From the NCBI RefSeq assembly GCF_022763305.1, contig NZ_JALEGT010000010.1, forward strand, positions 1 through 64,000: a stretch of 64,000 nt of DNA. The letters run 5' to 3'. Below the pieces are notes generated by a model. That model was given only the letters and a program-made list of their open reading frames with translations, was not told where the DNA came from and did no database searches. Source of the stretch: Marivita sp. GTDB lineage: Bacteria; Pseudomonadota; Alphaproteobacteria; Rhodobacterales; Rhodobacteraceae. Below are positions 1-64,000 of this stretch, piece after piece; position 1 is the first letter of the stretch, and each line of letters opens with the position of its first letter. The position numbers and the translations under genes were made by a program.

Positions 1-67
1 CCTGACGGGCCAGGGCCAGCGCCGTGTCATAGGTCGTCTTGATCACGTGGACGGGAGTGCTCTGCAT
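1..67 (-). CDS. 5' end of an unidentified gene, cut by the window edge
   Basis: Reading the minus strand from an ATG at 67 gives an open frame running off the window. Its N-terminus reads MQSTPVHVIKTTYDTALALA. Purine-rich sequence (AAAGGCA) lies just upstream of the ATG. The gene points away from the porin terminator at 116-140, so it is a separate downstream unit on the same strand. Only 22 codons are visible and I do not recognise the family. Confidence 0.4.
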   Translation of the reverse strand, partial: MQSTPVHVIKTTYDTALALARQ

Positions 68-115
68 CGGTGCCTTTGCCTTTTGCCTCTAGCTAGTTGG
101 ACAGGGCACAAAAGA

Positions 116-140
116 AAAGAGCGGGCAGGGCCCGCTCTTT
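116..140 (-). terminator. intrinsic terminator of the porin gene
   Basis: An 11-bp perfect stem (AAAGAGCGGGC paired with GCCCGCTCTTT) closes a 3-nt loop. On the minus strand it is followed by a T-rich tract (TTTTCTTTT). It begins 27 bp after the porin stop codon, as expected for a rho-independent terminator of a highly expressed gene. Confidence 0.85.
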
Positions 141-166
141 CCTTAACCAAATCTGGTTATGAGCTA

Positions 167-1141
167 TTAGAAGCTCATTGCAACGCCGAGCGAGAAGGTG
201 TCTTCGTAGCTGCCGCCGTCGATGTCGCCACCGCCGTAGCCGAACTGCGCCTGGAGACCACCGCCCAGATCGTAGTTTGCGGTGATGCCGTAGCCGCTGG
301 AGTCTGCGCCGAACGCGTCATCCACGTCGAACTCACCGTAGTTCACACCGAGTGTCAGTGCGTTCATGGTGTAGCCGAGGCCGATTGCATAGTGGCTGCC
401 GTTGTCAGCACCGTTGTCGCTGTCGTCGGTCATGTGCGTGTAGTTCACGATGGCCTGGAGACCGTTGCCGAACGTGGTTGCTGCGCTCAGGCCGATGCGT
501 GTGTCGTACAGAGCTGCTGCTTCGTCAACTTTCTGGTAACCAAAGCCGAGACCCAGTGTCAGGCCTGCGAGGTCCATGTTGTAGGACGCACCGAGAGCGA
601 ACGCGGTGTCGAAGTCGGTTGCGTTGCGGTCCGGCGAGACCGAGATCGAGCCGGTGAACGAGTCGAAGCTGTAGTCGAGGCGGATTTCCTGACCACCGTA
701 GATTTCGTCCAGGCCGGAGTTGCCGTTGTAGCCCGGGTGCACGGTGTGGTCGTCGTTGATCGCGCCGCCGATTGCGGTTTCGGTCAGACGTGCGTCAAAC
801 GCGGAGTCGGTGTCGCCGACTGTCAGGCGCATCGGGCCGTAAGCCATGAACATCGTTGCGTTCGGCAGACGTGCTGCGTCTGTCTGGTCCGGGCTGATCG
901 CTTCGTCGAGGTCGATCGACGCGCCAAAGGACAGGCCGCCATCAGTTTCGCCGGACATCGAGAAGGTCACGTCGATGTCGGTGAAGACGCGGACTTTTTC
1001 GAGATCGCCAGTCGAAGCATCGCCGGATGCGTTTTCGTTCTTGAAGATACCCATTTCAGCCAGGCCGGAGACCGACACGTCAGCCGCTGCGAAACCAGCT
1101 GTTGCAACCAGCGCGGTGGAAGCAAGAAGAAGAGTTTTCAT
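167..1141 (-). CDS. outer-membrane porin (alphaproteobacterial general porin type)
   Basis: The 324-residue product is probably a trimeric beta-barrel diffusion channel of the outer membrane. It starts with a clear Sec signal peptide (MKTLLLASTALVATAGFAAA, cut before DVSVSGLAEMGIF). The mature part has alternating short beta strands rich in Gly, Asp and aromatics, and ends in a terminal Phe (LGVAMSF), the outer-membrane sorting signature. The frame is open 65 codons further upstream, but GAGGG lies just before the ATG at 1141 and the signal peptide begins there. It is a single-gene unit with a strong terminator at 116-140. Porin fold is confident; substrate selectivity is unknown. Confidence 0.9.
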   Translation of the reverse strand: MKTLLLASTALVATAGFAAADVSVSGLAEMGIFKNENASGDASTGDLEKVRVFTDIDVTFSMSGETDGGLSFGASIDLDEAISPDQTDAARLPNATMFMAYGPMRLTVGDTDSAFDARLTETAIGGAINDDHTVHPGYNGNSGLDEIYGGQEIRLDYSFDSFTGSISVSPDRNATDFDTAFALGASYNMDLAGLTLGLGFGYQKVDEAAALYDTRIGLSAATTFGNGLQAIVNYTHMTDDSDNGADNGSHYAIGLGYTMNALTLGVNYGEFDVDDAFGADSSGYGITANYDLGGGLQAQFGYGGGDIDGGSYEDTFSLGVAMSF

Positions 1142-1416
1142 TTTTTCCCTCATGTGTTCGTAAGGCACGTACCAAACCGGATGGTCCGGATTAGCTGGGA
1201 ACTCTATGCTCTTTGGTGGGACTGGTTTGCAAGCCAAGCGGTCCATGGCCTGCCAAGTTCGCCATCTGTGATGCTCATTTGCCACAAGACTTTTGACGGA
1301 GCTTTCCCATTGAAAGATCACGGCCTTACGGCACATGTCTCAAGTTCGGCTTGTCGTATTGGGGATCGGCTTGTATGCAAAGCATAAGGCAAACAGGCAT
1401 ATGAGGGCAGTCTCCC

Positions 1417-1926
1417 ATGGACCTTACACGTTTCAGGACCGGTTTCGGCGTCGCTCTTATGGCTGTTTCGGTCTCGGGCTGCGGGTTTTTCGGGGGATCG
1501 TCGGACCGTCAGCCTGTCGAGACGCCCGCCGCAGAGGACATCGTGGATGAAATCCTGTTGGAGCGGAACCCGAACCGCCCGCAATCCTCGATCTTCGACA
1601 TCTTCCGCAACCGTGGTGATGCCGGTGAATTGGGTGCAGTCAACAAGTACATCTGGAATGCGGCGCTGGAGACACTGGATTTCCTGCCGGTCGAGTCGGT
1701 TGATCCCTTCACCGGTGTGATCACGACCGGCTATGGCACGCCTCCGGGAGGTGGTCGGGCCTATCGCGCCACCATCCTCGTGAATGACCCGGCGCTGGAT
1801 GCGCGGTCGCTGAACATTGCGCTGATGACCCGGTCGGGCCCGGTGGATGGCGCAACCGTTCGGGCGGTGGAGGATGCGATTCTCACGCGGGCCCGCCAAT
1901 TGCGCCAGCAAGACAGCCGCCTGTAA
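1417..1926 (+). CDS. DUF3576 family lipoprotein
   Basis: This 169-residue protein has a lipoprotein signal peptide with lipobox VSGC (Cys at about residue 23), so it is probably anchored in the envelope. The C-terminal half (NKYIWNAALETLDFLPVES, then DPFTGVI and a section ending in RARQLRQ) matches my recollection of the DUF3576 family, which in alphaproteobacteria lies close to leuS and lptE as here. AGGG precedes the ATG. The function of the family is not established; linkage to lptE suggests outer-membrane biogenesis, which is inference. Confidence 0.8.
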   Translation: MDLTRFRTGFGVALMAVSVSGCGFFGGSSDRQPVETPAAEDIVDEILLERNPNRPQSSIFDIFRNRGDAGELGAVNKYIWNAALETLDFLPVESVDPFTGVITTGYGTPPGGGRAYRATILVNDPALDARSLNIALMTRSGPVDGATVRAVEDAILTRARQLRQQDSRL

Positions 1927-1962
1927 TGTTTCGGACTCTGGTCTGACCGAGAGCCGGCTGCT

Positions 1963-3237
1963 CTAGTCCATCGGCTGGCGCACGGGGTAGGCTGCGGCCA
2001 GATCATCGACCCATTTCAACTGACGGGGCAGGCAGATGCGCTTGAGGTCATAGCGTTCGCGCGCGAATCTCCGGGCGTTGGAGCCCAGAAAATCGCGGCG
2101 TTCCGGAGAGTCGAGCAGGGCGCAGGTTTCGCGGATCAGCTTGTCCTGATCGAAGAAATCCACAAGGACGCCGGTCTGGCCTCCGATGATCGCCTCGCGC
2201 ACGGGTGCCGTGTCGGAGGCGACGATGGCGCATTTGGCGCTCATCGCTTCGATCAGCGACCAGGACAGCACGAAGGGGTAGGTCAGGTACACATGGACCG
2301 TGCTGACCTGGATCATCGACAGAAACGTGTCATAGGGCACGCGGCCCATGAAATGCACCCGCGCCCAGTCCTCGTCCGGGATCTGGCCGCGCACCTCGTC
2401 GATGAAGATCTGTTTCCACGTTTTGCCGGCCGGGGGTTTCGCGCCATAGCTGGTCTCGTCGCCGCCCAGCAGCACGATCTCGGCCGTCGGTCGGCGGCGC
2501 AGCAGCTCTGGCAGAGCGCGCATGAACCGGTGATAGCCGCGATAGGGTTCGAGATTGCGGTTGATGAAGGTGACCACCTCGTCCTGCGCGGTCAGGACCT
2601 TGCCGTTCGGCAGCGTGAGTTTGGCCGCGGGATTCGCAACGACCGCGTCGGTGTCGACCCCGTCATGGCACACCGTGATGCGTGACTGGTACTGATCCGG
2701 GAAGGTGCCGGCCTGGAAATGGGTGGGGCTGATCCCGGCATCCATAACCTCTTCGTGCAGGCGGTTGTTGATGTTCTTGAGCCGCAGGCGCATCGGGTCG
2801 CGATCTGGCGCGCTGCTTGGAAATTCGGGGTCGAACCCGGTCTCGGCCTTGCCGGAGCGATGGTAGAGTTCGCAATAGAGGCCAAGCCGTGCCCCCGGCC
2901 AGACGTCCTTGAGAAACAGGCTTTCACCCCAGCCATGATGCGCGAGGATGACATCGGGTTCGAAACGCCGCTGTTTCAGGGCCATGGCCGCATCATAACA
3001 GCTTGTCCCGCGCAGGATCTTGGTTTCGAAATCCGCCAGCCACGGGTGTACCCCGGGCGTTGTCGATCCCTTGACCGCATAGGGCAGGACGGTGATGCCC
3101 TTCCACTTGGTGACTTCCTTGACCTTCGGGGTCAGCACGACCACCTGATCGCCACGCTCGGCCAGAGCCGGGCCGAGATGTTTGAACTGGGCTGGGAAAT
3201 TCTGGTGGATCAGGAGTATTTTCATCGGCCCGGTCAT
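1963..3237 (-). CDS. group 1 glycosyltransferase (GT4 family)
   Basis: The 424-residue product probably transfers a sugar from a nucleotide-sugar donor to a glycan or lipid acceptor at the cytoplasmic face of the membrane. The N-terminus ([20 protein letters not shown]) is typical of the Glyco_trans_4_3 Rossmann domain. The C-terminal half has the group 1 donor-binding features: [29 protein letters not shown] and the late acidic motif around [24 protein letters not shown] precedes the start at 3237; an internal ATG at 3225 is also possible. It is divergent from leuS and isolated, so its pathway (LPS or exopolysaccharide) cannot be told from context. Confidence 0.85.
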
Positions 3238-3373
3238 CTTGCCCTTCTTTCCAAAGGGTATGACCGCAAAATTCCGGCATCACAATGGCGCAGGTGGGGG
3301 CGGGACTGGACGATCCTGTGGCATCGGCCTATCACCCTGCCAAAAGCTGATGCACACCCGAAGGACCTATTCC

Positions 3374-5959
3374 ATGTCGCGTTACGACCCCTCTGTCATC
3401 GAACCCAAATGGCAGGCCGTCTGGGAAGAGAGTGAAACGTTCCGCGCCGTGCGGTCGGACGACAAGCCGAAATATTACGTGCTCGAGATGTTCCCCTATC
3501 CGTCGGGCCGCATCCATATCGGCCATGTGCGCAACTACACGATGGGTGACGTGATCGCGCGTTACAAGCTGTCCACCGGGCATAACGTGTTGCATCCGAT
3601 GGGGTTTGACGCGTTCGGCATGCCGGCCGAGAACGCTGCGATGGCGTCAGGCGGGCATCCCAAGGATTGGACCTATTCCAATATCGACACGATGGTCAGC
3701 CAGATGAAGCCTTTGGGCTTTGGCCTCGACTGGTCGCGCATGTTCGCGACCTGTGATCCGGAATATTACGGCCAGCAGCAGGCGCTGTTCCTCGACATGC
3801 TTGAGGCGGGGCTTGTCTACCGCAAGAACGCGGTAGTGAACTGGGACCCGGTCGACATGACCGTGCTTGCAAACGAGCAGGTGATTGACGGCAAGGGCTG
3901 GCGATCCGGTGCCGAGGTGGAACGGCGGGAGCTCACGCAGTGGTTCTTCAAGATCAGCGACATGTCCGAAGAACTGCTCGACGCGTTGGACACGCTGGAC
4001 GATTGGCCCGCCAAGGTGAAGCTGATGCAGGCGAACTGGATCGGCAAGTCGCGCGGGTTGCAGTTTGCGTTCTCGACGATTGACGCGCCGGATGGGTTCG
4101 ACCGGATCGAGATCTATACGACCCGCCCCGACACGCTGATGGGCGCGTCCTTTGTCGGCATTTCTCCCGACCATCCGCTGGCCAAGCATTTGGAAAAGGA
4201 CAATGCCGATCTGGCCGCGTTCAATGCAGACTGCCGCAAGGGCGGGACGACGGAAGAGGCGTTGGAGAAGGCCGAGAAGCGCGGGTTCGACACCGGGCTT
4301 CGTGTGCGCCATCCCTTTGATACGGCGTGGGAATTGCCGGTCTATGTCGCCAACTTCATCCTGATGGATTACGGCACCGGTGCGATCTTCGGCTGCCCGG
4401 CGCATGACCAGCGCGACCTTGATTTCGCGCGGAAATACGACCTGCCGGTGCAGAGCACATTTGTTCCTGCCATGGGTGAGGATGCGTTCATCCTGCCCGA
4501 AGACGGTGGCCCGGCTTATGTGCCGCCGAAACCCGAGACCGTGCGGTATATTCGCGGCTTTGCCGGGGAAGAGGCGCAGACGGGGAATGACGCCATCGAA
4601 GCGGCTATCGGGTTCTGCGAAGCGAACGGGGTCGGCCATGGTGTGACCAAGTTCCGCCTGCGCGACTGGGGCCTCAGCCGCCAGCGCTATTGGGGCTGTC
4701 CGATCCCGGTGGTGCATTGCGATGCCTGCGGCGTGGTGCCCGAGAAGAAAGAAAACCTGCCGATCGCGCTGCCCTATGATGAGGACGGCAAACCGATTGA
4801 TTTCTCGATCCCGGGCAACCCGCTGGATCGTCACCCATTGTGGCGCAATTGCCCGTGCCCGACCTGTGGTCAGCCCGCCAAGCGCGAGACCGACACGATG
4901 GACACGTTTGTCGATTCGTCGTGGTACTTTGCCCGCTTCACCGCGCCGCGCGCGGACACGCCGACGGATATGGCGGATGCGGAATACTGGATGAACGTTG
5001 ACCAGTATATCGGCGGCATCGAACACGCGATCCTGCACCTGCTTTATTCGCGCTTCTTCGCCCGCGCGATGCACATCACCGGGCATCTGCCGGAACGCTG
5101 CAAGGAGCCGTTCAACGCGCTTTTCACGCAAGGCATGGTGACGCACGCGATCTACAAGACCACCGGGCCGGATGGACGCCCCGTCTATCACTACCCGGAA
5201 GATGTGGAGTTGCGCGACGGCAAGTGCTTCCTGAAAGACGGGACCGAGGTCGAGATCATCCCTTCGGCCAAGATGTCCAAGTCGAAGAACAACGTGGTCG
5301 ATCCGGTTGCGATCATCCAGCAATACGGGGCCGATACGGCGCGCTGGTTCGTGCTGTCCGACTCGCCGCCCGAACGGGACGTGGAATGGACGGCTTCTGG
5401 CGCTGAGGCGGCGGCGCGCCATCTGGGTCGGGTCTACCGCATCGCGTCCGAGGTTGCCGAGGCGAACGAGGCGGCCAATGCCGAAGATGATGCGCTCCTG
5501 CGCGAGATGCACAAGGCAATCCATGACGTGACCGTGGGTGTGGAAAGCTTTGGGTTCAACGCCTCGATTGCGCGGCTTTACGCCTTTACCAACGCGCTGT
5601 CGAAATCCAAGGCCGGGTCTGATGCAAAACGTCAGGCGGCAAAGACGCTGGCGCAGCTCATGTCGCCGATGACGCCGCATTTGTCCGAGGAAATCTGGGC
5701 GCTTCTGGGCGGCGAGGGTCTGGTTGCCAATGCGCCCTGGCCCAAGGCGGATGAGGCGATGCTGGTCGAAGACACGGTAACCTTGCCCATTCAGGTGAAC
5801 GGCAAACGTCGGGACGAGATCACCGTGCCCAAGGACATGGACAAGGCCGAGGTTGAAAAGCTGGCGCTGGCGACCGATGGTGTGAAACGTGCGCTGGATG
5901 GCGCAAGCCCCAAGAAGGTGATCGTGGTGCCGGGTCGGATCGTGAATGTGGTTGCATAG
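3374..5959 (+). CDS. leuS: leucyl-tRNA synthetase
   Basis: The 861-residue class I aminoacyl-tRNA synthetase charges tRNA-Leu with leucine in the cytoplasm. The signature HIGH is intact at residues 48-51 ([11 protein letters not shown]) and KMSKS at 633-637. A long CP1 editing domain lies between them, with the TTRPDTL motif near residue 240. The length matches bacterial LeuRS. The ATG at 3374 is chosen because GAAGGA lies 8 nt upstream and the protein begins [13 protein letters not shown]; an in-frame ATG at 3350 would add eight residues. The stop overlaps lptE by 14 bp, so leuS-lptE-holA is an operon. Confidence 0.98.
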
Positions 5960-6440
5960 ACGCCAGACGTTTTTCGCGTTGTCCGCGCTTGTCGCGGGCG
6001 CGGCTTGCGGGTTCACGCCGGCCTATGGGCCTGTGGGCGGCGCGTCGGTGTTGCAGGACAACCTGCGAGTTGTGGCACCGGACCGGAGGGACGGCTTTCT
6101 GATTGCGCAGCGGTTGGAAGACAGGTTCGGACGTAATGACGGGGGGCGCTACGTGCTGACCGTCACGCCGACGATCCAGCGGCAGGGGCTGGCGACCTCG
6201 GTCGAGGGGACGACAAATCGGTTTCAGTTGACCGGACGTGCGGATTACTCCCTGACCGATCAGGGCAGCGGTGCCGTGCTGCGCGAGGGGCGCGTGATTG
6301 ACTTTACTGGGTTTTCCGCCACAGGATCGACTGTCGCGACTCTCGCCGCAGAACGCGATGCGGCGGCACGTCTGATGGTGATTCTCGCAGATCAGATTGT
6401 CGACCGTCTGGTCATCTCGGCCAGCGGCCTGCCCGCATGA
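5946..6440 (+). CDS. lptE: LPS-assembly lipoprotein LptE
   Basis: The 164-residue protein is the outer-membrane lipoprotein partner and plug of LptD in lipopolysaccharide insertion. It has a short basic N-terminus, a hydrophobic segment and a lipobox AGAAC, followed by CGFTPAYGP, typical of alphaproteobacterial LptE. The middle part ([19 protein letters not shown], then [13 protein letters not shown]) fits the family beta-sheet core. It overlaps leuS by 14 bp and holA by 4 bp (ATGA), indicating translational coupling, and the leuS-lptE-holA order is the usual bacterial one. Confidence 0.93.
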
Positions 6441-7462
6441 AGCTGCCCCCGCGCGAGGCGTCGGGGTATTTCGCCCGTCCCGATCCGGCGAAGCTGGGCA
6501 TCCTGATCTATGGCGAAGACGCGATGCGGGTGGCGCTCAAGCGGCAGGAACTGATCGCGGCGCTGATCGGGCCGGAGGGCGAGGGCGAAATGCGCCTCAC
6601 GCGGATTCCCGCAGCGGAGTTGCGCAAGGAACCCGCACTTCTGGGCGATGCGATCAAGGCGGTCGGGTTCTTTCCGGGGCCGCGCGTGGCCTTTGTCGAG
6701 GACGCCAATGACACGGTGATCAAGCCCATCGCGGCAGCGGTCGAGGACTGGCAGCCGGGGGATGCGCAGATTGTTGTGACGGCGGGGCAGTTGCCGGCCA
6801 AATCGGCGCTGCGCAAGCTGTTCGAGGGGCATCCGAATGCTTTTGCGGCGGCTTTGTACAACGACCCGCCGTCGCGTGCCGAGATTGAAGCGGAACTGAC
6901 ACGTGCGGGTCTGGCACGCCCCGATGGTGCGGCGATGGAGATGCTCACGGCCCTGTCGAAGGAGCTGGACCCGGGCGATTTCCGGCAGACGCTCGAAAAG
7001 ATCGCACTCTACAAGTTGGGCGATTCGGCACCGCTTGCACCGGACGAGGTGACTCTCTGCGCGCCGGGGTCGACCGAGGCGGATCTGGACGATGTGCTCA
7101 ACATCGTGGCCGAAGGGCGCACCGGGGAAATCGGTCCGGTGATGGCCCGGCTCGAGGCGCAGGGGACGGCGGCGGTGACGCTGCTGATCATGGCGACCCG
7201 GCATTTTCGCGCGTTGCACACGGCGGCGTCGGATCCGGGCGGTGTCGGGCAGGGGATGGGGCGGCTGCGGCCGCCGGTTTTTGGCCCGCGAAGGGATCGG
7301 ATGTCGCGGCAGGCGTCGGGCTGGGGCATGCATCGACTGGAACAGGCGCTGCAGATGCTCTTGGAGACCGACCTGTCGTTGCGGTCGGCGGGGCAGCACG
7401 GGCCTGCATTGGCGATTGTGGAACGGGCGTTCATCCGGCTCGCGATGCTGGGACGCAGGTAG
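6437..7462 (+). CDS. holA: DNA polymerase III delta subunit
   Basis: The 341-residue product is the wrench subunit of the clamp loader that opens the beta sliding clamp during replication. The N-terminus ([20 protein letters not shown]) and the segment LIYGEDAMRVALKRQELI correspond to the delta N-terminal domain. The degenerate AAA+ fold follows, with FFPGPRVAFVEDAND and IVVTAGQLPAKSALRK, then a helical C-terminal collar. Length is typical. It starts inside the lptE stop codon (ATGA). Confidence 0.95.
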   Translation: MKLPPREASGYFARPDPAKLGILIYGEDAMRVALKRQELIAALIGPEGEGEMRLTRIPAAELRKEPALLGDAIKAVGFFPGPRVAFVEDANDTVIKPIAAAVEDWQPGDAQIVVTAGQLPAKSALRKLFEGHPNAFAAALYNDPPSRAEIEAELTRAGLARPDGAAMEMLTALSKELDPGDFRQTLEKIALYKLGDSAPLAPDEVTLCAPGSTEADLDDVLNIVAEGRTGEIGPVMARLEAQGTAAVTLLIMATRHFRALHTAASDPGGVGQGMGRLRPPVFGPRRDRMSRQASGWGMHRLEQALQMLLETDLSLRSAGQHGPALAIVERAFIRLAMLGRR

Positions 7463-7500
7463 GATTTGCCGGGCGGAGACCCGGTTATGGGAGAACGAAG

Positions 7501-8085
7501 ATGTACAAACTGGTGGGCAATCGCGCGACGCGGGCGTTCCGGCCTTTGTGGCTGCTGGAGGAGTTGGGTGTTCCCTACGAGCACGTGCCTGCTGCGCCGC
7601 GCTCGGACGAGATTCTGGCGGTCAGTACTTTGGGCAAGGTGCCGGTGTTGGTGGACGGCGACCATGTCATTGGAGATTCGATGGCCATCCTGACCTACCT
7701 CGCAGACAAGCATGGCGCGTTCACCCATCCGGCGGGGACCGTGGATCGGGCGCGGCAGGATGCCTGGACATTCCGGCTGCTGGATGAGGTGGATTCGCTC
7801 CTCTGGACGGCGGCACGACACAGTTTCGTTGTGCCCGAGGACGAGCGCGTGCCCGAGATCAAGGACAGCCTGAAGGCAGAGTTCGGCCGGAATATCGTGC
7901 GCATCGCGGGGGATCTGAACGGTGATTGCCTTGCCGGGGACGCGCCCACTGTGCCGGATTTCCTTTTGGCGCATTGTCTGGGCTGGGCGCGGAATGCGAA
8001 GTTCCCGGATGCGCCGGACGTGTTGGTTGACTACCTGCGACGCTTGCGGACGCGGCCTGCCTTCGAGCGGGCAGCGGCGCTCTGA
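7501..8085 (+). CDS. glutathione S-transferase family protein
   Basis: The 194-residue cytoplasmic protein has the thioredoxin-like N-domain (MYKLVGNRATRAFRPLWLLE, then LGKVPVLVDGDHVIGDSMAI with the cis-Pro VPV and the acidic D-S glutathione-binding pair). An all-helical C-domain follows with the N-capping region GDAPTVPDFLLAH. It probably conjugates or reduces with glutathione; the substrate is unknown. GGGAGAA precedes the ATG. It follows holA by 38 bp and may be co-transcribed. A palindrome ladder begins 2 bp after its stop. Confidence 0.9.
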   Translation: MYKLVGNRATRAFRPLWLLEELGVPYEHVPAAPRSDEILAVSTLGKVPVLVDGDHVIGDSMAILTYLADKHGAFTHPAGTVDRARQDAWTFRLLDEVDSLLWTAARHSFVVPEDERVPEIKDSLKAEFGRNIVRIAGDLNGDCLAGDAPTVPDFLLAHCLGWARNAKFPDAPDVLVDYLRRLRTRPAFERAAAL

Positions 8086-8087
8086 GC

Positions 8088-8179
8088 CCAAGGGCTTTCG
8101 AAAGCCCTTGGTGACGCGGTTTCGAAACCGCGTTTGGACGCGCGGTCGAACGCGCTTGGGCACGCCCTTTCGAAAGGGC
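8088..8179. repeat. four-palindrome ladder, 24-bp pitch, TTCGAA core
   Basis: Four consecutive palindromes occupy the gap between the GST and formate dehydrogenase genes: 8088-8111 (perfect, 24 bp), 8114-8133 (perfect, 20 bp), 8140-8155 (one mismatched pair) and 8164-8179 (perfect, 16 bp). Their centres fall at 8099.5, 8123.5, 8147.5 and 8171.5, an exact 24-bp spacing. Three have the core TTTCGAAA and the third GGTCGAAC; the outer arms differ. No T-run follows, so it is not a standard terminator. The remainder of the 227-bp gap (8180-8312) shows only the fdhA ribosome-binding site. Confidence 0.9.
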
Positions 8180-8312
8180 TTCCTGCGCCCCTTCCGAGAG
8201 AATTGTTCGCATCGGAAACCGGTCAGCCGCAAATCCGCGCCAAGGTGTCGGGATTGTTGATCCACGACAGGCCCGATTTGCGGTTAGAGTGTCCGCGACA
8301 AGGGAGACCGCG

Positions 8313-11081
8313 ATGACTGACACGATCCGCTTTACTCTGGATGGCAAAGAGGTCGAGGCCCGCAAGGGTGAGACCATCTGGGAGGTGGCCAATGGCCGGG
8401 GCCTCGTGATCCCGCATCTGTGTCACAAACCGGCACCCGGCTATCGGCCCGATGGCAACTGCCGTGCCTGTATGGTCGAGGTCGAGGGCGAGCGCACTCT
8501 GGTGGCGTCCTGCATCCGCGAACCCGTCGAAGGGATGGTGGTCACGACCGACTCCCACCGTGCCACGTCGGCGCGCAAGATGGTGGTCGAGATGCTGTTG
8601 GCGGACCAGCCGGAACGCGACGCGGCGCATGACAAGTCTTCGCATCTCTGGGATATGGCCGAATTGAACGGCGTGACGGAAAGCCGTCTTCCGACGCTTG
8701 AGGCCGAACGCATTCCGCTGCTCGACGACAGCCATGTCGCGATGCGTGTAAACCTCGATGCCTGCATCCAGTGCGGTCTCTGCGTGCGGGCCTGCCGTGA
8801 AGTGCAGGTGAACGACGTGATCGGCATGGCCGGGCGCGGGCATGATGCCTATCCGGTGTTCGACTTCGACGATCCGATGGGGGCGTCGACCTGTGTCGCA
8901 TGCGGCGAATGTGTGCAGGCCTGCCCGACGGGCGCGCTGATGCCCGCGACCGTGCTTGATGACGCACAGGTCGGTGACAGCAAGGATTACGACAAGGAAG
9001 TCGAAAGCGTCTGCCCGTTCTGCGGTGTCGGCTGTCAGATCTCGCTCAAGGTCAAGGACAACAAGGTGGTCTATGTCGAGGGGATCAATGGGCCTGCGAA
9101 CGAGGGGCGTTTGTGCGTCAAGGGGCGCTTCGGCTTTGATTATATCCACCACGACCACCGACTGACCAAGCCGCTGATCCGGCGTGCCGATGCGCCCGCG
9201 AAGGGGCTGAATGTCGATCCGAACAACTGGCAGGAAGTCTTCCGCGAGGCGACATGGGATGAGGCGCTGGACTTTGCTGCCAAGGGGCTGAAGGGCCGGG
9301 GGCGCGAGGTTGCGGGATTTGGGTCCGCCAAGTGTACGAACGAAGAGGCGTATCTTTTCCAGAAGTTCATCCGCCAGGGTTTTGGCCACAACAACGTCGA
9401 TCACTGCACACGCCTCTGCCATGCCTCTTCGGTGGCGGCGCTGTTGGAGAACGTGGGATCGGGCGCTGTGACGGCGACGTTCAACGAGATTGAAAACGCC
9501 GATGTGGCCATCGTGATCGGTGCCAACCCGATCGAGAACCATCCGGTGGCGGCGACCTATTTCAAGCAGTTCACCAAGCGCGGCGGCAAGCTGATCGTGA
9601 TGGATCCGCGCGGTCAGGCACTCAAGCGGTTTGCCACGCATATGTTGCAATTCCGGCCGGGTGCCGATGTGTCGATGCTCAACGCGATCATGCATGTGAT
9701 CGTCGAGGAGGAGCTCTACGACCGCCAGTATATCGAGGCCTATACCGAGAACTGGGAGGCCGAGAAGGCGCATCTCGCGGATTTCGCACCGGAAAAGATG
9801 GCCGAGATCTGCGGCATCGACGCCGAAACGTTGCGCGCTGTTGCCCGTGACTTTGCCGGTGGCAAGGCGGGGATGATCTTCTGGGGGATGGGCGTCAGCC
9901 AGCATATCCATGGCACCGACAATTCGCGCTGCCTGATCTCTCTGGCGCTGATGACCGGCCATGTGGGCCGCCCCGGTGCCGGGCTGCACCCGCTGCGGGG
10001 TCAGAACAACGTGCAGGGCGCGTCCGATGCGGGACTGATCCCGATGTTCTTGCCGGATTATCAGTCGGTGATGGATGACGGGGTGCGGTCTGCCTTTACC
10101 GAGGTCTGGGGGTCTGAGGACTTTTCGAACCAGAAGGGCCTGACCGTGACCGAGATCATGGATGCGGTCCATGACGGGCACATCAAGGCGATGTATATCC
10201 TTGGTGAAAACCCGGCCATGTCGGATCCGGATGTTGAACATGCGCGCGATGCGTTGGCCAAGCTCGACCATCTGGTGGTGCAGGACATCTTCCTGACCGA
10301 GACCGCCAACTATGCCGACGTGATCCTGCCCGCCGGGGCCTTTGCCGAAAAGTCGGGCACTGTGACCAACACCAACCGTCAGGTGCAGATGGGCCGTCCG
10401 GCCGTGACGCCCCCGGGTGAGGCCCGAGAGGATTGGGCGATCACGACAGACCTGGCGCGGCGCTGTGGCATGGACTGGCCGTACGAAAGCCCGGCAGATG
10501 TGTTTGCCGAGATGAAGCTGAACATGCGGTCGCTGGACAACATCACCTGGGACCGTCTGGCGCGGGAAAACGCGGTGACGTACCCGTCTCTGTCGCCCGA
10601 AGACCCCGGCCAGCCGATCGTGTTCGGCGATGGTTTCCCCCGTCCGCAGGGCCGCGCGCGGTTCACGCCTGCGTCGGTGATCGCGCCGGACGATGTGCCG
10701 GACAAGGATTACCCGATGATCCTGACCACGGGACGGCAGCTCGAACACTGGCATACCGGGTCGATGACCCGGCGGTCTGCGGTGCTGGACGCTGTAGAGC
10801 CCGAAGCGAACTGTTCGCTGCATCCCAGCACGCTGCGCAAGCTGGGAGTTGAGCCGGGCGGCCATGTGCGCCTGACCACCAAGCGCGGATCGGTCACGGT
10901 GATGGCGCGGGCGGACCGGGCGGTTGCCCCGGACATGGTGTTCCTGCCCTTCGCCTATGTCGAAGCGGCGGCGAACATCCTGACCAACCCGGCGCTGGAC
11001 CCCTACGGCAAGATCCCCGAGTTCAAGTTCTCGGCGGTGCGGGTCGAAGCGGCGGATACAGGCGCGGTGGCGGCGGAGTAG
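8313..11081 (+). CDS. fdhA: formate dehydrogenase alpha subunit (molybdopterin, Fe-S)
   Basis: The 922-residue cytoplasmic enzyme oxidises formate to CO2. It starts with a [2Fe-2S] ferredoxin domain (Cys37, Cys50, Cys53, Cys67), then two [4Fe-4S] motifs (CIQCGLCVRACRE and CVACGECVQACPTGA), then the Mo-proximal cluster motif CPFCGVGC and the MGD-binding domains. The active-site ligand is Cys369 in HCTRLCHASS, so the enzyme is not a selenoprotein. The stretch that in FdsA/NuoG relatives carries the His-Cys cluster (around ERDAAHDKSSHLWDMAE) has no cysteines. No beta, gamma or fdhD genes are adjacent. AGGGAG precedes the ATG at 8313. Confidence 0.93.
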   Translation: MTDTIRFTLDGKEVEARKGETIWEVANGRGLVIPHLCHKPAPGYRPDGNCRACMVEVEGERTLVASCIREPVEGMVVTTDSHRATSARKMVVEMLLADQPERDAAHDKSSHLWDMAELNGVTESRLPTLEAERIPLLDDSHVAMRVNLDACIQCGLCVRACREVQVNDVIGMAGRGHDAYPVFDFDDPMGASTCVACGECVQACPTGALMPATVLDDAQVGDSKDYDKEVESVCPFCGVGCQISLKVKDNKVVYVEGINGPANEGRLCVKGRFGFDYIHHDHRLTKPLIRRADAPAKGLNVDPNNWQEVFREATWDEALDFAAKGLKGRGREVAGFGSAKCTNEEAYLFQKFIRQGFGHNNVDHCTRLCHASSVAALLENVGSGAVTATFNEIENADVAIVIGANPIENHPVAATYFKQFTKRGGKLIVMDPRGQALKRFATHMLQFRPGADVSMLNAIMHVIVEEELYDRQYIEAYTENWEAEKAHLADFAPEKMAEICGIDAETLRAVARDFAGGKAGMIFWGMGVSQHIHGTDNSRCLISLALMTGHVGRPGAGLHPLRGQNNVQGASDAGLIPMFLPDYQSVMDDGVRSAFTEVWGSEDFSNQKGLTVTEIMDAVHDGHIKAMYILGENPAMSDPDVEHARDALAKLDHLVVQDIFLTETANYADVILPAGAFAEKSGTVTNTNRQVQMGRPAVTPPGEAREDWAITTDLARRCGMDWPYESPADVFAEMKLNMRSLDNITWDRLARENAVTYPSLSPEDPGQPIVFGDGFPRPQGRARFTPASVIAPDDVPDKDYPMILTTGRQLEHWHTGSMTRRSAVLDAVEPEANCSLHPSTLRKLGVEPGGHVRLTTKRGSVTVMARADRAVAPDMVFLPFAYVEAAANILTNPALDPYGKIPEFKFSAVRVEAADTGAVAAE

Positions 11082-11139
11082 ACTGGAACTGCACAGCGTG
11101 TCTGGCCGTTTTCCCGATGAACCATTCGGGAGACAGGCC

Positions 11140-11490
11140 ATGACACGACTGATGACACTTGCCACAATCCTTCTTGCTGGTCCCGCGCTGGCGCAGGATG
11201 CCGAGGACGGCGATGCCGGCCCGGTCCAGACGCGCGACGCGACCTATCTGCAATCCGTGGAGGACATGGACGTCTATACCGCCAGCGACGAAAAGATCGG
11301 TGAGGTCGAAGAGATCCTGATCGATGGGGATGGCGTGCCGGCGGGGTTTCTTCTCGAGATCGGCGGTTTCCTTGATCTTGGGGATTCCGATGTGAGCGTA
11401 CCGCTTGGGGCGCTGACGTGGAACGGCGCGCATTACGTCAGCAAGATGACCGTCGACCAGCTCGAGGCGCTGCAACCGTTTGATGAATGA
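11140..11490 (+). CDS. periplasmic PRC-barrel domain protein
   Basis: The 116-residue protein has a Sec signal peptide (MTRLMTLATILLAGPALAQ). A single PRC-barrel follows (LQSVEDMDVYTASDEKIGEV, then ILIDGDGVPAGFLLEIGGFL and VSVPLGALTW), a small beta-barrel fold used for binding proteins or surfaces. GGGAGA lies 6 nt before the ATG at 11140. It follows fdhA by 58 bp on the same strand and may be co-transcribed, but no functional link to formate metabolism is known to me. Confidence 0.8.
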   Translation: MTRLMTLATILLAGPALAQDAEDGDAGPVQTRDATYLQSVEDMDVYTASDEKIGEVEEILIDGDGVPAGFLLEIGGFLDLGDSDVSVPLGALTWNGAHYVSKMTVDQLEALQPFDE

Positions 11491-11657
11491 CTCGCGGACG
11501 GGACTGGCGCGGGCCGTGGGACGGCGCGGATCTTTTCCACGGCTGCGGGGTTGCACCTCGTGGCCGATCTGCGTTTGGTGAGATACGCGTCTGACCCGGC
11601 TGACGCCTGCGCACCGGTCGGATGTGCGTCTTTGGTCAGAAAAGAAGGGATAGCCAC

Positions 11658-12857
11658 ATGCTTTCTGTCAACCCGGAGCGTTTCCTCAGCGATCTGAACA
11701 CCCTGCGCAGTTTCGGAGCGGCGGGGGTCGGCAAGGGTGTGGTGCGGCCGGCCTATTCCGACGCGGATATCGCGGCGCGCGAATGGCTGGCAGGTCGCAT
11801 GCGCGAGGCTGGTCTGGACGTGCATGTCGATCCTGTTGGGTCGGTTTTCGGTCTGGCCGAAGGAACATCGCTCCTGATGGGGTCGCACTCCGACAGCCAG
11901 CCCGAGAGCGGTTGGCTGGATGGCGCGCTTGGCGTGATTGCGGCGCTTGAAGTGGCGCGGGCCTCGGCTGAAGCGGGTGGGCCGCCGGTCTCGGTCGTGT
12001 CGTTCGAGGATGAAGAAGGCCGGTTCGGCGTGACAACGGGATCGGCCGTCTGGTCGGGGACGTTGAGTTTGGACAAGGCAGACGGTCTGACCGACCGCGA
12101 TGGCGTGACATTCGCCGAAGCCCGGGCACGCATGCCGGGACGGTCGGAGGATTTCGTCGATCCCGCGCGCTTTTCCGGGTTTCTGGAAATGCATATCGAA
12201 CAAGGGCCGGTTCTGGACCGTGAGGGCGAGGCCATTGGTGTGGTCGATGCCATCGTCGGGATTCGCGACATGAAGATCACGATGGTGGGCGAACAGAATC
12301 ACGCGGGCACGACTCCGATGCAGGGACGCCGCGACGCGTTTCAGGCGCTATCTCGATTCAACAGCATGCTGGACGAGCGATTTGCCAATGTGGTCACTCC
12401 GCATACGGTCTGGACGATCGGGCATGTGGCCTTGCATCCCAACGCCTCGTCCATTGTTCCCGGGAAGGTCACGTTCTCGATGCAGTGGCGCGATGGGGAT
12501 GCGGATCGCCTTGGTCGGATGGAGACGATCATCCGCGAGACCGCCGAAGAGGTGGCCCAAACGCGCGGTTTCGAACTGAGCTATGGCCCGATGCTGGGGC
12601 TGGACCCGGTCGACATGGACAAGCGGCTCAGGGGTGCCCTCGACCACGCGGCCGAGGCCGAAGTGCCGGGGCGTTGGCGCACGATGCCGTCCGGCGCGTT
12701 GCACGATGCCACAAACGTGTCGCGCCTGATGCCTGTGGCCATGCTCTTTGTGCCGTCTATCGGCGGGATCAGCCATGCCTTCGGGGAAGACACGGCCGAA
12801 GCCGATCTGGTGACGGGACTGAAGGTTCTGGCGGGGGCGGTCGGCCAGTTGGGCTGA
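11658..12857 (+). CDS. Zn-dependent M20-family amidohydrolase (hydantoinase/carbamoylase type)
   Basis: The 399-residue enzyme belongs to the N-carbamoyl-L-amino-acid hydrolase / allantoate amidohydrolase family, which hydrolyses carbamoyl or ureido amide bonds with a binuclear metal centre. Visible metal-site motifs are [29 protein letters not shown] and [10 protein letters not shown]; the dimerisation lid is in the middle ([18 protein letters not shown]). AAGAAGGGA precedes the ATG at 11658. The exact substrate (carbamoyl amino acid, allantoate or ureidoglycolate) cannot be decided, and no purine or hydantoin genes are adjacent. Confidence 0.85.
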
Positions 12858-12866
12858 CCTTTCGCG

Positions 12867-14111
12867 TCAGTTGGGATCGATGGCCGATTGCATATGGCTT
12901 GCCGTCTCGAAGATCTGTTCGAAGTGGTCGTGGATAATCCGATGGCTTTCGTCGATATTGGCGATCAGACTGTCGAGCCCACGGGCCCGTTCCCCAAGGC
13001 GCTGTGTTTCCACGCGGAGCGAGATCCGAACCGCCGAAAGCCCAAGCAGCACCTGCCGCAGCGTATCCATCCGATTCAGAACTTGCCGACATTCGTCCAC
13101 CACGATTTCCACGGCGTCATTGGATTTCTTGACATAAGACCCGAGCAGATCGCGGAGCAGCTCGGTTTCCCGCGCGCGTTCAGTTTCTGACGAGGAGCCC
13201 CGACCCGTTGAAAACGCCTGTACGACCTCGGTCATGATACCCGAGGCGCAAAGCAGGAACTGGCTGTCTTTCGACTGTTTGAAATTTGAGTCCACCGCGT
13301 CCGACATGATTGAATTCAACCGGTCCATGCCGGACATGATGTCCTGCAGGATCAGATCGTAATTGTTGGCGATCGCGTCGATGGCGGCGCGATCACGGCC
13401 CAGTTTGGTGGCCTGAAGCTTCATGTTGAGCGTATAGATCGTCGCCTGATGCAATTCCTGTGTGACCGATGCGATCCTGTCCGCGATGACGTGCTGCGCG
13501 TCGGACACGTTGATGGCACTTGTGAGCGCGGCCAAGGGCGGGCGCGGCATCTGTTTTTCGCGGGCGCGAAACTCGGTGACAAGCGCGTGTGCCTGAAAAT
13601 CGGTGTAATCGGCAAAGCCCTTGGCCCGGATCGCATCAAGCAGCACCGAGGCGCTTTCCTCGGGTGACAGGCTGTCGTCACGTTCCTGCTGCAGCAGGGT
13701 TCGGTAGAGATCCGACACGACGGCCAGCGTCGGGCTTGTCGGCTTGAGGCGCACTGACAGGTATCCGCCCTGCACCGGCGCGATGATGGCGTAGACCCAA
13801 TAGTATTTGCCGGATTTCGCCCGGTTCTTGACGTAGCCGCTGATGGGCTTGCCCGCCTTGAGCGTGTCCCAGATCAGCCAGAACAAGCCTTTTGGCATAT
13901 CGGGATGGCGGATGATCTTGTGCGGCGCGCCGCGCAAGTCTTTTTCGGAATATTCCGCGATACGGACAAAGACATCATTGAATGACTGGATCACCCCGCG
14001 ATCATCTGTACGTGAAAAGAACAGCTCGTCGATCTGGAAGGGACTTTCCAGATCACTGGCGGTGCTCTTCGCGGCCGGTTGATCGGGTTTGGTTTCGGTT
14101 TGCACGGCCAT
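12867..14111 (-). CDS. soluble PAS-domain protein with a long helical C-terminal half
   Basis: This 414-residue cytoplasmic protein has an Aer-like PAS domain at about residues 25-130 (FFSRTDDRGVIQSFNDVFVR, HPDMPKGLFWLIWDTLKAGK, GYVKNRAKSGKYYWVYAI), the type used by redox/oxygen receptors. The rest is predicted helical and heptad-like, but I see neither the conserved methyl-accepting hairpin tip nor a GGDEF, HisKA or HATPase motif. It ends 10 bp from the convergent M20 gene. It may be a divergent energy-taxis or sensory adaptor; its output is unknown. Confidence 0.75.
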   Translation of the reverse strand: MAVQTETKPDQPAAKSTASDLESPFQIDELFFSRTDDRGVIQSFNDVFVRIAEYSEKDLRGAPHKIIRHPDMPKGLFWLIWDTLKAGKPISGYVKNRAKSGKYYWVYAIIAPVQGGYLSVRLKPTSPTLAVVSDLYRTLLQQERDDSLSPEESASVLLDAIRAKGFADYTDFQAHALVTEFRAREKQMPRPPLAALTSAINVSDAQHVIADRIASVTQELHQATIYTLNMKLQATKLGRDRAAIDAIANNYDLILQDIMSGMDRLNSIMSDAVDSNFKQSKDSQFLLCASGIMTEVVQAFSTGRGSSSETERARETELLRDLLGSYVKKSNDAVEIVVDECRQVLNRMDTLRQVLLGLSAVRISLRVETQRLGERARGLDSLIANIDESHRIIHDHFEQIFETASHMQSAIDPN

Positions 14112-14304
14112 TGATCACATCGCTTTTCGTTTTGGGGGGTGCGGCTTGGTTCGTGTCTGACTTGCAAGCCAGATGCCAACCCGAACGGCGCGCTGGTCTT
14201 TCGGCCCTGCGGGCCGTTCCGGGCGCTATCGCGATGGGGAACGCGCCGTGCGACAGGGGCGGACATCCGTGTTAGTCTGCTGAAACAGCAGCCAGGGATT
14301 TGAC

Positions 14305-14466
14305 ATGGATTTCACGGCGATGGCGTTTTACGCGTTGGTCTGCGGCGGGTTGGGGGCCGTTGTGCCCCGGTTCGACCGGTTCTGGATTCGCTTTGGCGTG
14401 GCAGCGCTGGTCGGCATTGCGGCGGCGGCCGTCTTGCCACTCCTGCGTGGCGTTCTGGGGATTTAG
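14305..14466 (+). CDS. small membrane protein, 53 residues
   Basis: A short ORF (starting MDFTAMAFYALVCGGLGAVV) encodes two hydrophobic segments separated by PRFDRFWIRFG, consistent with a two-helix inner-membrane hairpin. AGGGA lies 7 nt before the ATG. Its TAG stop overlaps the TAA stop of the convergent GNAT gene by two bases (TTAG on the plus strand). I do not recognise a family; a real gene is likely but not certain. Confidence 0.6.
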   Translation: MDFTAMAFYALVCGGLGAVVPRFDRFWIRFGVAALVGIAAAAVLPLLRGVLGI

Positions 14467-14936
14467 CCGCCGACGGATTTCCGGAACGTGATCGAGGTTG
14501 GGCGGTCATATCCCGGATGTGCCGTGCGCCCGGTTTCGTGAAACCCCATCGCAGCAAAGGTCGCGTGGTTGTCGGTCAGTTCGATCCGGGTTTGCAGTTC
14601 GATGCAGGACAGGCCGAGCGTTCTTGCGCGGATTTCGGCAGTCCGGATCAGCATGCGTGCCAAGCCGCGCCCGCGTGCATCGGAGGCGACGGCCAGCTTG
14701 CCAAGATAGAGCGCGTCGGATTTCGGTGAGAGAAACATGCAGGCCTGCACAGGGCTGCCGATGGTCCAGACCTCGCCCGTTCCTGCCTGCTCGGCCACGG
14801 ACTCGGGCGACAGGCGATGCATCGAGGAGGGCGGATCGATGCGCCCCTCCATGAAGGCAAAAGCGGTGCGGATGAGCGACAAGACCTCGGCCAGCGCAGG
14901 GTCGTCGGGACCGAGCCGACGCGGTGTCAGCTCCAT
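14463..14936 (-). CDS. GNAT-family N-acetyltransferase
   Basis: The 157-residue protein carries the GNAT acetyl-CoA-binding motif A (LGKLAVASDARGRGLARMLI, with the R/Q-x-x-G-x-G/A loop) followed by the motif B region (ELTDNHATFAAMGFHETG). It probably acetylates a small molecule or protein N-terminus; the substrate is unknown. Its start overlaps the stop of the response-regulator gene by 10 bp, so it is the last gene of the kinase/regulator operon. Confidence 0.85.
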   Translation of the reverse strand: MELTPRRLGPDDPALAEVLSLIRTAFAFMEGRIDPPSSMHRLSPESVAEQAGTGEVWTIGSPVQACMFLSPKSDALYLGKLAVASDARGRGLARMLIRTAEIRARTLGLSCIELQTRIELTDNHATFAAMGFHETGRTAHPGYDRPTSITFRKSVGG

Positions 14937-15628
14937 GTCACATCGCCCAGGAAGATATAGCCCGCCCCATAGATGGTCTTGATCAGGCGGGGATTCTTGG
15001 GGTCCTCGCGCAGCTTGGTGCGCAGACGTGAGATGCGGACATCCATGGCCCGGTCGAAACTGTCGCCCGCAGCGCCTCCCAGGGTGTCCTGCATGTATTC
15101 GCGGGTGATGAGGCGGTTCGGGCTTTCGAGAAACAGCCGCAGAACCTCGCCCTCGGCATGGGAAAACGGCGTTTCCGTGCCGCTGTCATCCTCGAGGGTG
15201 TAGCGGTCGAAATGCGCGGTCCAGCCGTTGAAGCGGGCGGTCTGGCCCGTCGGCGCCGGGGTCGCGCGGGTGCGCAGACGGGCACGCACGCGGGCGACCA
15301 CCTCGGCCGGATCAAAGGGTTTGATGATGTAGTCATCAGCGCCCAGTTCCAACCCGGTGATCTTGTCCTGCACCTGCGCGCGGCCCGAGATGATGATCAC
15401 TGTCGCGCCCTGTTCCAGAGCCAGACGGTGCACAAGGCTCAGCCCGTCACGGTCGGGCAGGCCCAGATCGACGAGGCAGACATCGGGGGTTGTCCTGCGC
15501 AGCGCCAGTTCGAATTCGGCGGCCCGTCCAAAGCTTTGCGTGTCATAGCCTGCGTCTTCAAGCGCTTCGGACAGCATGGTGCGGATCGCAGGTTCGTCGT
15601 CGAGGATAGTGATCAGGGGTTTGGTCAT
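14927..15628 (-). CDS. OmpR-family response regulator
   Basis: The 233-residue protein has a receiver domain with the acidic pair Asp10-Asp11, phospho-acceptor Asp54 (CLVDLGLPDRDG) and the conserved Lys in DDYIIKPFD. A winged-helix DNA-binding domain of the OmpR/PhoB type follows (SPNRLITREYMQDTLGG, DVRISRLRTKLREDP, TIYGAGYIF). It overlaps the kinase gene by 4 bp (ATGA), so it is very likely the cognate regulator. The target genes are unknown. Confidence 0.93.
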   Translation of the reverse strand: MTKPLITILDDEPAIRTMLSEALEDAGYDTQSFGRAAEFELALRRTTPDVCLVDLGLPDRDGLSLVHRLALEQGATVIIISGRAQVQDKITGLELGADDYIIKPFDPAEVVARVRARLRTRATPAPTGQTARFNGWTAHFDRYTLEDDSGTETPFSHAEGEVLRLFLESPNRLITREYMQDTLGGAAGDSFDRAMDVRISRLRTKLREDPKNPRLIKTIYGAGYIFLGDVTWS

Positions 15629-17511
15629 GTCGGGAGGGCCTCGAGACCCAGAAACGCGGCCAGGTCGGATTTGGTGAAGGGTTTGGGCAGGACCGCCGTT
15701 TTGGACGCGGCGTCGAGATGGCGCGGGTCCGAGGCAGGCAGCGAGGTCATCAGGTAGACGGGTTTGCGGGCCAGCGCGCTTACCAGTTCGGTACCGAGCG
15801 CCGCCCCTTCGAGCGATATGTCCGACAGCACGAAAGCGATGTCGGGCACACCTTGTGCCAGGGCCAGCGCTTCGTCGACCGAGGTGGCTTCGATCACGCT
15901 GTGACCAAAGCTGGTCAGCATGTCGCGGATCGTCGTGCGCAGATCGGGGCTGTCCTCGACCAGCAGGACAAGCTCGTTGCCCAGATGTTTCGCGGCATGG
16001 CGCAGAGGCAGGCGCAGGGTCACGCGGGCCCCTGTTGCGGAATTGCCGACCTGCAGCTGGCCGCCCGCCAGTTTGGCCATGTCATAGACCATCGACAGTC
16101 CAAGCCCCGACCCACCTTCGCCCTTCGTGGTAAAGAAAGGATCGAGCGCATGTTTGAGCGCGTCTTCGGAAAAGCCCGGTCCCGTGTCCTCGACGGTGAA
16201 GTCGATCCAGGTATCCCGCACCTCGCTTACGGTCAGGCGAATCGTGCCGTCGGCCCCGCAGGCATCACGGGCATTCAGAATCAGGTTGAGCAGGCTGTCC
16301 TGCAACTGTCCCGGATCAAGCAGGACACGCCGGGAAATGTCGGTCGCGATTTCGAGCGCAATGGCATCCCGCAGCGACGGGGCGGCCAGCGTGTTCAGGT
16401 CTGTCAGAAAATTGCTCACGTCGAGCGGTTCGGGCCGCCAGGCCCGGTGCGCGGTGATGTCGGCGATGCGGTTGAGCAGATCACCGCCCCGGCGTGCTGC
16501 CTGAAGCGTGGCGGTGATCAGCGGCTCTGCTTCGGAGGGCAGGTCCATGCGGGCCAGTTTCGACTGCATGCCGAGGATGATCGTCAGCAGGTTCGAGAAA
16601 TCATGCGCAAGCCCCGAGGTCAGCTGCGCAGCCATTTCGCGGCGGCGGGTCTGCTGGAGCGCGGCGCGGGCCTGTGTTTCCTCGGTCACGTCCATCGACA
16701 GGATGTAGACGCCGTTTTCGGATTCGTCGGGGGTGAAGGCTACGCGGATGCGACGGGAGCTGTGGATGTCGGTGAATTCAAAGGTCGAGGGATCGCCCGC
16801 CAGCGCCATCTGCAGATGCGGCAGGACGCGGGCATAGGCGTCCTTGCCCAATGCTTCGGAAATATGCAGCCCGACGATCTTGGATGGCCGCCCCGGCATG
16901 ACATTGGACAGGCGCCGGTTGGAAAAGGTGTAGCGTCCGGCGCTGTCCACATGGGCGATATGGGCGGGCATCATTTCGGTGGTCAGGCGTGTGCGCGCTT
17001 CCATCTCGGTCAGTTCGCGCTGCGCTTCTTCCAGCGCTGACACGGTTGCCGCGAGTTTGCGGTTGGTCGCCGCCAGTTCCTCGGATCGGGCCAGCACCTC
17101 TTCGGACAAGAGCTCGGACCGGGTGCGCAGAAGCTGTTCCTGGGATTTGACTTCGGTGATGTCGGTATAGACCGTGACCCAGCCGCCCTGCGGCAGCGGT
17201 GCGCCTTCGACACTGATCGTGCGGCCATTGGCGCGGGTGCGCTCCATGTAATGCGGCTGAAAGGCGCTGGCCTGTTCGACGCGGGTGCGGATGAAGGTTT
17301 CGACATCGTCGATCTCTCCGTACTCGCCGCATTCGACCAGGTGGCGGATCGTCGTTTCGAAATCCGCACCGGGGCGGGTGAGGGCCTGCGGGAGATCGAA
17401 CATCTCGGCAAAGCGCGCGTTGCAGGCAGCCAGTTTGAGGTCGCTGTCATAGATCGACAGCGCCTGACCGATCAGGTTCAACCCGGCCTGAATGAGCGCG
17501 TCTGTCTGCAT
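15625..17511 (-). CDS. PAS-containing hybrid sensor histidine kinase
   Basis: The 628-residue protein has no evident transmembrane segment, so it probably senses a cytoplasmic signal. Order: N-terminal PAS (about 10-120), a coiled-coil linker, a second PAS (about 170-280), a HisKA-like dimerisation helix with His303 in LAHDFSNLLTIILG, HATPase_c (N box LILNARDAC, G boxes EDTGPGF and GGSGLGLSM), and a C-terminal receiver domain with probable Asp564 (VLSDISLEG). It is followed by the OmpR regulator and a GNAT gene, and is transcribed divergently from the acyl-CoA synthetase operon across 210 bp. Confidence 0.92.
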   Translation of the reverse strand: MQTDALIQAGLNLIGQALSIYDSDLKLAACNARFAEMFDLPQALTRPGADFETTIRHLVECGEYGEIDDVETFIRTRVEQASAFQPHYMERTRANGRTISVEGAPLPQGGWVTVYTDITEVKSQEQLLRTRSELLSEEVLARSEELAATNRKLAATVSALEEAQRELTEMEARTRLTTEMMPAHIAHVDSAGRYTFSNRRLSNVMPGRPSKIVGLHISEALGKDAYARVLPHLQMALAGDPSTFEFTDIHSSRRIRVAFTPDESENGVYILSMDVTEETQARAALQQTRRREMAAQLTSGLAHDFSNLLTIILGMQSKLARMDLPSEAEPLITATLQAARRGGDLLNRIADITAHRAWRPEPLDVSNFLTDLNTLAAPSLRDAIALEIATDISRRVLLDPGQLQDSLLNLILNARDACGADGTIRLTVSEVRDTWIDFTVEDTGPGFSEDALKHALDPFFTTKGEGGSGLGLSMVYDMAKLAGGQLQVGNSATGARVTLRLPLRHAAKHLGNELVLLVEDSPDLRTTIRDMLTSFGHSVIEATSVDEALALAQGVPDIAFVLSDISLEGAALGTELVSALARKPVYLMTSLPASDPRHLDAASKTAVLPKPFTKSDLAAFLGLEALPT

Positions 17512-17721
17512 GAAGCATGAGCCCGAACTTGATGTGCGTATGACTGGCTAGCACCGGATCGGCGCGGCGCAAAGACTGTCTGACCGCCTGTTACAATTCG
17601 TAAGGATTGAGAAAACTTCAGGAAAAAGTTGACCCTCAACCTGCCTTCTGTCCAATCTTGAGACAGAGTCGCGCAAAGCGAACGGTTCGGGGAATGCACC
17701 CGGGCAACGGGAGGAAAAGTT

Positions 17722-19695
17722 TTGGCACATCTGACCATGGGCGCAGAAGGTCTGCGCTCGGTTCCGGCGCTGTTGGCGCGCAATGCTTCGCAGTTTGGCG
17801 CATCGCCCGCCTACCGCGAAAAGGAATATGGCATTTGGCAAAGCTGGACCTGGGCGGAAACCGCCAAGGAGGTCGAGGCGCTGGCCTTGGGTCTGCTGAA
17901 CCTGGGTGTGAACGAAGGCGATTTCATTGCCATCATCGGGCGCAACCGACCCTACCTCTATTGGTCGATGGTCGCCGCGCAGTCCGTGGGGGCGATCCCT
18001 GTGCCGCTCTATCAGGATTCGGTGGCGGAAGAGATGGAATACGTGCTGGATCATTGCGGTGCGCGCTTTGCCATCGTCAGCGATCAGGAGCAGGTGGACA
18101 AGGTGATCGAAGTGCAGGACCGCCTGCACCAGTTCGAACACATGATCTATCTCGACCCGCGGGGTTTGCGGAAATACGACCATACCCGACTTCACCAGTT
18201 CAGCCATGTGCAGGATCAGGGCCGCGCCGCCCATGATGAATATATCAAGGAACTGCAGGCACGGACCGCCAAGCTGGATTACGACAGCACCTGTGTGATG
18301 CTCTACACCTCGGGCACCACAGGCAAGCCCAAGGGCGTGGTTCTGTCGAACCGCAACATCATCGAGACCGCCAAGGCGTCGTCGGACTTCGACCATCTGC
18401 GGGCCGATGACGAGGTGCTGGCCTATCTGCCGATGGCCTGGGTCGGCGATTTCATCTTCTCCATCGGGCAGGCCTATTGGACGGGCTTCTGCGTGAACTG
18501 CCCGGAAAGCCCGGAGACCATGATGACGGACCTGCGCGAGATCGCGCCGTCCTATTACTTTGCCCCGCCGCGCGTGTTCGAGACACAGCTCACGCAGATC
18601 ATGATCCGAATGGAAGACAGCGGCGCGTTCAAGAAAAAGACGTTCGACTATTTCATGGACCATGCCCGCAAGGTCGGACCGGCGATCCTAGACGGCCATG
18701 ACGTCAGTGCCATGGACCGGCTGAAATACAAGCTGGGCGAGGTGATGGTCTACGGGCCGTTGAAGAACGCGCTGGGCTTTTCGAACGTGCGCGTGGGCTA
18801 TACGGCAGGCGAGGCGATCGGCCCGGAAATCTTTGATTTCTATCGCTCTTTGGGCATCAACCTGAAGCAGCTTTACGGCCAGACCGAAGCGTCGGTCTTC
18901 ATCACCCAGCAGCCGGATGGCGAAGTGCGGTCGGACACGGTGGGTGTGCCGTCGCCGGGTGTGGAGATCCGCATCTCGGACACGGGCGAGGTGTTCTACC
19001 GTTCGCCCGGCGTGTTTGTGGAGTATTACAAGAACGCGGAATCGACAGCCGATACGAAGGACCCGGAAGGCTGGGTCGCCACAGGCGATGCCGGGTTCAT
19101 CGAAGAGGCCACCGGGCATCTGCGCATCATCGACCGCGCCAAGGACGTGGGCGCGATGGCAGATGGTGCGATGTTCGCGCCGAAATATGTCGAGAACAAA
19201 CTCAAGTTCTATCCGAACATCTTGGAGGCTGTGGTGTTCGGTGCCGGGCGGGACCGCTGCTGTGCCTTCATCAATATCGACCTCACGGCGGTCGGCAACT
19301 GGGCTGAGCGCAACAACATCGCCTATGCGTCCTATCAGGAACTGGCCGGGCACAAGCAGGTGCTCGACACGATCCAGGCGCATATCGAAGAGGTCAACGC
19401 GAGCATCGCACAGGACGAGATGTTGTCGGGCTGCCAAGTGCACCGTTTCCTTGTGCTGCACAAGGAGCTGGATGCGGATGACGGCGAACTGACCCGCACG
19501 CGCAAGGTGCGCCGCAAGATCATCGGCGAAAAGTTCGAGGATCTGGTGAACGCGCTCTATGACGGATCGACCTCGGTCTATACCGAGACGGAAGTCACCT
19601 ATGAGGACGGGCGCAAGGGCAAGATCAAGGCCACACTGGAGATCCGCGATGCCAAGGTCGTCGCGGCCACGCCGCAGCGGATGGCGGCGGAATGA
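17722..19695 (+). CDS. AMP-forming acyl-CoA synthetase (long-chain type), TTG start
   Basis: The 657-residue enzyme activates a carboxylic acid with ATP and CoA through an acyl-adenylate. The ATP-binding motif is at residues 195-205 (YTSGTTGKPKG); later motifs are QLYGQTEAS and ATGDAGFIEE, and the overall layout fits the FAA1/FadD15 subgroup. The start is TTG at 17722, preceded by GGAGGAAAA with 7-nt spacing; the next in-frame ATG (17737) is too far from it. It heads an operon with a complete Liv-type ABC transporter and a PaaK-like gene, so the ligand imported may be the acid it activates (inference). Confidence 0.9.
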   Translation: MAHLTMGAEGLRSVPALLARNASQFGASPAYREKEYGIWQSWTWAETAKEVEALALGLLNLGVNEGDFIAIIGRNRPYLYWSMVAAQSVGAIPVPLYQDSVAEEMEYVLDHCGARFAIVSDQEQVDKVIEVQDRLHQFEHMIYLDPRGLRKYDHTRLHQFSHVQDQGRAAHDEYIKELQARTAKLDYDSTCVMLYTSGTTGKPKGVVLSNRNIIETAKASSDFDHLRADDEVLAYLPMAWVGDFIFSIGQAYWTGFCVNCPESPETMMTDLREIAPSYYFAPPRVFETQLTQIMIRMEDSGAFKKKTFDYFMDHARKVGPAILDGHDVSAMDRLKYKLGEVMVYGPLKNALGFSNVRVGYTAGEAIGPEIFDFYRSLGINLKQLYGQTEASVFITQQPDGEVRSDTVGVPSPGVEIRISDTGEVFYRSPGVFVEYYKNAESTADTKDPEGWVATGDAGFIEEATGHLRIIDRAKDVGAMADGAMFAPKYVENKLKFYPNILEAVVFGAGRDRCCAFINIDLTAVGNWAERNNIAYASYQELAGHKQVLDTIQAHIEEVNASIAQDEMLSGCQVHRFLVLHKELDADDGELTRTRKVRRKIIGEKFEDLVNALYDGSTSVYTETEVTYEDGRKGKIKATLEIRDAKVVAATPQRMAAE

Positions 19696-19752
19696 TGGCC
19701 TGGTTTGCACCGCAGCCCGACGCCCGCGCCCCCAGAATTTTATGGGCGGGCC

Positions 19753-19778
19753 CGAGAATCTTCGTACGAAGATTCTCG
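19753..19778. repeat. 26-bp perfect palindrome between acyl-CoA synthetase and ABC ATPase genes
   Basis: A loop-free palindrome with 13-bp arms is centred on CGTACG (inner sequence AATCTTCGTACGAAGATT). It lies in a tandem intergenic gap inside the operon. It resembles the ladders at 8.1 and 62.7 kb in being a perfect palindrome with TTCG near its centre, but it stands alone. Confidence 0.85.
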
Positions 19779-19831
19779 AACAACCTTAAAAAATCGTGGA
19801 GCCACGCGGCGGATGCCGGGGGAAGGGCGCA

Positions 19832-20644
19832 ATGAAAGACACCGAAGGATATGTCACCGCCGACGGGCGTCAAATCGGCGGCACGCTCATGGAAATGCGC
19901 AACATCACCCTGCGGTTCGGCGGAGTGGTGGCCATTCAGGACATCAGCTTCGACATCCGCGAAGGCGAGGTGCGCGCCATCATCGGCCCCAATGGCGCGG
20001 GCAAGTCGTCGATGCTCAACGTGATCTCGGGCTTCTACACGCCGTCCGAGGGTGAGGTCTGGTATAAGGGCGCCAAGCGCCCGCCGATGAAGCCGTTCGA
20101 GGTGGCGCGCCAAGGTGTGGCGCGGACGTTCCAGAACATCGCGCTGTTTGAGGGGATGACGGTGCTCGACAACGTCATGACCGGGCGTCTGACCCACATG
20201 AATGCCGGGATCGCAAGCCAGGCGCTTTGGTGGGGCAAGGCCCGCGACGAGGAAATGGAGAACCGCGAAAAGGTCGAGCGGGTGATCGACTTCCTCGAGA
20301 TCCAGAACATCCGCAAGACGCCGGTGGGCCGTCTGCCCTACGGTCTCAAGAAACGCGTCGAACTGGCCCGCGCGCTGGCGGCCGAGCCGTCGCTGTTGCT
20401 GCTGGACGAACCAATGGCGGGCATGAACGTCGAGGAAAAGGAGGACATGAGCCGCTTCATCCTCGACGTGAACGACGAATTCGGCACCACGATCTGCCTG
20501 ATCGAACATGACATGGGGGTGGTGATGGATCTCTCCGACCGCGTGGTCGTCATGGATTACGGCAAGAAGATCGGCGACGGCACCCCGGACGAGGTGCGCA
20601 ACAATCAGGATGTGATCGACGCCTATCTTGGCGTGCCGCATTGA
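19832..20644 (+). CDS. branched-chain-amino-acid-type ABC transporter ATPase (LivG-like)
   Basis: The 270-residue cytoplasmic ATPase has Walker A GPNGAGKSS, Q-loop ARTFQN, signature-region LPYGLKKRVELARALAAEP, Walker B LLLLDEPMAG and H-loop IEHDMG. The ABC signature is LPYGLKKR rather than LSGGQ-like LSYGEQR, a variant seen in LivG relatives. GGAAGGG precedes the ATG at 19832. It is the first transporter gene of the operon and pairs with the LivF-like ATPase at 24588. Confidence 0.93.
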   Translation: MKDTEGYVTADGRQIGGTLMEMRNITLRFGGVVAIQDISFDIREGEVRAIIGPNGAGKSSMLNVISGFYTPSEGEVWYKGAKRPPMKPFEVARQGVARTFQNIALFEGMTVLDNVMTGRLTHMNAGIASQALWWGKARDEEMENREKVERVIDFLEIQNIRKTPVGRLPYGLKKRVELARALAAEPSLLLLDEPMAGMNVEEKEDMSRFILDVNDEFGTTICLIEHDMGVVMDLSDRVVVMDYGKKIGDGTPDEVRNNQDVIDAYLGVPH

Positions 20645-20654
20645 GGGAGCAGAC

Positions 20655-21608
20655 ATGCTGAACGATATTTTCATCGCGCCCTTCGCGGATATGATTTCCG
20701 CACCGGACTTCCTGATGCAGGTGCTTTGGGAAGGGCTGGTATCGGGCATTCTCTATGCGCTGATCGCGCTGGGCTTCGTTCTGATCTTTCGGTCGAGCCG
20801 CATCTTCAACTTCGCCCAAGGCATCATGGTGGTGTTTGCCGCGCTGACGCTGGTGGGGCTTTTTGCCATGGGCATCCCCGCATGGATCAGCGTCGGTCTG
20901 ACACTGGGTGTCATGTTCGTGCTGGCGGTGGCCATCGAACGGGTGGTGCTGCGGCCTCTGGTGGGCCAGCCCGACATCATCCTCTTCATGGCGACCATCG
21001 GGATCACGCTTTTCCTCATCGGGTTTGGCGAGACGATTTTCGGCGGTGAAAACAAGGTCATGATCACCGAGGAACTGGGCATCCCGACGGGTGACACGGT
21101 GCTCGAACCATTCGGCGGCCTGCTGATCCTGCAGCATCTCGACATCACCGTGGTGGTCGTGGCGACGCTGCTGGTGCTCGCGCTCCTGGCTTTCCTCAAC
21201 TACACCCAGATGGGCCGCGCGATCCGCGCTTTGGGCGACGATCACCAGGCGGCGCTGTCGGTGGGGATCAGCCTGCAGACGATCTGGGTGCTGGTCTGGT
21301 TCATCGCGGGCATCATCGCGCTGGTGACAGGCATCGCCTGGGGCGCGCGCGCCGGTGTCAGCTTTGCGCTCGAGGTGATCGCCTACAAGGCGCTGCCGGT
21401 TCTGATGCTGGGCGGGCTGGAATCCATCACCGGGGCCATTGTGGGCGGTCTGATGATCGGCATTCTGGAGAAACTGTTCGAGATTTACTGGGGCCAGCCG
21501 CTGCTGGGCGGCAACACCGAAACATGGTTCGCCTTCGTGCTGGCCCTTATCGTGCTGCTCTTCCGTCCGCAGGGTCTGTTCGGAGAACGGATCATCGAAC
21601 GGGTCTAG
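20655..21608 (+). CDS. branched-chain-amino-acid-type ABC permease (LivH-like)
   Basis: The 317-residue inner-membrane protein has about eight hydrophobic segments. It begins with LWEGLVSGILYALIALGFVL and shows the LivH motif FNFAQGIMVV and the EAA-like loop GDDHQAALSVGI. It forms the translocation pore with the LivM-like protein. GAGGGAGC precedes the ATG, 10 bp after the ATPase stop. Confidence 0.93.
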   Translation: MLNDIFIAPFADMISAPDFLMQVLWEGLVSGILYALIALGFVLIFRSSRIFNFAQGIMVVFAALTLVGLFAMGIPAWISVGLTLGVMFVLAVAIERVVLRPLVGQPDIILFMATIGITLFLIGFGETIFGGENKVMITEELGIPTGDTVLEPFGGLLILQHLDITVVVVATLLVLALLAFLNYTQMGRAIRALGDDHQAALSVGISLQTIWVLVWFIAGIIALVTGIAWGARAGVSFALEVIAYKALPVLMLGGLESITGAIVGGLMIGILEKLFEIYWGQPLLGGNTETWFAFVLALIVLLFRPQGLFGERIIERV

Positions 21609-21610
21609 CG

Positions 21611-21657
21611 CAGCGCGGGGCGCGCTGTTCGCAGGGGATGCCGGGCCAAGGCCCGGC
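21611..21657. repeat. two adjacent GC-rich inverted repeats between livH and the small gene
   Basis: CAGCGCG/CGCGCTG (21611-21627, 3-nt loop) is followed by GCCGGGCC/GGCCCGGC (21640-21657, 2-nt loop). Both can form stable RNA hairpins immediately after the LivH stop codon. They may stabilise or attenuate the message between the two permease genes. No T-run follows. Confidence 0.7.
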
Positions 21658-21685
21658 CCTACGGAAAGATCGAAGGTAACAACAC

Positions 21686-21925
21686 ATGGCCAAACTGATC
21701 GCAGTTCTGAACGTCATCGCCTGGTCCGGCTTCTGGGCCTTCGGATACCTTGCCCTGTCGAGCGGGTCAGAGGCGGGCAGCCAGACGGTTGTCGCCATCC
21801 TCTTGGCGGCTCTTGGCGGCGCGTTGGGGCTTTGGGCGTATTTCTGGCTCATCCGCCATTCCGAGGCGACCGGCTATGCCAAACCGCGCAACCGCGTGAC
21901 GATCACTGAAGAGGAGACCGCCTGA
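21686..21925 (+). CDS. 79-residue membrane protein inside the liv operon
   Basis: The protein has two predicted transmembrane helices (about 5-27 and 35-57) and a short charged C-terminal tail (RNRVTITEEETA). Its TGA stop overlaps the ATG of the LivM-like gene (TGATG), so the two are translationally coupled. Placed between the two permease genes, it is probably a membrane accessory of this transporter (inference). I do not recognise a named family. Confidence 0.8.
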   Translation: MAKLIAVLNVIAWSGFWAFGYLALSSGSEAGSQTVVAILLAALGGALGLWAYFWLIRHSEATGYAKPRNRVTITEEETA

Positions 21926-23154
21926 TGCTCTACCGCACGGCTGGCCAGTTCAAGACGAGCTACATCGCCGATCAGGCCCTGTTTCCGGTCAAGCAGGATG
22001 CGTTTCTGCTGGGGATCATCCTCGCGCTTGCGTGGATCGTGTTCCCGCTGACCGCGTCGGAATTCACCTTCCAGACGCTGCTGATCCCGATCCTGATCTA
22101 TGCGCTGGCTGCGATGGGTCTGAACATCCTGACCGGGTTTGCCGGTCAGCTCAGCCTTGGTACAGGGGCTTTCATGGGGGTGGGGGCCTATGCTTGCTAC
22201 AAGATGGTCACGTTGTTCCCGTGGATGAACCCGATTGTCGCGATCCTGCTGTCGGGCGTGTTCAGCGCGGGAATCGGGGTGGCCTTCGGCATTCCCAGCC
22301 TGCGGATCAAGGGCTTTTACCTCGCCATTGCGACGCTTGCCGCGCAGTTCTTTCTTGTCTGGCTGTTCGAGAAATGGTCGTGGCTTTACAACTACAACGC
22401 CTCGGGCGCGATCCAGGTGCCGAACCTTGAAATGTTTGGTGTGTTTGTGTCCGGTCCGCAGGCGGCCTCGGTCACCGAATACTACATCGTGCTGTTTGTG
22501 GTCACGCTGCTGACGCTGCTTTGCATCAACCTCACACGCGGCAATCTGGGCCGCACGTGGAAAGCCACGCGCGACATGGACATCGCGGCGGAGCTTATCG
22601 GGATCAACCTGATGAAATCCAAACTGACCGCCTTTGCCGTATCGTCCTATGTCGTGGGCGTCGCGGGCGCGCTGTATGTCTTCATGTGGAAAGGTGCGGC
22701 AGAGCCCAACGTGTTCGACATTCCTTTGTCGTTCCAGGTGCTCTTCATCGCCATCATCGGCGGCCTTGGGTCGATCATGGGCAACTACCTTGGCGCGATC
22801 CTGATCGTGGGCCTGCCGGTTGTGCTCAACGTCGTGGCCGGGACGCAGGTGTTCCAGATGTCAGGTCTTGGCGCGGCGGTGCTGGTGGCGCTGGCGGCGG
22901 CGGTGGCCTTTCTTGGCTGGGTGGCGCGCAGCGGCTGGACCGTTGGCGCGGTGGCAGGCTTTGTCGTGCTGACCCTGATCTATGGCTATGCGCAGACCCA
23001 AGGGTTCCGCATCGACAGCGCCCTGATCGAGCATATCAACGTGATGATCATCGGCGGGCTGATCATCTTCTTCCTGATCATCGAGCCGCACGGACTGAAC
23101 CAGCTTTGGCGGTTGATCCGTGAAAAACTGATTATCTGGCCCTTCCCGCACTGA
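21925..23154 (+). CDS. branched-chain-amino-acid-type ABC permease (LivM-like)
   Basis: The 409-residue inner-membrane protein has roughly ten hydrophobic segments and the LivM motif region LNILTGFAGQLSLGTGAFMG. The EAA-type loop is around TRDMDIAAELIGINLMKSK. It is longer than a typical LivM because of two extra C-terminal hydrophobic segments (from about residue 320). It is coupled to the preceding small gene through a one-base TGATG overlap. Confidence 0.92.
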   Translation: MLYRTAGQFKTSYIADQALFPVKQDAFLLGIILALAWIVFPLTASEFTFQTLLIPILIYALAAMGLNILTGFAGQLSLGTGAFMGVGAYACYKMVTLFPWMNPIVAILLSGVFSAGIGVAFGIPSLRIKGFYLAIATLAAQFFLVWLFEKWSWLYNYNASGAIQVPNLEMFGVFVSGPQAASVTEYYIVLFVVTLLTLLCINLTRGNLGRTWKATRDMDIAAELIGINLMKSKLTAFAVSSYVVGVAGALYVFMWKGAAEPNVFDIPLSFQVLFIAIIGGLGSIMGNYLGAILIVGLPVVLNVVAGTQVFQMSGLGAAVLVALAAAVAFLGWVARSGWTVGAVAGFVVLTLIYGYAQTQGFRIDSALIEHINVMIIGGLIIFFLIIEPHGLNQLWRLIREKLIIWPFPH

Positions 23155-23216
23155 GGCGGGCGGGCCCAAGACCAAGAACCTGAAAGCACCATGACAGTTC
23201 CAATGGGAGGACAACC

Positions 23217-24515
23217 ATGAAACACTTTACCAAACTGGCCACTGCGGCTGCGCTGGGCACCGTGCTCGGCACGGCGGCCATCGCGCAGGAACTCTACACG
23301 CCGAACCTCGCCTACCGGACCGGCCCCTTTGCCGCGACGGGTATTCCGCTGATGAACGGTCAGGCGGACTACATGACCCTTCTCAACGAACGCGACGGCG
23401 GCATCGGCGGTGCCAAGATCAACTTCGAAGAATGCGAAACCGGCTATTCCACGGAAAAAGGCGTGGAATGCTATGAAAAGACCAAGGGCACGGCCATCGT
23501 GACCCAGCCCTGGTCCACCGGCATCACGCTGCAGGTTCTGCCCAAGACCAACGTGGACGAGATTCCGATCCTTGCTCCGGGTTACGGCTTCTCGCCGATG
23601 GCCGATGGCAAGGTGTTCCAGTGGGCGTTCAACATGCCTGCCGGATACTGGGACGGCGCTGACATGATAATCCAGTACCTGGAAGGTCAGGGATCGCTGG
23701 ATGGCAAGAAGGTCGCGTTCCTGCATCTGGATCACCCGTTCGGCAAGGAACCGCTGCCGGTTCTGGAAATGCACGCCGCCAACAAGGGCTTCGAGCTGCT
23801 GCCGATCCCGGTCGGTCTCAAGGAAATGCAGAACCAGTCCGCACAATGGCTGCAGATTCGCCGCGAGCGTCCCGATTATGTCGTGATGTGGGGCTGGGGT
23901 GCGATGAACGCCGGGGCCATCACCGAAGCCGTGAAGACCAAGTTCCCGATGGAAAACTTCATCGGCGTCTGGTGGGCCGGTCACGATGCGGACCTCAAGC
24001 TGGTTGGTGAAGAAGGCAAGGGCTACAAGTCGATTTCCTGGTCGTTCCCGAACCTCGACGCACCGGTGATGAAAGAGATCAAGGAGCGTGTGATCGACGC
24101 CGGTCTGAGCCAGACCAACGAAGAAGAGATGCAGGGCGTGTTCTACGGTCGCGGTCTGGTGATGTCGGCAATCCTTGCCGAAGGCATCAAGAACGCTCAG
24201 GAAAACTTCGGCACAGCCGAGATCGACGCGACGCAGCTGCGCTGGGGTCTTGAGAACATCAACCTGACCGAAGAGCGCATCGCTGAGCTCGGCATGGAAG
24301 GCATGGTGCCGCCGTTCTCGACTTCCTGCGGCAACCACACCGGTCATTCGGGTGGCTGGATGTTGGAATGGGACGGGGCCAAGTTCGTCAAGGCGTCTGA
24401 CCTGCTCAAGCCGAATGTCGATGGCTATGCCGATCTGATCCAGTCTTCGGCGGCGGAATACGCCACCTCGAACGCGCCTTGGGCGATGAACGAAGAGTGC
24501 TCGGCCACCAACTAA
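23217..24515 (+). CDS. periplasmic ABC substrate-binding protein (Peripla_BP_6, LivK-like)
   Basis: The 432-residue product has a Sec signal peptide (MKHFTKLATAAALGTVLGTA, cut after AIAQ) and a two-lobe type I periplasmic-binding fold (QADYMTLLNERDGGIGGAKI, GKKVAFLHLDHPFGKE, MWGWGAMNAGAITEAVKT). GGGAGGA precedes the ATG. It is larger than LivK and lies with CoA ligases, which suggests an aromatic or fatty acid ligand rather than an amino acid (inference). A hairpin follows its stop codon. Confidence 0.9.
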   Translation: MKHFTKLATAAALGTVLGTAAIAQELYTPNLAYRTGPFAATGIPLMNGQADYMTLLNERDGGIGGAKINFEECETGYSTEKGVECYEKTKGTAIVTQPWSTGITLQVLPKTNVDEIPILAPGYGFSPMADGKVFQWAFNMPAGYWDGADMIIQYLEGQGSLDGKKVAFLHLDHPFGKEPLPVLEMHAANKGFELLPIPVGLKEMQNQSAQWLQIRRERPDYVVMWGWGAMNAGAITEAVKTKFPMENFIGVWWAGHDADLKLVGEEGKGYKSISWSFPNLDAPVMKEIKERVIDAGLSQTNEEEMQGVFYGRGLVMSAILAEGIKNAQENFGTAEIDATQLRWGLENINLTEERIAELGMEGMVPPFSTSCGNHTGHSGGWMLEWDGAKFVKASDLLKPNVDGYADLIQSSAAEYATSNAPWAMNEECSATN

Positions 24516-24527
24516 GGCCACGCTTTG

Positions 24528-24556
24528 CCACCGGCGGCGACACGCGTCGCCGGTGG
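24528..24556 (+). other. stem-loop after the substrate-binding protein gene
   Basis: CCACCGGCG and CGCCGGTGG form a 9-bp stem with an 11-nt loop, followed by only three Ts. Located 13 bp after the binding-protein stop and before the LivF-like gene, it probably protects the 3' end of the upstream message or partly terminates, giving more binding protein than ATPase. This is the usual interpretation for such hairpins; no direct evidence here. Confidence 0.65.
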
Positions 24557-24587
24557 TTTCCCTGAAATTTTATCACTTGGTAAAATC

Positions 24588-25412
24588 ATGCTGGACGCCA
24601 CACGCACAGACGAGACCCTGCTCGAGGTCAACAACATCGAGGTGATCTACAATCATGTGATCCTCGTTCTGAAAGGTGTGAGCCTGACCGTGAAGAAAGG
24701 CGGCATCACCGCGCTTCTGGGCGGCAATGGCGCTGGCAAAACGACGACGCTCAAGGCGATCTCGAACCTGCTGCATTCCGAGCGCGGGGAGGTCACCAAG
24801 GGCTCGATCATCTACCAAGGCGAACGGGTGCAGGATCTCGACCCTGCCGCATTGGTCAAACGCGGCGTGATCCAGGTGATGGAGGGTCGCCATTGCTTTG
24901 GCCACCTGACCGTCGAGGAAAACCTGCTGACCGGGGCCTATACCCGCAAGGATGGCAAAGGTGCCATCGAAGCCGACCTTCAGATGGTCTACGACTATTT
25001 CCCCCGCCTGAAAGAGCGCCGCAAATCGCAGGCTGGCTACACGTCGGGCGGTGAACAACAGATGACCGCGATTGGCCGTGCGCTGATGTCGCGCCCGCAG
25101 ACGATCCTTCTGGACGAGCCGTCAATGGGTCTCGCGCCGCAGTTGGTGGAACAGATCTTCGAAATCGTGAAATCGGTGAACGAGAATGAAGGTGTGTCCT
25201 TCCTTCTGGCCGAACAGAACACCAACGTGGCCCTGCGCTATGCGCATTACGGCTACATCCTCGAAAACGGGCGCGTCGTGATGGACGGCCCCGCATCCGA
25301 ACTGCGCGAGAATGCGGACGTCAAGGAATTCTATCTCGGGGTGTCCGACGACGGCCGCAAATCCTTCCGCGACGTGCGCAGCTACCGCCGCCGCAAGCGT
25401 TGGCTGGCCTGA
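24588..25412 (+). CDS. branched-chain-amino-acid-type ABC transporter ATPase (LivF-like)
   Basis: The 274-residue ATPase has Walker A GGNGAGKTT, Q-loop IQVMEGRHCF, signature TSGGEQQMTAIGRALMSRP, Walker B TILLDEPSMGL and H-loop LAEQNTN, matching LivF. The ATG at 24588 has no clear ribosome-binding site (ACTTGGTAAAATC upstream); an earlier non-ATG start is possible but not obvious. A C-terminal extension (GVSDDGRKSFRDVRSYRRRK) is basic. Confidence 0.92.
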   Translation: MLDATRTDETLLEVNNIEVIYNHVILVLKGVSLTVKKGGITALLGGNGAGKTTTLKAISNLLHSERGEVTKGSIIYQGERVQDLDPAALVKRGVIQVMEGRHCFGHLTVEENLLTGAYTRKDGKGAIEADLQMVYDYFPRLKERRKSQAGYTSGGEQQMTAIGRALMSRPQTILLDEPSMGLAPQLVEQIFEIVKSVNENEGVSFLLAEQNTNVALRYAHYGYILENGRVVMDGPASELRENADVKEFYLGVSDDGRKSFRDVRSYRRRKRWLA

Positions 25413-25459
25413 GACGCGCGACCGTGAACCACGAACTGACCAGACAAGGTGTTGCCGCC

Positions 25460-26632
25460 ATGAGCACCCATTATGACGATTTGGAAACCCGGAGCGCGGA
25501 CCAGCGTGCCGCAGAGCACCTCACGGCGCTGAACGCGCTGTTGCCGGCGCATGGGTTCGATCCGCTTGGCGACCTGTCGGACCTTGCCAAACTGCCGGTG
25601 CTGCGCAAATCCGATCTGAGCCGGCGGCAGAAGGACAAGCCGCCCTTCGGCGGTCTGCCGGTGTCGAACCTTGCGCATATCTTCCAGTCGCCGGGGCCGA
25701 TTTATGAACCCGGCGGTGTGACCCGCGACTGGTGGCGGATGGGCCGGTTCCTGCATGCGGCCGGGTTCGGCACCACGGATATCGTACAGAACTGCTTTGG
25801 CTACCACCTGACCCCGGCGGGCATGATTTTTGAAAACGGCGCGCGCGCTGTCGGCGCAGTGGTGCTGCCCGCAGGCACGGGGCAGACGGAATTGCAGGCC
25901 CAGGCCGCTCATGATGTCGGTGTCACCGCCTATGCCGGAACACCTGATTACCTCAAGGTGATCCTCGAGAAAGCAGACCAGATGGGGCTGCAGCTTGGGA
26001 TCGTCAAAGCGGCGGTCGGTGGCGGTGCGCTGTTCCCGTCTCTGCGGCAGTATTATCAGGACCGGGGCATTTCCTGTCTGCAATGCTATGCCACCGCGGA
26101 CCTTGGCAACATCGCCTACGAATCCGCCGCGATGGAGGGTATGATCCTTGACGAAGGTGTGATTGTGGAGATCGTCACACCGGGCACCGGCGATCCTGTG
26201 CCGGAGGGTGAAGTGGGCGAAGTCGTGGTCACGTCGCTGAACCCCGATTACCCGCTGGTGCGCTTTGCCACGGGCGACCTGAGCGCGATGATGCCGGGGC
26301 AAAGCCCTTGTGGCAGGACAAACGCCCGCATCAAGGGCTGGATGGGCCGTGCCGACCAGACCACCAAGATCAAGGGCATGTTCGTGCGGCCCGAACAGGT
26401 GGCAGCCCTTGTCGCGAAACATGCCGAGATCGACCGTGCCCGTGTTGTGGCCAGCCGCGATGGCGAGATGGACGTGATGACCGTGCGGATCGAAACCGCC
26501 GCCAATGACGCCGCGCGGTTCGAATCGAGCATCGTCGAAACGCTCAAGCTCAAGGGCCGCGTCGAACTGGTTCCGCCGGGGGCCTTGCCGCGGGATGGGC
26601 TCGTGATCGAGGACGCGCGCAGCTACGACTGA
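25460..26632 (+). CDS. PaaK-like (phenylacetate-CoA ligase family) protein with altered P-loop
   Basis: The 390-residue protein aligns by eye with phenylacetate-CoA ligase over most of its length: AGFGTTDIVQNCFGYHLTPA, QCYATADLGNIAYES, LVRFATGDLSAM and GRADQTTKIKGMFVRPEQV are present. The ATP-binding P-loop (SSGTTGKP in PaaK) is replaced by FQSPGPIYEPGG. It is shorter than PaaK (about 430). AAGGTG lies 8 nt before the ATG at 25460. As last gene of the acid-uptake operon it could be a second CoA ligase with another substrate or a non-adenylating relative. Confidence 0.8.
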   Translation: MSTHYDDLETRSADQRAAEHLTALNALLPAHGFDPLGDLSDLAKLPVLRKSDLSRRQKDKPPFGGLPVSNLAHIFQSPGPIYEPGGVTRDWWRMGRFLHAAGFGTTDIVQNCFGYHLTPAGMIFENGARAVGAVVLPAGTGQTELQAQAAHDVGVTAYAGTPDYLKVILEKADQMGLQLGIVKAAVGGGALFPSLRQYYQDRGISCLQCYATADLGNIAYESAAMEGMILDEGVIVEIVTPGTGDPVPEGEVGEVVVTSLNPDYPLVRFATGDLSAMMPGQSPCGRTNARIKGWMGRADQTTKIKGMFVRPEQVAALVAKHAEIDRARVVASRDGEMDVMTVRIETAANDAARFESSIVETLKLKGRVELVPPGALPRDGLVIEDARSYD

Positions 26633-26642
26633 TGGGGCGTAT

Positions 26643-26658
26643 CGGGGCATATGCCCCG
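26643..26658. repeat. 16-bp perfect palindrome after the PaaK-like gene
   Basis: CGGGGCATATGCCCCG is loop-free and perfectly symmetric. It lies 10 bp after the end of the liv/CoA-ligase operon and 71 bp before the next gene. There is no following T-run. It may mark the operon end or act as an operator. Confidence 0.6.
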
Positions 26659-26729
26659 CTCTCTGCGCCCGTTATTGGATAACTTTCGTGTTTCGTGCGT
26701 TAGTCTTCGATAGGACGGAGGACCAACCC

Positions 26730-28397
26730 ATGAAACGACTCGCGTTTTCCCTTTCTGCGACATTGGCGCTCGCGGCGCCGCTCTGGGCCGAGAGCAGCGA
26801 CATCCTGATCATCGGCAACAGCGATCCGGGCATGCTGCAACGCCTGACCGGTGGCGGCGACCTGAGCGGCATACAGTCTGCGTTCGAGGCGCGTGGGGCT
26901 GAGGTCAGCCTGTCCAGCGGCGCCGATGCCGCCGCGATGCGCGCCGCGTTCCAGTCCTTTGCGCAGGGGCTGGATGCGACGACCGATGACATCGGCATCG
27001 TGCTTTCGGGGCGGATCGTGTCGACGATTGCCGGAAGCTATCTTCTGCCGGCTGAACTGTCCGAGGACATGACGCTGGCCGACGTTCTGACCGATGGGTT
27101 TCCTCTTGATGCCGCTTACGCCGTCGCGGCGCAGTATCCTGGCCGTGCGCTGATCGTGATCGGCGAGGTCGAAACCGACTGGGTGCTGCCCGACGGCCTG
27201 TCTCTTGCTCTGTCCGAGGCGGATATCCCGCAGGGTGTGACTGTCGCCATCGGCCCTGCCGGGGATGCCGCGCAGTTCGTCGACTCTCTGTCCGACGCTA
27301 CGGGCGAGGATGTCTTGCCGCTGGCCCGCCGCGAAGGGCTGAGCCTGATGGGCTTTGTGCCCAGCGAACTGCCTCTGTTTGCGGGCAGCGATGTCGATCT
27401 GCCGCAGGTGACACCGGACACCGGCTCCGACGCCCGCGCTGCGGCCGAAGCTGCGGCGTGGGACAGGGCCGTCGCGGCTGATACCGAAGCCGGATACGAC
27501 ACCTATCTGGCCGCCTTTCCAAACGGCAAGAATGCCGGAGAAGCGCGCCAGCGCCTTGCAACCATCCGGTCCGAACCGTTCTACCGCGAGAAACAGGCCG
27601 AAGAAGACCTTGCCCTGTCCCGCGATGCACGGCGCGAGATCCAGCGCGACCTGTCTCTGCTGGGCTACAATACACGCGGTATCGACGGCATTTTCGGGCG
27701 CGGCACGCGCGGGGCTGTGACGACCTGGCAGACCGAGAACGGGCTCACCGCTTCGGGCTATCTGGATTCAGACCAGATCGCGCGGCTGGATGCACAGGCC
27801 GAACGGCGCGCCGCCGAACTTGAGGAGGAAGCGCGGCAGCGTCAGGCGCAACTGGAGCGGCAGGACCGGACCTTCTGGTCTGAAACCGGCGCACGTGGTG
27901 ACGAAGCAGGGTTTCGCGCCTATCTCAAGCGGTTTCCGGACGGTATCTACGCCGAAGAAGCGCAATCCCGTCTGGATGCCATCGAAGAACAGCGCCGTGC
28001 GCAGGCCGAGGATCAGGACCGCCGCCGCTGGCAGCAGGCGCGCGAGATCGACACCGAGGCTGGGTATCGCGCCTATCTGGCCGAACGTCCGAACGGTGCC
28101 TTTGTCGAGGAAGCGCGGGCGCGGATCGATTATTTCCTCAACAATTCGGAACAGATCGAACTGCAGGAACGGGCACAAGCCGACGAGGCCGCGTTGGGCC
28201 TGAACCCCGCCGCCCGCCGTCTGGCCGAAGCGCGCCTTGCGGACCTGGGTCTGAAGCCCGGGGCTGTCGACGGGACGTTCGACGAAGAGGCCCGGCGCGC
28301 GATCCGCCGGTATCAGGACGCCCGCAATCTGCGGGTGTCGGGATATCTTGATCAGGCCACGGTGGTGCGGCTCATGGCCGACACGATCCTGCGCTGA
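26730..28397 (+). CDS. secreted caspase-fold-like protein with two peptidoglycan-binding domains
   Basis: The 555-residue product has a signal peptide (MKRLAFSLSATLALAAPLWA). Residues 23-150 resemble a bacterial caspase domain (ILIIGNS, AFEARGAEVS, MRAAFQSFAQG, SYLLPAEL), but the position of the catalytic His reads SGR (93-95) and that of the Cys reads VIGEVET, so it looks inactive. Two PG_binding_1 domains follow (about 300-360 and 487-553). Between them and before the first are three copies of a motif like EAGYRAYLxxFPNGxxAxEA (near 251, 391, 441). GGAGGA precedes the ATG. It probably works in the periplasm at the cell wall. Confidence 0.8.
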   Translation: MKRLAFSLSATLALAAPLWAESSDILIIGNSDPGMLQRLTGGGDLSGIQSAFEARGAEVSLSSGADAAAMRAAFQSFAQGLDATTDDIGIVLSGRIVSTIAGSYLLPAELSEDMTLADVLTDGFPLDAAYAVAAQYPGRALIVIGEVETDWVLPDGLSLALSEADIPQGVTVAIGPAGDAAQFVDSLSDATGEDVLPLARREGLSLMGFVPSELPLFAGSDVDLPQVTPDTGSDARAAAEAAAWDRAVAADTEAGYDTYLAAFPNGKNAGEARQRLATIRSEPFYREKQAEEDLALSRDARREIQRDLSLLGYNTRGIDGIFGRGTRGAVTTWQTENGLTASGYLDSDQIARLDAQAERRAAELEEEARQRQAQLERQDRTFWSETGARGDEAGFRAYLKRFPDGIYAEEAQSRLDAIEEQRRAQAEDQDRRRWQQAREIDTEAGYRAYLAERPNGAFVEEARARIDYFLNNSEQIELQERAQADEAALGLNPAARRLAEARLADLGLKPGAVDGTFDEEARRAIRRYQDARNLRVSGYLDQATVVRLMADTILR

Positions 28398-28400
28398 GCC

Positions 28401-28709
28401 TCAGTCGAGATCGGTCCAGGGCCAGGGCTTCACGTTGCTGGCGGCGGTCTGGTAGCGTGCGGCCTTGGCGATCCAGATGCCAAGGTCCGTGCCGAATTCG
28501 GCCAGCCGTTCGTTGGGCTGCTTGTTGTTCGCCAGCATGATCACGAATTGCACCACGGTCATCACGCCCAGAACGGTCTGGGCCACTGAAATCATGATCG
28601 CGATCAGAATCATGTAGATCAGCCGTTCCAGCAGACCGTCGGTCTTGGCCGGTTCGTGCTGTTCGCCATGCAGGCGGCCCGAGACCTTGTCCTCGTCCGA
28701 TGGTGTCAT
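28401..28709 (-). CDS. DUF4389 membrane protein
   Basis: The 102-residue protein has a charged N-terminus and one or two hydrophobic segments (LIYMILIAIMISVAQTVLGV, then VVQFVIMLAN). It then has the family motif KQPNERLAEFGTDLGIWIAK, as I recall it for DUF4389. Function unknown. It is convergent with the caspase-like gene, with the two stops 4 bp apart. Confidence 0.8.
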   Translation of the reverse strand: MTPSDEDKVSGRLHGEQHEPAKTDGLLERLIYMILIAIMISVAQTVLGVMTVVQFVIMLANNKQPNERLAEFGTDLGIWIAKAARYQTAASNVKPWPWTDLD

Positions 28710-28901
28710 TCTACCGTTCCTTTCCGGTGCCCCATATGTCAGTCACGTATATATGGCCTTTCGGTCTAAAGCGCTAACCCGCTTCGACAGGAAAGTCGCT
28801 TGCAGAGCCCGGCGCGGTGCGCGACTCCTTGGGTTCACGCAAGACAAACGGACCCCAAGCAGGCCGTCATGCGTTGAGTCCGGAGTGAAAGGAGCATTCA
28901 A

Positions 28902-29180
28902 ATGGGAACCCATACGATTGCCGCCCTGATCCTGCTGCCCTTTGCGGTGGCCTTCATTTACGCCGCGATCCACGAATACCGCAGGTACAAGACCGAGGGC
29001 CGGGCCAGCTATGGGCTGGTCTATGACGAGGAAACCGGCACGACCCATGTCACCGGAATTGCCGACCACGAAGAGTCCTATGACCCGGACGATTTCGATC
29101 CGGGCGCGGCCAACACCCGCGACACCGACGACGAAACAGAGGACAACGAGACGGAGGACGACGCGGACCGAAAGACCTGA
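28902..29180 (+). CDS. small single-span membrane protein with acidic tail
   Basis: The 92-residue protein has one N-terminal transmembrane helix (about 6-25) and a cytoplasmic or periplasmic tail. The last 40 residues are extremely acidic (Asp/Glu about half). The ATG follows GGAGCATTCAA. It is followed by a strong shared terminator. No named family recognised. Confidence 0.7.
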   Translation: MGTHTIAALILLPFAVAFIYAAIHEYRRYKTEGRASYGLVYDEETGTTHVTGIADHEESYDPDDFDPGAANTRDTDDETEDNETEDDADRKT

Positions 29181-29228
29181 GATCGGGCAGGGGCGGGCTT
29201 GCCGCTTCGGTCGCCTTGATCGAAAACA

Positions 29229-29256
29229 AAAAAGCCGTCCCGAAGGACGGCTTTTT
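29229..29256. terminator. bidirectional intrinsic terminator
   Basis: A 12-bp stem (AAAAAGCCGTCC with GGACGGCTTTTT) has the tetraloop CGAA. T-runs lie on both strands, so it can end both the small acidic-tail gene (plus) and rpmJ (minus, stop 20 bp away). Confidence 0.9.
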
Positions 29257-29276
29257 CGCGCAATCTGCGTGTCCGC

Positions 29277-29402
29277 TCAGCCCTGACGGGCCTTGTACCG
29301 GCGCTGCGTCTTGTTGATCACGTAGACGCGGCCTTTACGGCGCACAACGCGGCAGTCGCGATGGCGGTTCTTCAGCGAACGAAGCGAGTTCTTGACCTTC
29401 AT
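29277..29402 (-). CDS. rpmJ: 50S ribosomal protein L36 (41-residue, zinc-free type)
   Basis: The 41-residue basic protein starts [20 protein letters not shown] and continues [20 protein letters not shown], the L36 signature. It has a single Cys (Cys17) and so lacks the zinc-ribbon ligands of the canonical 37-residue form; this is the C-minus version common in alphaproteobacteria. GAGGAGA precedes the ATG. It stands alone, 83 bp downstream of the tRNA-Val gene on the same strand, and ends at the shared terminator. Confidence 0.97.
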
Positions 29403-29484
29403 CGGGTCTCTCCTCTTATCGCGGCGCGCGAGCGCCTTGGTGGTTGCGGGTGCCCCGAACCGAAGTCCGAGACGGCGAATTCAA

Positions 29485-29559
29485 TGGTGGGCGATACAAG
29501 GTTCGAACTTGTGACCCCTTCGATGTCAACGAAGTGCTCTACCACTGAGCTAATCGCCC
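29485..29559 (-). tRNA. tRNA-Val (anticodon GAC)
   Basis: On the minus strand a complete cloverleaf is visible: acceptor GGGCGAT paired with ATCGCCC, a D-arm (AGCTCAGTGGTAGAGC), anticodon stem CTTCG/CGAAG around the loop TTGACAT (anticodon GAC, reading GTC/GTT), and the T-loop GTTCGAACC. The CCA end is encoded (29485-29487). The gene is 75 nt including CCA. Confidence 0.97.
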
Positions 29560-29706
29560 TTTGAACCGACCCGATTCACGTACCCCAAATAAAAGGGGCG
29601 CGTGAAGCCGCGCCGGTGGAGCGGTCTATAAAAGGAGTCGGAACCGGGATCAAGGGCTTTGGTCAGAGAAAAAATCGGTCTATGTTGAGAGGCATAGGGA
29701 GAACAT

Positions 29707-30570
29707 ATGCCCAAAGTCGCGTACCACCTCGTTCAGCCGGAAGCGCACACCTCGCGAGTGGTGTTTGCTTCGCCACATTCCGGGCGTGACTACAGCTGGA
29801 ATTTCCTCAGATACACCGCTTTGGACGAAGTGACGATCCGCTCGTCGGAAGATGCCTTTGTCGACCGCCTGTTCGACTGTGCGCCGCAATTCGGTGCACC
29901 ATTCATCAAGGCAGGCGCGCCACGCGCCTATATCGATCTCAACCGATCCGCCGAAGAACTGGATCCTGCACTGATCGAAGGTGTGCGCCGACAGACCCAC
30001 AACCCGCGCGTTGCATCGGGCCTTGGAGTCGTCCCGCGCGTCGTGGCCAATGGCCGCCCGATCTATCAGGGAAAGCTGCCTCTGGCCGAGGCGGAACGCC
30101 GCATCGCGCAGTTCTGGCATCCCTATCACGACCAGCTGCGCAAGCTGATCCAGCAGGCGCATGCCCGCTTTGGCGAGGCGATTCTCATCGATTGTCATTC
30201 CATGCCGCATGAGGCGCTGGATGGCGTGGCCAAATCCACCGCGCGGCGCCCGCAGATTGTTCTGGGCGACAGATTCGGTGCGTCGGCCAGCCAGACCGTC
30301 GTGGACCAGATCGAGGCGGCGTTCACCGATGCCGGTCTGATCGTCGCGCGCAATACGCCCTTTGCCGGGGCCTATATCACGCAGGCCTATGGCCGTCCGT
30401 CGCGGAACCAGCATGCCGTGCAGATCGAGATCGACCGATCCCTTTACATGGACGAACGCAGCATCCGGCCGAATGCGAATTTCCACAACTTCCGCAAACT
30501 TCTGCGCAGCGTGATTGCGGAAATCGCGGCGACCGGACAGGCCGAGGACATGCCGCTGGCGGCGGAATAA
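29707..30570 (+). CDS. N-formylglutamate amidohydrolase family protein
   Basis: The 287-residue enzyme family hydrolyses N-formyl-L-glutamate to glutamate and formate (last step of one histidine-degradation route). Visible motifs are FASPHSGRDY, SSEDAFVDRLFDC, APRAYIDLNRSAEELD, ILIDCHSMPH and RNTPFAGAYITQAYG, with the His/Asp/Glu metal ligands in place. GGGAGAACAT includes the ribosome-binding site. No hut genes are nearby, so the physiological substrate may be another formyl or acyl amino acid. Confidence 0.88.
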   Translation: MPKVAYHLVQPEAHTSRVVFASPHSGRDYSWNFLRYTALDEVTIRSSEDAFVDRLFDCAPQFGAPFIKAGAPRAYIDLNRSAEELDPALIEGVRRQTHNPRVASGLGVVPRVVANGRPIYQGKLPLAEAERRIAQFWHPYHDQLRKLIQQAHARFGEAILIDCHSMPHEALDGVAKSTARRPQIVLGDRFGASASQTVVDQIEAAFTDAGLIVARNTPFAGAYITQAYGRPSRNQHAVQIEIDRSLYMDERSIRPNANFHNFRKLLRSVIAEIAATGQAEDMPLAAE

Positions 30571-30573
30571 GGG

Positions 30574-31566
30574 TCAGTCGAAGAGCTGGGCAAGGGCCTG
30601 TTTCAGCGCCGCGTCTCGCGGAATGGTCAGGCGCACCGGAACGGTCAGCACCTTCATCCGGTAGCTCTGCGGCAAACGCACCGCGTCTTTTTCGGTTGTC
30701 ACCAATTGCGCGCGGGCCGCCTGCGCGTCTTTTTCCAGACGTGCCAGAAGCGCGGTTGTCAGTGGCTGGTGATCTTCGAGCGCGCGGGTTTCCACCAAAT
30801 CTGCGCCAAGATCGCGCAGCGTCAGAAAGAATTTCTCGGGATGGCCGATGCCTGCAAAGGCCAGACAGCGCAGCCCGTCCCAATCCATTCCGGTCTGCAA
30901 GGGCATCAGATGTCCGGTCAGGTGCGGCAGGGTGATGTCATCGCCCCACATCCGCGTGAAGTGCGCCTGCGCCTCGTCCGGGCCGATCGACAGGACGATG
31001 TCGGCGCGGGCCATGGCGGCGGCGACCGGTTCGCGCAGCGGCCCGGCCGGGATGCAGCGCCCATTGCCGAACCCCCGCGCGGCATCGACCACGATCAGAG
31101 ACAGGTCCTTGGCAAGGCTCGGGTTCTGCAACCCGTCATCCATCATGATGACCTCGGCCCCGGCCTGCTTCGCGGCCTTGGCCCCGGCGGCCCTGTCCTT
31201 CGACACCCAGACAGGACCGAAAGCGGCCAGCAGCAGCGGTTCATCCCCGACGTCTTCGGCGCTGTGGACGCGCGGATCAACCTGCACCGGTCCCTCCAGA
31301 GAGCCCCCATAGCCGCGCGACACCACGTGCACGGATTTGCCCATGTCCGTCAGCATCTGCATCAGCGCAATCACCGTGGGCGTCTTCCCGGTGCCCCCGG
31401 CGTTCACGTTGCCGACGCAGATCACAGGCACTCCGACCCGATAGGGCAGGCCGGTTCCGAGCCGTCGGGCCGTGAGCGCGGCATAGACCGCCCCCAACGG
31501 TGCCAGAAGTCGCGCCCGGAGCCCCGGTGCGTCGCGTGGTGCATCCCAGAACGCCGGCGGTCTCAT
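30574..31566 (-). CDS. lpxK: tetraacyldisaccharide 4'-kinase
   Basis: The 330-residue inner-membrane-associated kinase phosphorylates the 4' position of the lipid A precursor. The P-loop variant is [19 protein letters not shown] near residue 51; [19 protein letters not shown] and the C-terminal [11 protein letters not shown] motif complete the signature. Its start overlaps the waaA stop by 4 bp. Together with waaA and DUF4170 it forms a lipid A/Kdo cassette on the minus strand. Confidence 0.96.
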
Positions 31567-32789
31567 CGGCCCCCCTCAAGCGAATCAAGCCATTCATTGA
31601 TCTGCCCGAGCACGAGGTCGGCTGTTTCCGCCCCTGCTGACACTACGTTCCATCCCGCATGGGCCATCGCGGCAGCACGGTCTGGCGCGATGAGATGTGT
31701 CACTGCGGCGCTGAGCGAATCCATGTCTTTCACGATCCGTGCCGCGCCTGCCGCGACGAGGCGCGAATACGACTCCAGATGGCGGCCGACATTGGGACCA
31801 TAAAGAATGGCCGAACCCAGCGCTGCGGCCATCATCGGGGATTGGCCCCCCGTCTTTCCGGCGAGCGATCCTCCGAGAAAGCACAAGGGCGCCAGACGAT
31901 ACCACAGCCCCAATTCGCTGTCGTCGCCCGCCAGAAGAACCTGGGTGTTCTCGTCGGGCATGTCCCCGTTCTCCCACCGGGCAAGACGCAGGTCGATCTC
32001 GTGGCATTGCTCGGCGATGAACGGCTCGTCCTCGGCCTCGGCGGGAACGACGACCAGCAACAGACGATGCGCGAGGCGGGCCGCCCGACGATGTGCACGC
32101 AGCACCGCATCTGCTTCGTCGCGCTGGATATGCGCGCCCAGCCAGACCGGGCGGCCCGCCAGTGTGACGGTCAGTTCCTCGTGCAAGCCATCGGGGCTTG
32201 CGAGAGGAAACACCTCCGGTTCAAGCGGCGAGGTCACTTCGATCCGGTCATCGGGCACGCCAAGCCGCCGCATCCGCAAAGCCGCTTTCTTGTCCTGAGC
32301 GAGAATCGTGTGAAACAAACTCAGTGCCCCGGCCGATGCGTCGGGCAGGAACCGTTTGACAGGTTGCCGCCATGGCGCATCCGCCGCATCCGCCAGCAAC
32401 AGATGCGCTCCGGACTGGGCCGTTTCGTGAATGAGCGCGGGGCGCAGGCCATTTCCGGTCCAGATCAGGATATCCGGCCGCCAGTGATCAAGAAAGCGAT
32501 GCACGTCGCTGAGGGTCTCGGCGGGTGGTGCGCTGACGGTCTGGCCGTCCAGTGTCATCCCATCGACCGGGGTGGAATCGCAGGTCAGCAACAGGGCAAA
32601 ATCCCCGCGCTGCTGGCGCAGACGCTTGATCAGCGTCAAGAGCGTCTCAAGCCGCGTACGCGTGTCGCTGTGCAGCCACAGAACCGGCCCCTTGGGGCGT
32701 TGCGGCCATTGCGCCGCTTCGGTGGTCAGGCGGTCAGACCCCCGCGCCAGCGCCAGATAGGCGGTCAGACTGAAGGGCCTTCGCGCCAA
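31563..32789 (-). CDS. waaA: 3-deoxy-D-manno-octulosonic-acid (Kdo) transferase, probable TTG start
   Basis: The 408-residue GT30 enzyme adds Kdo to lipid IVA at the inner membrane. Motifs include [14 protein letters not shown] at the N-terminus, [48 protein letters not shown] and [20 protein letters not shown]. The frame is open further upstream but overlaps the DUF4170 gene in the wrong frame. The family N-terminus begins at a TTG (32789), 5 bp after the DUF4170 stop, with AGGA upstream. The PEAxG-type motif of canonical WaaA is not evident at the N-terminus. Confidence 0.9.
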
Positions 32790-32794
32790 ATGGA

Positions 32795-33031
32795 TCAGTC
32801 CTGCGCCTCGGGGGACTGGGTGCTGGCGTCGATCAGTTTCTGCAGATCCCCCAGGAAATAACGCATATGCGCATTGTCCACCGTGCGCTGCGCTTCGGTC
32901 TTCCACGCGTCGTACGCGGTTTTGCGATCGGGGAAGATGCCGACGATATGGATGTTCTGCGGATCCTTGAACACGTTCTCCGACGGCGTCACCAATTCGC
33001 CGCCAAAGACGATGTGCAGATGCTGGGCCAT
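32795..33031 (-). CDS. DUF4170 protein
   Basis: The 78-residue soluble protein (MAQHLHIVFGGELVTPSENV, then HIVGIFPDRKTAYDAWKTEA and HMRYFLGDLQKLID) matches DUF4170, which lies next to waaA/lpxK in many alphaproteobacteria. GGAAGGAGCG lies just upstream of the ATG. Function unknown; conserved linkage suggests a part in lipid A or Kdo addition (inference). Confidence 0.88.
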   Translation of the reverse strand: MAQHLHIVFGGELVTPSENVFKDPQNIHIVGIFPDRKTAYDAWKTEAQRTVDNAHMRYFLGDLQKLIDASTQSPEAQD

Positions 33032-33094
33032 GGGGCGCTCCTTCCGTTCTGCGGTGCGGCCAACCTAAGAAGCTGACCCGCAGGGTCAAGGTGA

Positions 33095-33715
33095 TTAGGG
33101 CAGGCGCTGGGCGATCAATCCCTTGATGGCGCGGGCATGCTCGGCAGTGGCGCCGCAGACATCTTCGGTCAGGGCCTTTGCCCGGTCGATCAGCGCATCG
33201 CCCTCGACGATCTCGTCGATCAGACCCCAGGTCAGCGCCTCATCGGTCGCGATCTTCTGCCCTGCCATCAGGATCATCTTGGCACGTGACGGCCCGACGA
33301 GGGCCGACAGGCGCGCCGGATCCGATGGCTGCGGCAGGAAGCCCAGCTTCATCACCGGGTAGAATACCTTGGTGCCCGGTACCGCGATGCGCAGGTCGCA
33401 GGCCAGCACCATCCCCATCGCGCCCCCGGCAACCGTGCCGTTGAGTGCGGCGATCGTCAGGCCTGGATGCCGGGCGATGGCGCCGGACAGCCGCTCCCAA
33501 AGCGGGCTCAGCGCCAGACCGGCCTTGGCTGCCTCGAGATCGGCTCCGGCGGAAAACACCTTGCCGACACCGGTCAGAATGACCGCACGCGCGCTCCGCG
33601 CCTCTTCGACACCGACGCACAGCGCCTCCAGCATCTCTCCGGTCAGCGAATTGGCTTTGTCGGGGCGGTTGATCGTCAGCACGCAGAGCGTGCCGTCATT
33701 CTGAACCTCGATCAT
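33095..33715 (-). CDS. short enoyl-CoA hydratase/isomerase family protein
   Basis: The 206-residue crotonase-fold protein has the CoA-binding and oxyanion-hole motifs VFSAGADLEAAK and ALNGTVAGGAMGMVLACDLR. At about 206 residues it is roughly 50 shorter than typical hydratases; most of the usual C-terminal helical region is missing, although it ends cleanly (RAIKGLIAQRLP). The start overlaps the SDR stop (ATGA), so the two are co-translated. Confidence 0.85.
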   Translation of the reverse strand: MIEVQNDGTLCVLTINRPDKANSLTGEMLEALCVGVEEARSARAVILTGVGKVFSAGADLEAAKAGLALSPLWERLSGAIARHPGLTIAALNGTVAGGAMGMVLACDLRIAVPGTKVFYPVMKLGFLPQPSDPARLSALVGPSRAKMILMAGQKIATDEALTWGLIDEIVEGDALIDRAKALTEDVCGATAEHARAIKGLIAQRLP

Positions 33716-34464
33716 ATCAGTCCCACCGCCTTGCGAATACCTTCGTCCCGAAGCGAGATTTCCTCGCCCAGATAGGCATCGGCCTCGGGAGTGCACATCC
33801 ACAGGAGCGCCTTGGCCGGCCAATCGGCCGGGATGTGATCGGACCAGTCAAGCTGGCTCACCGGGTTGATCCCGCTGGCCTTGATCTCGCGCTGCATCTG
33901 AGTGGCCACGGTGCCCGGCGACAGGCCCATCGCGCGGATGCCCTTGTCGCCCATTTCCTTGTGGAGGCTGCGCGTCAGCATGGCCGCCCCGGCCTTTGAG
34001 GCGCAGTAATGCGACCATGCCTCGACCGGATTGTGCGCCGCGCCGGAGCTCACCGTGAGAATGGTCCCGCCGCCGGCGACCTCCATCACCGGGAGCGCCG
34101 CGCGCATGCCGTGAAAGACGCCCTTGAGATTGATGTCGATCGCCTGCCCCCAGCCTTCGGGATCAGCCTCTTCCATGCGGGCGATGGGTTCGATCACACC
34201 GGCATTGTTGATCAGGATGTCGAGCCCGCCAAAGGCCGTGACGCAGTTTTCGACCGCCTGCGCCACTTCCCAATAGCGGCTGATGTCGCAGGGGATGGCC
34301 ACGGCGGTCTGTCCGATCTCGCCCGCGAGGTCTGCGATGCTGTCAGCCGACCGTGCCACCAGCGCGACATTTGCGCCCGCATCGGCGAAAACCCGCGCAG
34401 CTTCGGCCCCGATGCCCCGGCTGGCCCCTGTGATCATTACGGTGCGCCCTGTCAAATCGGTCAT
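33712..34464 (-). CDS. short-chain dehydrogenase/reductase (SDR)
   Basis: The 250-residue NAD(P)-dependent oxidoreductase has the cofactor motif TGASRGIG (12-19), structural NNAG, catalytic Ser (VSSGAAHNP) and YCASK. A C-terminal section (LWMCTPEADAYLGEEISLRD) replaces the usual TGQ motif. Coupled to an enoyl-CoA hydratase, it may act on a hydroxyacyl-CoA or related compound. The substrate is unknown. Confidence 0.88.
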   Translation of the reverse strand: MTDLTGRTVMITGASRGIGAEAARVFADAGANVALVARSADSIADLAGEIGQTAVAIPCDISRYWEVAQAVENCVTAFGGLDILINNAGVIEPIARMEEADPEGWGQAIDINLKGVFHGMRAALPVMEVAGGGTILTVSSGAAHNPVEAWSHYCASKAGAAMLTRSLHKEMGDKGIRAMGLSPGTVATQMQREIKASGINPVSQLDWSDHIPADWPAKALLWMCTPEADAYLGEEISLRDEGIRKAVGLI

Positions 34465-34589
34465 TCTGTGGCCTCCCCATATCGTTCACAGCAGTGCTAC
34501 TGCGGACGGAGGGCCGGGTCCACCCACTTGACCCTGTCCGGCAGGAGGTTGAAGCTGGCTTCGGGAATTTGAGAGATCAGGATATCATC

Positions 34590-36116
34590 ATGCGTCGCAT
34601 TCAACGCCTTTCATCATGCTCCGCACTGGCCCTTGTTCTGGCCAGCGGACCGGCTTTTGCCGACCTGACAGCGCCCCAGGTCTGGGATGGGCTGGAAGCC
34701 GCCCTGCAGGGCTTTGGCTATACCGTCAGCGCGACGGAAACGCCGACCGGCGCGGGGCTCGACGTGACCGATGTCCTCATGCGTTTTGAAGCGCCCGAAG
34801 ATGACGCCACCGTCGAGATCGCGATCGAGTCGATCGAACTGGTCGAGAACGCCGACGGGTCCGTGTCGATGGCCTTTCCCGCGTCCATGCCGATCAGCAT
34901 CGACGCCGCACCTGAGGGCGAGGATGCGGTGAGCATGGTGATCGACTACGGCAATACCGGGCTGGAGCTTGTCGTGTCGGGGGCGCCAGGGAACATGACC
35001 TATAACTACAGCGCCGATCAGTTGTCTCTGACCCTGGCCGAGCTTGATATCAACGGCGAACCGGTCGGTCGGGACGAAGCGCGCTTTGACCTTGTGTTCG
35101 ATACGGTCGCCGGGTCCACCGTCACCGCCACGGCCGAGGGCACCGGGATCACCCAGACCGTTCAGGCCGCGTCGGCCAGCTATGATTTCGCCTTCAACGA
35201 TCCCGCATCCGATGATGCGGCGCTGATCTCGGGCTCCATGACAAACCTCTTTGCCACGAGCGAGACCATGCTGCCCGAAGGGTTCGATCCAGAGGACCCG
35301 CAGGCTCTGGCGGCAGGTGGGTTCTTGGTCACTGGCACGCTGGGCTATGCGGCAGGCGAGATGCAGTTCGCGGCCACCGAACCCGCAGGCACGACCTCCG
35401 GGACCACTCGGACCGGGTCGGTGGAGTTCGACTTTGCGATGGACGGATCGGCATTGCGCTATGATGTGATTGCCACGGATCAGGCGATCACGCTGTCCGG
35501 TCCCGAACTGCCCCTGCCGGTCGATATCAGCCTGTCCGAGAGCGCCTTCCGCTTCACCGCACCGATCGCGGAAGCCGAAGAGCCGCAGGACATGGCCTTC
35601 GGTCTGGCCATCCGTGGCTTCGAGATGTCCGACGTCTTGTGGAATGTCTTTGATCCCGGTGCAGCGCTGCCCCGCGATCCGGCGACCATTGCGCTTGATC
35701 TGACCGGGCAGGTCACGCCCTTCGTCAACCTCTTCGATCCCGAGGCGATGGCCCGGCTTGAAGCCACCGGTCAGGTGCCCGGAGAGTTGAACAGCGTGAC
35801 TCTCAATGACCTCACGGTCGAACTGGCAGGGGCAAAGCTGGGCGGAACCGGAGCCTTTACCTTTGACAATGACGATCTGCAGACTTTCGAAGGTTTTCCC
35901 CGCCCGAATGGCGAGGTGAACCTCACCCTCGACGGGGCGAATGCGCTGATCGACAAGCTGATCGCCATGGGGCTGCTGACCAACGAGGACGCGATGGGCG
36001 CGCGGATGATGATGGGGATGTTCGCGGTGCCGGGGGACGGGCCGGACAGCCTAAAGTCATCACTCACCATCAACGATCAGGGGCATATCCTCGCGAACGG
36101 CATGCGGATTCAGTAA
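34590..36116 (+). CDS. DUF2125 periplasmic protein
   Basis: The 508-residue protein has a signal peptide (RLSSCSALALVLASGPAFA) and then long beta-rich sequence with many acidic and hydroxyl residues (TAPQVWDGLEAALQGFGYTV at the mature N-terminus), consistent with the DUF2125 family of Rhodobacterales. The late segment ELNSVTLNDLTVELAGAKLG and the end (INDQGHILANGMRIQ) are typical of a large bridge-like or lipid-binding beta structure. Function unknown. A short AGGA precedes the ATG at 34590. Confidence 0.8.
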   Translation: MRRIQRLSSCSALALVLASGPAFADLTAPQVWDGLEAALQGFGYTVSATETPTGAGLDVTDVLMRFEAPEDDATVEIAIESIELVENADGSVSMAFPASMPISIDAAPEGEDAVSMVIDYGNTGLELVVSGAPGNMTYNYSADQLSLTLAELDINGEPVGRDEARFDLVFDTVAGSTVTATAEGTGITQTVQAASASYDFAFNDPASDDAALISGSMTNLFATSETMLPEGFDPEDPQALAAGGFLVTGTLGYAAGEMQFAATEPAGTTSGTTRTGSVEFDFAMDGSALRYDVIATDQAITLSGPELPLPVDISLSESAFRFTAPIAEAEEPQDMAFGLAIRGFEMSDVLWNVFDPGAALPRDPATIALDLTGQVTPFVNLFDPEAMARLEATGQVPGELNSVTLNDLTVELAGAKLGGTGAFTFDNDDLQTFEGFPRPNGEVNLTLDGANALIDKLIAMGLLTNEDAMGARMMMGMFAVPGDGPDSLKSSLTINDQGHILANGMRIQ

Positions 36117-36130
36117 CCCTTTGACAAGGG

Positions 36131-36176
36131 CCGCGTTTGCGTCAACGCAAACGCGGCGATGCGTCGACGCATCGCC
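36131..36176. repeat. two-palindrome ladder between convergent genes
   Basis: The first inverted repeat (36131-36156) has 12-bp arms around CA (inner part GTTTGCGTCAACGCAAAC). The second (36155-36176) is a perfect 22-bp palindrome containing GATGCGTCGACGCATC. Centres are 22 bp apart. The pair fills the gap between DUF2125 (plus, ends 36116) and the SDR gene (minus, ends 36180). The second module recurs at 51358-51373. Confidence 0.9.
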
Positions 36177-36179
36177 CCC

Positions 36180-36929
36180 TTACCGTCGGAGCGCCGGCAA
36201 ACCCACGCCGGTCGACTCGAACCCGCCATCCGCCGCGATCACTTGGCCGGTGACGTAGGATGCCCTGTCCGAGCATAGGAAGGTGATCACCTCGGCGATC
36301 TCCCGCTCCGACCCGTAGCGGTTCAGCGGGATCGCATCGTGATAGGCGTCGATGATCTCTTGCGTGTGCACCGCCATCGCCAGCTTGGTCCGCACCGGGC
36401 CGGGGCAGACGCAGTTGACGCGGATGCCGTATTCACCCAGTTCCGCCGCGTGCTGCTTTGTGAGATGGATCACCGCGGCCTTCGACGTGCCATAAGCCAC
36501 CCGCAGGGTCGAGGCGCGCAGCCCGCTGATCGACCCGATATTGACGATACTGCCCCGGCTGGCCTTGAGCGCGCGCGTTGCCGCCTGCGTGCACAGGAAC
36601 ACCCCGTCCAGATTGGTCGCCATCACCCGTCGCCAGCCTTCGAAATCTGTCTCTTCGACGGGGCCGAACTCTGCCACACCCGCATTGTTGACCAGCGCAT
36701 CAACCCGCCCCGCCCAGTCGAGCGTCCGGGTGGCCATCGCCTCCGCGTCTTCGGGCTTTGACACATCTAGCGGCAGCAACAGCGTGTCCGGAACGCCCTC
36801 CTGCTTTGCCAGTTCCTCTGCATCGCGGTCCAGAAGCGCCACGCGCCAGCCCTGTTCAAGAAACAGCCTCGCCGTGGCCAAACCGATGCCGCGCGCGGCC
36901 CCGGTCACGATTGCGCAGTTCTGGTCCAT
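36180..36929 (-). CDS. short-chain dehydrogenase/reductase (SDR)
   Basis: The 249-residue classical SDR has TGAARGIG (8-15), NNAGV, IGSISGLRAS with the catalytic Ser, YGTSKAAV (Tyr/Lys pair), PGPVRTKLA, and the C-terminal SYVTGQVIAADGGF. It is close to 3-oxoacyl reductase or sugar dehydrogenase types; the substrate cannot be told. It stands alone between the palindrome ladder and the ubiH-like gene. Confidence 0.88.
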   Translation of the reverse strand: MDQNCAIVTGAARGIGLATARLFLEQGWRVALLDRDAEELAKQEGVPDTLLLPLDVSKPEDAEAMATRTLDWAGRVDALVNNAGVAEFGPVEETDFEGWRRVMATNLDGVFLCTQAATRALKASRGSIVNIGSISGLRASTLRVAYGTSKAAVIHLTKQHAAELGEYGIRVNCVCPGPVRTKLAMAVHTQEIIDAYHDAIPLNRYGSEREIAEVITFLCSDRASYVTGQVIAADGGFESTGVGLPALRR

Positions 36930-36996
36930 GCCGTCCTCCCCGTTTGCTCAATCTCTGGCATGGGGCGCGGGCGCTGTCACGCAGGAAGAGGCCGGA

Positions 36997-38214
36997 TCAC
37001 CCCGCCATCAGATCGGGCAGGTCGCCGTTCAACCCGGCAGCTTCGCGGATGAAGGTGCGCCGTGCGCCGGGGATCGCGTTGATCGCTGCCATGCCCAGAT
37101 CGCGCCCGGCCCGCAGGATCGGATTGTCGTTCGAGAACAACCGGTTGAACGCATCCGTCGCCGTCAGCAACGTCGCTGTATCAAACCGCCGCCACTGTTC
37201 ATAGCGGTCCAGAACGAAGGGGCTGGCGAAATCCTCACCGCGCCGGACCGCATGGCCGATGACATGCGCCAAGGCCGCCACATCGCGCAGCCCCGCGTTC
37301 AGTCCTTGCCCGGCAATCGGGTGCATCCCGTGCGCGGCATCGCCCACCAGCGCCAGACGGTCCCCGATGAACCGGTTGGCCAGTGTCAGACCAAGCGGAT
37401 AGGTGAATCGCTCGCCAGCCAGAGAAATCTCGCCCAGAAAATCCCCGAAACGCGGGCGCAGAACGGTCAGGTAATCGTCTTCCGGCAGCGCGTTGATCTC
37501 TTCCGCCAGCCCGCGCTTTTCGCTCCAGACAATCGACGACCGATTGCCCGTCAGCGGCAGGATCGCCAGTGGGCCGGCGGGCATGAAAAGCTGATGCGCA
37601 ACGCCACCATGTGGTTTTTCATGCGCAATCGCGCAGACCAATGCGGTCTGATTGTAGTCCCAGGCGGTGCGCCGAATGCCCGCGCGCTGCCCGGTGCCGG
37701 TCTGGCGGCCATCCGCCCCGACGATCATCTGCCCGTCCAGCACCCCACCCGAGGCCAACGTCACCGAGGCCGCCGTTGCGCTTATGGTCTGATCGACCAC
37801 GGTTTCTCCTGCCAGATGCGTCACCAGTGGCTCTGCCGCGATCGCCTCAAGCAACGCGCGTCGCAGATACCGGTCTTCGAGCATGTGGCCCATCGGGCCT
37901 TCCTCGATCTCGGCGCTGTTGAAATGCAGGCCCAGAAACACTTCGGCATCTCCTGCGCGCCCGTCGCTGACCTTGATTTCGGTCATTGGTTGCGCGTTCG
38001 CCTTCAACCCGTCCCACAGGCCCAAGGCGTTCAGCATCCGCACCGACGCCAAAGCCAGCGCATAGGACCGCCCGTCGAAATTGTCGCTGCGCCGCGTGCC
38101 TTCGGGACGGGCGTCGATGACGGTGCTCGACAGGCCCGCCTTGGCAGCGGCAAGAGCCAGCGTCGGACCGTTCAGCCCGCCGCCGACGATCAGAAGATCG
38201 GAGCGTGTGTTCAT
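36997..38214 (-). CDS. ubiH: UbiH/COQ6-family FAD monooxygenase (ubiquinone biosynthesis)
   Basis: The 405-residue flavoprotein probably hydroxylates the ubiquinone ring. It has the FAD dinucleotide fold (SDLLIVGGGLNGPTLALAAA), the DG motif (MIVGADGRQTGTGQ) and the GD motif (DRLALVGDAAHGMHPIAGQG, followed by LNAGLRD), which together define the UbiH/UbiF/COQ6 family. The start at 38214 fits the FAD fold, though no strong ribosome-binding site is seen. Ring position (C6, C5 or C1) is not resolved by sequence reading; the symbol is used in the family sense. Confidence 0.88.
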   Translation of the reverse strand: MNTRSDLLIVGGGLNGPTLALAAAKAGLSSTVIDARPEGTRRSDNFDGRSYALALASVRMLNALGLWDGLKANAQPMTEIKVSDGRAGDAEVFLGLHFNSAEIEEGPMGHMLEDRYLRRALLEAIAAEPLVTHLAGETVVDQTISATAASVTLASGGVLDGQMIVGADGRQTGTGQRAGIRRTAWDYNQTALVCAIAHEKPHGGVAHQLFMPAGPLAILPLTGNRSSIVWSEKRGLAEEINALPEDDYLTVLRPRFGDFLGEISLAGERFTYPLGLTLANRFIGDRLALVGDAAHGMHPIAGQGLNAGLRDVAALAHVIGHAVRRGEDFASPFVLDRYEQWRRFDTATLLTATDAFNRLFSNDNPILRAGRDLGMAAINAIPGARRTFIREAAGLNGDLPDLMAG

Positions 38215-38303
38215 GCGGCGCAATATGGAGGCGCGGCCGGGATTGTCCATGCGCTTCTCTGCCGCTACCGTTCGCGCCGAACACGTGGGCAGGAGCACAA
38301 GAC

Positions 38304-39632
38304 ATGAGCGCATGGCAGGGAATGACGGCAGCCGATCTGGGGCGTGGGATCGGCAAAGGAGAGATTGATCCGGTCGATCTGGCTCAGCTCTTTCTCGATG
38401 CCGTCGAACGCCATGAATACGGCACGCGCATCTATGCCCGCCTGACCCCCGAGCGCGCCATGGCCGAGGCCACAGCCGCGCGGGAGCGCGCCCGGCTCAA
38501 GCTGCGCCGGTCTCCGCTGGATGGTGTGCCGATCAGTTGGAAAGACCTCTTTGATACGGCAGGCGTTCCGACGGAGTCGGGCTCGCAACTGCTCAAGGGC
38601 CGCACGCCCGATGCGGATGCCGAGGTTCTGCAGGCGGCCACCCATCAGGGTCTGGTCTGTCTTGGCAAGACGCATATGAGCGAACTGGCCTTTTCCGGTC
38701 TTGGCCTGAACCCCAAGACCGCCACGCCGCCGAATATCCACAATCCCGAAAACGCACCCGGTGGGTCGTCCTCCGGGGCGGCGACCTCGGTCGCATTCGG
38801 TCTTGCTCCGGCCGCCATCGGGTCGGACACCGGTGGATCGGTGCGGGTGCCTGCCGCGTGGAATGACCTCGTCGGCCTCAAGACCACGTCGGGCGTCCTC
38901 AGCATCAAGGGTGCGGTTCCGCTGGCTGCCAAATTCGATACCGTCGGGCCGCTTTGTAAAACCGTTGAGGATGCAGCGCTCCTTTTCGCCATGATGAAGG
39001 GCGAGGCGCCCATCGACATGGCACCGACATCGCTCAAGGGCAAACGGTTCGCAGTTCTGACGACCACTGCGCTTGACGACCTCCGGGATGACCCGCGCGC
39101 GGGGTTCGATGCCGCCGTTGCGCGCTTCCGTTCAGCTGGCGCCGAGATCGTCGATCTGGCCATTCCCGAAGTCGAGACAGGCATCGCCCTCGCACCGATC
39201 ATCTACGGCCCCGAAGCCTATGGCACATGGAAAGACGTGATCGAGGCCAATCCCGACCTGATGTTCGCGGAAATCCTCGCCCGGTTCCGGTCAGGCAAGG
39301 ATTTTTCCGCAGCGGATTATGTTGCGGCCTGGCACACGCTGGACCGCTGCCGCGCGATCTATCTCGAAGCGACCGCCGACTTCGATGCGGTGCTCTGCCC
39401 GACCAGCCCAATCACCCCGCCCAGCGTTGAACGGCTGCTGACCGACAGCGCGTATTACGTGACCGAGAACCTGCTTACCCTGCGCAACACGCGGATCGGC
39501 AACATGATGGGGCTTTGCGCGCTGACCTTGCCGACGGGGACTCCCTGCTGTGGCGTGACGCTCATGGCGGATCCGGGCGCGGAGCGGCGGCTTCTGAGGC
39601 TGGGACTCGCGGCCGAGGCGGCGCTGGCCTGA
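38304..39632 (+). CDS. amidase signature family hydrolase
   Basis: The 442-residue enzyme carries the Ser-cisSer-Lys triad context: Lys in GVPISWKDLFD, Ser in the Gly/Ser-rich stretch PGGSSSGAATSVAFG, and IGSDTGGSVRVPA. It is related to GatA but no gatB/gatC is adjacent, so it is more likely a free amidase acting on small amides. AGGAG lies 8 nt before the ATG. It is divergent from the ubiH-like gene with about 90 bp between starts. Confidence 0.9.
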   Translation: MSAWQGMTAADLGRGIGKGEIDPVDLAQLFLDAVERHEYGTRIYARLTPERAMAEATAARERARLKLRRSPLDGVPISWKDLFDTAGVPTESGSQLLKGRTPDADAEVLQAATHQGLVCLGKTHMSELAFSGLGLNPKTATPPNIHNPENAPGGSSSGAATSVAFGLAPAAIGSDTGGSVRVPAAWNDLVGLKTTSGVLSIKGAVPLAAKFDTVGPLCKTVEDAALLFAMMKGEAPIDMAPTSLKGKRFAVLTTTALDDLRDDPRAGFDAAVARFRSAGAEIVDLAIPEVETGIALAPIIYGPEAYGTWKDVIEANPDLMFAEILARFRSGKDFSAADYVAAWHTLDRCRAIYLEATADFDAVLCPTSPITPPSVERLLTDSAYYVTENLLTLRNTRIGNMMGLCALTLPTGTPCCGVTLMADPGAERRLLRLGLAAEAALA

Positions 39633-39754
39633 ACCTTGGCCTGAAAGCCACAACCGACTGATCCCTGCGCTCTTTTTCTGGACGCACCCGCCCTTGCTAT
39701 GTAATTTGGCTGCAAAGAGGGCGCGAACGACCCTCAATCTGAGGCAGTATTGGC

Positions 39755-40945
39755 ATGTTTCCCGACCGGTTCTCGAACCTTCCGGCTTATGCGTTCCCGC
39801 GTCTGCGCGCCCTGTTGGACGTGCACGAACCGGGTGGTCCCGTCGTGCACATGACGATCGGAGAGCCGAAACACGCGTTCCCCGCATGGATTTCCGACAT
39901 CCTGGCTCAGAACATCGCCGGGTTTAACAAATACCCGCCGAACGAAGGCACCCCCGAACTGCGCGGCGCGATCCGCGACTGGGTGCAGCGCCGCTACGGT
40001 GTTGCCCTTGATGCCGACACGCAGATCATGGCGCTGAATGGCACCCGCGAAGGGCTCTATAACGTCGGGATGGCGTTGTGTCCCGAGACCAGGAATGGCG
40101 CGAAGCCGGCTGTTCTGATGCCGAACCCGTTTTATCAGGTCTATCTGATTTCTGCGATTTCCGTGGCCGCTGAACCGGTCTTCGTGAACGCGACCGACGC
40201 AACCGGCCATCTGCCCGATTTCGAAGGCCTGCCGGAAGACGTGCTGAAGCGCACTGCGCTGGCCTATATCTGTTCCCCGGCCAACCCGCAGGGCACCGTG
40301 GCCGACCGCGATTACTGGGAACGGTTGATCAACCTTGCGGAAAGGCACGATTTCCAGATCCTCGCTGATGAATGCTACTCCGAGATCTACCGCGACACGC
40401 CCCCTGTGGGCGCGTTGCAGGTCGCGCAGGAGATGGGGGCCAACCCCGAACGTGTGGTGATCTTCCACTCGCTCTCCAAACGCTCCAACCTGCCCGGTCT
40501 GCGATCCGGGTTTGTCGCCGGTGGGCCTGAATCGATCAAACGCATCCAGCAATTGCGCAACTATTCCGGCGCACCGCTGCCCCTGCCGCTGCAAGCGGTG
40601 GCCGAGGCGGTCTGGAACGACGAGGCCCATGTAACGGAAAACCGCGCGCTCTATGCCGAAAAGTACGATCTGGCCGACCGTATTTTCGGCAATGTGCCGG
40701 GCTACAGGTCCCCACAGGCGGGGTTCTTCCTATGGCTGCCGGTCGAGGATGGCGAGGCCGCGGCCCTCAAGCTCTGGAAAGCCACCGGCGTCCGCGTGCT
40801 GCCCGGGGCTTACCTGTCGCAGGACACAGAGGCCGGGAACCCCGGCAAAGGCTATATCCGGGTCGCCATGGTGGCCCCAAAAGACGAAACCGAACGCGGC
40901 CTGACGCAGATCAGGGACTGCCTTTACGGCGGTGAAGACCAATAA
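39755..40945 (+). CDS. class I/II PLP aminotransferase (DapC-like)
   Basis: The 396-residue fold-type I aminotransferase has the conserved [14 protein letters not shown] region, [18 protein letters not shown] and the PLP-lysine motif [14 protein letters not shown], with a C-terminal Arg-containing IRVAMV section. In alphaproteobacteria such proteins are often annotated as succinyldiaminopimelate aminotransferase for lysine/peptidoglycan synthesis; this assignment is family-level only. It is 11 bp upstream of ftsK and may be co-transcribed. Confidence 0.87.
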
Positions 40946-40956
40946 AGAGGCGAACG

Positions 40957-43917
40957 ATGGCATATCAGGCGCGGGGGCGGGACCCCCTCTTTGACAGCAA
41001 CATGCAGGCTGCGCTGGAAAAGCGCGGCAAGGAGCTCGGTGGCTTCGTCCTGATGGCGCTGGGGGCGATGGCCGCCGCGATGATCTATTCGTACTCGCCA
41101 CAGGACCCAAGCTGGCTGTCCGCCACCGATGCCCCCGTTCAGAACTGGCTCGGTCGGGCAGGGGCCTCGGTCGCAGCGCCCTTGTTCATGATCGTCGGCT
41201 GGGCAAGCTGGGGTCTCGCGCTGGTCCTGCTGGTCTGGGGCGCGCGCTTTGCCCTGCACCGGGGCGAAGAACGCGCGCTGTCCTGTCTCATTTTTGCGCC
41301 GATCTGGGTGGCCTTGGCCGCCGTCTATGCCGCTGGCGTGCCGGAAAACAGCACATGGACCCACAGCTTTGGCTTGGGTGGTCTGTTCGGCGACATGATG
41401 ATGGGGTCGATCCTGACGATCTTGCCACTGGGCACCACATTCGCGCTCAAGCTCATGATGCTCCTGCTGGGCGGTGTCGTTCTTGTGATGGGCGCTTTTG
41501 TCCTTGGCTTCACCCGTCTTGAATTGTCGCGCCTTGCCCGGTTCCTGCTGGTCGGTGTGATCATGGTCTATGCCACGATGCTCAACCTTCTGGGCAAAGG
41601 CGCGTCCGGTGCGCTGGTCGCCGCGCGCCAGATGCAGGCGAAAAACGCCGAACGCCGCGCGATCCGTGCGCAGGAAAAGGCTGAAGCCGCAGAATGGGCC
41701 GCCGCACAAGAGGCCGTGCGGCCCGAACCGCGTGTTACACGTATCGCGGCCAAGGCAGCACCTGCGACCTATCCAGAAGACGACCTGATCGACGATCCCT
41801 ATCCTGCACCCGCACCGCAGAAGACAGGCTTCCTGTCCAAGATGCCGTCGCTGATCCGCCGCGCCGATCCCGAGCCGGAACTGGTCGAGACATGGCCCAC
41901 CGGAGACCTGCCAGAGACCCTGCCAGGGGATGATCGCGTGCGTGCGAAGATTGCCGACGCCATCAAATCGCGCGTGCGTCAGATGCCCGCGGCAACGGCG
42001 GCGGCCACCGCACCCCTGACCAAGGGACGCGGCCGCCGGCCCGACCCGCTGATCTTCAAGCCTGCGCCGCAGCTGCCGCCAGAGCCGCCTGTGACGGCCC
42101 GCGCCGCAGCGACTTTGCGGGCCGAACCGCCGGTGACCGCTCCCAAACCGGCTGCCTACCAGCCGGTGCCTCAGGCACCAGCCTACGAGGACGATCCCGA
42201 GAACATCTTCGACGACATGACCGACTGGGACGATTACGGCGAAGACACGCAGGCCTACGCGCCTGTGCCGCCCGCTCCGCCCGTGGTGCCGCAGCCTGAG
42301 GCGCGCAAGGTGGTCCAGCAACCGCAGCGCAAACCGCTCCAGCCGTCCAAGCGCGCGCAGCAGGAAGCGCAGCCGCAACTGCAATTCGAGGACAAGCAGG
42401 TCGATTACGACCTGCCGCCGCTGGGCCTTCTCATGGACCCGGCCAATATCGAACGTCACCACCTGAGCGACGAAGCGCTTGAGGAAAACGCCCGCATGCT
42501 CGAGGCGGTGCTCGATGATTACGGCGTGAAGGGCGAGATCGTCAGCGTCCGCCCCGGTCCCGTTGTCACCATGTACGAGCTTGAACCCGCGCCGGGCCTC
42601 AAGGCGTCCCGCGTGATCGGTCTGGCAGACGACATCGCGCGCTCCATGTCTGCACTCTCCGCCCGTGTCTCCACCGTGCCGGGCCGCAGCGTGATCGGTA
42701 TCGAACTGCCCAATGAGAAGCGCGAGATGGTCAGCTTCCGCGAGATCCTCTCGACCCGCGACTATGGCGACGGTACCCAGAAACTGCCGCTCGCCTTGGG
42801 CAAGGATATCGGCGGCGATCCGGTTGTCGCCAACCTTGCCAAGATGCCCCACCTGCTGATCGCGGGGACCACCGGGTCGGGGAAATCCGTGGCGATCAAT
42901 ACCATGATCCTGTCGCTGCTGTACAAGCTGACGCCCGCCGATCTGCGGCTTGTGATGATCGACCCCAAGATGCTGGAACTTTCCGTCTATGACGGCATCC
43001 CGCACCTCCTGTCGCCCGTTGTGACCGATCCGAAAAAGGCGGTTGTCGCCCTGAAATGGGTCGTGGGCGAGATGGAAGACCGCTATCGCAAGATGTCCAA
43101 GATGGGCGTGCGCAACATCGACGGCTACAACGGCCGTGTCGCCGACGCCCTGAGCCGTGGCGAAATGTTCGAACGCACCGTCCAAACCGGCTTTGACGAC
43201 GAAACCGGCGAGCCGATCTTCGAGACCGAGGAAATCCAGCCCGTCAAAATGCCCTATATCGTCGTCATCGTCGACGAGATGGCCGACCTGATGATGGTCG
43301 CGGGCAAGGAAATCGAAGCCTGCATTCAGCGCCTCGCCCAGATGGCACGCGCCTCGGGCATCCACCTGATCATGGCGACACAGCGCCCGTCTGTCGACGT
43401 CATCACCGGCACGATCAAGGCAAACTTCCCAACCCGGATCTCGTTCCAGGTCACCTCGAAGATCGACAGCCGCACCATCCTTGGCGAAATGGGGGCCGAA
43501 CAACTGCTGGGGCAGGGCGACATGCTCTACATGGCCGGTGGCTCCAAGATCATCCGCTGCCATGGCCCGTTCGTGTCCGACGAAGAGGTCGAGGAAATCG
43601 TCACCCACCTCAAGGCGTACGGCCCGCCGGAATATGTCAGCGGCGTTGTGCAGGGTCCGGATGACGAAAAGGCCGACAATATCGACGCCGTTCTTGGCCT
43701 CAACACCGGCGGCAATACCGACAGCGAAGACGCGCTCTACGATCAGGCCGTCGCCATCGTGGTGCGCGACCGGAAGTGTTCGACCTCCTACATCCAACGC
43801 AAGCTGGCCATCGGGTACAACAAGGCCGCGCGGCTGGTCGAACAGATGGAAGAAGAGGGCGTCGTCACTGCGGCCAACCATGTCGGCAAACGCGAAATTC
43901 TTGTTCCGGAACAGTAA
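40957..43917 (+). CDS. ftsK: DNA translocase FtsK
   Basis: The 986-residue divisome protein pumps chromosome termini through the septum and activates XerCD. Residues about 25-190 hold four transmembrane helices. A Pro/Ala/Glu-rich linker runs to about 460. The RecA-like motor has Walker [13 protein letters not shown] near 640 and Walker [13 protein letters not shown] near 768. The winged-helix gamma domain that reads KOPS sites is at about 925-986 ([20 protein letters not shown]). AAAGAGG precedes the ATG. lolA follows downstream, a common alphaproteobacterial order. Confidence 0.97.
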
Positions 43918-43928
43918 GGCTTGGTCTG

Positions 43929-43948
43929 TGCCGGGCGTCTGCCCGGCA
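43929..43948 (+). terminator. GC-rich stem-loop after ftsK
   Basis: TGCCGGGC and GCCCGGCA form an 8-bp stem with loop GTCT, 12 bp after the ftsK stop. There is no T-run, so termination efficiency is uncertain; it may instead protect the 3' end. Confidence 0.5.
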
Positions 43949-44043
43949 TCCCGTATCGGCAATAATCCCCGCTGCTATCGCATAACACCGGCTTGCTTGC
44001 CATATAGGGTGAAAGACGACTCGAGCAGACAGGACCTTGCCCC

Positions 44044-44631
44044 ATGCGTTTCATCGCCTTGTTGACCGCCTTCATGCTGACGGCCCTTCCCGCTGCGGCC
44101 CAGCAATTGTCCCTCAACACGCTGTCCAACTACCTCAACCAGCTCACCAGCGCAGAGGCAAGCTTTACCCAGATCAACGGGGACGGGACCATTTCAACGG
44201 GGACGCTCTATATGCGTCGTCCCGGCAAGATGCGGTTCGAATACAACCCGCCGGAACAGGCGCTCGTTATGGCCAACAACGGCGCAGTGTTCGTGTTCGA
44301 CCGCAAGCTGGGCGGCGATCCCGAGACCTATCCACTTGACCGGACGCCGCTGGGTCTGATCCTTGCCCGCAATGTCGACCTGAGCCGCGCCAATATGGTC
44401 GTGGCGCATGGCTATGACGGCACGGCAACGACGGTTACGGCGCAGGATCCCGAAAACCCGGAATATGGCAGCATCCAGCTCAAGTTCACCGACAACCCGG
44501 TCGAACTGCGTCAGTGGATCATCACTGATGACGGAGGTGGTCAGACCACCGTCGTTCTGGGTGCGCTGGAGCGCAAGCAACTGGCCAACAGCCTGTTCAA
44601 CGTGGAGCGCGAGCGGACCGCCAACCGCTGA
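44044..44631 (+). CDS. lolA: outer-membrane lipoprotein carrier protein LolA
   Basis: The 195-residue periplasmic chaperone carries lipoproteins from LolCDE to the outer membrane. A signal peptide (MRFIALLTAFMLTALPAAAQ) is followed by the LolA pattern TSAEASFTQINGDGTISTGT, LYMRRPGKMRFEYNPP, FVFDRKLG and LRQWIITDDGGGQTTV. The position after ftsK is the usual one. No LolB is visible in the window. Confidence 0.95.
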   Translation: MRFIALLTAFMLTALPAAAQQLSLNTLSNYLNQLTSAEASFTQINGDGTISTGTLYMRRPGKMRFEYNPPEQALVMANNGAVFVFDRKLGGDPETYPLDRTPLGLILARNVDLSRANMVVAHGYDGTATTVTAQDPENPEYGSIQLKFTDNPVELRQWIITDDGGGQTTVVLGALERKQLANSLFNVERERTANR

Positions 44632-44647
44632 CGCGGGGCTTTGCAGG

Positions 44648-44665
44648 TAGGCCGCCCCCGGCCTA
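44648..44665. terminator. short hairpin between convergent lolA and the minus-strand gene
   Basis: TAGGCCG and CGGCCTA form a 7-bp stem with a CCCC loop; the structure overlaps the stop codon of the minus-strand gene. It lacks T-runs, so it is a weak candidate bidirectional terminator. Confidence 0.4.
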
Positions 44666-45331
44666 GGTGGCGGCGCCGTCGTCTGACAGCACCTGCACAT
44701 CCGTCACGAGGATGATCTCGCACCCACCCACGATCGAGCCGTCATCCCGCCGCGTCGACGACCGCCAGGGTTTGATACCGTCCCCGGTGACTGTGACAAG
44801 GTAGCCCCGCACCCTGACCCGCGTGCCGAGTCCGATCGCCATCAGGGCATCGTTGATGGATTGGTCCGCCGGGATGAGGTGATTGTTCGTGACCTGCTGC
44901 ATCCAGTCGTCCGGCAGCTTGGCATCCGGCGCGTTGGAGAACCAGATCAGGCGATGTCCTGTCCGGAAGGTGAGGGCCTCGGTCCCGCCGGACGCCGCCA
45001 GATCCCCCCAGACGATGCCAAGGTCCAGAGGCGAAATCGCGCTGGTCGGATCATTCCTGTAGGTCCGGCGCGTGACCACACGTCCTTCGATCACGTAGCT
45101 TGCCATCAGTTGAGCCTCGAACCCGTGCCCGAGACCCACGCGCATCTTGGGCAATCGGGCCTGCGCCGGGGCGCCGTCCTGCGCCACGGTCAGAGGCAGC
45201 GGTGGCAGCTCCGACGCATCAATGGCGGTGCCCAGATCGGGCGGTGGTGCCAGCCGGTCCGCGCTCTGTCCAAACACCCAAGCCGCGAGGACAATAGCGA
45301 AAACGGCGATCTTGGTGCCTTCGTCGAACAT
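44663..45331 (-). CDS. membrane-anchored protein of unknown function
   Basis: The 222-residue protein has one N-terminal transmembrane segment (FDEGTKIAVFAIVLAAWVFG) and an extracytoplasmic domain with DLGIVWGDLAASGG, RLIWFSNAPDAKLPDDWMQQ and VRVRGYLVTVTGDGIKPWRS. The last motif and the NHLIPAD segment suggest a beta-sandwich. The frame is open upstream, but the hydrophobic anchor and an AGAGGG upstream favour the ATG at 45331. I cannot name the family. Confidence 0.7.
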   Translation of the reverse strand: MFDEGTKIAVFAIVLAAWVFGQSADRLAPPPDLGTAIDASELPPLPLTVAQDGAPAQARLPKMRVGLGHGFEAQLMASYVIEGRVVTRRTYRNDPTSAISPLDLGIVWGDLAASGGTEALTFRTGHRLIWFSNAPDAKLPDDWMQQVTNNHLIPADQSINDALMAIGLGTRVRVRGYLVTVTGDGIKPWRSSTRRDDGSIVGGCEIILVTDVQVLSDDGAAT

Positions 45332-45439
45332 GACGTCCACAACCCTCTGAACTGCGTGCTGGCAACAGCCTGTAGCAGCGCAAAATGGCAGGAATGGGCC
45401 AACGCTGTGCCGGTGCTGTCCCCATGTCGGCCTGCGCCA

Positions 45440-45481
45440 CGATGCGGTGACGCATCGCAGGTTTGCATTGACGCAAACCTG
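45440..45481. repeat. two-palindrome ladder upstream of the permuted amine oxidase
   Basis: CGATGCG-GTGA-CGCATCG (45440-45457) is followed by an inverted repeat with 9-bp arms (CAGGTTTGC/GCAAACCTG, 45458-45481). Centres are 21 bp apart. Both modules match those of the 36.1-kb ladder (GATGCG..CGCATC and GTTTGC..GCAAAC), in the opposite order. It lies between divergent genes, so a terminator role is unlikely here. Confidence 0.85.
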
Positions 45482-45502
45482 TCGCCGCACCAATGCTGGG
45501 CC

Positions 45503-46717
45503 ATGTATCGAAGAGTGTTCCTGAGTTCGGCCTCGGCCGCCCTGGTTGCGCCCTACACGGCTGCGGCGACCTTTCCGCGCCGCCCGGACGGCTATCTGCG
45601 CACGAACTGGAGCCGCGATCCCTTTGCCTTCGGATCCTATTCCTACATCGCGCGCACGGCCTCCCGCGCCGATACACGCGCGATTGCCCGCCCTGTCGAT
45701 GGCCGCCTCTTCTTTGCCGGAGAAGCCACACATCCCGACTACAACAGCACGGTCCACGCCGCCTACGAGACCGGTGTTGCGGTGGCCGAGACGGTCGGAG
45801 ACTCGACCGCCGGAACGGTCGCCATTCTCGGCGCGGGGATCAGCGGGCTGACCGCGGCCCGTCACCTGCAGGACCTTGGGCGCAACGTTACCGTCTTCGA
45901 AGCGCGCGACCGCGTCGGCGGGCGCATCTGGACCGACACCAGCCTTGGTCTACCGCTCGACCTCGGGGCGAGCTGGCTGCATGGGGACGAGGGCAACCCG
46001 ATCCTCGCCCTTTCCAAGAACCGGCGTATGCGCACTATCGCCACCGGCGATGACTATGTGATCCGCGGTACCGGAGGCCGTCGGTTGCGCAACCGTGATC
46101 TGCCCGACTGGGCTGAGGACGTCATGTCGATCCAGCAGGAGTACGGCGCCGCAGGTGCCGACATCAACTGGGCCGCCTATGAGACCGATCCCGATTACGA
46201 CGGGGAGGACCTTCTCTTTCCCGATGGCTACGCACACATCCTCGGCCAGCCTGAAACGGACCTCGATATCCGCCTCGGAACCGAGGTGCGGCGCGTTGCG
46301 CTGGCACAGGACGGTGTGACCCTTGCCACGGCGGAGGGTGCTCTGGGGCGCTTCGATAGCGTCATCGTGACCGTGCCGCTGGGCGTTCTCAAGGCCGACC
46401 GGATCGCCTTTTCCCCGCCGCTGCCAACAGACAAGCAGGCCGCGATAAACCGGCTTGGCTTTGGCCTGCTGGACAAGCTTTACCTGCAGTTCGAGGACGC
46501 GTTCTGGGATGCGGACGCGACCTGGATCCTGACCCCCGAAACCGGGCTTCCGCCCGGCCAGTTCAACCAGTGGCTCAACCTTGCCCCGGTGCTTGATGCG
46601 CCGATCCTTCTGGCATTCAACGGGGCTGGTCCGGCGCGCGACCTGTCCGGGCTGTCGGACGAGGCCCTTCTGGACCGGGCGGCGCAGGTTTTGAACGCGG
46701 CCTATCCGGCGAGCTGA
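45503..46717 (+). CDS. flavin amine oxidase with circularly permuted domain order
   Basis: The 404-residue protein begins with a Tat-like signal (RRVFLSSASAALVAPYTAAA). Residues 31-100 are then the segment normally found at the C-terminus of flavin monoamine oxidases: NWSRDPFAFGSYSY, RLFFAGEATHPDYNSTVHAA. The N-terminal FAD fold of the family follows at 106-145 (VAILGAGISGLTAARHL, VFEARDRVGGRIWT), then the central substrate domain, and the protein stops at AAQVLNAAYPAS where the normal enzyme would continue into the segment now at the front. All FAD-contact motifs are present, only reordered. The ribosome-binding site is weak (GCTGGG). Confidence 0.82.
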   Translation: MYRRVFLSSASAALVAPYTAAATFPRRPDGYLRTNWSRDPFAFGSYSYIARTASRADTRAIARPVDGRLFFAGEATHPDYNSTVHAAYETGVAVAETVGDSTAGTVAILGAGISGLTAARHLQDLGRNVTVFEARDRVGGRIWTDTSLGLPLDLGASWLHGDEGNPILALSKNRRMRTIATGDDYVIRGTGGRRLRNRDLPDWAEDVMSIQQEYGAAGADINWAAYETDPDYDGEDLLFPDGYAHILGQPETDLDIRLGTEVRRVALAQDGVTLATAEGALGRFDSVIVTVPLGVLKADRIAFSPPLPTDKQAAINRLGFGLLDKLYLQFEDAFWDADATWILTPETGLPPGQFNQWLNLAPVLDAPILLAFNGAGPARDLSGLSDEALLDRAAQVLNAAYPAS

Positions 46718-46860
46718 GCCCGACCTACACCGTTATGGCCATCGCAATTCGCACAGGATCTGTGCGGTGATCGGCGTTGTGCGCAACTCTTTGCACCTTA
46801 ATTCCGTTGCACATAGAGACCGGGGCCGCGCGCCCTGCCGCACAGCTGGAAAGGGGCATC

Positions 46861-47454
46861 ATGAGCACGCCTAAGATCACGATCATCTTCTATTCGACCT
46901 ACGGAACCAACCATGCCATCGCGCTTGAGGCGCAAAAGGCAGCCGAAGCCGCCGGGGCAGAGGTGCGTCTGCGCCGCTTTGCCGAAACCGCCCCGAAAGA
47001 GGTGGTCCAGGGCCAGGGGGCCTGGGTGGCACAGCTCGAGAAAATGAAGGACATCCCCGAAGTCAGCCATGACGACATGGAATGGGCGGATGGCTATTTC
47101 ATTTCCGCGCCCACCCGTTATGGCAACATGCCCAGCCAGGTGCGGGCCTTCATCGACACGCTGGGCGGCCTCTGGCAGCAGGGCAAACTGGCCAACAAGA
47201 CGATCACCGCCACGACCAGTGCGCAGACCCTGCATGGCGGCCACGAGACCACGCTCTGGACTCTCTATGTCACTGCGATGCATTGGGGCTGCATCATCGT
47301 GCCGCCGGGCTACGCCGATCCGATCAAGTTCGAAGAGGACGGAAACCCCTACGGATTTTCCAAGGTCAGCGGCGAATTCACCGACGCGGGCAAGAAATCG
47401 GTCGCCTACCAGGCGCGTCGCCTGGTGGAGTTCACCGGCAAACTGGTGGGCTGA
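46861..47454 (+). CDS. wrbA: WrbA-family NAD(P)H:quinone oxidoreductase
   Basis: The 197-residue flavodoxin-fold protein reduces quinones by two electrons using FMN. Visible motifs are IIFYSTYGTNHAIALEAQKA (FMN phosphate loop), APTRYGNMPSQVRAFIDTLG, and TTSAQTLHGGHETTLWTLYV (a variant of the WrbA GGxE region). GGAAAGGGG precedes the ATG at 46861. Single-gene unit; length matches the family. Confidence 0.93.
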   Translation: MSTPKITIIFYSTYGTNHAIALEAQKAAEAAGAEVRLRRFAETAPKEVVQGQGAWVAQLEKMKDIPEVSHDDMEWADGYFISAPTRYGNMPSQVRAFIDTLGGLWQQGKLANKTITATTSAQTLHGGHETTLWTLYVTAMHWGCIIVPPGYADPIKFEEDGNPYGFSKVSGEFTDAGKKSVAYQARRLVEFTGKLVG

Positions 47455-47617
47455 GGAAACTTCAGTCCCCGCTGATTCATCTCAGCATGTGAAGCGCAGG
47501 TTCAGCATTCGGCCTGCGCAAGAAAACATGGATGGCCTGAAGGGACTCAGACCATTTGGCCATCCAGATGCCTCTGTCGATACTTTTCTTGGATCGAATG
47601 GGCTATGAGACCTGACT

Positions 47618-48199
47618 CTAACGGCAACGGGCGAGCTGCCCCTGGTAGACAACCGACCGGGCCGCAACCTCGTCGGCCACCCGCAAGAGCCATGCCTTGC
47701 TGTTATACGTTCCGCGCGAGAACCCAGTGCGCCCTTCATGGTAGGCAAGATACTGGTTGCGGGCATCGGCCAGCGAAATGCCAAGCCGGCGGTTCGACTC
47801 CGCCATGTACCAGCCCATGAAATCCGCAGCGTCGTTGATGTTGTTGCGCCGTGCACGGAACTTCCGCTGATCCTGCTGGTACTCTTCCCATGTCCCGTTC
47901 AGCGCCTGACTGTACCCGAAGGCCGAGCTTTGCCGGCCCATCGGGATCACGCCCAGCGTATATCGGAACGGCGTGCGGGCATCCGACTTGAATTTGCTTT
48001 CCTGATACATCGACGCCATCTGCACATGCACCGGCACGCCCCATCGCCGCTCTGCCGCGCGGAAGGCGCGCAGGTAGCCGGGGCGCTGTTGCAGGATCGA
48101 ACAGGCATCGTCGAGGTTACGGGGCGCCGAGGTTCCGCCGCCGCCTCCGCAGGAGGCCGCCAGAAGAACAATCACCAGGGCGCGAAAGAATCTGCTCAT
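47618..48199 (-). CDS. lytic transglycosylase-like (SLT) lipoprotein
   Basis: The 193-residue envelope protein has a lipoprotein signal (LVIVLLAASCGGGGG, lipobox AASC). An SLT-type lysozyme-like domain follows: YLRAFRAAERRWGVPVHVQM, catalytic Glu probably in MYQESKFKSDA, then SSAFGYSQALNGTWEEYQQ and NQYLAYHEGRTGFSRG. It probably cleaves peptidoglycan glycan strands. It is divergent from hspQ; the 163-bp gap to wrbA shows nothing I can name. Confidence 0.87.
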   Translation of the reverse strand: MSRFFRALVIVLLAASCGGGGGTSAPRNLDDACSILQQRPGYLRAFRAAERRWGVPVHVQMASMYQESKFKSDARTPFRYTLGVIPMGRQSSAFGYSQALNGTWEEYQQDQRKFRARRNNINDAADFMGWYMAESNRRLGISLADARNQYLAYHEGRTGFSRGTYNSKAWLLRVADEVAARSVVYQGQLARCR

Positions 48200-48427
48200 G
48201 GGCCTCTCGCATTTTGTTCGAAGACGGTTGCTCCGCCTTTCGCATTGCGACCAGTCTAGCGCAAAGGGGGCGCGGGGGAAATCACAATTGCTCGGGGCGG
48301 CAAACCCTTGCCATCACTGAAAAAACTCTTGTGTCGAAATGTGTCACAGACTGTTTCCGGAAAAATCGGAGCGACAATTGGACAATTTGGCGAAAATCGG
48401 GCAGGTATGTGGCAACGGACGGGACTC

Positions 48428-48754
48428 ATGATCAGACAACGCGCAAAATACAACATCGGCCAGGTCGTACGCCACCGCAGACACCCCTTCCGGGGCGTGG
48501 TGTTCGACGTGGACCCGGAATTCAACAACACCGAGGAATGGTATCAGGCCATCCCCGAAGACATCCGACCCGCGAAAAAGCAGCCCTTCTATCATCTGCT
48601 CGCAGAGAATGAACAAAGCTTCTACGTCGCCTATGTCTCGGAACAGAACCTGATCGCCGACTACTCGGGCGAACCGGTCGAACACCCGGATGTGCCGGAC
48701 CTGTTCGGCGCGTTCGAAGACGGCAGCTACGAGCTGCAGTTCCAGTACAACTGA
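48428..48754 (+). CDS. hspQ: heat-shock protein HspQ
   Basis: The 108-residue protein (MIRQRAKYNIGQVVRHRRHP, then FRGVVFDVDPEFNNTEEWY and QPFYHLLAENEQSFYVAYVS) matches HspQ/YccV, a small cytoplasmic specificity-enhancing factor for Lon in E. coli. GGACGGGAC precedes the ATG. The 228-bp region from the divergent lipoprotein gene contains its promoter, but I could not identify a convincing heat-shock promoter by eye. Confidence 0.95.
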   Translation: MIRQRAKYNIGQVVRHRRHPFRGVVFDVDPEFNNTEEWYQAIPEDIRPAKKQPFYHLLAENEQSFYVAYVSEQNLIADYSGEPVEHPDVPDLFGAFEDGSYELQFQYN

Positions 48755-48796
48755 ACGATCTCTCTTCTCTCTCTTCGTTTGCCACGAATAACGAGT

Positions 48797-48822
48797 AAGG
48801 GCTCCCCGGTGGGAGCCCTTTT
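48797..48822 (+). terminator. intrinsic terminator of hspQ
   Basis: A 10-bp stem (AAGGGCTCCC with GGGAGCCCTT) closes the loop CGGT and runs into TTTT. It abuts the stop codon of the convergent threonine aldolase gene at 48824. Confidence 0.85.
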
Positions 48823-48823
48823 C

Positions 48824-49873
48824 TCATGCCGCGTTCAGCAGCGAAACAAAGCGGTCGATCTCCGGCTCGGGCAAGGACCAGTCGCACACCAGCCGCCCGG
48901 TCAGCACCCCGTCCGCAGGCCCTTCGCCCAAAGCACCCCCAGACAGATGATACCGCGCCCCGCCCGACTGCAAGGTCTGGTGCAGGGCACGCGGCGCGCG
49001 GAAGAAGATCATGTTCGCCGTGACATCATTCACGATCTCGACCTCGTTGCGCTTGCGCAGCCCGTCCAGCAGATGCGCCGTCTTGGCATTGGCCTGTGTC
49101 GCGAGGTCCTTCCAAAGGTCATTCCGCAGATAGGCGGCCATCTGCGCCGATAGGTACCGGTGTTTGGAGAAAAGATGCCCGCCCCGCTTGCGGCGCAGCT
49201 CGAACTCCAAGGCCTTGGACGAGTCGAAAAACACCACCGCCTCAACCCCCATCAGCCCATTCTTGGTGCCACCAAATACGGCAACATCCACACCCAGCTT
49301 CCAGGACATCTCGGCCGGGGTACACCCCAGCGCCACCGCCGCATTGGCAAAGCGCGCGCCATCAAGATGCACCGGCAGGCCATAGGACTTGGCCACGTCG
49401 CAGAGCGCCTGCAACTCTGACAGGCTGTAGACATTGCCCATCTCGGTCACCTGCGTGATCGACACCGCGCCCCGGCGCGGGCCGTGCACACCGCGATTGC
49501 CCTGACTTTCAATGGCTTGGGTGAGCGCATCGGGCGTCATCCGGTCCGACCCGGGCACCAGCGTCAGCTTTGCCCCACCCGTGTAGAACTCGGGCGCGTT
49601 GCATTCGTCCTCTTCGATATGCGCGTCGGGTGAACAGAACACCGTGTCGAACGGCTCGACCAACGTCGCCAGCGCCAGCGCATTGGCCGCGGTGCCGGTG
49701 GCCGCAAGATACACCGCAGCTTCGGGCGCTTCGAAGAGATCGCGGATGCGCTGGCGCACCTCATCCATCATCGGATCGGCGCCGTACCCCATCATGTGGC
49801 CCTGATTGACCTCGGACAGAACGTCCAGAACGGCCTGCGGCACGGGTCCGCTATTGTCGGAGGCAAAAAACAT
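48824..49873 (-). CDS. ltaE: low-specificity L-threonine aldolase
   Basis: The 349-residue PLP enzyme splits threonine or allo-threonine to glycine and acetaldehyde. Features: FFASDNSGPVPQAVLDVLSE at the N-terminus, SPDAHIEEDECNAPEF, LPVHLDGARFANAAVALG (PLP Asp), and the lysine motif VFGGTKNGLMG. The ATG overlaps the ycgN stop by one base (TGATG), so ribF-ycgN-ltaE are a co-translated minus-strand operon. Confidence 0.93.
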   Translation of the reverse strand: MFFASDNSGPVPQAVLDVLSEVNQGHMMGYGADPMMDEVRQRIRDLFEAPEAAVYLAATGTAANALALATLVEPFDTVFCSPDAHIEEDECNAPEFYTGGAKLTLVPGSDRMTPDALTQAIESQGNRGVHGPRRGAVSITQVTEMGNVYSLSELQALCDVAKSYGLPVHLDGARFANAAVALGCTPAEMSWKLGVDVAVFGGTKNGLMGVEAVVFFDSSKALEFELRRKRGGHLFSKHRYLSAQMAAYLRNDLWKDLATQANAKTAHLLDGLRKRNEVEIVNDVTANMIFFRAPRALHQTLQSGGARYHLSGGALGEGPADGVLTGRLVCDWSLPEPEIDRFVSLLNAA

Positions 49874-50346
49874 CAGATCGGCTCCTCGATGATGTGGTCT
49901 TCCCAATCGTCTTCGTCGACTTCGAATTCGGCCACGGTGCGGTTTCGCATCGAAACCCCGGCTTCATGCACCGTCTCGGGCGTGCCCGAGATCAGCGGAT
50001 GCCAATCGTAAAGCGGCTTGCCCTCCCAGAGCAGCCGATAGGCGCAGGTTTTGGGCATCCAGTAGGCGTGGTCGTCGATATTCGATGGCTTCAGAATGAT
50101 GCACTCCGGCACGAACTGGTGCCGGATCTCGTATTGCGCGCAGCGGCAGGTGGTGTCGTCGAACAGGCGACAGGCCACACAGGTCAGTTCCACATGGCCG
50201 GTGTCCTCGTCCTCGAGCTTGTTGAGGCAGCACTTGCCGCACCCGTCGCACAGCGCCTCCCATTCCTGCGGGGTGAGGTCGGTCAGCGCCTTGCGTTCCC
50301 AGAACCGGGGCGCAAGGCCTGTGCGATCAATCGGATCCCTGGTCAT
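49873..50346 (-). CDS. ycgN: YcgN family cysteine-cluster protein
   Basis: The 157-residue protein (UPF0260/YcgN) carries the invariant cysteines CDGCGKCCLNKLEDEDTG, LTCVACRLFDDTTCRCAQYE, and the tail MPKTCAYRLLWEGKPLYDWH. The Cys pattern suggests a metal- or Fe-S-binding fold; function is not established. It overlaps ribF by 4 bp and ltaE by 1 bp. Confidence 0.93.
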   Translation of the reverse strand: MTRDPIDRTGLAPRFWERKALTDLTPQEWEALCDGCGKCCLNKLEDEDTGHVELTCVACRLFDDTTCRCAQYEIRHQFVPECIILKPSNIDDHAYWMPKTCAYRLLWEGKPLYDWHPLISGTPETVHEAGVSMRNRTVAEFEVDEDDWEDHIIEEPI

Positions 50347-51275
50347 AGCGCGGTCAGGATCGCGCGCGCCTGGGCGCAGTCGGCATCCATCTGCGAGATC
50401 AGCGCCTCAAGGCTGTCGAACTTCAATTCGGGTCGCAGGTAGTCGATGAGTGCGACGGAAACGGTCGCGCCGTACAGATCGCCGGTGAAATCAAACAGGA
50501 AGGTCTCGAGATTGGCGCGGTTCTCGCCGAACATCGGCCGCACCCCGATCGAGGACGCGCCGTGATAGGACCCGGCATGTGGCCCGTCGAGCACATCGAC
50601 CAGGACGGCATAGACACCGAATTTCGGCGGATGCAGACCGTCGATGGACATATTGGCGGTGGGATAGCCCAACTCGCGCCCGCGCTGTTCGCCGCCGATC
50701 ACCTCGCCTTCGATGCGGTGCCAATGGCCCAGCATGTCGGCGGCCAGACGCGGGTTGCCGTCGGACAGGGCCGTGCGGATCGCGGTAGAGGACACGGCAC
50801 CGGCCTCGGCGGTGACAAGCTCTGCCACCGTGACGCCGAATCCCATCCGGGCACCGAAGCGGCGCAGGTCCTCGACAGTGCCCTTGCGGCCCTTGCCGAA
50901 ACAGAAATCGGCCCCGACCACGACATGACGCAGTCCGAGTCCCTCGGAAATCACGTTCGCAGCGAAACCTTCGGGCGTCAGGGCGGCCAACTGGCTGTTG
51001 AAGTTGAGTTCATAGAGAATCTCGACCCCCAGTTTGCGCAGGCGCGTCGCGCGCGCGGTGGCGTTCATCAGCCGGAAAGGCGGGGCATCGGGGGCGAAGT
51101 ATTCGCGCGGATGCGGCTCGAACGTGAGGACGCCCAAAGGCGCTGCGGGCATCGCGTCGCGGGCAAGCTGGATCACGGCCTGATGGCCGGAATGCACGCC
51201 GTCGAAATTGCCGATGGCGACGGTTGCGCCCTTGTCGGCCTCGGCAATGAATTGATAATCCCGCACGATCTTCAT
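50343..51275 (-). CDS. ribF: bifunctional riboflavin kinase/FAD synthetase
   Basis: The 310-residue enzyme makes FMN and FAD from riboflavin. The nucleotidyltransferase domain begins with TVAIGNFDGVHSGHQAVIQL (the HxGH-like motif) and includes the SSTAIRTAL motif. The riboflavin kinase domain has GRELGYPTANM and GVYAVLVDV. The start is the ATG at 51275 (MKIVRDYQFI). A palindrome ladder lies 58 bp upstream of the start. Confidence 0.96.
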   Translation of the reverse strand: MKIVRDYQFIAEADKGATVAIGNFDGVHSGHQAVIQLARDAMPAAPLGVLTFEPHPREYFAPDAPPFRLMNATARATRLRKLGVEILYELNFNSQLAALTPEGFAANVISEGLGLRHVVVGADFCFGKGRKGTVEDLRRFGARMGFGVTVAELVTAEAGAVSSTAIRTALSDGNPRLAADMLGHWHRIEGEVIGGEQRGRELGYPTANMSIDGLHPPKFGVYAVLVDVLDGPHAGSYHGASSIGVRPMFGENRANLETFLFDFTGDLYGATVSVALIDYLRPELKFDSLEALISQMDADCAQARAILTAL

Positions 51276-51332
51276 GCGCAGAGGACTAGCGGTGGCGCTG
51301 GGGGGTTGCAATCCCCGCTGCGGGCTGGCGGG

Positions 51333-51373
51333 GATTTTCCGGTGACGGAAAATCGCGGATGCGTCGACGCATC
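51333..51373. repeat. two-palindrome ladder between maoC and ribF
   Basis: GATTTTCCG-GTGA-CGGAAAATC (51333-51354) is followed by the perfect 16-bp palindrome GATGCGTCGACGCATC (51358-51373). Centres are 22 bp apart. The second module is identical over 16 bp to one at 36.1 kb. It lies 16 bp after the maoC stop on the minus strand; no T-run. Confidence 0.88.
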
Positions 51374-51389
51374 AGCGCCCGTGGCAGCG

Positions 51390-51833
51390 TCAGTCGAATT
51401 TGCGGGAGGGGGCGAGCACCTTGGCTTCGCCGATCAGCACCTTTTTGCCATCGACCGAGCAATGGCAATCCAGCGTCACGCGCCGCTTGGCGATGTCGAT
51501 GTCGACCACCTTGACCTCGGCATAGACCACGTCGCCGGGGCGCACGGGGGCGAGAAATTTCAGCGTCTGGCCCATGTAGACCGTACCATGGCCGGGAAGC
51601 TGTTCGCCGATGACGGCCGAGATCAGGCCTGCGGTCAGCATCCCATGCGCGATGCGGCCTTCGAAGATGGTGTCCTGCGCGTAATCGTCGTCCAGATGCA
51701 CCGGGTTCCGGTCGGTCGAGATCTGCGCGAACATCTCGATGTCCTGATCGGTCACCTGTTTGCGCAGGTGGCGCGACATCCCCATTTCGATGTCTTCGAT
51801 GCAGATCGTTCCGCGTGGCAGGTTGTCCAACAT
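51390..51833 (-). CDS. MaoC-family (hot-dog) hydratase
   Basis: The 147-residue protein has the hydratase 2 motif with catalytic Asp/His (ISTDRNPVHLDDDYAQ) and the hot-dog helix region GRIAHGMLTAGLISAVIG. Such enzymes are (R)-specific enoyl-CoA hydratases, linking beta-oxidation with polyhydroxyalkanoate or mesaconyl-type chemistry. GGAG lies 6 nt before the ATG at 51833. A 12-bp inverted repeat upstream may be its operator. Confidence 0.9.
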   Translation of the reverse strand: MLDNLPRGTICIEDIEMGMSRHLRKQVTDQDIEMFAQISTDRNPVHLDDDYAQDTIFEGRIAHGMLTAGLISAVIGEQLPGHGTVYMGQTLKFLAPVRPGDVVYAEVKVVDIDIAKRRVTLDCHCSVDGKKVLIGEAKVLAPSRKFD

Positions 51834-51855
51834 TTCGCACTCCACTCGCAGGCGA

Positions 51856-51908
51856 CAAAGTAATAAATAGCTAAGTCAGATGCCCGATTTGGCAACTTTA
51901 TTACTTTG
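51856..51908. promoter_or_regulatory. 12-bp inverted repeat upstream of maoC
   Basis: CAAAGTAATAAA (51856-51867) and TTTATTACTTTG (51897-51908) are exact inverted copies separated by 29 bp, in an AT-rich patch within GC-rich surroundings, 23 bp upstream of the maoC start. It could be a two-site operator for looping or a dimeric repressor, or part of the maoC promoter. Confidence 0.65.
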
Positions 51909-51937
51909 CAACCGCAGAAAAGCAAGCAAAATCTGCG

Positions 51938-52810
51938 TCAGCGGAGTTGCCCAATGGTATAGGTCGGAGACGCGTTTTCCTTTGCAAGATAGGCGCTTAG
52001 CGCATCCGGATCCGGTTGGTGCGACGTTTTTGTCTCGGCTGCGGCAAGACCTCCGGAAATGAAAAGGGAATCGATGTCCTCGCCCATTGCGCCGTCGATG
52101 TCGGTGTGGACGCCATCCCCGATGGCCAGAATACGGGTCGGATCCACGTCGAGCCCAAGGGCGGCGATGCGGCGGCGGGCAAGGTCATAGATCGGCGGAT
52201 GGGGTTTGCCGAAGTAAAGGCTCTCGCCCCCCATCTCGGTATAAAGCGCGGCCAGCGCGCCCGCGCACCATTCGCGCGTGTCGCCGCGATCCACCACGAT
52301 GTCCGGGTTGGCGCAGAGCAGTTTCAGACCTTTCTGTTTGGCATAGAGAAACTGCGGACGGTTGACCGCCGGGTCGGCATGGGGGTCGAACGGTCCGCAG
52401 CAGACAATGCCTTCGGCGTCTTCCAGCTCGACGCGCTGGATGCGCACCGGGTCCTCTATCAGTTCCATCGGGTCAAAGAAGGTCTCGTCAAAGGGCTGCC
52501 CCATGAACCAGACCTTTTCCCCCACCGCGCCACGGAACATCGCGGCGCGGGCGCTGTCGCCGCTGGTGGCGATGCTGTCATAGCAGTCCTCGGGCACGTT
52601 CAGACGCACAAGTTGCTTGGCCACCTCGTGCCGTGACCGGGGCGCATTGGTCAGCAGAACCACCGTGCCGCCGCCCTGCTTGAAGCCGCGCAGGGCCGAG
52701 ACAGCCTCTTCATGGGCGGTGACGCCATTGTGTACGCAACCCCAGAGGTCGACGAGCAGCACGTCGTAGCGGTTGGCGATGTCGGCGAGGGACGAGATGA
52801 TCTGGGTCAT
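51938..52810 (-). CDS. HAD-type sugar-phosphatase family hydrolase
   Basis: The 290-residue protein (TIGR01459-type HAD IIA) has motif I DVLLVDLWGCVHNG (Asp nucleophile), motif II TNAPRSR, and motif III/IV FGKPHPPIYDLARRR with ILAIGDGVHTDIDGA. It is related to NagD. It probably dephosphorylates a small metabolite; the substrate is unknown. Start at 52810 (MTQIISSLADIA). Confidence 0.9.
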   Translation of the reverse strand: MTQIISSLADIANRYDVLLVDLWGCVHNGVTAHEEAVSALRGFKQGGGTVVLLTNAPRSRHEVAKQLVRLNVPEDCYDSIATSGDSARAAMFRGAVGEKVWFMGQPFDETFFDPMELIEDPVRIQRVELEDAEGIVCCGPFDPHADPAVNRPQFLYAKQKGLKLLCANPDIVVDRGDTREWCAGALAALYTEMGGESLYFGKPHPPIYDLARRRIAALGLDVDPTRILAIGDGVHTDIDGAMGEDIDSLFISGGLAAAETKTSHQPDPDALSAYLAKENASPTYTIGQLR

Positions 52811-52889
52811 GAAGGCACCTGATTGACGCGGGTTGCGCCACATATCGCCCGAACCGGGAATGATTGCCAGCCGAGGCGGGCAAACTTCA

Positions 52890-53219
52890 TCACTGAGATG
52901 CGAAGACAGCTGTCAGGTTCAAGAGGTCGGCTTGGTGGGCGAACGCGAAACCGAGGATCATCCATAGAAACGGGATCAGGTTGAGAAATGTCCGGAACGG
53001 TTGCTTGCGCGTCTTGTGCCGGAACCGGCGCTGCGCCGCTTTTGCGCCGAACCAGCCGCCAAGAAAGGCGAGTGTGAGCAGGTTGGCTTCGGAAATACGC
53101 CACTCGCCCCGGATGGAGCGTTCTTTATCAAGGTAGAACATCCAAAAGGCGACGCCGTTGACGAATGCGAAGACGCCGCCTGTTAGAAGAAGCCCCATTG
53201 TGAGTGATGTGACCGTCAC
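52890..53219 (-). CDS. DUF1294 membrane protein
   Basis: The 109-residue protein has three hydrophobic segments (near 8-28, 46-58, 80-98) and the family features FYLDKERSIRGEWRISEANL and GGWFGAKAAQRRFRHKTRKQ with FRTFLNLIPF. These fit DUF1294, a small inner-membrane family of unknown function. Confidence 0.85.
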   Translation of the reverse strand: MTVTSLTMGLLLTGGVFAFVNGVAFWMFYLDKERSIRGEWRISEANLLTLAFLGGWFGAKAAQRRFRHKTRKQPFRTFLNLIPFLWMILGFAFAHQADLLNLTAVFASQ

Positions 53220-53230
53220 TCAGAGTGGAG

Positions 53231-54151
53231 TCAGAGTTTCAGATTCGGGATGATCTGCTTTTTCCGGCTGACGACGCCGGGCAGGACCACGGTGTCACCC
53301 GACACGGTTGCGCCGAAGCTCTTTTCGGCCAGGGTTTTCACCAGATCGTTCGGCACCAGAAGGGTCGATTCCTCGTTCAGGATGTCGACGACGAAGAGGA
53401 TCACCTGATCGACGCCGTCTTCCTTGGCGACATCGACCATCGACGCCATCAGGCTGTCCTTGCGGTCGAGCACGATTTTCGGCGAGGTGGTTTCCAGAAC
53501 CGAGACGCGGAACTTGGTGCCCTCGACCGGGTATTCCTTGCTGTCCATGCGCAGGAGTTCGGCGTCCGAGAAAGCCGACACATCGGATTTCGCAGCGAAC
53601 ATCTCGGCGGCGAAGTCGGGGATCGACACGCCAAGGTCATCGGCCAGCGCGTGGGCGATTGCCTTGTCTTCCTGCGTGGTCGTCGGCGAGCGGAATTCCA
53701 GCGTGTCGCTGAGGATGCAGGACAGCATCGCGCCCTTGATGCCGCGCGGGGCCTGGGCAAGATCGTCACCGATCATTTTCCACATGATGGTGGCGGTGCA
53801 GGCGACGGGTTCGATGCGGATGTCGATCGGGCCTTTGGTTTCCAGACCACCGACCAGCTTGTGGTGGTCGATGATCGCGCGGATGTCGGCGCTGTTGATC
53901 GCGTCGGGCAGCTCGGCCGGGTTGTTGGTGTCGACGATGACGACGGGCTGGTCGGCCTCGACGGTCGAGATGATCTCGGGCTTGTCGAGCTTCCAGTGGT
54001 CGAGAACGAAGGCGGCTTCGGTGTTGGGCTCGCCCAGCAGAACGGGCTTGGCGGCCTCGCCCTTGATCTGGTTGAGGTACCACGCCCAGATGATCGGGCT
54101 GCCGGTGCTGTCAGTGTCGGGGGACTTATGTCCGAAAACGAGGGTTGTCAT
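53231..54151 (-). CDS. ppaC: manganese-dependent inorganic pyrophosphatase
   Basis: The 306-residue family II pyrophosphatase hydrolyses PPi with Mn/Co. The DHH domain shows GHKSPDTDSTGSPIIWAW, VDTNNPAELPD and IDHHKLVGGLETKGP; the C-terminal DHHA2 domain ends SRKKQIIPNLKL with the substrate-binding RKKQ motif. The start at 54151 (MTTLVFGHK) is chosen because the family begins there, although the frame is open further upstream. It lies 11 bp downstream of the DUF1294 gene, which is on the same strand. Confidence 0.95.
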   Translation of the reverse strand: MTTLVFGHKSPDTDSTGSPIIWAWYLNQIKGEAAKPVLLGEPNTEAAFVLDHWKLDKPEIISTVEADQPVVIVDTNNPAELPDAINSADIRAIIDHHKLVGGLETKGPIDIRIEPVACTATIMWKMIGDDLAQAPRGIKGAMLSCILSDTLEFRSPTTTQEDKAIAHALADDLGVSIPDFAAEMFAAKSDVSAFSDAELLRMDSKEYPVEGTKFRVSVLETTSPKIVLDRKDSLMASMVDVAKEDGVDQVILFVVDILNEESTLLVPNDLVKTLAEKSFGATVSGDTVVLPGVVSRKKQIIPNLKL

Positions 54152-54178
54152 GCGGGGCCTCTGCTCTGCCAAAGTCAA

Positions 54179-54204
54179 ATCGCGCGCCTTATAGGGCGCG
54201 CGAT
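54179..54204. repeat. GC-rich inverted repeat upstream of ppaC
   Basis: ATCGCGCGCC and GGCGCGCGAT are 10-bp inverted copies with a 6-bp spacer, about 28 bp upstream of the ppaC start. It lies in the likely 5' leader, so it could be an RNA hairpin or an operator. Confidence 0.55.
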
Positions 54205-54262
54205 CCGGGTTGTCACCTGTGGCAGTTTGCACTTGCGGTGCTGACTGCATGGCGGTGGTCAG

Positions 54263-54282
54263 GCGGAGCGCCTGCGCTCCGC
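54263..54282. repeat. inverted repeat after the kpsE-like gene
   Basis: GCGGAGCGC and GCGCTCCGC are 9-bp inverted copies with a CT spacer, 8 bp beyond the stop of the capsule-export gene (minus strand). It is a candidate terminator stem without an obvious T-run and resembles single modules of the palindrome family. Confidence 0.55.
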
Positions 54283-54290
54283 ACTGGGGT

Positions 54291-55922
54291 TCAGTTGGCG
54301 ACCTGTTCGCGCAGGATCGACGCGGTGAGCGAGATCAGCAGGTAGATGCCCGAGAAGACGAGGAAGGTCAGCAGCGTGTTCTCGAAGGCGCGGGGGTAGC
54401 TCGGGTCCTGGGCGGGCAGGGGATAGACCGAGGTGGTCAGGTACCGCGCCTGGCTGTCGGCGTCGCGCCGCGCCTGGTCGAGCCGTTCGAGGGCGGCGGC
54501 CAGCATCATGTCGCGCGTGGCGAGATCGGCCTCGGCCAGCTGGATCTGCACCGCGGTTTCCGCCAGCGATCCGGCACCGGCGCTTTCGGCGGTCATCTCG
54601 GCGCTGATCTCGGCCTTGAGCGCCTCGAGCCGGCGGATATCGGCCTCGACCCCTTCGACGCGGCTGCGGTTGGGGCGGGCATTGTCCATCAGCGCCTGCA
54701 GCTGCAGGGTCTTTTCCTGAATCTCCGTCTCGACGGTTTCGATCCGGGCCTGCAGCGCCCCGATCCGGGCGCGCGGATCGAGCACGGCGCTGTCCTGCTG
54801 CAGGCGCACCAGCTTTTCCTGTGCGGCGCGGCGGGCCTGTTCGGCCTCGGCAAGGCCCAGCTCGGCATCCTTGACCGCGTTCTCGCGCTTGCGCGCCGAC
54901 AGGTTGTCGACCCGCTCCTCGGCATAGCCGATCAGCGCGGTGGAGAAATCGGCGGCGACCTGCGGGTCGGCGGCGGCCACCTCCATGCGGATCACGCCCT
55001 CGGTCGGGTCATAGCCGATCTGGACGTATTTCTTGTAGAGCTTGTACATCTCCTCGGCGGAGGCATCCGCTTCCAGCCGGTGCAGCGGGTCGATCGCGGG
55101 CTGCGCGAAATGGGCGTGGAAGCCCTCGTCCTCGTTCAGGCGCAGCATGGCGTCCTTGGAGGTGAGATAGCTCTGCACCGCGATGGCATCCTGATTGGTG
55201 GCGAATTGCGTGCCCGAGAAGAGCCCGCCCATGCCGCTGCCGCCGGATTCCGCCTTGAGGATGAGGAATTCCGATTTCGAGGCATACATCGGCGTGGCGA
55301 GGGTGAAGAAATACCAGCCGGCAACGAGGGTGGGCAGGAGCACATAGGCGGCGAGACGGGCAAAGAGCATGCGCATCCGGCGCCGCCGCCGGCGCGCCAT
55401 GTCCTTCTGGATCGCCATGATCTCCTGCTGACGCCGTTCTGCGGGACTGCGATTGTCGGTGGCGGGCAGGTTGGCGGTGTCGACACGCGTCTTTTGCGGC
55501 AGCTGGGGCTGTTCGGCCAAGGGTCGGTCATGCGCAGGTGTCTTGGGTTTGGCCGCGGCATCCCGGGTCGTTGCACCGGCTGGCACCATCAGGTCGAGCG
55601 CGTTTTCGCGCTGAAACGGATCAATGCCTTTCAGGCGCAGCAAATAGACGGCTTCGTGATCCGTAGCCGGGTCCAGCCCATGCTTTTGCGCGATGCGTCT
55701 CGCCATGCGCAATTGCCGAGCACTGAGCCCTTCTTCGCGGATGGCGACAAGGGCCTGCTCGACACCACCATCCGGGTGGCGCGGAATGCGCGGCTGTGGC
55801 GCTTCGGTGGCCGAGGCACTGGTCACGGATGCAGGATGTCCTGCTGCGGCCATCTGGCCGGGCCCCGATGCCGGTTCGCTGCGACGGATGCGAAAGCGTT
55901 TAGCTGTGGGTTTCATAGTCAT
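54291..55922 (-). CDS. kpsE: capsule-polysaccharide export inner-membrane protein (KpsE-like)
   Basis: The 543-residue polysaccharide co-polymerase-type protein bridges the inner-membrane exporter to the outer-membrane channel. It has two transmembrane segments (about residues 185-205 and near the C-terminus, LLTFLVFSGIYLLISLTASI) and a periplasmic coiled-coil (KRENAVKDAELGLAEAEQAR onward). The mature region YASKSEFLILKAESGG is KpsE-like. E. coli KpsE has about 380 residues; this one has an extra N-terminal cytoplasmic region of about 170, Pro/Ala-rich with ALVAIREEGLSARQLRMARR. The start is uncertain (55922 or 55916); both overlap kpsT. Confidence 0.85.
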   Translation of the reverse strand: MTMKPTAKRFRIRRSEPASGPGQMAAAGHPASVTSASATEAPQPRIPRHPDGGVEQALVAIREEGLSARQLRMARRIAQKHGLDPATDHEAVYLLRLKGIDPFQRENALDLMVPAGATTRDAAAKPKTPAHDRPLAEQPQLPQKTRVDTANLPATDNRSPAERRQQEIMAIQKDMARRRRRRMRMLFARLAAYVLLPTLVAGWYFFTLATPMYASKSEFLILKAESGGSGMGGLFSGTQFATNQDAIAVQSYLTSKDAMLRLNEDEGFHAHFAQPAIDPLHRLEADASAEEMYKLYKKYVQIGYDPTEGVIRMEVAAADPQVAADFSTALIGYAEERVDNLSARKRENAVKDAELGLAEAEQARRAAQEKLVRLQQDSAVLDPRARIGALQARIETVETEIQEKTLQLQALMDNARPNRSRVEGVEADIRRLEALKAEISAEMTAESAGAGSLAETAVQIQLAEADLATRDMMLAAALERLDQARRDADSQARYLTTSVYPLPAQDPSYPRAFENTLLTFLVFSGIYLLISLTASILREQVAN

Positions 55923-56559
55923 AGAGCTGTTTCGCTTCTTCCAGGCTGTCGAACATGTGCAACTGACCGTCGCGCAGGACGGCCGCCTTGCTGACAAATC
56001 GCGCCAGCGTTTCGGGTTGGTGGGACACCATGATCATGGTGGTGGTGCGCAGCCGCTCGGCGAGGATGTCGCCCGCCTTGCGGTTGAACTCCACATCCGT
56101 GTAGGTCGGCATCCCCTCGTCCACGAGATAGATGTCGAAATCGAGCGCCAGCAGCAGCGCGAAGGTAAAGCGCGCCCGCATGCCCGAGGAATAGGTACCG
56201 AGCGGCTGGTCGAAATATTCGCCAAGATCGCAGAGCCAGCGGCAGTAGGCCTCCACGTAATCGGGGTCGATCCCGTAGAGCCGGGCGATGAAGCGCGAGT
56301 TCTCCATGGCCGTGTGCTTGGTGACCACACCGCCCATGAAGCCCAGCGGGAACGACACCCGACACGTCTTGCGGATCTCGCCCTCATCGGGCTTTTCCAG
56401 CCCGGCCATCATCTTGACCAGCGTCGTCTTGCCGGTCCCGTTGGGGGCCAGAATGCCCAGCGACTGCCCCAGCTCGACACGGAACGACGCCCGGTCGAGG
56501 ATCACCTTCCGGTGCGATCCCGTCCAGAACGATTTGCTCACATTGTCGAATTCAAGCAT
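55900..56559 (-). CDS. kpsT: capsule-polysaccharide ABC exporter ATPase (KpsT-like)
   Basis: The 219-residue ATPase energises export of capsular polysaccharide. Walker A is APNGTGKTTLVKMMAG (first residue Ala instead of Gly); the signature region YSSGMRARFTFALLLALDFD and Walker B YLVDEGMPTYTD are typical of KpsT/polysaccharide exporters. It overlaps the kpsE-like gene by about 20 bp. A kpsM permease is not adjacent: the upstream 521 bp are noncoding. Confidence 0.9.
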   Translation of the reverse strand: MLEFDNVSKSFWTGSHRKVILDRASFRVELGQSLGILAPNGTGKTTLVKMMAGLEKPDEGEIRKTCRVSFPLGFMGGVVTKHTAMENSRFIARLYGIDPDYVEAYCRWLCDLGEYFDQPLGTYSSGMRARFTFALLLALDFDIYLVDEGMPTYTDVEFNRKAGDILAERLRTTTMIMVSHQPETLARFVSKAAVLRDGQLHMFDSLEEAKQLYDYETHS

Positions 56560-57080
56560 CGAGCCCCCATTTTCCCTTCGCACAGAGTGTGCACGGGTTG
56601 GTTGCCAATTGGTTTAGAAGCCGAGTTTGACTGGATTGTGGCCAATCCATAGCAAAAAGCGGGTATTGTCTCCGAAGGCTTGGAGGACGTGTCCGGGCCG
56701 GGTCAAACCGGCGACCTGACTCATGGCGACATCGCGGGTGCCATTTCCGACGCAAGATTCCGATCGGAAGACATATTCAGATCATAAAGCGTCGCGAATC
56801 GCCAATCGCGATTTTGCCGACTCTGGCTTGGTCAGCGCCAGACCAGTGTGTTTTGAGCATCGCGGAGCAGAAGTGACTCAGATCTTATCGAGCGAATGGA
56901 CTGACTTTTCTTCTCGCGCAGGCGTTTTTCCTGACTTTCTGCTCATAAACTGCCCAATCGTCCCGCAAGCGCGTTCAAAGCCGCGAAACTTGGGCGACCG
57001 TGTTGCAATGCGGGGCGCAACGCGATTTATTTCATCGAGACAAGCGGAAACAATCCGCGGACAACACAGGGAGTTCGTTT
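56560..57080. other. 521-bp noncoding region between divergent kpsT and the pot-type operon
   Basis: I see no convincing gene here; a plus-strand ORF at 56723-57103 lacks family features and a ribosome-binding site. Contents: a GGATTG/CAATCC hairpin (56633-56648), three tandem 7-mers like ATCGCGA near 56790-56812, and the SD of the TTG-started ATPase gene. It is more AT-rich and more irregular than the surrounding intergenic DNA. It must hold both promoters and could hold a small RNA. Confidence 0.5.
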
Positions 57081-58190
<1,110 letters not shown>

Positions 58191-58297
58191 GAATTGCCGC
58201 GGGTCCGCGATGCGGTCCCGTGTCATTACAGGCGGTGTCGGTTCGGCCCGACCGGTATCGCCACATGTCATAAGCGGGTCGAAACGGGAGAATATGA

Positions 58298-59416
58298 ATG
58301 AAACTGTCTAAAACACTTTTGGCGACCAGCGCACTCACCGTTGCTGCCGCAGGTGCCTACGCTGCCGGCCATGGAATGGCGGACAGCATGACACTTGTGA
58401 GCTGGGGCGGTGCCTACCAGGCGTCCCAGCAAAACGCGTATGTCGCGCCCTATCTCGAGATGCACCCCGACGTGAGCGCGTCCTGGGACGAAAGCTCGGC
58501 CGAAGCGGTGGCCAAGCTGCGCGCGATGAACGAAGCCGGCAACATCACATGGGACCTCGTTGACGTGGTGGCCGCTGATGCGATCCGCCTCTGCGACGAA
58601 GGTCTGGCGATGGAAATCGACCATGACGAACTGCTCGAGCCGGCGCCCGATGGCACCAGCGCAAGCGATGACTTCGGCGATCTGATCGTGTCCGACTGCT
58701 ACATCCCGCAGATCGTGTACTCGACCACCTTCGGCTACCGCACCGACATGGTTCCGGAAGGCGTTGAGCCGCCGTCCGACATCTGCTCGGTCTTCGATCT
58801 GGAAACCTATCCGGGCAAGCGCGCTCTGGAGAAGCGTCCGATCAACAACATGGAATGGGCGCTGCTCTGTGACGGCGTGGCGAAGGAAGACGTCTATGAC
58901 GTTCTGGAAACCGACGAAGGTCAGGACCAGGCTCTGGCCAAGCTCGATACGATCAAGGATCAGGTGGTCTGGTGGAATGCCGGTGCCGACACGCCGCAGC
59001 TTCTGGCGGATGGCGAAGTGTTCATGGGCTCGACCTATAACGGTCGTCTGTTCTCGGCCATCGTCGAGCAGAACCAGCCGATCGCGATGATGTGGGACGC
59101 GCAGGTGTTCGACCTTGATGGTTGGATCATCCCGGCTGGCCTGCCGGAAGACCGTCTGGCCCGCGTGAAGGACTTCGTCCGTTTCGCAACCGACACCCAG
59201 CGTCTGGCGGATCAGGCGAAGTACATCTCGTACGGTCCGGCCCGTGCATCCTCGGCGCCGCTGGTGTCGACGCATGCCGAGCTTGGCATCGAGATGGCGC
59301 CGCACATGCCGACCGATCCGAACAACTCGGCCAACACGTTCCTCTACAACTACGAGTTCTGGGCCGACTATCGCGACGACATCGACGCGAAGTTCCAGGC
59401 GTGGCTGGCACAATAA
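58298..59416 (+). CDS. periplasmic Pot-type ABC substrate-binding protein
   Basis: The 372-residue protein has a signal peptide (MKLSKTLLATSALTVAAAGA, cut after AYA) and the PotD/F-type bacterial extracellular-solute-binding fold: LVSWGGAYQASQQNAYVAPY, WDLVDVVAADAIRLCDEG, DTPQLLADGEVFMGSTYNGR, AMMWDAQVFDLDGWIIPAG. GGGAG precedes the ATG. The ligand cannot be told from sequence. It has four cysteines, two of which (SDCYIPQ and SDICSVF) may pair. Confidence 0.9.
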   Translation: MKLSKTLLATSALTVAAAGAYAAGHGMADSMTLVSWGGAYQASQQNAYVAPYLEMHPDVSASWDESSAEAVAKLRAMNEAGNITWDLVDVVAADAIRLCDEGLAMEIDHDELLEPAPDGTSASDDFGDLIVSDCYIPQIVYSTTFGYRTDMVPEGVEPPSDICSVFDLETYPGKRALEKRPINNMEWALLCDGVAKEDVYDVLETDEGQDQALAKLDTIKDQVVWWNAGADTPQLLADGEVFMGSTYNGRLFSAIVEQNQPIAMMWDAQVFDLDGWIIPAGLPEDRLARVKDFVRFATDTQRLADQAKYISYGPARASSAPLVSTHAELGIEMAPHMPTDPNNSANTFLYNYEFWADYRDDIDAKFQAWLAQ

Positions 59417-59431
59417 GCCTTTTATGGCATA

Positions 59432-59455
59432 GGGATGGGCCGTTTGGCCCATCCC
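59432..59455 (+). other. stem-loop after the substrate-binding protein gene
   Basis: GGGATGGGCC and GGCCCATCCC form a perfect 10-bp stem with loop GTTT, 16 bp after the stop codon. There is no T-run, so it is likely an RNA-stabilising hairpin that lets the binding protein be made in excess of the permeases. The liv operon has an equivalent hairpin at 24528-24556. Confidence 0.75.
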
Positions 59456-59475
59456 GCACCGACGAGGACAGTCCC

Positions 59476-59763
59476 ATGCCCAAAGGCTATATCATCGGTC
59501 ATATCACGGTGAACGACCCCGAGGCCTACAAGGAATATATCGAGCGCGATACGCCGATCCTTGAGAGCTACGGTGCCAAGTTCATTGTGCGGGGCGGACA
59601 GTCCGAGACGATGGAGGGCGAGACACAGAATCGCCATGTCGTCATCGAGTTCGACGATTTCGAAACCGCGAAGCGCGCGTATCACGACCCTGCCTATCAG
59701 GAAGTCGCCGAGATTCGCCGTCGCACCGCGACAAGCACAATCATTCTAGTCGAGGGCACCTGA
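59476..59763 (+). CDS. DUF1330 protein inside the pot-type operon
   Basis: The 95-residue protein (MPKGYIIGHITVNDPEAYKE, then ESYGAKFIVRGGQSE and HVVIEFDDFETAKRAYHDPA) is a clear DUF1330 member, a ferredoxin-like alpha/beta barrel fold of unknown function. GAGGA precedes the ATG. It sits between binding protein and permease with 3-bp spacing to the permease gene, so it is co-translated. It may process the imported substrate (inference). Confidence 0.9.
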   Translation: MPKGYIIGHITVNDPEAYKEYIERDTPILESYGAKFIVRGGQSETMEGETQNRHVVIEFDDFETAKRAYHDPAYQEVAEIRRRTATSTIILVEGT

Positions 59764-59766
59764 GCC

Positions 59767-61464
59767 ATGACGGACGCCGCTACAGAACCGGACAAGATCA
59801 CGGGCCCGACGCCCGACAATGCGCTGCGCGCGGCTGACAAGGCCGAGACCGGCCCCGTTCTTGCTGCCGATGGCACTCCCCTCAAACGGTCTTTGAACCG
59901 GGCGCTTCGGGCGCAGAAGATTCGGGCACTGGCGCTGATCGCGCCGCTTCTGATCTTCGTTCTTGTCAGTTTCATCGCGCCCATTGGCGACATGCTGTTC
60001 CGGTCGGTCGAGAACCAGATCGTCCGCGATACGCTGCCGCGCACGGTTGCCGCACTGGCAGACTACGATGCGGCCCAGGGTGGCTTGCCGCGGGACGAGG
60101 TGTTCGAGGCCGCCTATTACGATGTGTTCTATGCGGCGGAACGGAAGGAACACACACGGCTGGGCTCGCGCCTGAACTATGAACAGACCGGGGCGTCGTC
60201 GCTCTTCCGTAAATCCGGCCGGGGCATCGAGGATATCGGAGAGGTCTATCAGGACCAGTTCGAGGATCTGAACGGGGATTGGGACGAAGCGCGTCCCTGG
60301 GCCGAACTGATGGGTGATCCGGACTGGATTGCAGCGCAGGAGGCTTGGGATGGCAACGGCACCATGCCGGCATTCGAACTGCGGTCGGACATCGCCGAGA
60401 TCCTGCCGCGCACGGCCGAGTCGTATCGTATCTTCGCCCGCTTCATGCAGAACGAGGAAGGCGACAGCCCGCTCGAGGAAGAGCCGTGGAGTGTCGTGCA
60501 CACAGCTCTGTACCAGGACCTCTCTGCAGGCGATGTCAGCGGGTATTCCGGTCCGCGCGCCGACATGCTTCAGGCGGCGGCTGCGCTTGTCGCGAGCCCC
60601 GATTTCGAAACGATCTCGTTCCGCGATGGCTTTGCCGATATCGACGAAGACTGGGTCGAGCCGGAAATCTGGCAGACCATCAAGACCTATAGCCCGGCTT
60701 ATACATCGGGCTACTTCCTGAATTCTGTCGACATGCAGAAAACGCCGGAAGGCCCTGCGCTGCGCGAAGAGGACGAGCGGATCTACGGCCTGCTGTTCCA
60801 GCGCACCATGTTCATGAGCCTTGTCATCACGCTCAGCTGCATCATGCTTGGTTATCCGATCGCCTATCTGCTGTCGAACCTGCCGTCGAGCAAGGCGAAC
60901 CTGCTGATGATCCTCGTCCTGCTGCCATTCTGGACCTCGCTTCTTGTGCGGACCTCGGCGTGGAAGGTGATGCTGCAACAGCAGGGGGTGATCAACGACA
61001 CGCTGGTCTGGCTTGGCCTCGTGGCGGATGACGCGCGTCTGACGATGATCAACAACCAGTTCGGTACAATCGTGGCGATGACGCATATCCTTCTGCCCTT
61101 CATGATCCTGCCGATGTATTCGGTGATGTCGACCATCCCGCCGTCCTATGTGCGCGCCGCCAAATCCCTGGGCGCGACGAACTGGACAACCTTCTGGCGG
61201 GTCTATTTCCCGCAGTCGGTGCCGGGGATCGGTGCGGGCTCCATCCTCGTGTTCATCCTGTCCATCGGCTATTACATCACGCCGGAAATCGTGGGCGGCA
61301 CCTCTGGGATCTTCATCTCGAACCGGATCGCGTACCACATCTCGAGCTCGCTCAACTGGGGCCTTGCCGCCGCATTGGGGACGATCCTGCTGGTCGTGGT
61401 TCTTCTTCTCTACTGGGCCTACGACCGGATCGTCGGCATCGACAACGTGAAACTGGGGGGCTGA
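59767..61464 (+). CDS. Pot-type ABC permease 1 with a large periplasmic insertion (PotB-like)
   Basis: The 565-residue permease is about twice the length of PotB. A first transmembrane helix at about 55-80 (LALIAPLLIFVLVSFIAPIG) is followed by about 250 residues of acidic soluble sequence (about 90-335). The usual core of five helices begins at RIYGLLFQRTMFMSLVITLS, with the EAA loop YVRAAKSLGATNWTTFWRV. A tandem gene follows 3 bp later. A GAGCC is near the ATG. Confidence 0.9.
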   Translation: MTDAATEPDKITGPTPDNALRAADKAETGPVLAADGTPLKRSLNRALRAQKIRALALIAPLLIFVLVSFIAPIGDMLFRSVENQIVRDTLPRTVAALADYDAAQGGLPRDEVFEAAYYDVFYAAERKEHTRLGSRLNYEQTGASSLFRKSGRGIEDIGEVYQDQFEDLNGDWDEARPWAELMGDPDWIAAQEAWDGNGTMPAFELRSDIAEILPRTAESYRIFARFMQNEEGDSPLEEEPWSVVHTALYQDLSAGDVSGYSGPRADMLQAAAALVASPDFETISFRDGFADIDEDWVEPEIWQTIKTYSPAYTSGYFLNSVDMQKTPEGPALREEDERIYGLLFQRTMFMSLVITLSCIMLGYPIAYLLSNLPSSKANLLMILVLLPFWTSLLVRTSAWKVMLQQQGVINDTLVWLGLVADDARLTMINNQFGTIVAMTHILLPFMILPMYSVMSTIPPSYVRAAKSLGATNWTTFWRVYFPQSVPGIGAGSILVFILSIGYYITPEIVGGTSGIFISNRIAYHISSSLNWGLAAALGTILLVVVLLLYWAYDRIVGIDNVKLGG

Positions 61465-61467
61465 GCC

Positions 61468-62658
61468 ATGTCGGAAGCCATTCTCACACCAATCGAGAAA
61501 AAGCCCATCGGCTTCACGGCGGGTGTTCTGGCCGCAGCTGGCGGGTTCGCCGGGCTGTTCATCGGCACTGCCCAAGGGTCGGGCCTGCTGGGCATCATCG
61601 TCGGCGCGGCACTGATGGCGGCGCTGGCCTTTGCCGCAATGCAGGTTCTGGGCGAGGCGATGGAAAAGCCGGTGCGCTGGGGGCTGATCACGATTGCGGC
61701 CATTGGCGGGTTCCTCTTCAACGCCATTCCCGGTCTGATCATGGGGGGCCTGTTCGGTTGGTTCTTCGGCTGGTTCATCTACTGGATCGGCATGGGGCGC
61801 TACCGGGCCCATCTGGTGCCCTACCTGACGCCGGGTCAGGTGCTGTGGCATTACGCGTTCCGTGTGCTGTGCGGTGCGATCTTTGTTTTCCTGATCACAC
61901 CGATCATCGTGGTCATGCCGCTCTCGTTCAACGCCGAGGACTTCTTTACCTTCACGCCGGAAATGCTGGCCTTCGATCCGGCGGGCTACAGCCTCAAGCA
62001 CTATCGGGACTTCCTGACCAACCCGGAATGGACCAGCGCGGTCAAGAACTCGCTGTTGGTGGCGCCTGTGGCGACACTGATATCCGTGTCGCTGGGCACG
62101 CTGGCGGCCATCGGCCTGAGCCAGAGCCACGTACCGGGCAAACGGGCGATCATGGCGATCCTGATCTCTCCGATGATCGTGCCGCTGATCATCTCGGCGA
62201 CGGGTATGTATTTCTTCTATTCCAAGATCGGTCTGGTCGGCACCTATTGGGGCATCGTTCTGGCGCACGCGGTGCTGGGCATTCCGTTTGTCATCATCAC
62301 CGTGACGGCCACGCTTGTAGGCTTTGACCGGTCCCTGACACGGGCGGCGGCCAATATGGGGGCCAACCCGGTGACCACCTTCTTCAAGGTGCAGATGCCG
62401 CTGATCCTCCCGGGGGTGATCTCGGGCGGTCTGTTCGCTTTCATCACGTCGTTCGACGAAGTGGTCGTGGTGCTGTTCATCGGCTCGGCCGAGCTGCAGA
62501 CGCTGCCGTGGCAGATGTTCACCGGCCTGCGCGAGCAGATTTCGCCGACGATTCTTGCGGCTGCGACGATCCTTGTAGGAATCTCGATCTGCCTGCTGAC
62601 TTCGGTCGAAATCCTGCGCCGCCGGTCGGAACGGCTCCGGGGGATGTCGCCAGGGTAA
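61468..62658 (+). CDS. Pot-type ABC permease 2 with N-terminal membrane extension (PotC-like)
   Basis: The 396-residue permease has an N-terminal extension of about 125 residues with about three or four hydrophobic segments (FTAGVLAAAGGFAGLFIGTA, LLGIIVGAALMAALAFAAMQ, LITIAAIGGFLFNAIPGLIM). The canonical PotC-type core then begins at AFRVLCGAIFVFLITPIIVV and contains the EAA loop LTRAAANMGANPVTTFFKVQ. It ends close to the palindrome ladder at 62664. Its partner is the permease just upstream. Confidence 0.9.
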   Translation: MSEAILTPIEKKPIGFTAGVLAAAGGFAGLFIGTAQGSGLLGIIVGAALMAALAFAAMQVLGEAMEKPVRWGLITIAAIGGFLFNAIPGLIMGGLFGWFFGWFIYWIGMGRYRAHLVPYLTPGQVLWHYAFRVLCGAIFVFLITPIIVVMPLSFNAEDFFTFTPEMLAFDPAGYSLKHYRDFLTNPEWTSAVKNSLLVAPVATLISVSLGTLAAIGLSQSHVPGKRAIMAILISPMIVPLIISATGMYFFYSKIGLVGTYWGIVLAHAVLGIPFVIITVTATLVGFDRSLTRAAANMGANPVTTFFKVQMPLILPGVISGGLFAFITSFDEVVVVLFIGSAELQTLPWQMFTGLREQISPTILAAATILVGISICLLTSVEILRRRSERLRGMSPG

Positions 62659-62663
62659 GGGGA

Positions 62664-62729
62664 AAGCGCCTTCGAAGGCGCTTACTCCGCATTTTCGAAA
62701 ATGCGGCTGAAGGCTCTTCGAAGAGCCTT
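62664..62729. repeat. three-palindrome ladder, 23-bp pitch, TTCGAA core
   Basis: Three perfect 20-bp palindromes at 62664-62683, 62687-62706 and 62710-62729 are each separated by exactly 3 bp (pitch 23). All centre on TTCGAA while the outer arms differ: AAGCGCC-, CCGCATT- and AAGGCTC-. The ladder starts 5 bp after the permease stop and ends 12 bp before the ilvE terminator, between convergent genes. Confidence 0.95.
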
Positions 62730-62741
62730 TGCACCAACAAA

Positions 62742-62771
62742 AAAGGCCCTGCATGGACGTGCAGGGCCTTT
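62742..62771 (-). terminator. intrinsic terminator of ilvE
   Basis: A 12-bp stem (AAAGGCCCTGCA with TGCAGGGCCTTT) has a 6-nt loop. On the minus strand it is followed by TTTTTTGTTG, a rho-independent signature. It begins 20 bp after the ilvE stop. Confidence 0.9.
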
Positions 62772-62791
62772 CGCTTAGGTTCGGGGTGTCT

Positions 62792-63661
62792 TTAGCTGCG
62801 CACGAGCTTTTCGTACCCTTCCGCGATGTCGCGGGTCAGCGCGCCGACCTCGAAGTTGTAATCGCCAATCTGGCCGACGGGGGTCACTTCCGCTGCTGTG
62901 CCGGTGAGCCAGCACTGTTCGAACCCTTCCAGCTCTTCCGGCATGATGTGGCGTTCGTGCACCTTGATCTGACGGTCCCTGAGCATGCCGATCACCGTCT
63001 GTCGGGTCAGGCCGTTGAGGAAACAGTCAGGCGTCGGCGTGTGCACTTCGCCGTCCTTGACGAAGAAGATGTTGGCCCCGGTCGCCTCGGCCACATAGCC
63101 GCGATAGTCGAACATCATCGCATCCGAGCAGCCTTTGGCTTCGGCGGCGTGCTTGGACATGGTGCAGATCATGTAGAGACCTGCCGCCTTGGCATGGCTG
63201 GGGATCGTTTCGGGCGACGGGCGCTTCCATTTGGAGATGTCGAGCTTGGCGCCCTTCATCTTGGCGTCGCCATAATAGGCCCCCCATTCCCAGCTGGCGA
63301 TGGCCATGCGGACTGGGTTGCGGGCCGAGGCGACACCCATGTCAGGGCCTGCGCCGCGCCAGGCGACCGCGCGTACATAGGCGTCGGACTGACCGTTGGC
63401 TTCGAGAACCGCCTTCTTGGCCGCTTCGATTTCGTCTACCGTGTAGGGGATTTCGAAGTCGATCATCTCGGCCGAGCGCTTGAGCCGCTCCGAATGTTCG
63501 CGGGATTTGAAGATCTTGCCGTTATAGGCGCGCTCGCCCTCGAATACCGAGCTTGCGTAATGCATCGCATGGGTCAGGATGTGGACATTCGCCGCGCGCC
63601 AGTCGATCAGCTGGCCATCCATCCAGATCTTTCCGTCGCGGTCGTCATAGGTTCCGGCCAT
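62792..63661 (-). CDS. ilvE: branched-chain amino acid aminotransferase
   Basis: The 289-residue fold-type IV PLP enzyme transaminates Val/Leu/Ile with 2-oxoglutarate. It has THAMHYASSVFEGERAYNGK, the PLP-lysine region PSHAKAAGLYMICTMSKHAA, VAEATGANIFFVKDG and GLTRQTVIGMLRD. GAGGAGAATTGAA precedes the ATG at 63661. It is divergent from a MarR-family gene, as in other Rhodobacterales. Confidence 0.95.
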   Translation of the reverse strand: MAGTYDDRDGKIWMDGQLIDWRAANVHILTHAMHYASSVFEGERAYNGKIFKSREHSERLKRSAEMIDFEIPYTVDEIEAAKKAVLEANGQSDAYVRAVAWRGAGPDMGVASARNPVRMAIASWEWGAYYGDAKMKGAKLDISKWKRPSPETIPSHAKAAGLYMICTMSKHAAEAKGCSDAMMFDYRGYVAEATGANIFFVKDGEVHTPTPDCFLNGLTRQTVIGMLRDRQIKVHERHIMPEELEGFEQCWLTGTAAEVTPVGQIGDYNFEVGALTRDIAEGYEKLVRS

Positions 63662-63741
63662 TTCAATTCTCCTCGCCCGGATTTTCATAAATTGCGCAAA
63701 TTAGGTCCGCATCGGACATATAATTGCGCCAAAACTGAGAT

Positions 63742-63770
63742 TCGCTACCATTTGAGCCTTGGAATGTCAA
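63742..63770 (-). promoter_or_regulatory. candidate sigma-70-type promoter for ilvE
   Basis: On the minus strand TTGACA (63770-63765) is followed 17 bp later by TAGCGA (63747-63742). The -35 box matches the consensus exactly; the -10 is poor, so this is tentative. It lies about 80 bp upstream of the ilvE start. Confidence 0.35.
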
Positions 63771-63783
63771 CAAGACTGACGTA

Positions 63784-63803
63784 TTTTCGAAGGCACTCGA
63801 AAA
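63784..63803. promoter_or_regulatory. inverted repeat in the ilvE-marR intergenic region
   Basis: TTTTCGA (63784-63790) and TCGAAAA (63797-63803) are inverted 7-mers with a 6-bp spacer, 20 bp upstream of the MarR gene. Such a short dyad is a plausible MarR operator or autoregulation site. A TTGCGCAA palindrome (63692-63699) is also present in this gap. Confidence 0.45.
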
Positions 63804-63823
63804 CACGGATCGGACGGCGGACC

Positions 63824-64000
63824 ATGGCGGAAGGACACACGCAGAACGCATCGAGCGGACAGTCGTTGCTGTATCTCACGGATGAACAACTGCGTCAGGG
63901 CATCGAGGCCATGTTCTTTGCCTATCGCGGCTTTACGGCAGATCCGGACCGCATTCTGGAAGGGTTGTCCTATGGTCGCGCCCATCACCGCGCCATCCAT
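63824..64000 (+). CDS. MarR-family regulator, 5' end only
   Basis: The visible 59 residues (MAEGHTQNASSGQSLLYLTD, then EQLRQGIEAMFFAYRGFTAD and LEGLSYGRAHHRAIH) match my recollection of the N-terminus of a MarR-family winged-helix regulator found divergent from ilvE in Rhodobacterales; the DNA-binding domain lies beyond the window. No clear ribosome-binding site precedes the ATG (GGACGGCGGACC). Confidence 0.75.
   Translation, partial: MAEGHTQNASSGQSLLYLTDEQLRQGIEAMFFAYRGFTADPDRILEGLSYGRAHHRAIH

What the first reader, a model, noticed from the sequence alone, without database searches (positions are those of the whole stretch)
45503..46717. Flavin amine oxidase in circularly permuted order
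The C-terminal FAD-contact block of the family (NWSRDPFAFGSYSY ... RLFFAGEATHPDYNSTVHAA) is at residues 34-90, ahead of the dinucleotide fold (ILGAGISGLTAARHL) at 108-122, and is absent after the central domain, where the protein ends at NAAYPAS. A Tat-like signal precedes it. No C-terminal block is found in any frame downstream. This order is what a tandem duplication followed by loss of the outer halves would give. Circular permutation of a whole flavoenzyme with an export signal would be unusual.
Basis: partly seen in the sequence, partly recalled or inferred. Interest (0 to 1): 0.85.

Follow-up and report, generated by a model that had tools for sequence, protein, structure and literature searches.

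The report
Naturally circularly permuted flavin amine oxidase
A bacterial gene encodes a probably exported flavin amine oxidase whose last piece has been moved to the front of the chain, and dozens of relatives in very different bacteria share this rearrangement and are predicted to fold normally.

Summary
The 404-aa protein at 45503-46717 (+) carries the flavin amine oxidase blocks in the order C-terminal FAD block (residues 30-98), dinucleotide fold (105-172), catalytic tail (234-398). Block profiles built only from standard-order relatives hit it at E 1.1e-26, 4.5e-33 and 7.2e-51.

It is neither an assembly error nor a lone oddity. I found 78 distinct permuted proteins in Alphaproteobacteria and actinobacteria, isolates among them; 76 end in the same loop, 2 are cut short. 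AlphaFold2 gives pLDDT 90.0 and pTM 0.87, like a standard-order control (89.5, 0.86), and the moved block keeps the same five secondary-structure elements. dN/dS is low in every block. The catalytic lysine is kept in 77 of 78 (partly read by eye).

Most likely it is a working, Tat-exported, FAD-dependent amine oxidase of the LSD1/polyamine-oxidase type; substrate unknown. The window's subgroup also lacks about 40-45 residues of the helical substrate domain, which actinobacterial long forms keep.

One or several permutation events cannot be decided (AU p 0.19-0.49; best trees need 1-5 changes). No half-way form was seen, so tandem duplication stays an inference. Nine paper searches showed no report of it.

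The parts
45503..46717 (+). circularly permuted flavin amine oxidase gene (404 aa, P0001)
45503..45580 (+). Tat-like export signal (residues 1-26, MYRRVFLSSASAALVAPYTAAATFPR)
   Evidence: R3/R4 at least 90% conserved over 45 permuted proteins; pLDDT under 50 at residues 1-22; cleavage and export not tested
45584..45808 (+). moved C-terminal FAD block, residues 28-102 (HMM 30-98; elements E30-33, E46-48, H55-62, E69-71, H84-99)
   Evidence: same five elements as E405-408, E421-423, H431-437, E444-446, H459-483 of standard-order L082
45797..45814 (+). new join of the ancestral C-terminus to the ancestral N-terminus (residues 99-104; the two block profiles lie 2 residues apart)
45815..46018 (+). 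dinucleotide-binding (Rossmann) block, residues 105-172, GAGISG
46061..46147 (+). place where about 40-45 residues of the helical substrate-domain segment are missing compared with standard-order and long permuted relatives (residues 187-215)
46202..46696 (+). substrate domain / catalytic tail, residues 234-398
46475..46477 (+). Lys325, equivalent of the conserved Lys-water-flavin N5 lysine
   Evidence: aligned to the Lys of LSD1 MGFGNLNK; invariant in 45 of 45
46715..46717 (+). stop codon just after the new C-terminus, PF01593 profile position 366 of 443

Best explanation
The gene encodes a functional, natural circular permutant of a Tat-exported, LSD1/polyamine-oxidase-type flavin amine oxidase. 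The chain begins (after the signal) in the loop that normally links the last helix of the substrate domain to the C-terminal FAD block. It runs through the FAD block, joins the old C-terminus to the old N-terminus by a linker of about 2 residues, continues through the Rossmann fold and the substrate domain, and stops in the same loop. The pieces fold back into one FAD site. The protein would be folded with FAD in the cytoplasm, exported by Tat, and would oxidise an amine C-N bond by hydride transfer to flavin N5; the lysine-water-N5 motif suggests that O2 is the re-oxidant, giving H2O2. Shown: block order, family-wide conservation, shared cut point, selection, predicted fold. Inferred: FAD binding, export, oxidase chemistry. 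Unknown: substrate (polyamine or another primary/secondary amine is the first guess, about 0.35) and the route of permutation.
For: Block HMMs from standard-order proteins find C-Rossmann-tail order in 45 of 45 rows of the permuted alignment and Rossmann-tail-C in 32 of 32 standard rows. 78 distinct permuted and 41 distinct standard proteins remain after dropping copies above 97% identity. Permuted homologues lie in isolates such as Marivita cryptomonadis, M. lacus, Pseudooctadecabacter jejudonensis, Thalassovita mediterranea and Erythrobacter sanguineus. AF2: pLDDT 90.0, pTM 0.87, ten-residue bins covering 21-110 at 74-97; control L082 89.5/0.86 with the same elements in the C-block. Foldseek, which aligns in chain order: permuted model to LSD2 TMq 0.64-0.67, rmsd 4.1-6.1, best E 2.0e-21; control 0.81-0.83, rmsd 2.0-2.2, best E 1.3e-43 (to LSD1), as expected if one block is out of order. 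The standard profile covers LSD2 in one stretch, profile 29-456 of 458; the permuted profile needs 3 stretches, the best only 212-405 of 406 (run with different E limits). dN/dS medians: C-block 0.17, Rossmann 0.19, middle 0.15 (15 pairs each), signal 0.33 (14 pairs). G73, E74, K325 invariant in 45, GxGxxG in 78 of 78. Role of the lysine: PMC8009472 and PMC6341606 (passages).
Against: No experiment; no FAD in the model; no coordinates, so the FAD pocket itself was not measured. AF2 could be drawn to the family fold by its training. The rmsd of the sequential part to LSD2 (4.1-6.1) is worse than in the control (2.0-2.2), which the permutation and the missing helices may or may not fully explain. 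No conserved neighbour gene outside Marivita to support a pathway. Patchy presence: 6 of 17 genomes of the genus, 15 of 394 in the family sample, so it is dispensable. One distant permuted protein has His instead of the lysine (L145/L172).
Confidence: 0.87

Rival explanations
1. Assembly or annotation artefact: a chimeric contig joined pieces of a standard gene in the wrong order.
For: The finding was first made on one contig; some relatives are metagenome bins, and three of the 47 permuted loci are broken or cut (L048, L068, L075).
Against: The same order and cut point occur in dozens of independent assemblies, isolates included, at 37-76% identity to the window; Marivita neighbours are syntenic around the gene.
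Confidence: 0.01
2. Non-catalytic relic or regulatory protein: the permutation destroyed oxidase activity and the protein kept another role, or is decaying.
For: Short permuted forms lack about 40-45 residues of the helical substrate domain; patchy distribution.
Against: Purifying selection in all blocks; the catalytic lysine kept in 77 of 78 (60 by pattern, the rest read by eye); long permuted forms keep the full helical domain.
Confidence: 0.08
3. Several independent permutations at the same loop rather than one origin.
For: Trees with the actinobacterial long forms need 4 (quick), 2, 5 and 3 changes of order; a single change occurs in 4%, 0% and 0% of 200 bootstrap trees; starred branches force at least 2.
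Against: Holding all permuted rows together is not rejected: AU p 0.488, 0.28, 0.193; deep branches are weak; a first quick tree without long forms gave a single split at SH-aLRT 99; the cut point and a short linker of 2-9 residues are shared.
Confidence: 0.35
4. Fusion of split genes: a gene for the C-block and a gene for the core were fused in reverse order, without tandem duplication.
For: The result would look the same; no duplicated intermediate was seen.
Against: No separate C-block gene was noticed among the loci classed, though I made no search for one; tandem duplication is the commonly proposed route (recalled).
Confidence: 0.12

Closest known systems
Flavin-containing amine oxidoreductase family PF01593, LSD1/LSD2 and polyamine/spermine oxidase branch
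   Same: all three blocks, FAD motifs, catalytic lysine, predicted fold
   Different: order C-block, Rossmann, tail; none of the 60 PDB sequences shown (of 101 matched) has its best stretch running across the new join; the window subgroup lacks about 40-45 residues of helical domain
Bacterial standard-order relatives with Tat-type leaders (e.g. L082 Ideonella paludis, L087 Leptolyngbya, L142/L143/L146 of the actinobacterial order)
   Same: nearest standard-order sequences (32-40% identity in the best segment, for L081-L114 without L084), several with RR leaders, some with a lipobox-like Cys
   Different: canonical order; keep the helical segment
Synechocystis PCC 6803 pSYSM amine oxidase (MYO_RS17000)
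   Same: 32.5% identity, matched in two pieces
   Different: order not classed by me. A Synechocystis polyamine oxidase is characterised (Samasil 2017, seen only as a citation in PMC6341606 and PMC7576179); that it is this plasmid gene is recalled, not tested
Other natural permutations among flavoproteins: PutA proline dehydrogenase barrel versus MTHFR (PMC3779223, passages), split-barrel flavin reductase domain versus ferredoxin reductase-like domain (Murzin 1998, cited in PMC13327496, passages)
   Same: flavin-binding fold re-wired by circular permutation in nature
   Different: those link distant families of other folds by structure; here the permutation is inside one enzyme family with clear sequence identity
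Engineered permutants of the FAD protein LucY (PMC4408115, passages)
   Same: FAD protein tolerates permutation; made there from a tandemly repeated construct
   Different: artificial; a different fold (MurB-like, recalled)

Membership tests
PF01593 flavin amine oxidase | significant match above the curated cut-off | tested here: met
   234.8 bits against cut-off 19.8, 3 stretches
PF01593 flavin amine oxidase | canonical order Rossmann - substrate domain - C-terminal FAD block | tested here: not met
   C-block first; so it is filed as a permuted variant, not an ordinary member
PF01593 flavin amine oxidase | Lys-water-N5 lysine | tested here: met
   K325 aligned to the LSD1 lysine, invariant in 45 rows
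PF01593 flavin amine oxidase | bound FAD and amine oxidation | not testable with these tools
   needs purified protein
LSD1/polyamine oxidase branch | closest solved relatives by sequence and fold | tested here: met
   LSD1/LSD2 first, then spermine and polyamine oxidases
LSD1/polyamine oxidase branch | complete helical substrate subdomain | tested here: not met
   59 residues between Rossmann and tail profiles versus 94-118 in standard forms; helices 150-171 and 179-186 of the L082 model have no counterpart
natural circular permutation | same blocks, clean new cut and join, no duplicated block, inherited by relatives | tested here: met
   78 distinct proteins, join 2-9 residues, 76 of 78 end 2-8 residues after the tail profile, none with two C-blocks
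natural circular permutation | same three-dimensional fold as the unpermuted form | tested here: inconclusive
   prediction only: equal confidence and same elements as the control; non-sequential superposition not available
Tat substrate | twin-arginine leader | tested here: met
   RR upstream of the C-block in 75 of 78; two of the three misses (L055, L065) are starts I trimmed too far, the third is L071; export itself not testable

The most novel reading that the evidence does not exclude
One enzyme family has been circularly permuted repeatedly in nature at the same loop, because the termini of its FAD domain lie side by side and a cut between substrate domain and FAD block is harmless. In the short lineage this was followed by loss of the helical lid, giving exported amine oxidases with an unusually open active site that may accept bulky or peptide-bound amines.
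Probability: 0.25. Interest if true: 0.8.

Novelty: new variant of a known kind. Interest (0 to 1): 0.64.

Why it matters
Natural circular permutation of a complete enzyme within one recognisable family is uncommon (recalled), and I found none described for flavin amine oxidases in the searches named. Here standard, long-permuted and short-permuted forms coexist, partly in one bacterial order, so the steps and their effect on folding, FAD loading, Tat export and activity can be compared directly. It also warns annotators: domain searches report an ordinary amine oxidase and hide the order. The permuted scaffold offers new chain ends for fusion and sensor design.

Tried and rejected
Misassembly and chance motif similarity were rejected. 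A duplicated intermediate was looked for among the 137 block-ordered entries and not seen. A shared operon partner was looked for by clustering neighbours in 47 loci plus the window: apart from Marivita synteny the widest neighbour clusters are an ABC transporter ATPase in 8 loci and a TetR/hydrolase group in 5, at varied positions, so no pathway was claimed. Phage records: no match. Plasmid records: 244 with a match, all below 60% identity; I did not class their block order. NCBIfam: none of the 25 models shown (of 54) reaches its cut-off. A single-origin tree was given up as proof when added long forms weakened it. VIA-align was not available.

Rows dropped: L048, L068, L075 (broken or cut) from the permuted alignment A2; L092 from the standard alignment A3; 19 close relatives before the tree; repeated and close rows before the tree; 11 long or oddly composed rows before that. 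L151 and L144 could not be classed. Of 39 matching genomes only 30 loci were fetched and classed.

Full report
What is there. The ORF 45503-46717 (+) encodes 404 residues. The frame is open further upstream, but homologues begin at the same twin-arginine leader, so the ATG at 45503 is the likely start. Pfam gives PF01593 with 234.8 bits in three stretches. Against human LSD1 the pieces are query 28-108 = LSD1 577-669, query 102-177 = 107-182, query 225-401 = 387-569, so the C-terminal FAD block stands first. Profiles built from 32 standard-order relatives and cut into three blocks give E 1.1e-26, 4.5e-33 and 7.2e-51 for C-block, Rossmann and tail in that order. A standard-order control, Ideonella paludis L082, is matched by PF01593 in a single stretch, 1-443; in the long permuted protein L139 the best stretch runs from profile position 1 to 366 and ends one residue before the end of the 479-residue stretch given, while its C-block lies at the start (L150, the same gene). 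The cut therefore lies at about profile position 366.

Not an artefact, and not alone. In the genus (reached by whole-genome search) 6 of 17 genomes hold a collinear copy over essentially the full length, the window included, the other five at 69-76% identity. In the family sample 15 of 394 genomes had a match at E 1e-60 or better, all 15 permuted. In the class sample 4 of 385 had one at 1e-50 or better, 3 permuted and 1 standard. In a sample of the phylum of L077's genome (titled Acidimicrobiaceae bacterium) 4 of 296 had one, 3 permuted and 1 standard; in a first sample of its order 11 of 198, 7 permuted, 3 standard, 1 unclear. A long permuted query matched 39 of 397 genomes of that order (overlapping the 198); of the 30 loci fetched 22 are permuted, 7 standard and 1 unclear. 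After removing copies above 97% identity there are 78 permuted and 41 standard proteins. None of the 137 block-ordered entries has two C-blocks.

Anatomy of the permutation. In the 78 permuted proteins the join between C-block and Rossmann profile is 2-9 residues, 2 in the window; 76 end 2-8 residues after the tail profile and 2 are cut short within it. The new ends fall in the short loop that reads about LR.YG...(I/V)P(E/D)P..TRW in standard relatives, 8-9 residues between the profiles; several permuted proteins still begin their mature part with the (I/V)P(E/D)P motif and end near YG, so hardly a residue was lost. Two length classes exist: 55 short forms with 56-66 residues between Rossmann and tail profiles (59 in the window) and 23 long forms with 94-107, like the 94-118 of standard forms. 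The short forms thus lack about 40-45 residues of the helical part of the substrate domain; helices 150-171 and 179-186 of the L082 model have no counterpart in the window model. A twin arginine precedes the C-block in 75 of 78; in 34 of 78 a Cys follows it within 5-25 residues, a loose lipobox-like pattern. Of the 22 permuted loci all have RR and 16 a lipobox-like motif. Standard-order relatives of that order have similar leaders.

Does it fold and work? AlphaFold2 with 45 permuted sequences gives pLDDT 90.0 and pTM 0.87; the stretch below 50 is 1-22, the leader. The standard control gives 89.5 and 0.86. The moved block has strands and helices at 30-33, 46-48, 55-62, 69-71, 84-99, spaced as 405-408, 421-423, 431-437, 444-446, 459-483 in the control. 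Were this block loose, I would expect a pTM near 0.75 (my estimate). Foldseek aligns only in chain order and gives TMq 0.64-0.67 (rmsd 4.1-6.1) for the permuted model to LSD2, 0.81-0.83 (rmsd 2.0-2.2) for the control. This is consistent with, but no proof of, one rebuilt FAD site; the order-independent aligner was not available and no coordinates are given. Six Marivita-type coding sequences (15 pairs; 14 usable for the signal) show dN/dS medians of 0.17 (C-block), 0.19 (Rossmann), 0.15 (middle) and 0.33 (signal) by a Nei-Gojobori count with about half of the synonymous sites changed. The lysine that holds the water at flavin N5 is K325, invariant in 45 rows; over the 78, my pattern counted 60, and reading the 18 misses by eye gives 77 with Lys and one with His. 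In MAO A this lysine governs O2 reactivity (PMC8009472, passages), in maize polyamine oxidase it is Lys300 (PMC6341606, passages).

Origin. With 45 permuted and 33 standard rows, order changes once on a quick tree, SH-aLRT 99. Adding long forms weakens this: 4 changes on a quick tree of 94 rows, 2 on a careful tree of 76, 5 on one of 74, 3 on a reduced one of 63; a single change is seen in 4%, 0% and 0% of 200 bootstrap trees of the careful ones, and starred branches force at least 2. Yet holding all permuted rows together is not rejected: AU p 0.488, 0.28 and 0.193, nor in two partial tests, 0.248 and 0.351. The long forms came only from actinobacterial genomes, but the long query was sent only there; an origin there followed by shortening and transfer to Alphaproteobacteria is a hypothesis, not a result. 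Some bins labelled Verrucomicrobia, Opitutaceae or Anaerolineae carry copies; nearly the same protein occurs in bins labelled Alphaproteobacteria and Anaerolineae (L078, L079), so such labels may be binning errors.

Function. Best guess: exported amine oxidase. I saw no neighbour kept outside Marivita; in Marivita it lies in the ftsK-lolA region, and in M. lacus it starts 7 nt after the lolA stop. The closest solved relatives are LSD1, LSD2, spermine oxidase and polyamine oxidase. The missing helical side may change substrate size. Substrate prediction is not possible from this.

Literature. Nine searches on permutation listed no permuted flavin amine oxidase, judged from listings and the passages named; searches returned nothing, and 32 could not have matched as I wrote it (whole words). 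A tenth was on polyamine oxidases. Most subscription papers and preprints are not held. Passages seen: engineered LucY permutants (PMC4408115), PutA/MTHFR barrel permutation (PMC3779223), split-barrel flavin domain (PMC13327496), non-sequential alignments counted for the FAD/NAD(P)-binding fold, without the word oxidase (PMC2213659), permuted glutathione synthetase (PMC2876114). The tree of life of polyamine oxidases does not contain the word stem permut (PMC7576179).

Verdict. A real, conserved, natural circular permutant of a known enzyme family: a new variant of a known kind, with an open question (one event or several) that the data now make testable.

Noticed in passing
L135, L138-L141, L145 and the permuted ones among L150-L177: Long permuted forms that keep the full helical substrate domain; permuted order is the commoner one among the loci fetched from an actinobacterial order (22 of 30), with RR in 22 of 22 and a lipobox-like motif in 16 of 22.
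   Followed up: yes
window 44666-45337 (-): 224-aa ORF without Pfam match between lolA and the oxidase; 75% and 77% identical to ORFs at the same place in Marivita loci L035 and L037; in M. lacus (L010) it is not between them, the oxidase directly following lolA.
   Followed up: partly
window 46858-47451 (+): FMN_red/flavodoxin-like protein just downstream of the oxidase, not clustered with genes of the other Marivita loci.
   Followed up: no
L078 and L079: Nearly the same permuted protein in bins labelled Alphaproteobacteria and Anaerolineae; probable binning error.
   Followed up: no
L145/L172: Distant permuted protein with His in place of the flavin-facing lysine; might be a dehydrogenase or inactive.
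   Followed up: no
window 40924-43962 (-): 1012-aa open frame opposite the FtsK-like ORF (40957-43917, +; named by eye); most likely a shadow frame of a GC-rich gene.
   Followed up: no
L071 (5929-7134): Short permuted oxidase of an uncultured Sphingomonadaceae bin without a twin arginine at its start; may be cytoplasmic or wrongly started.
   Followed up: no
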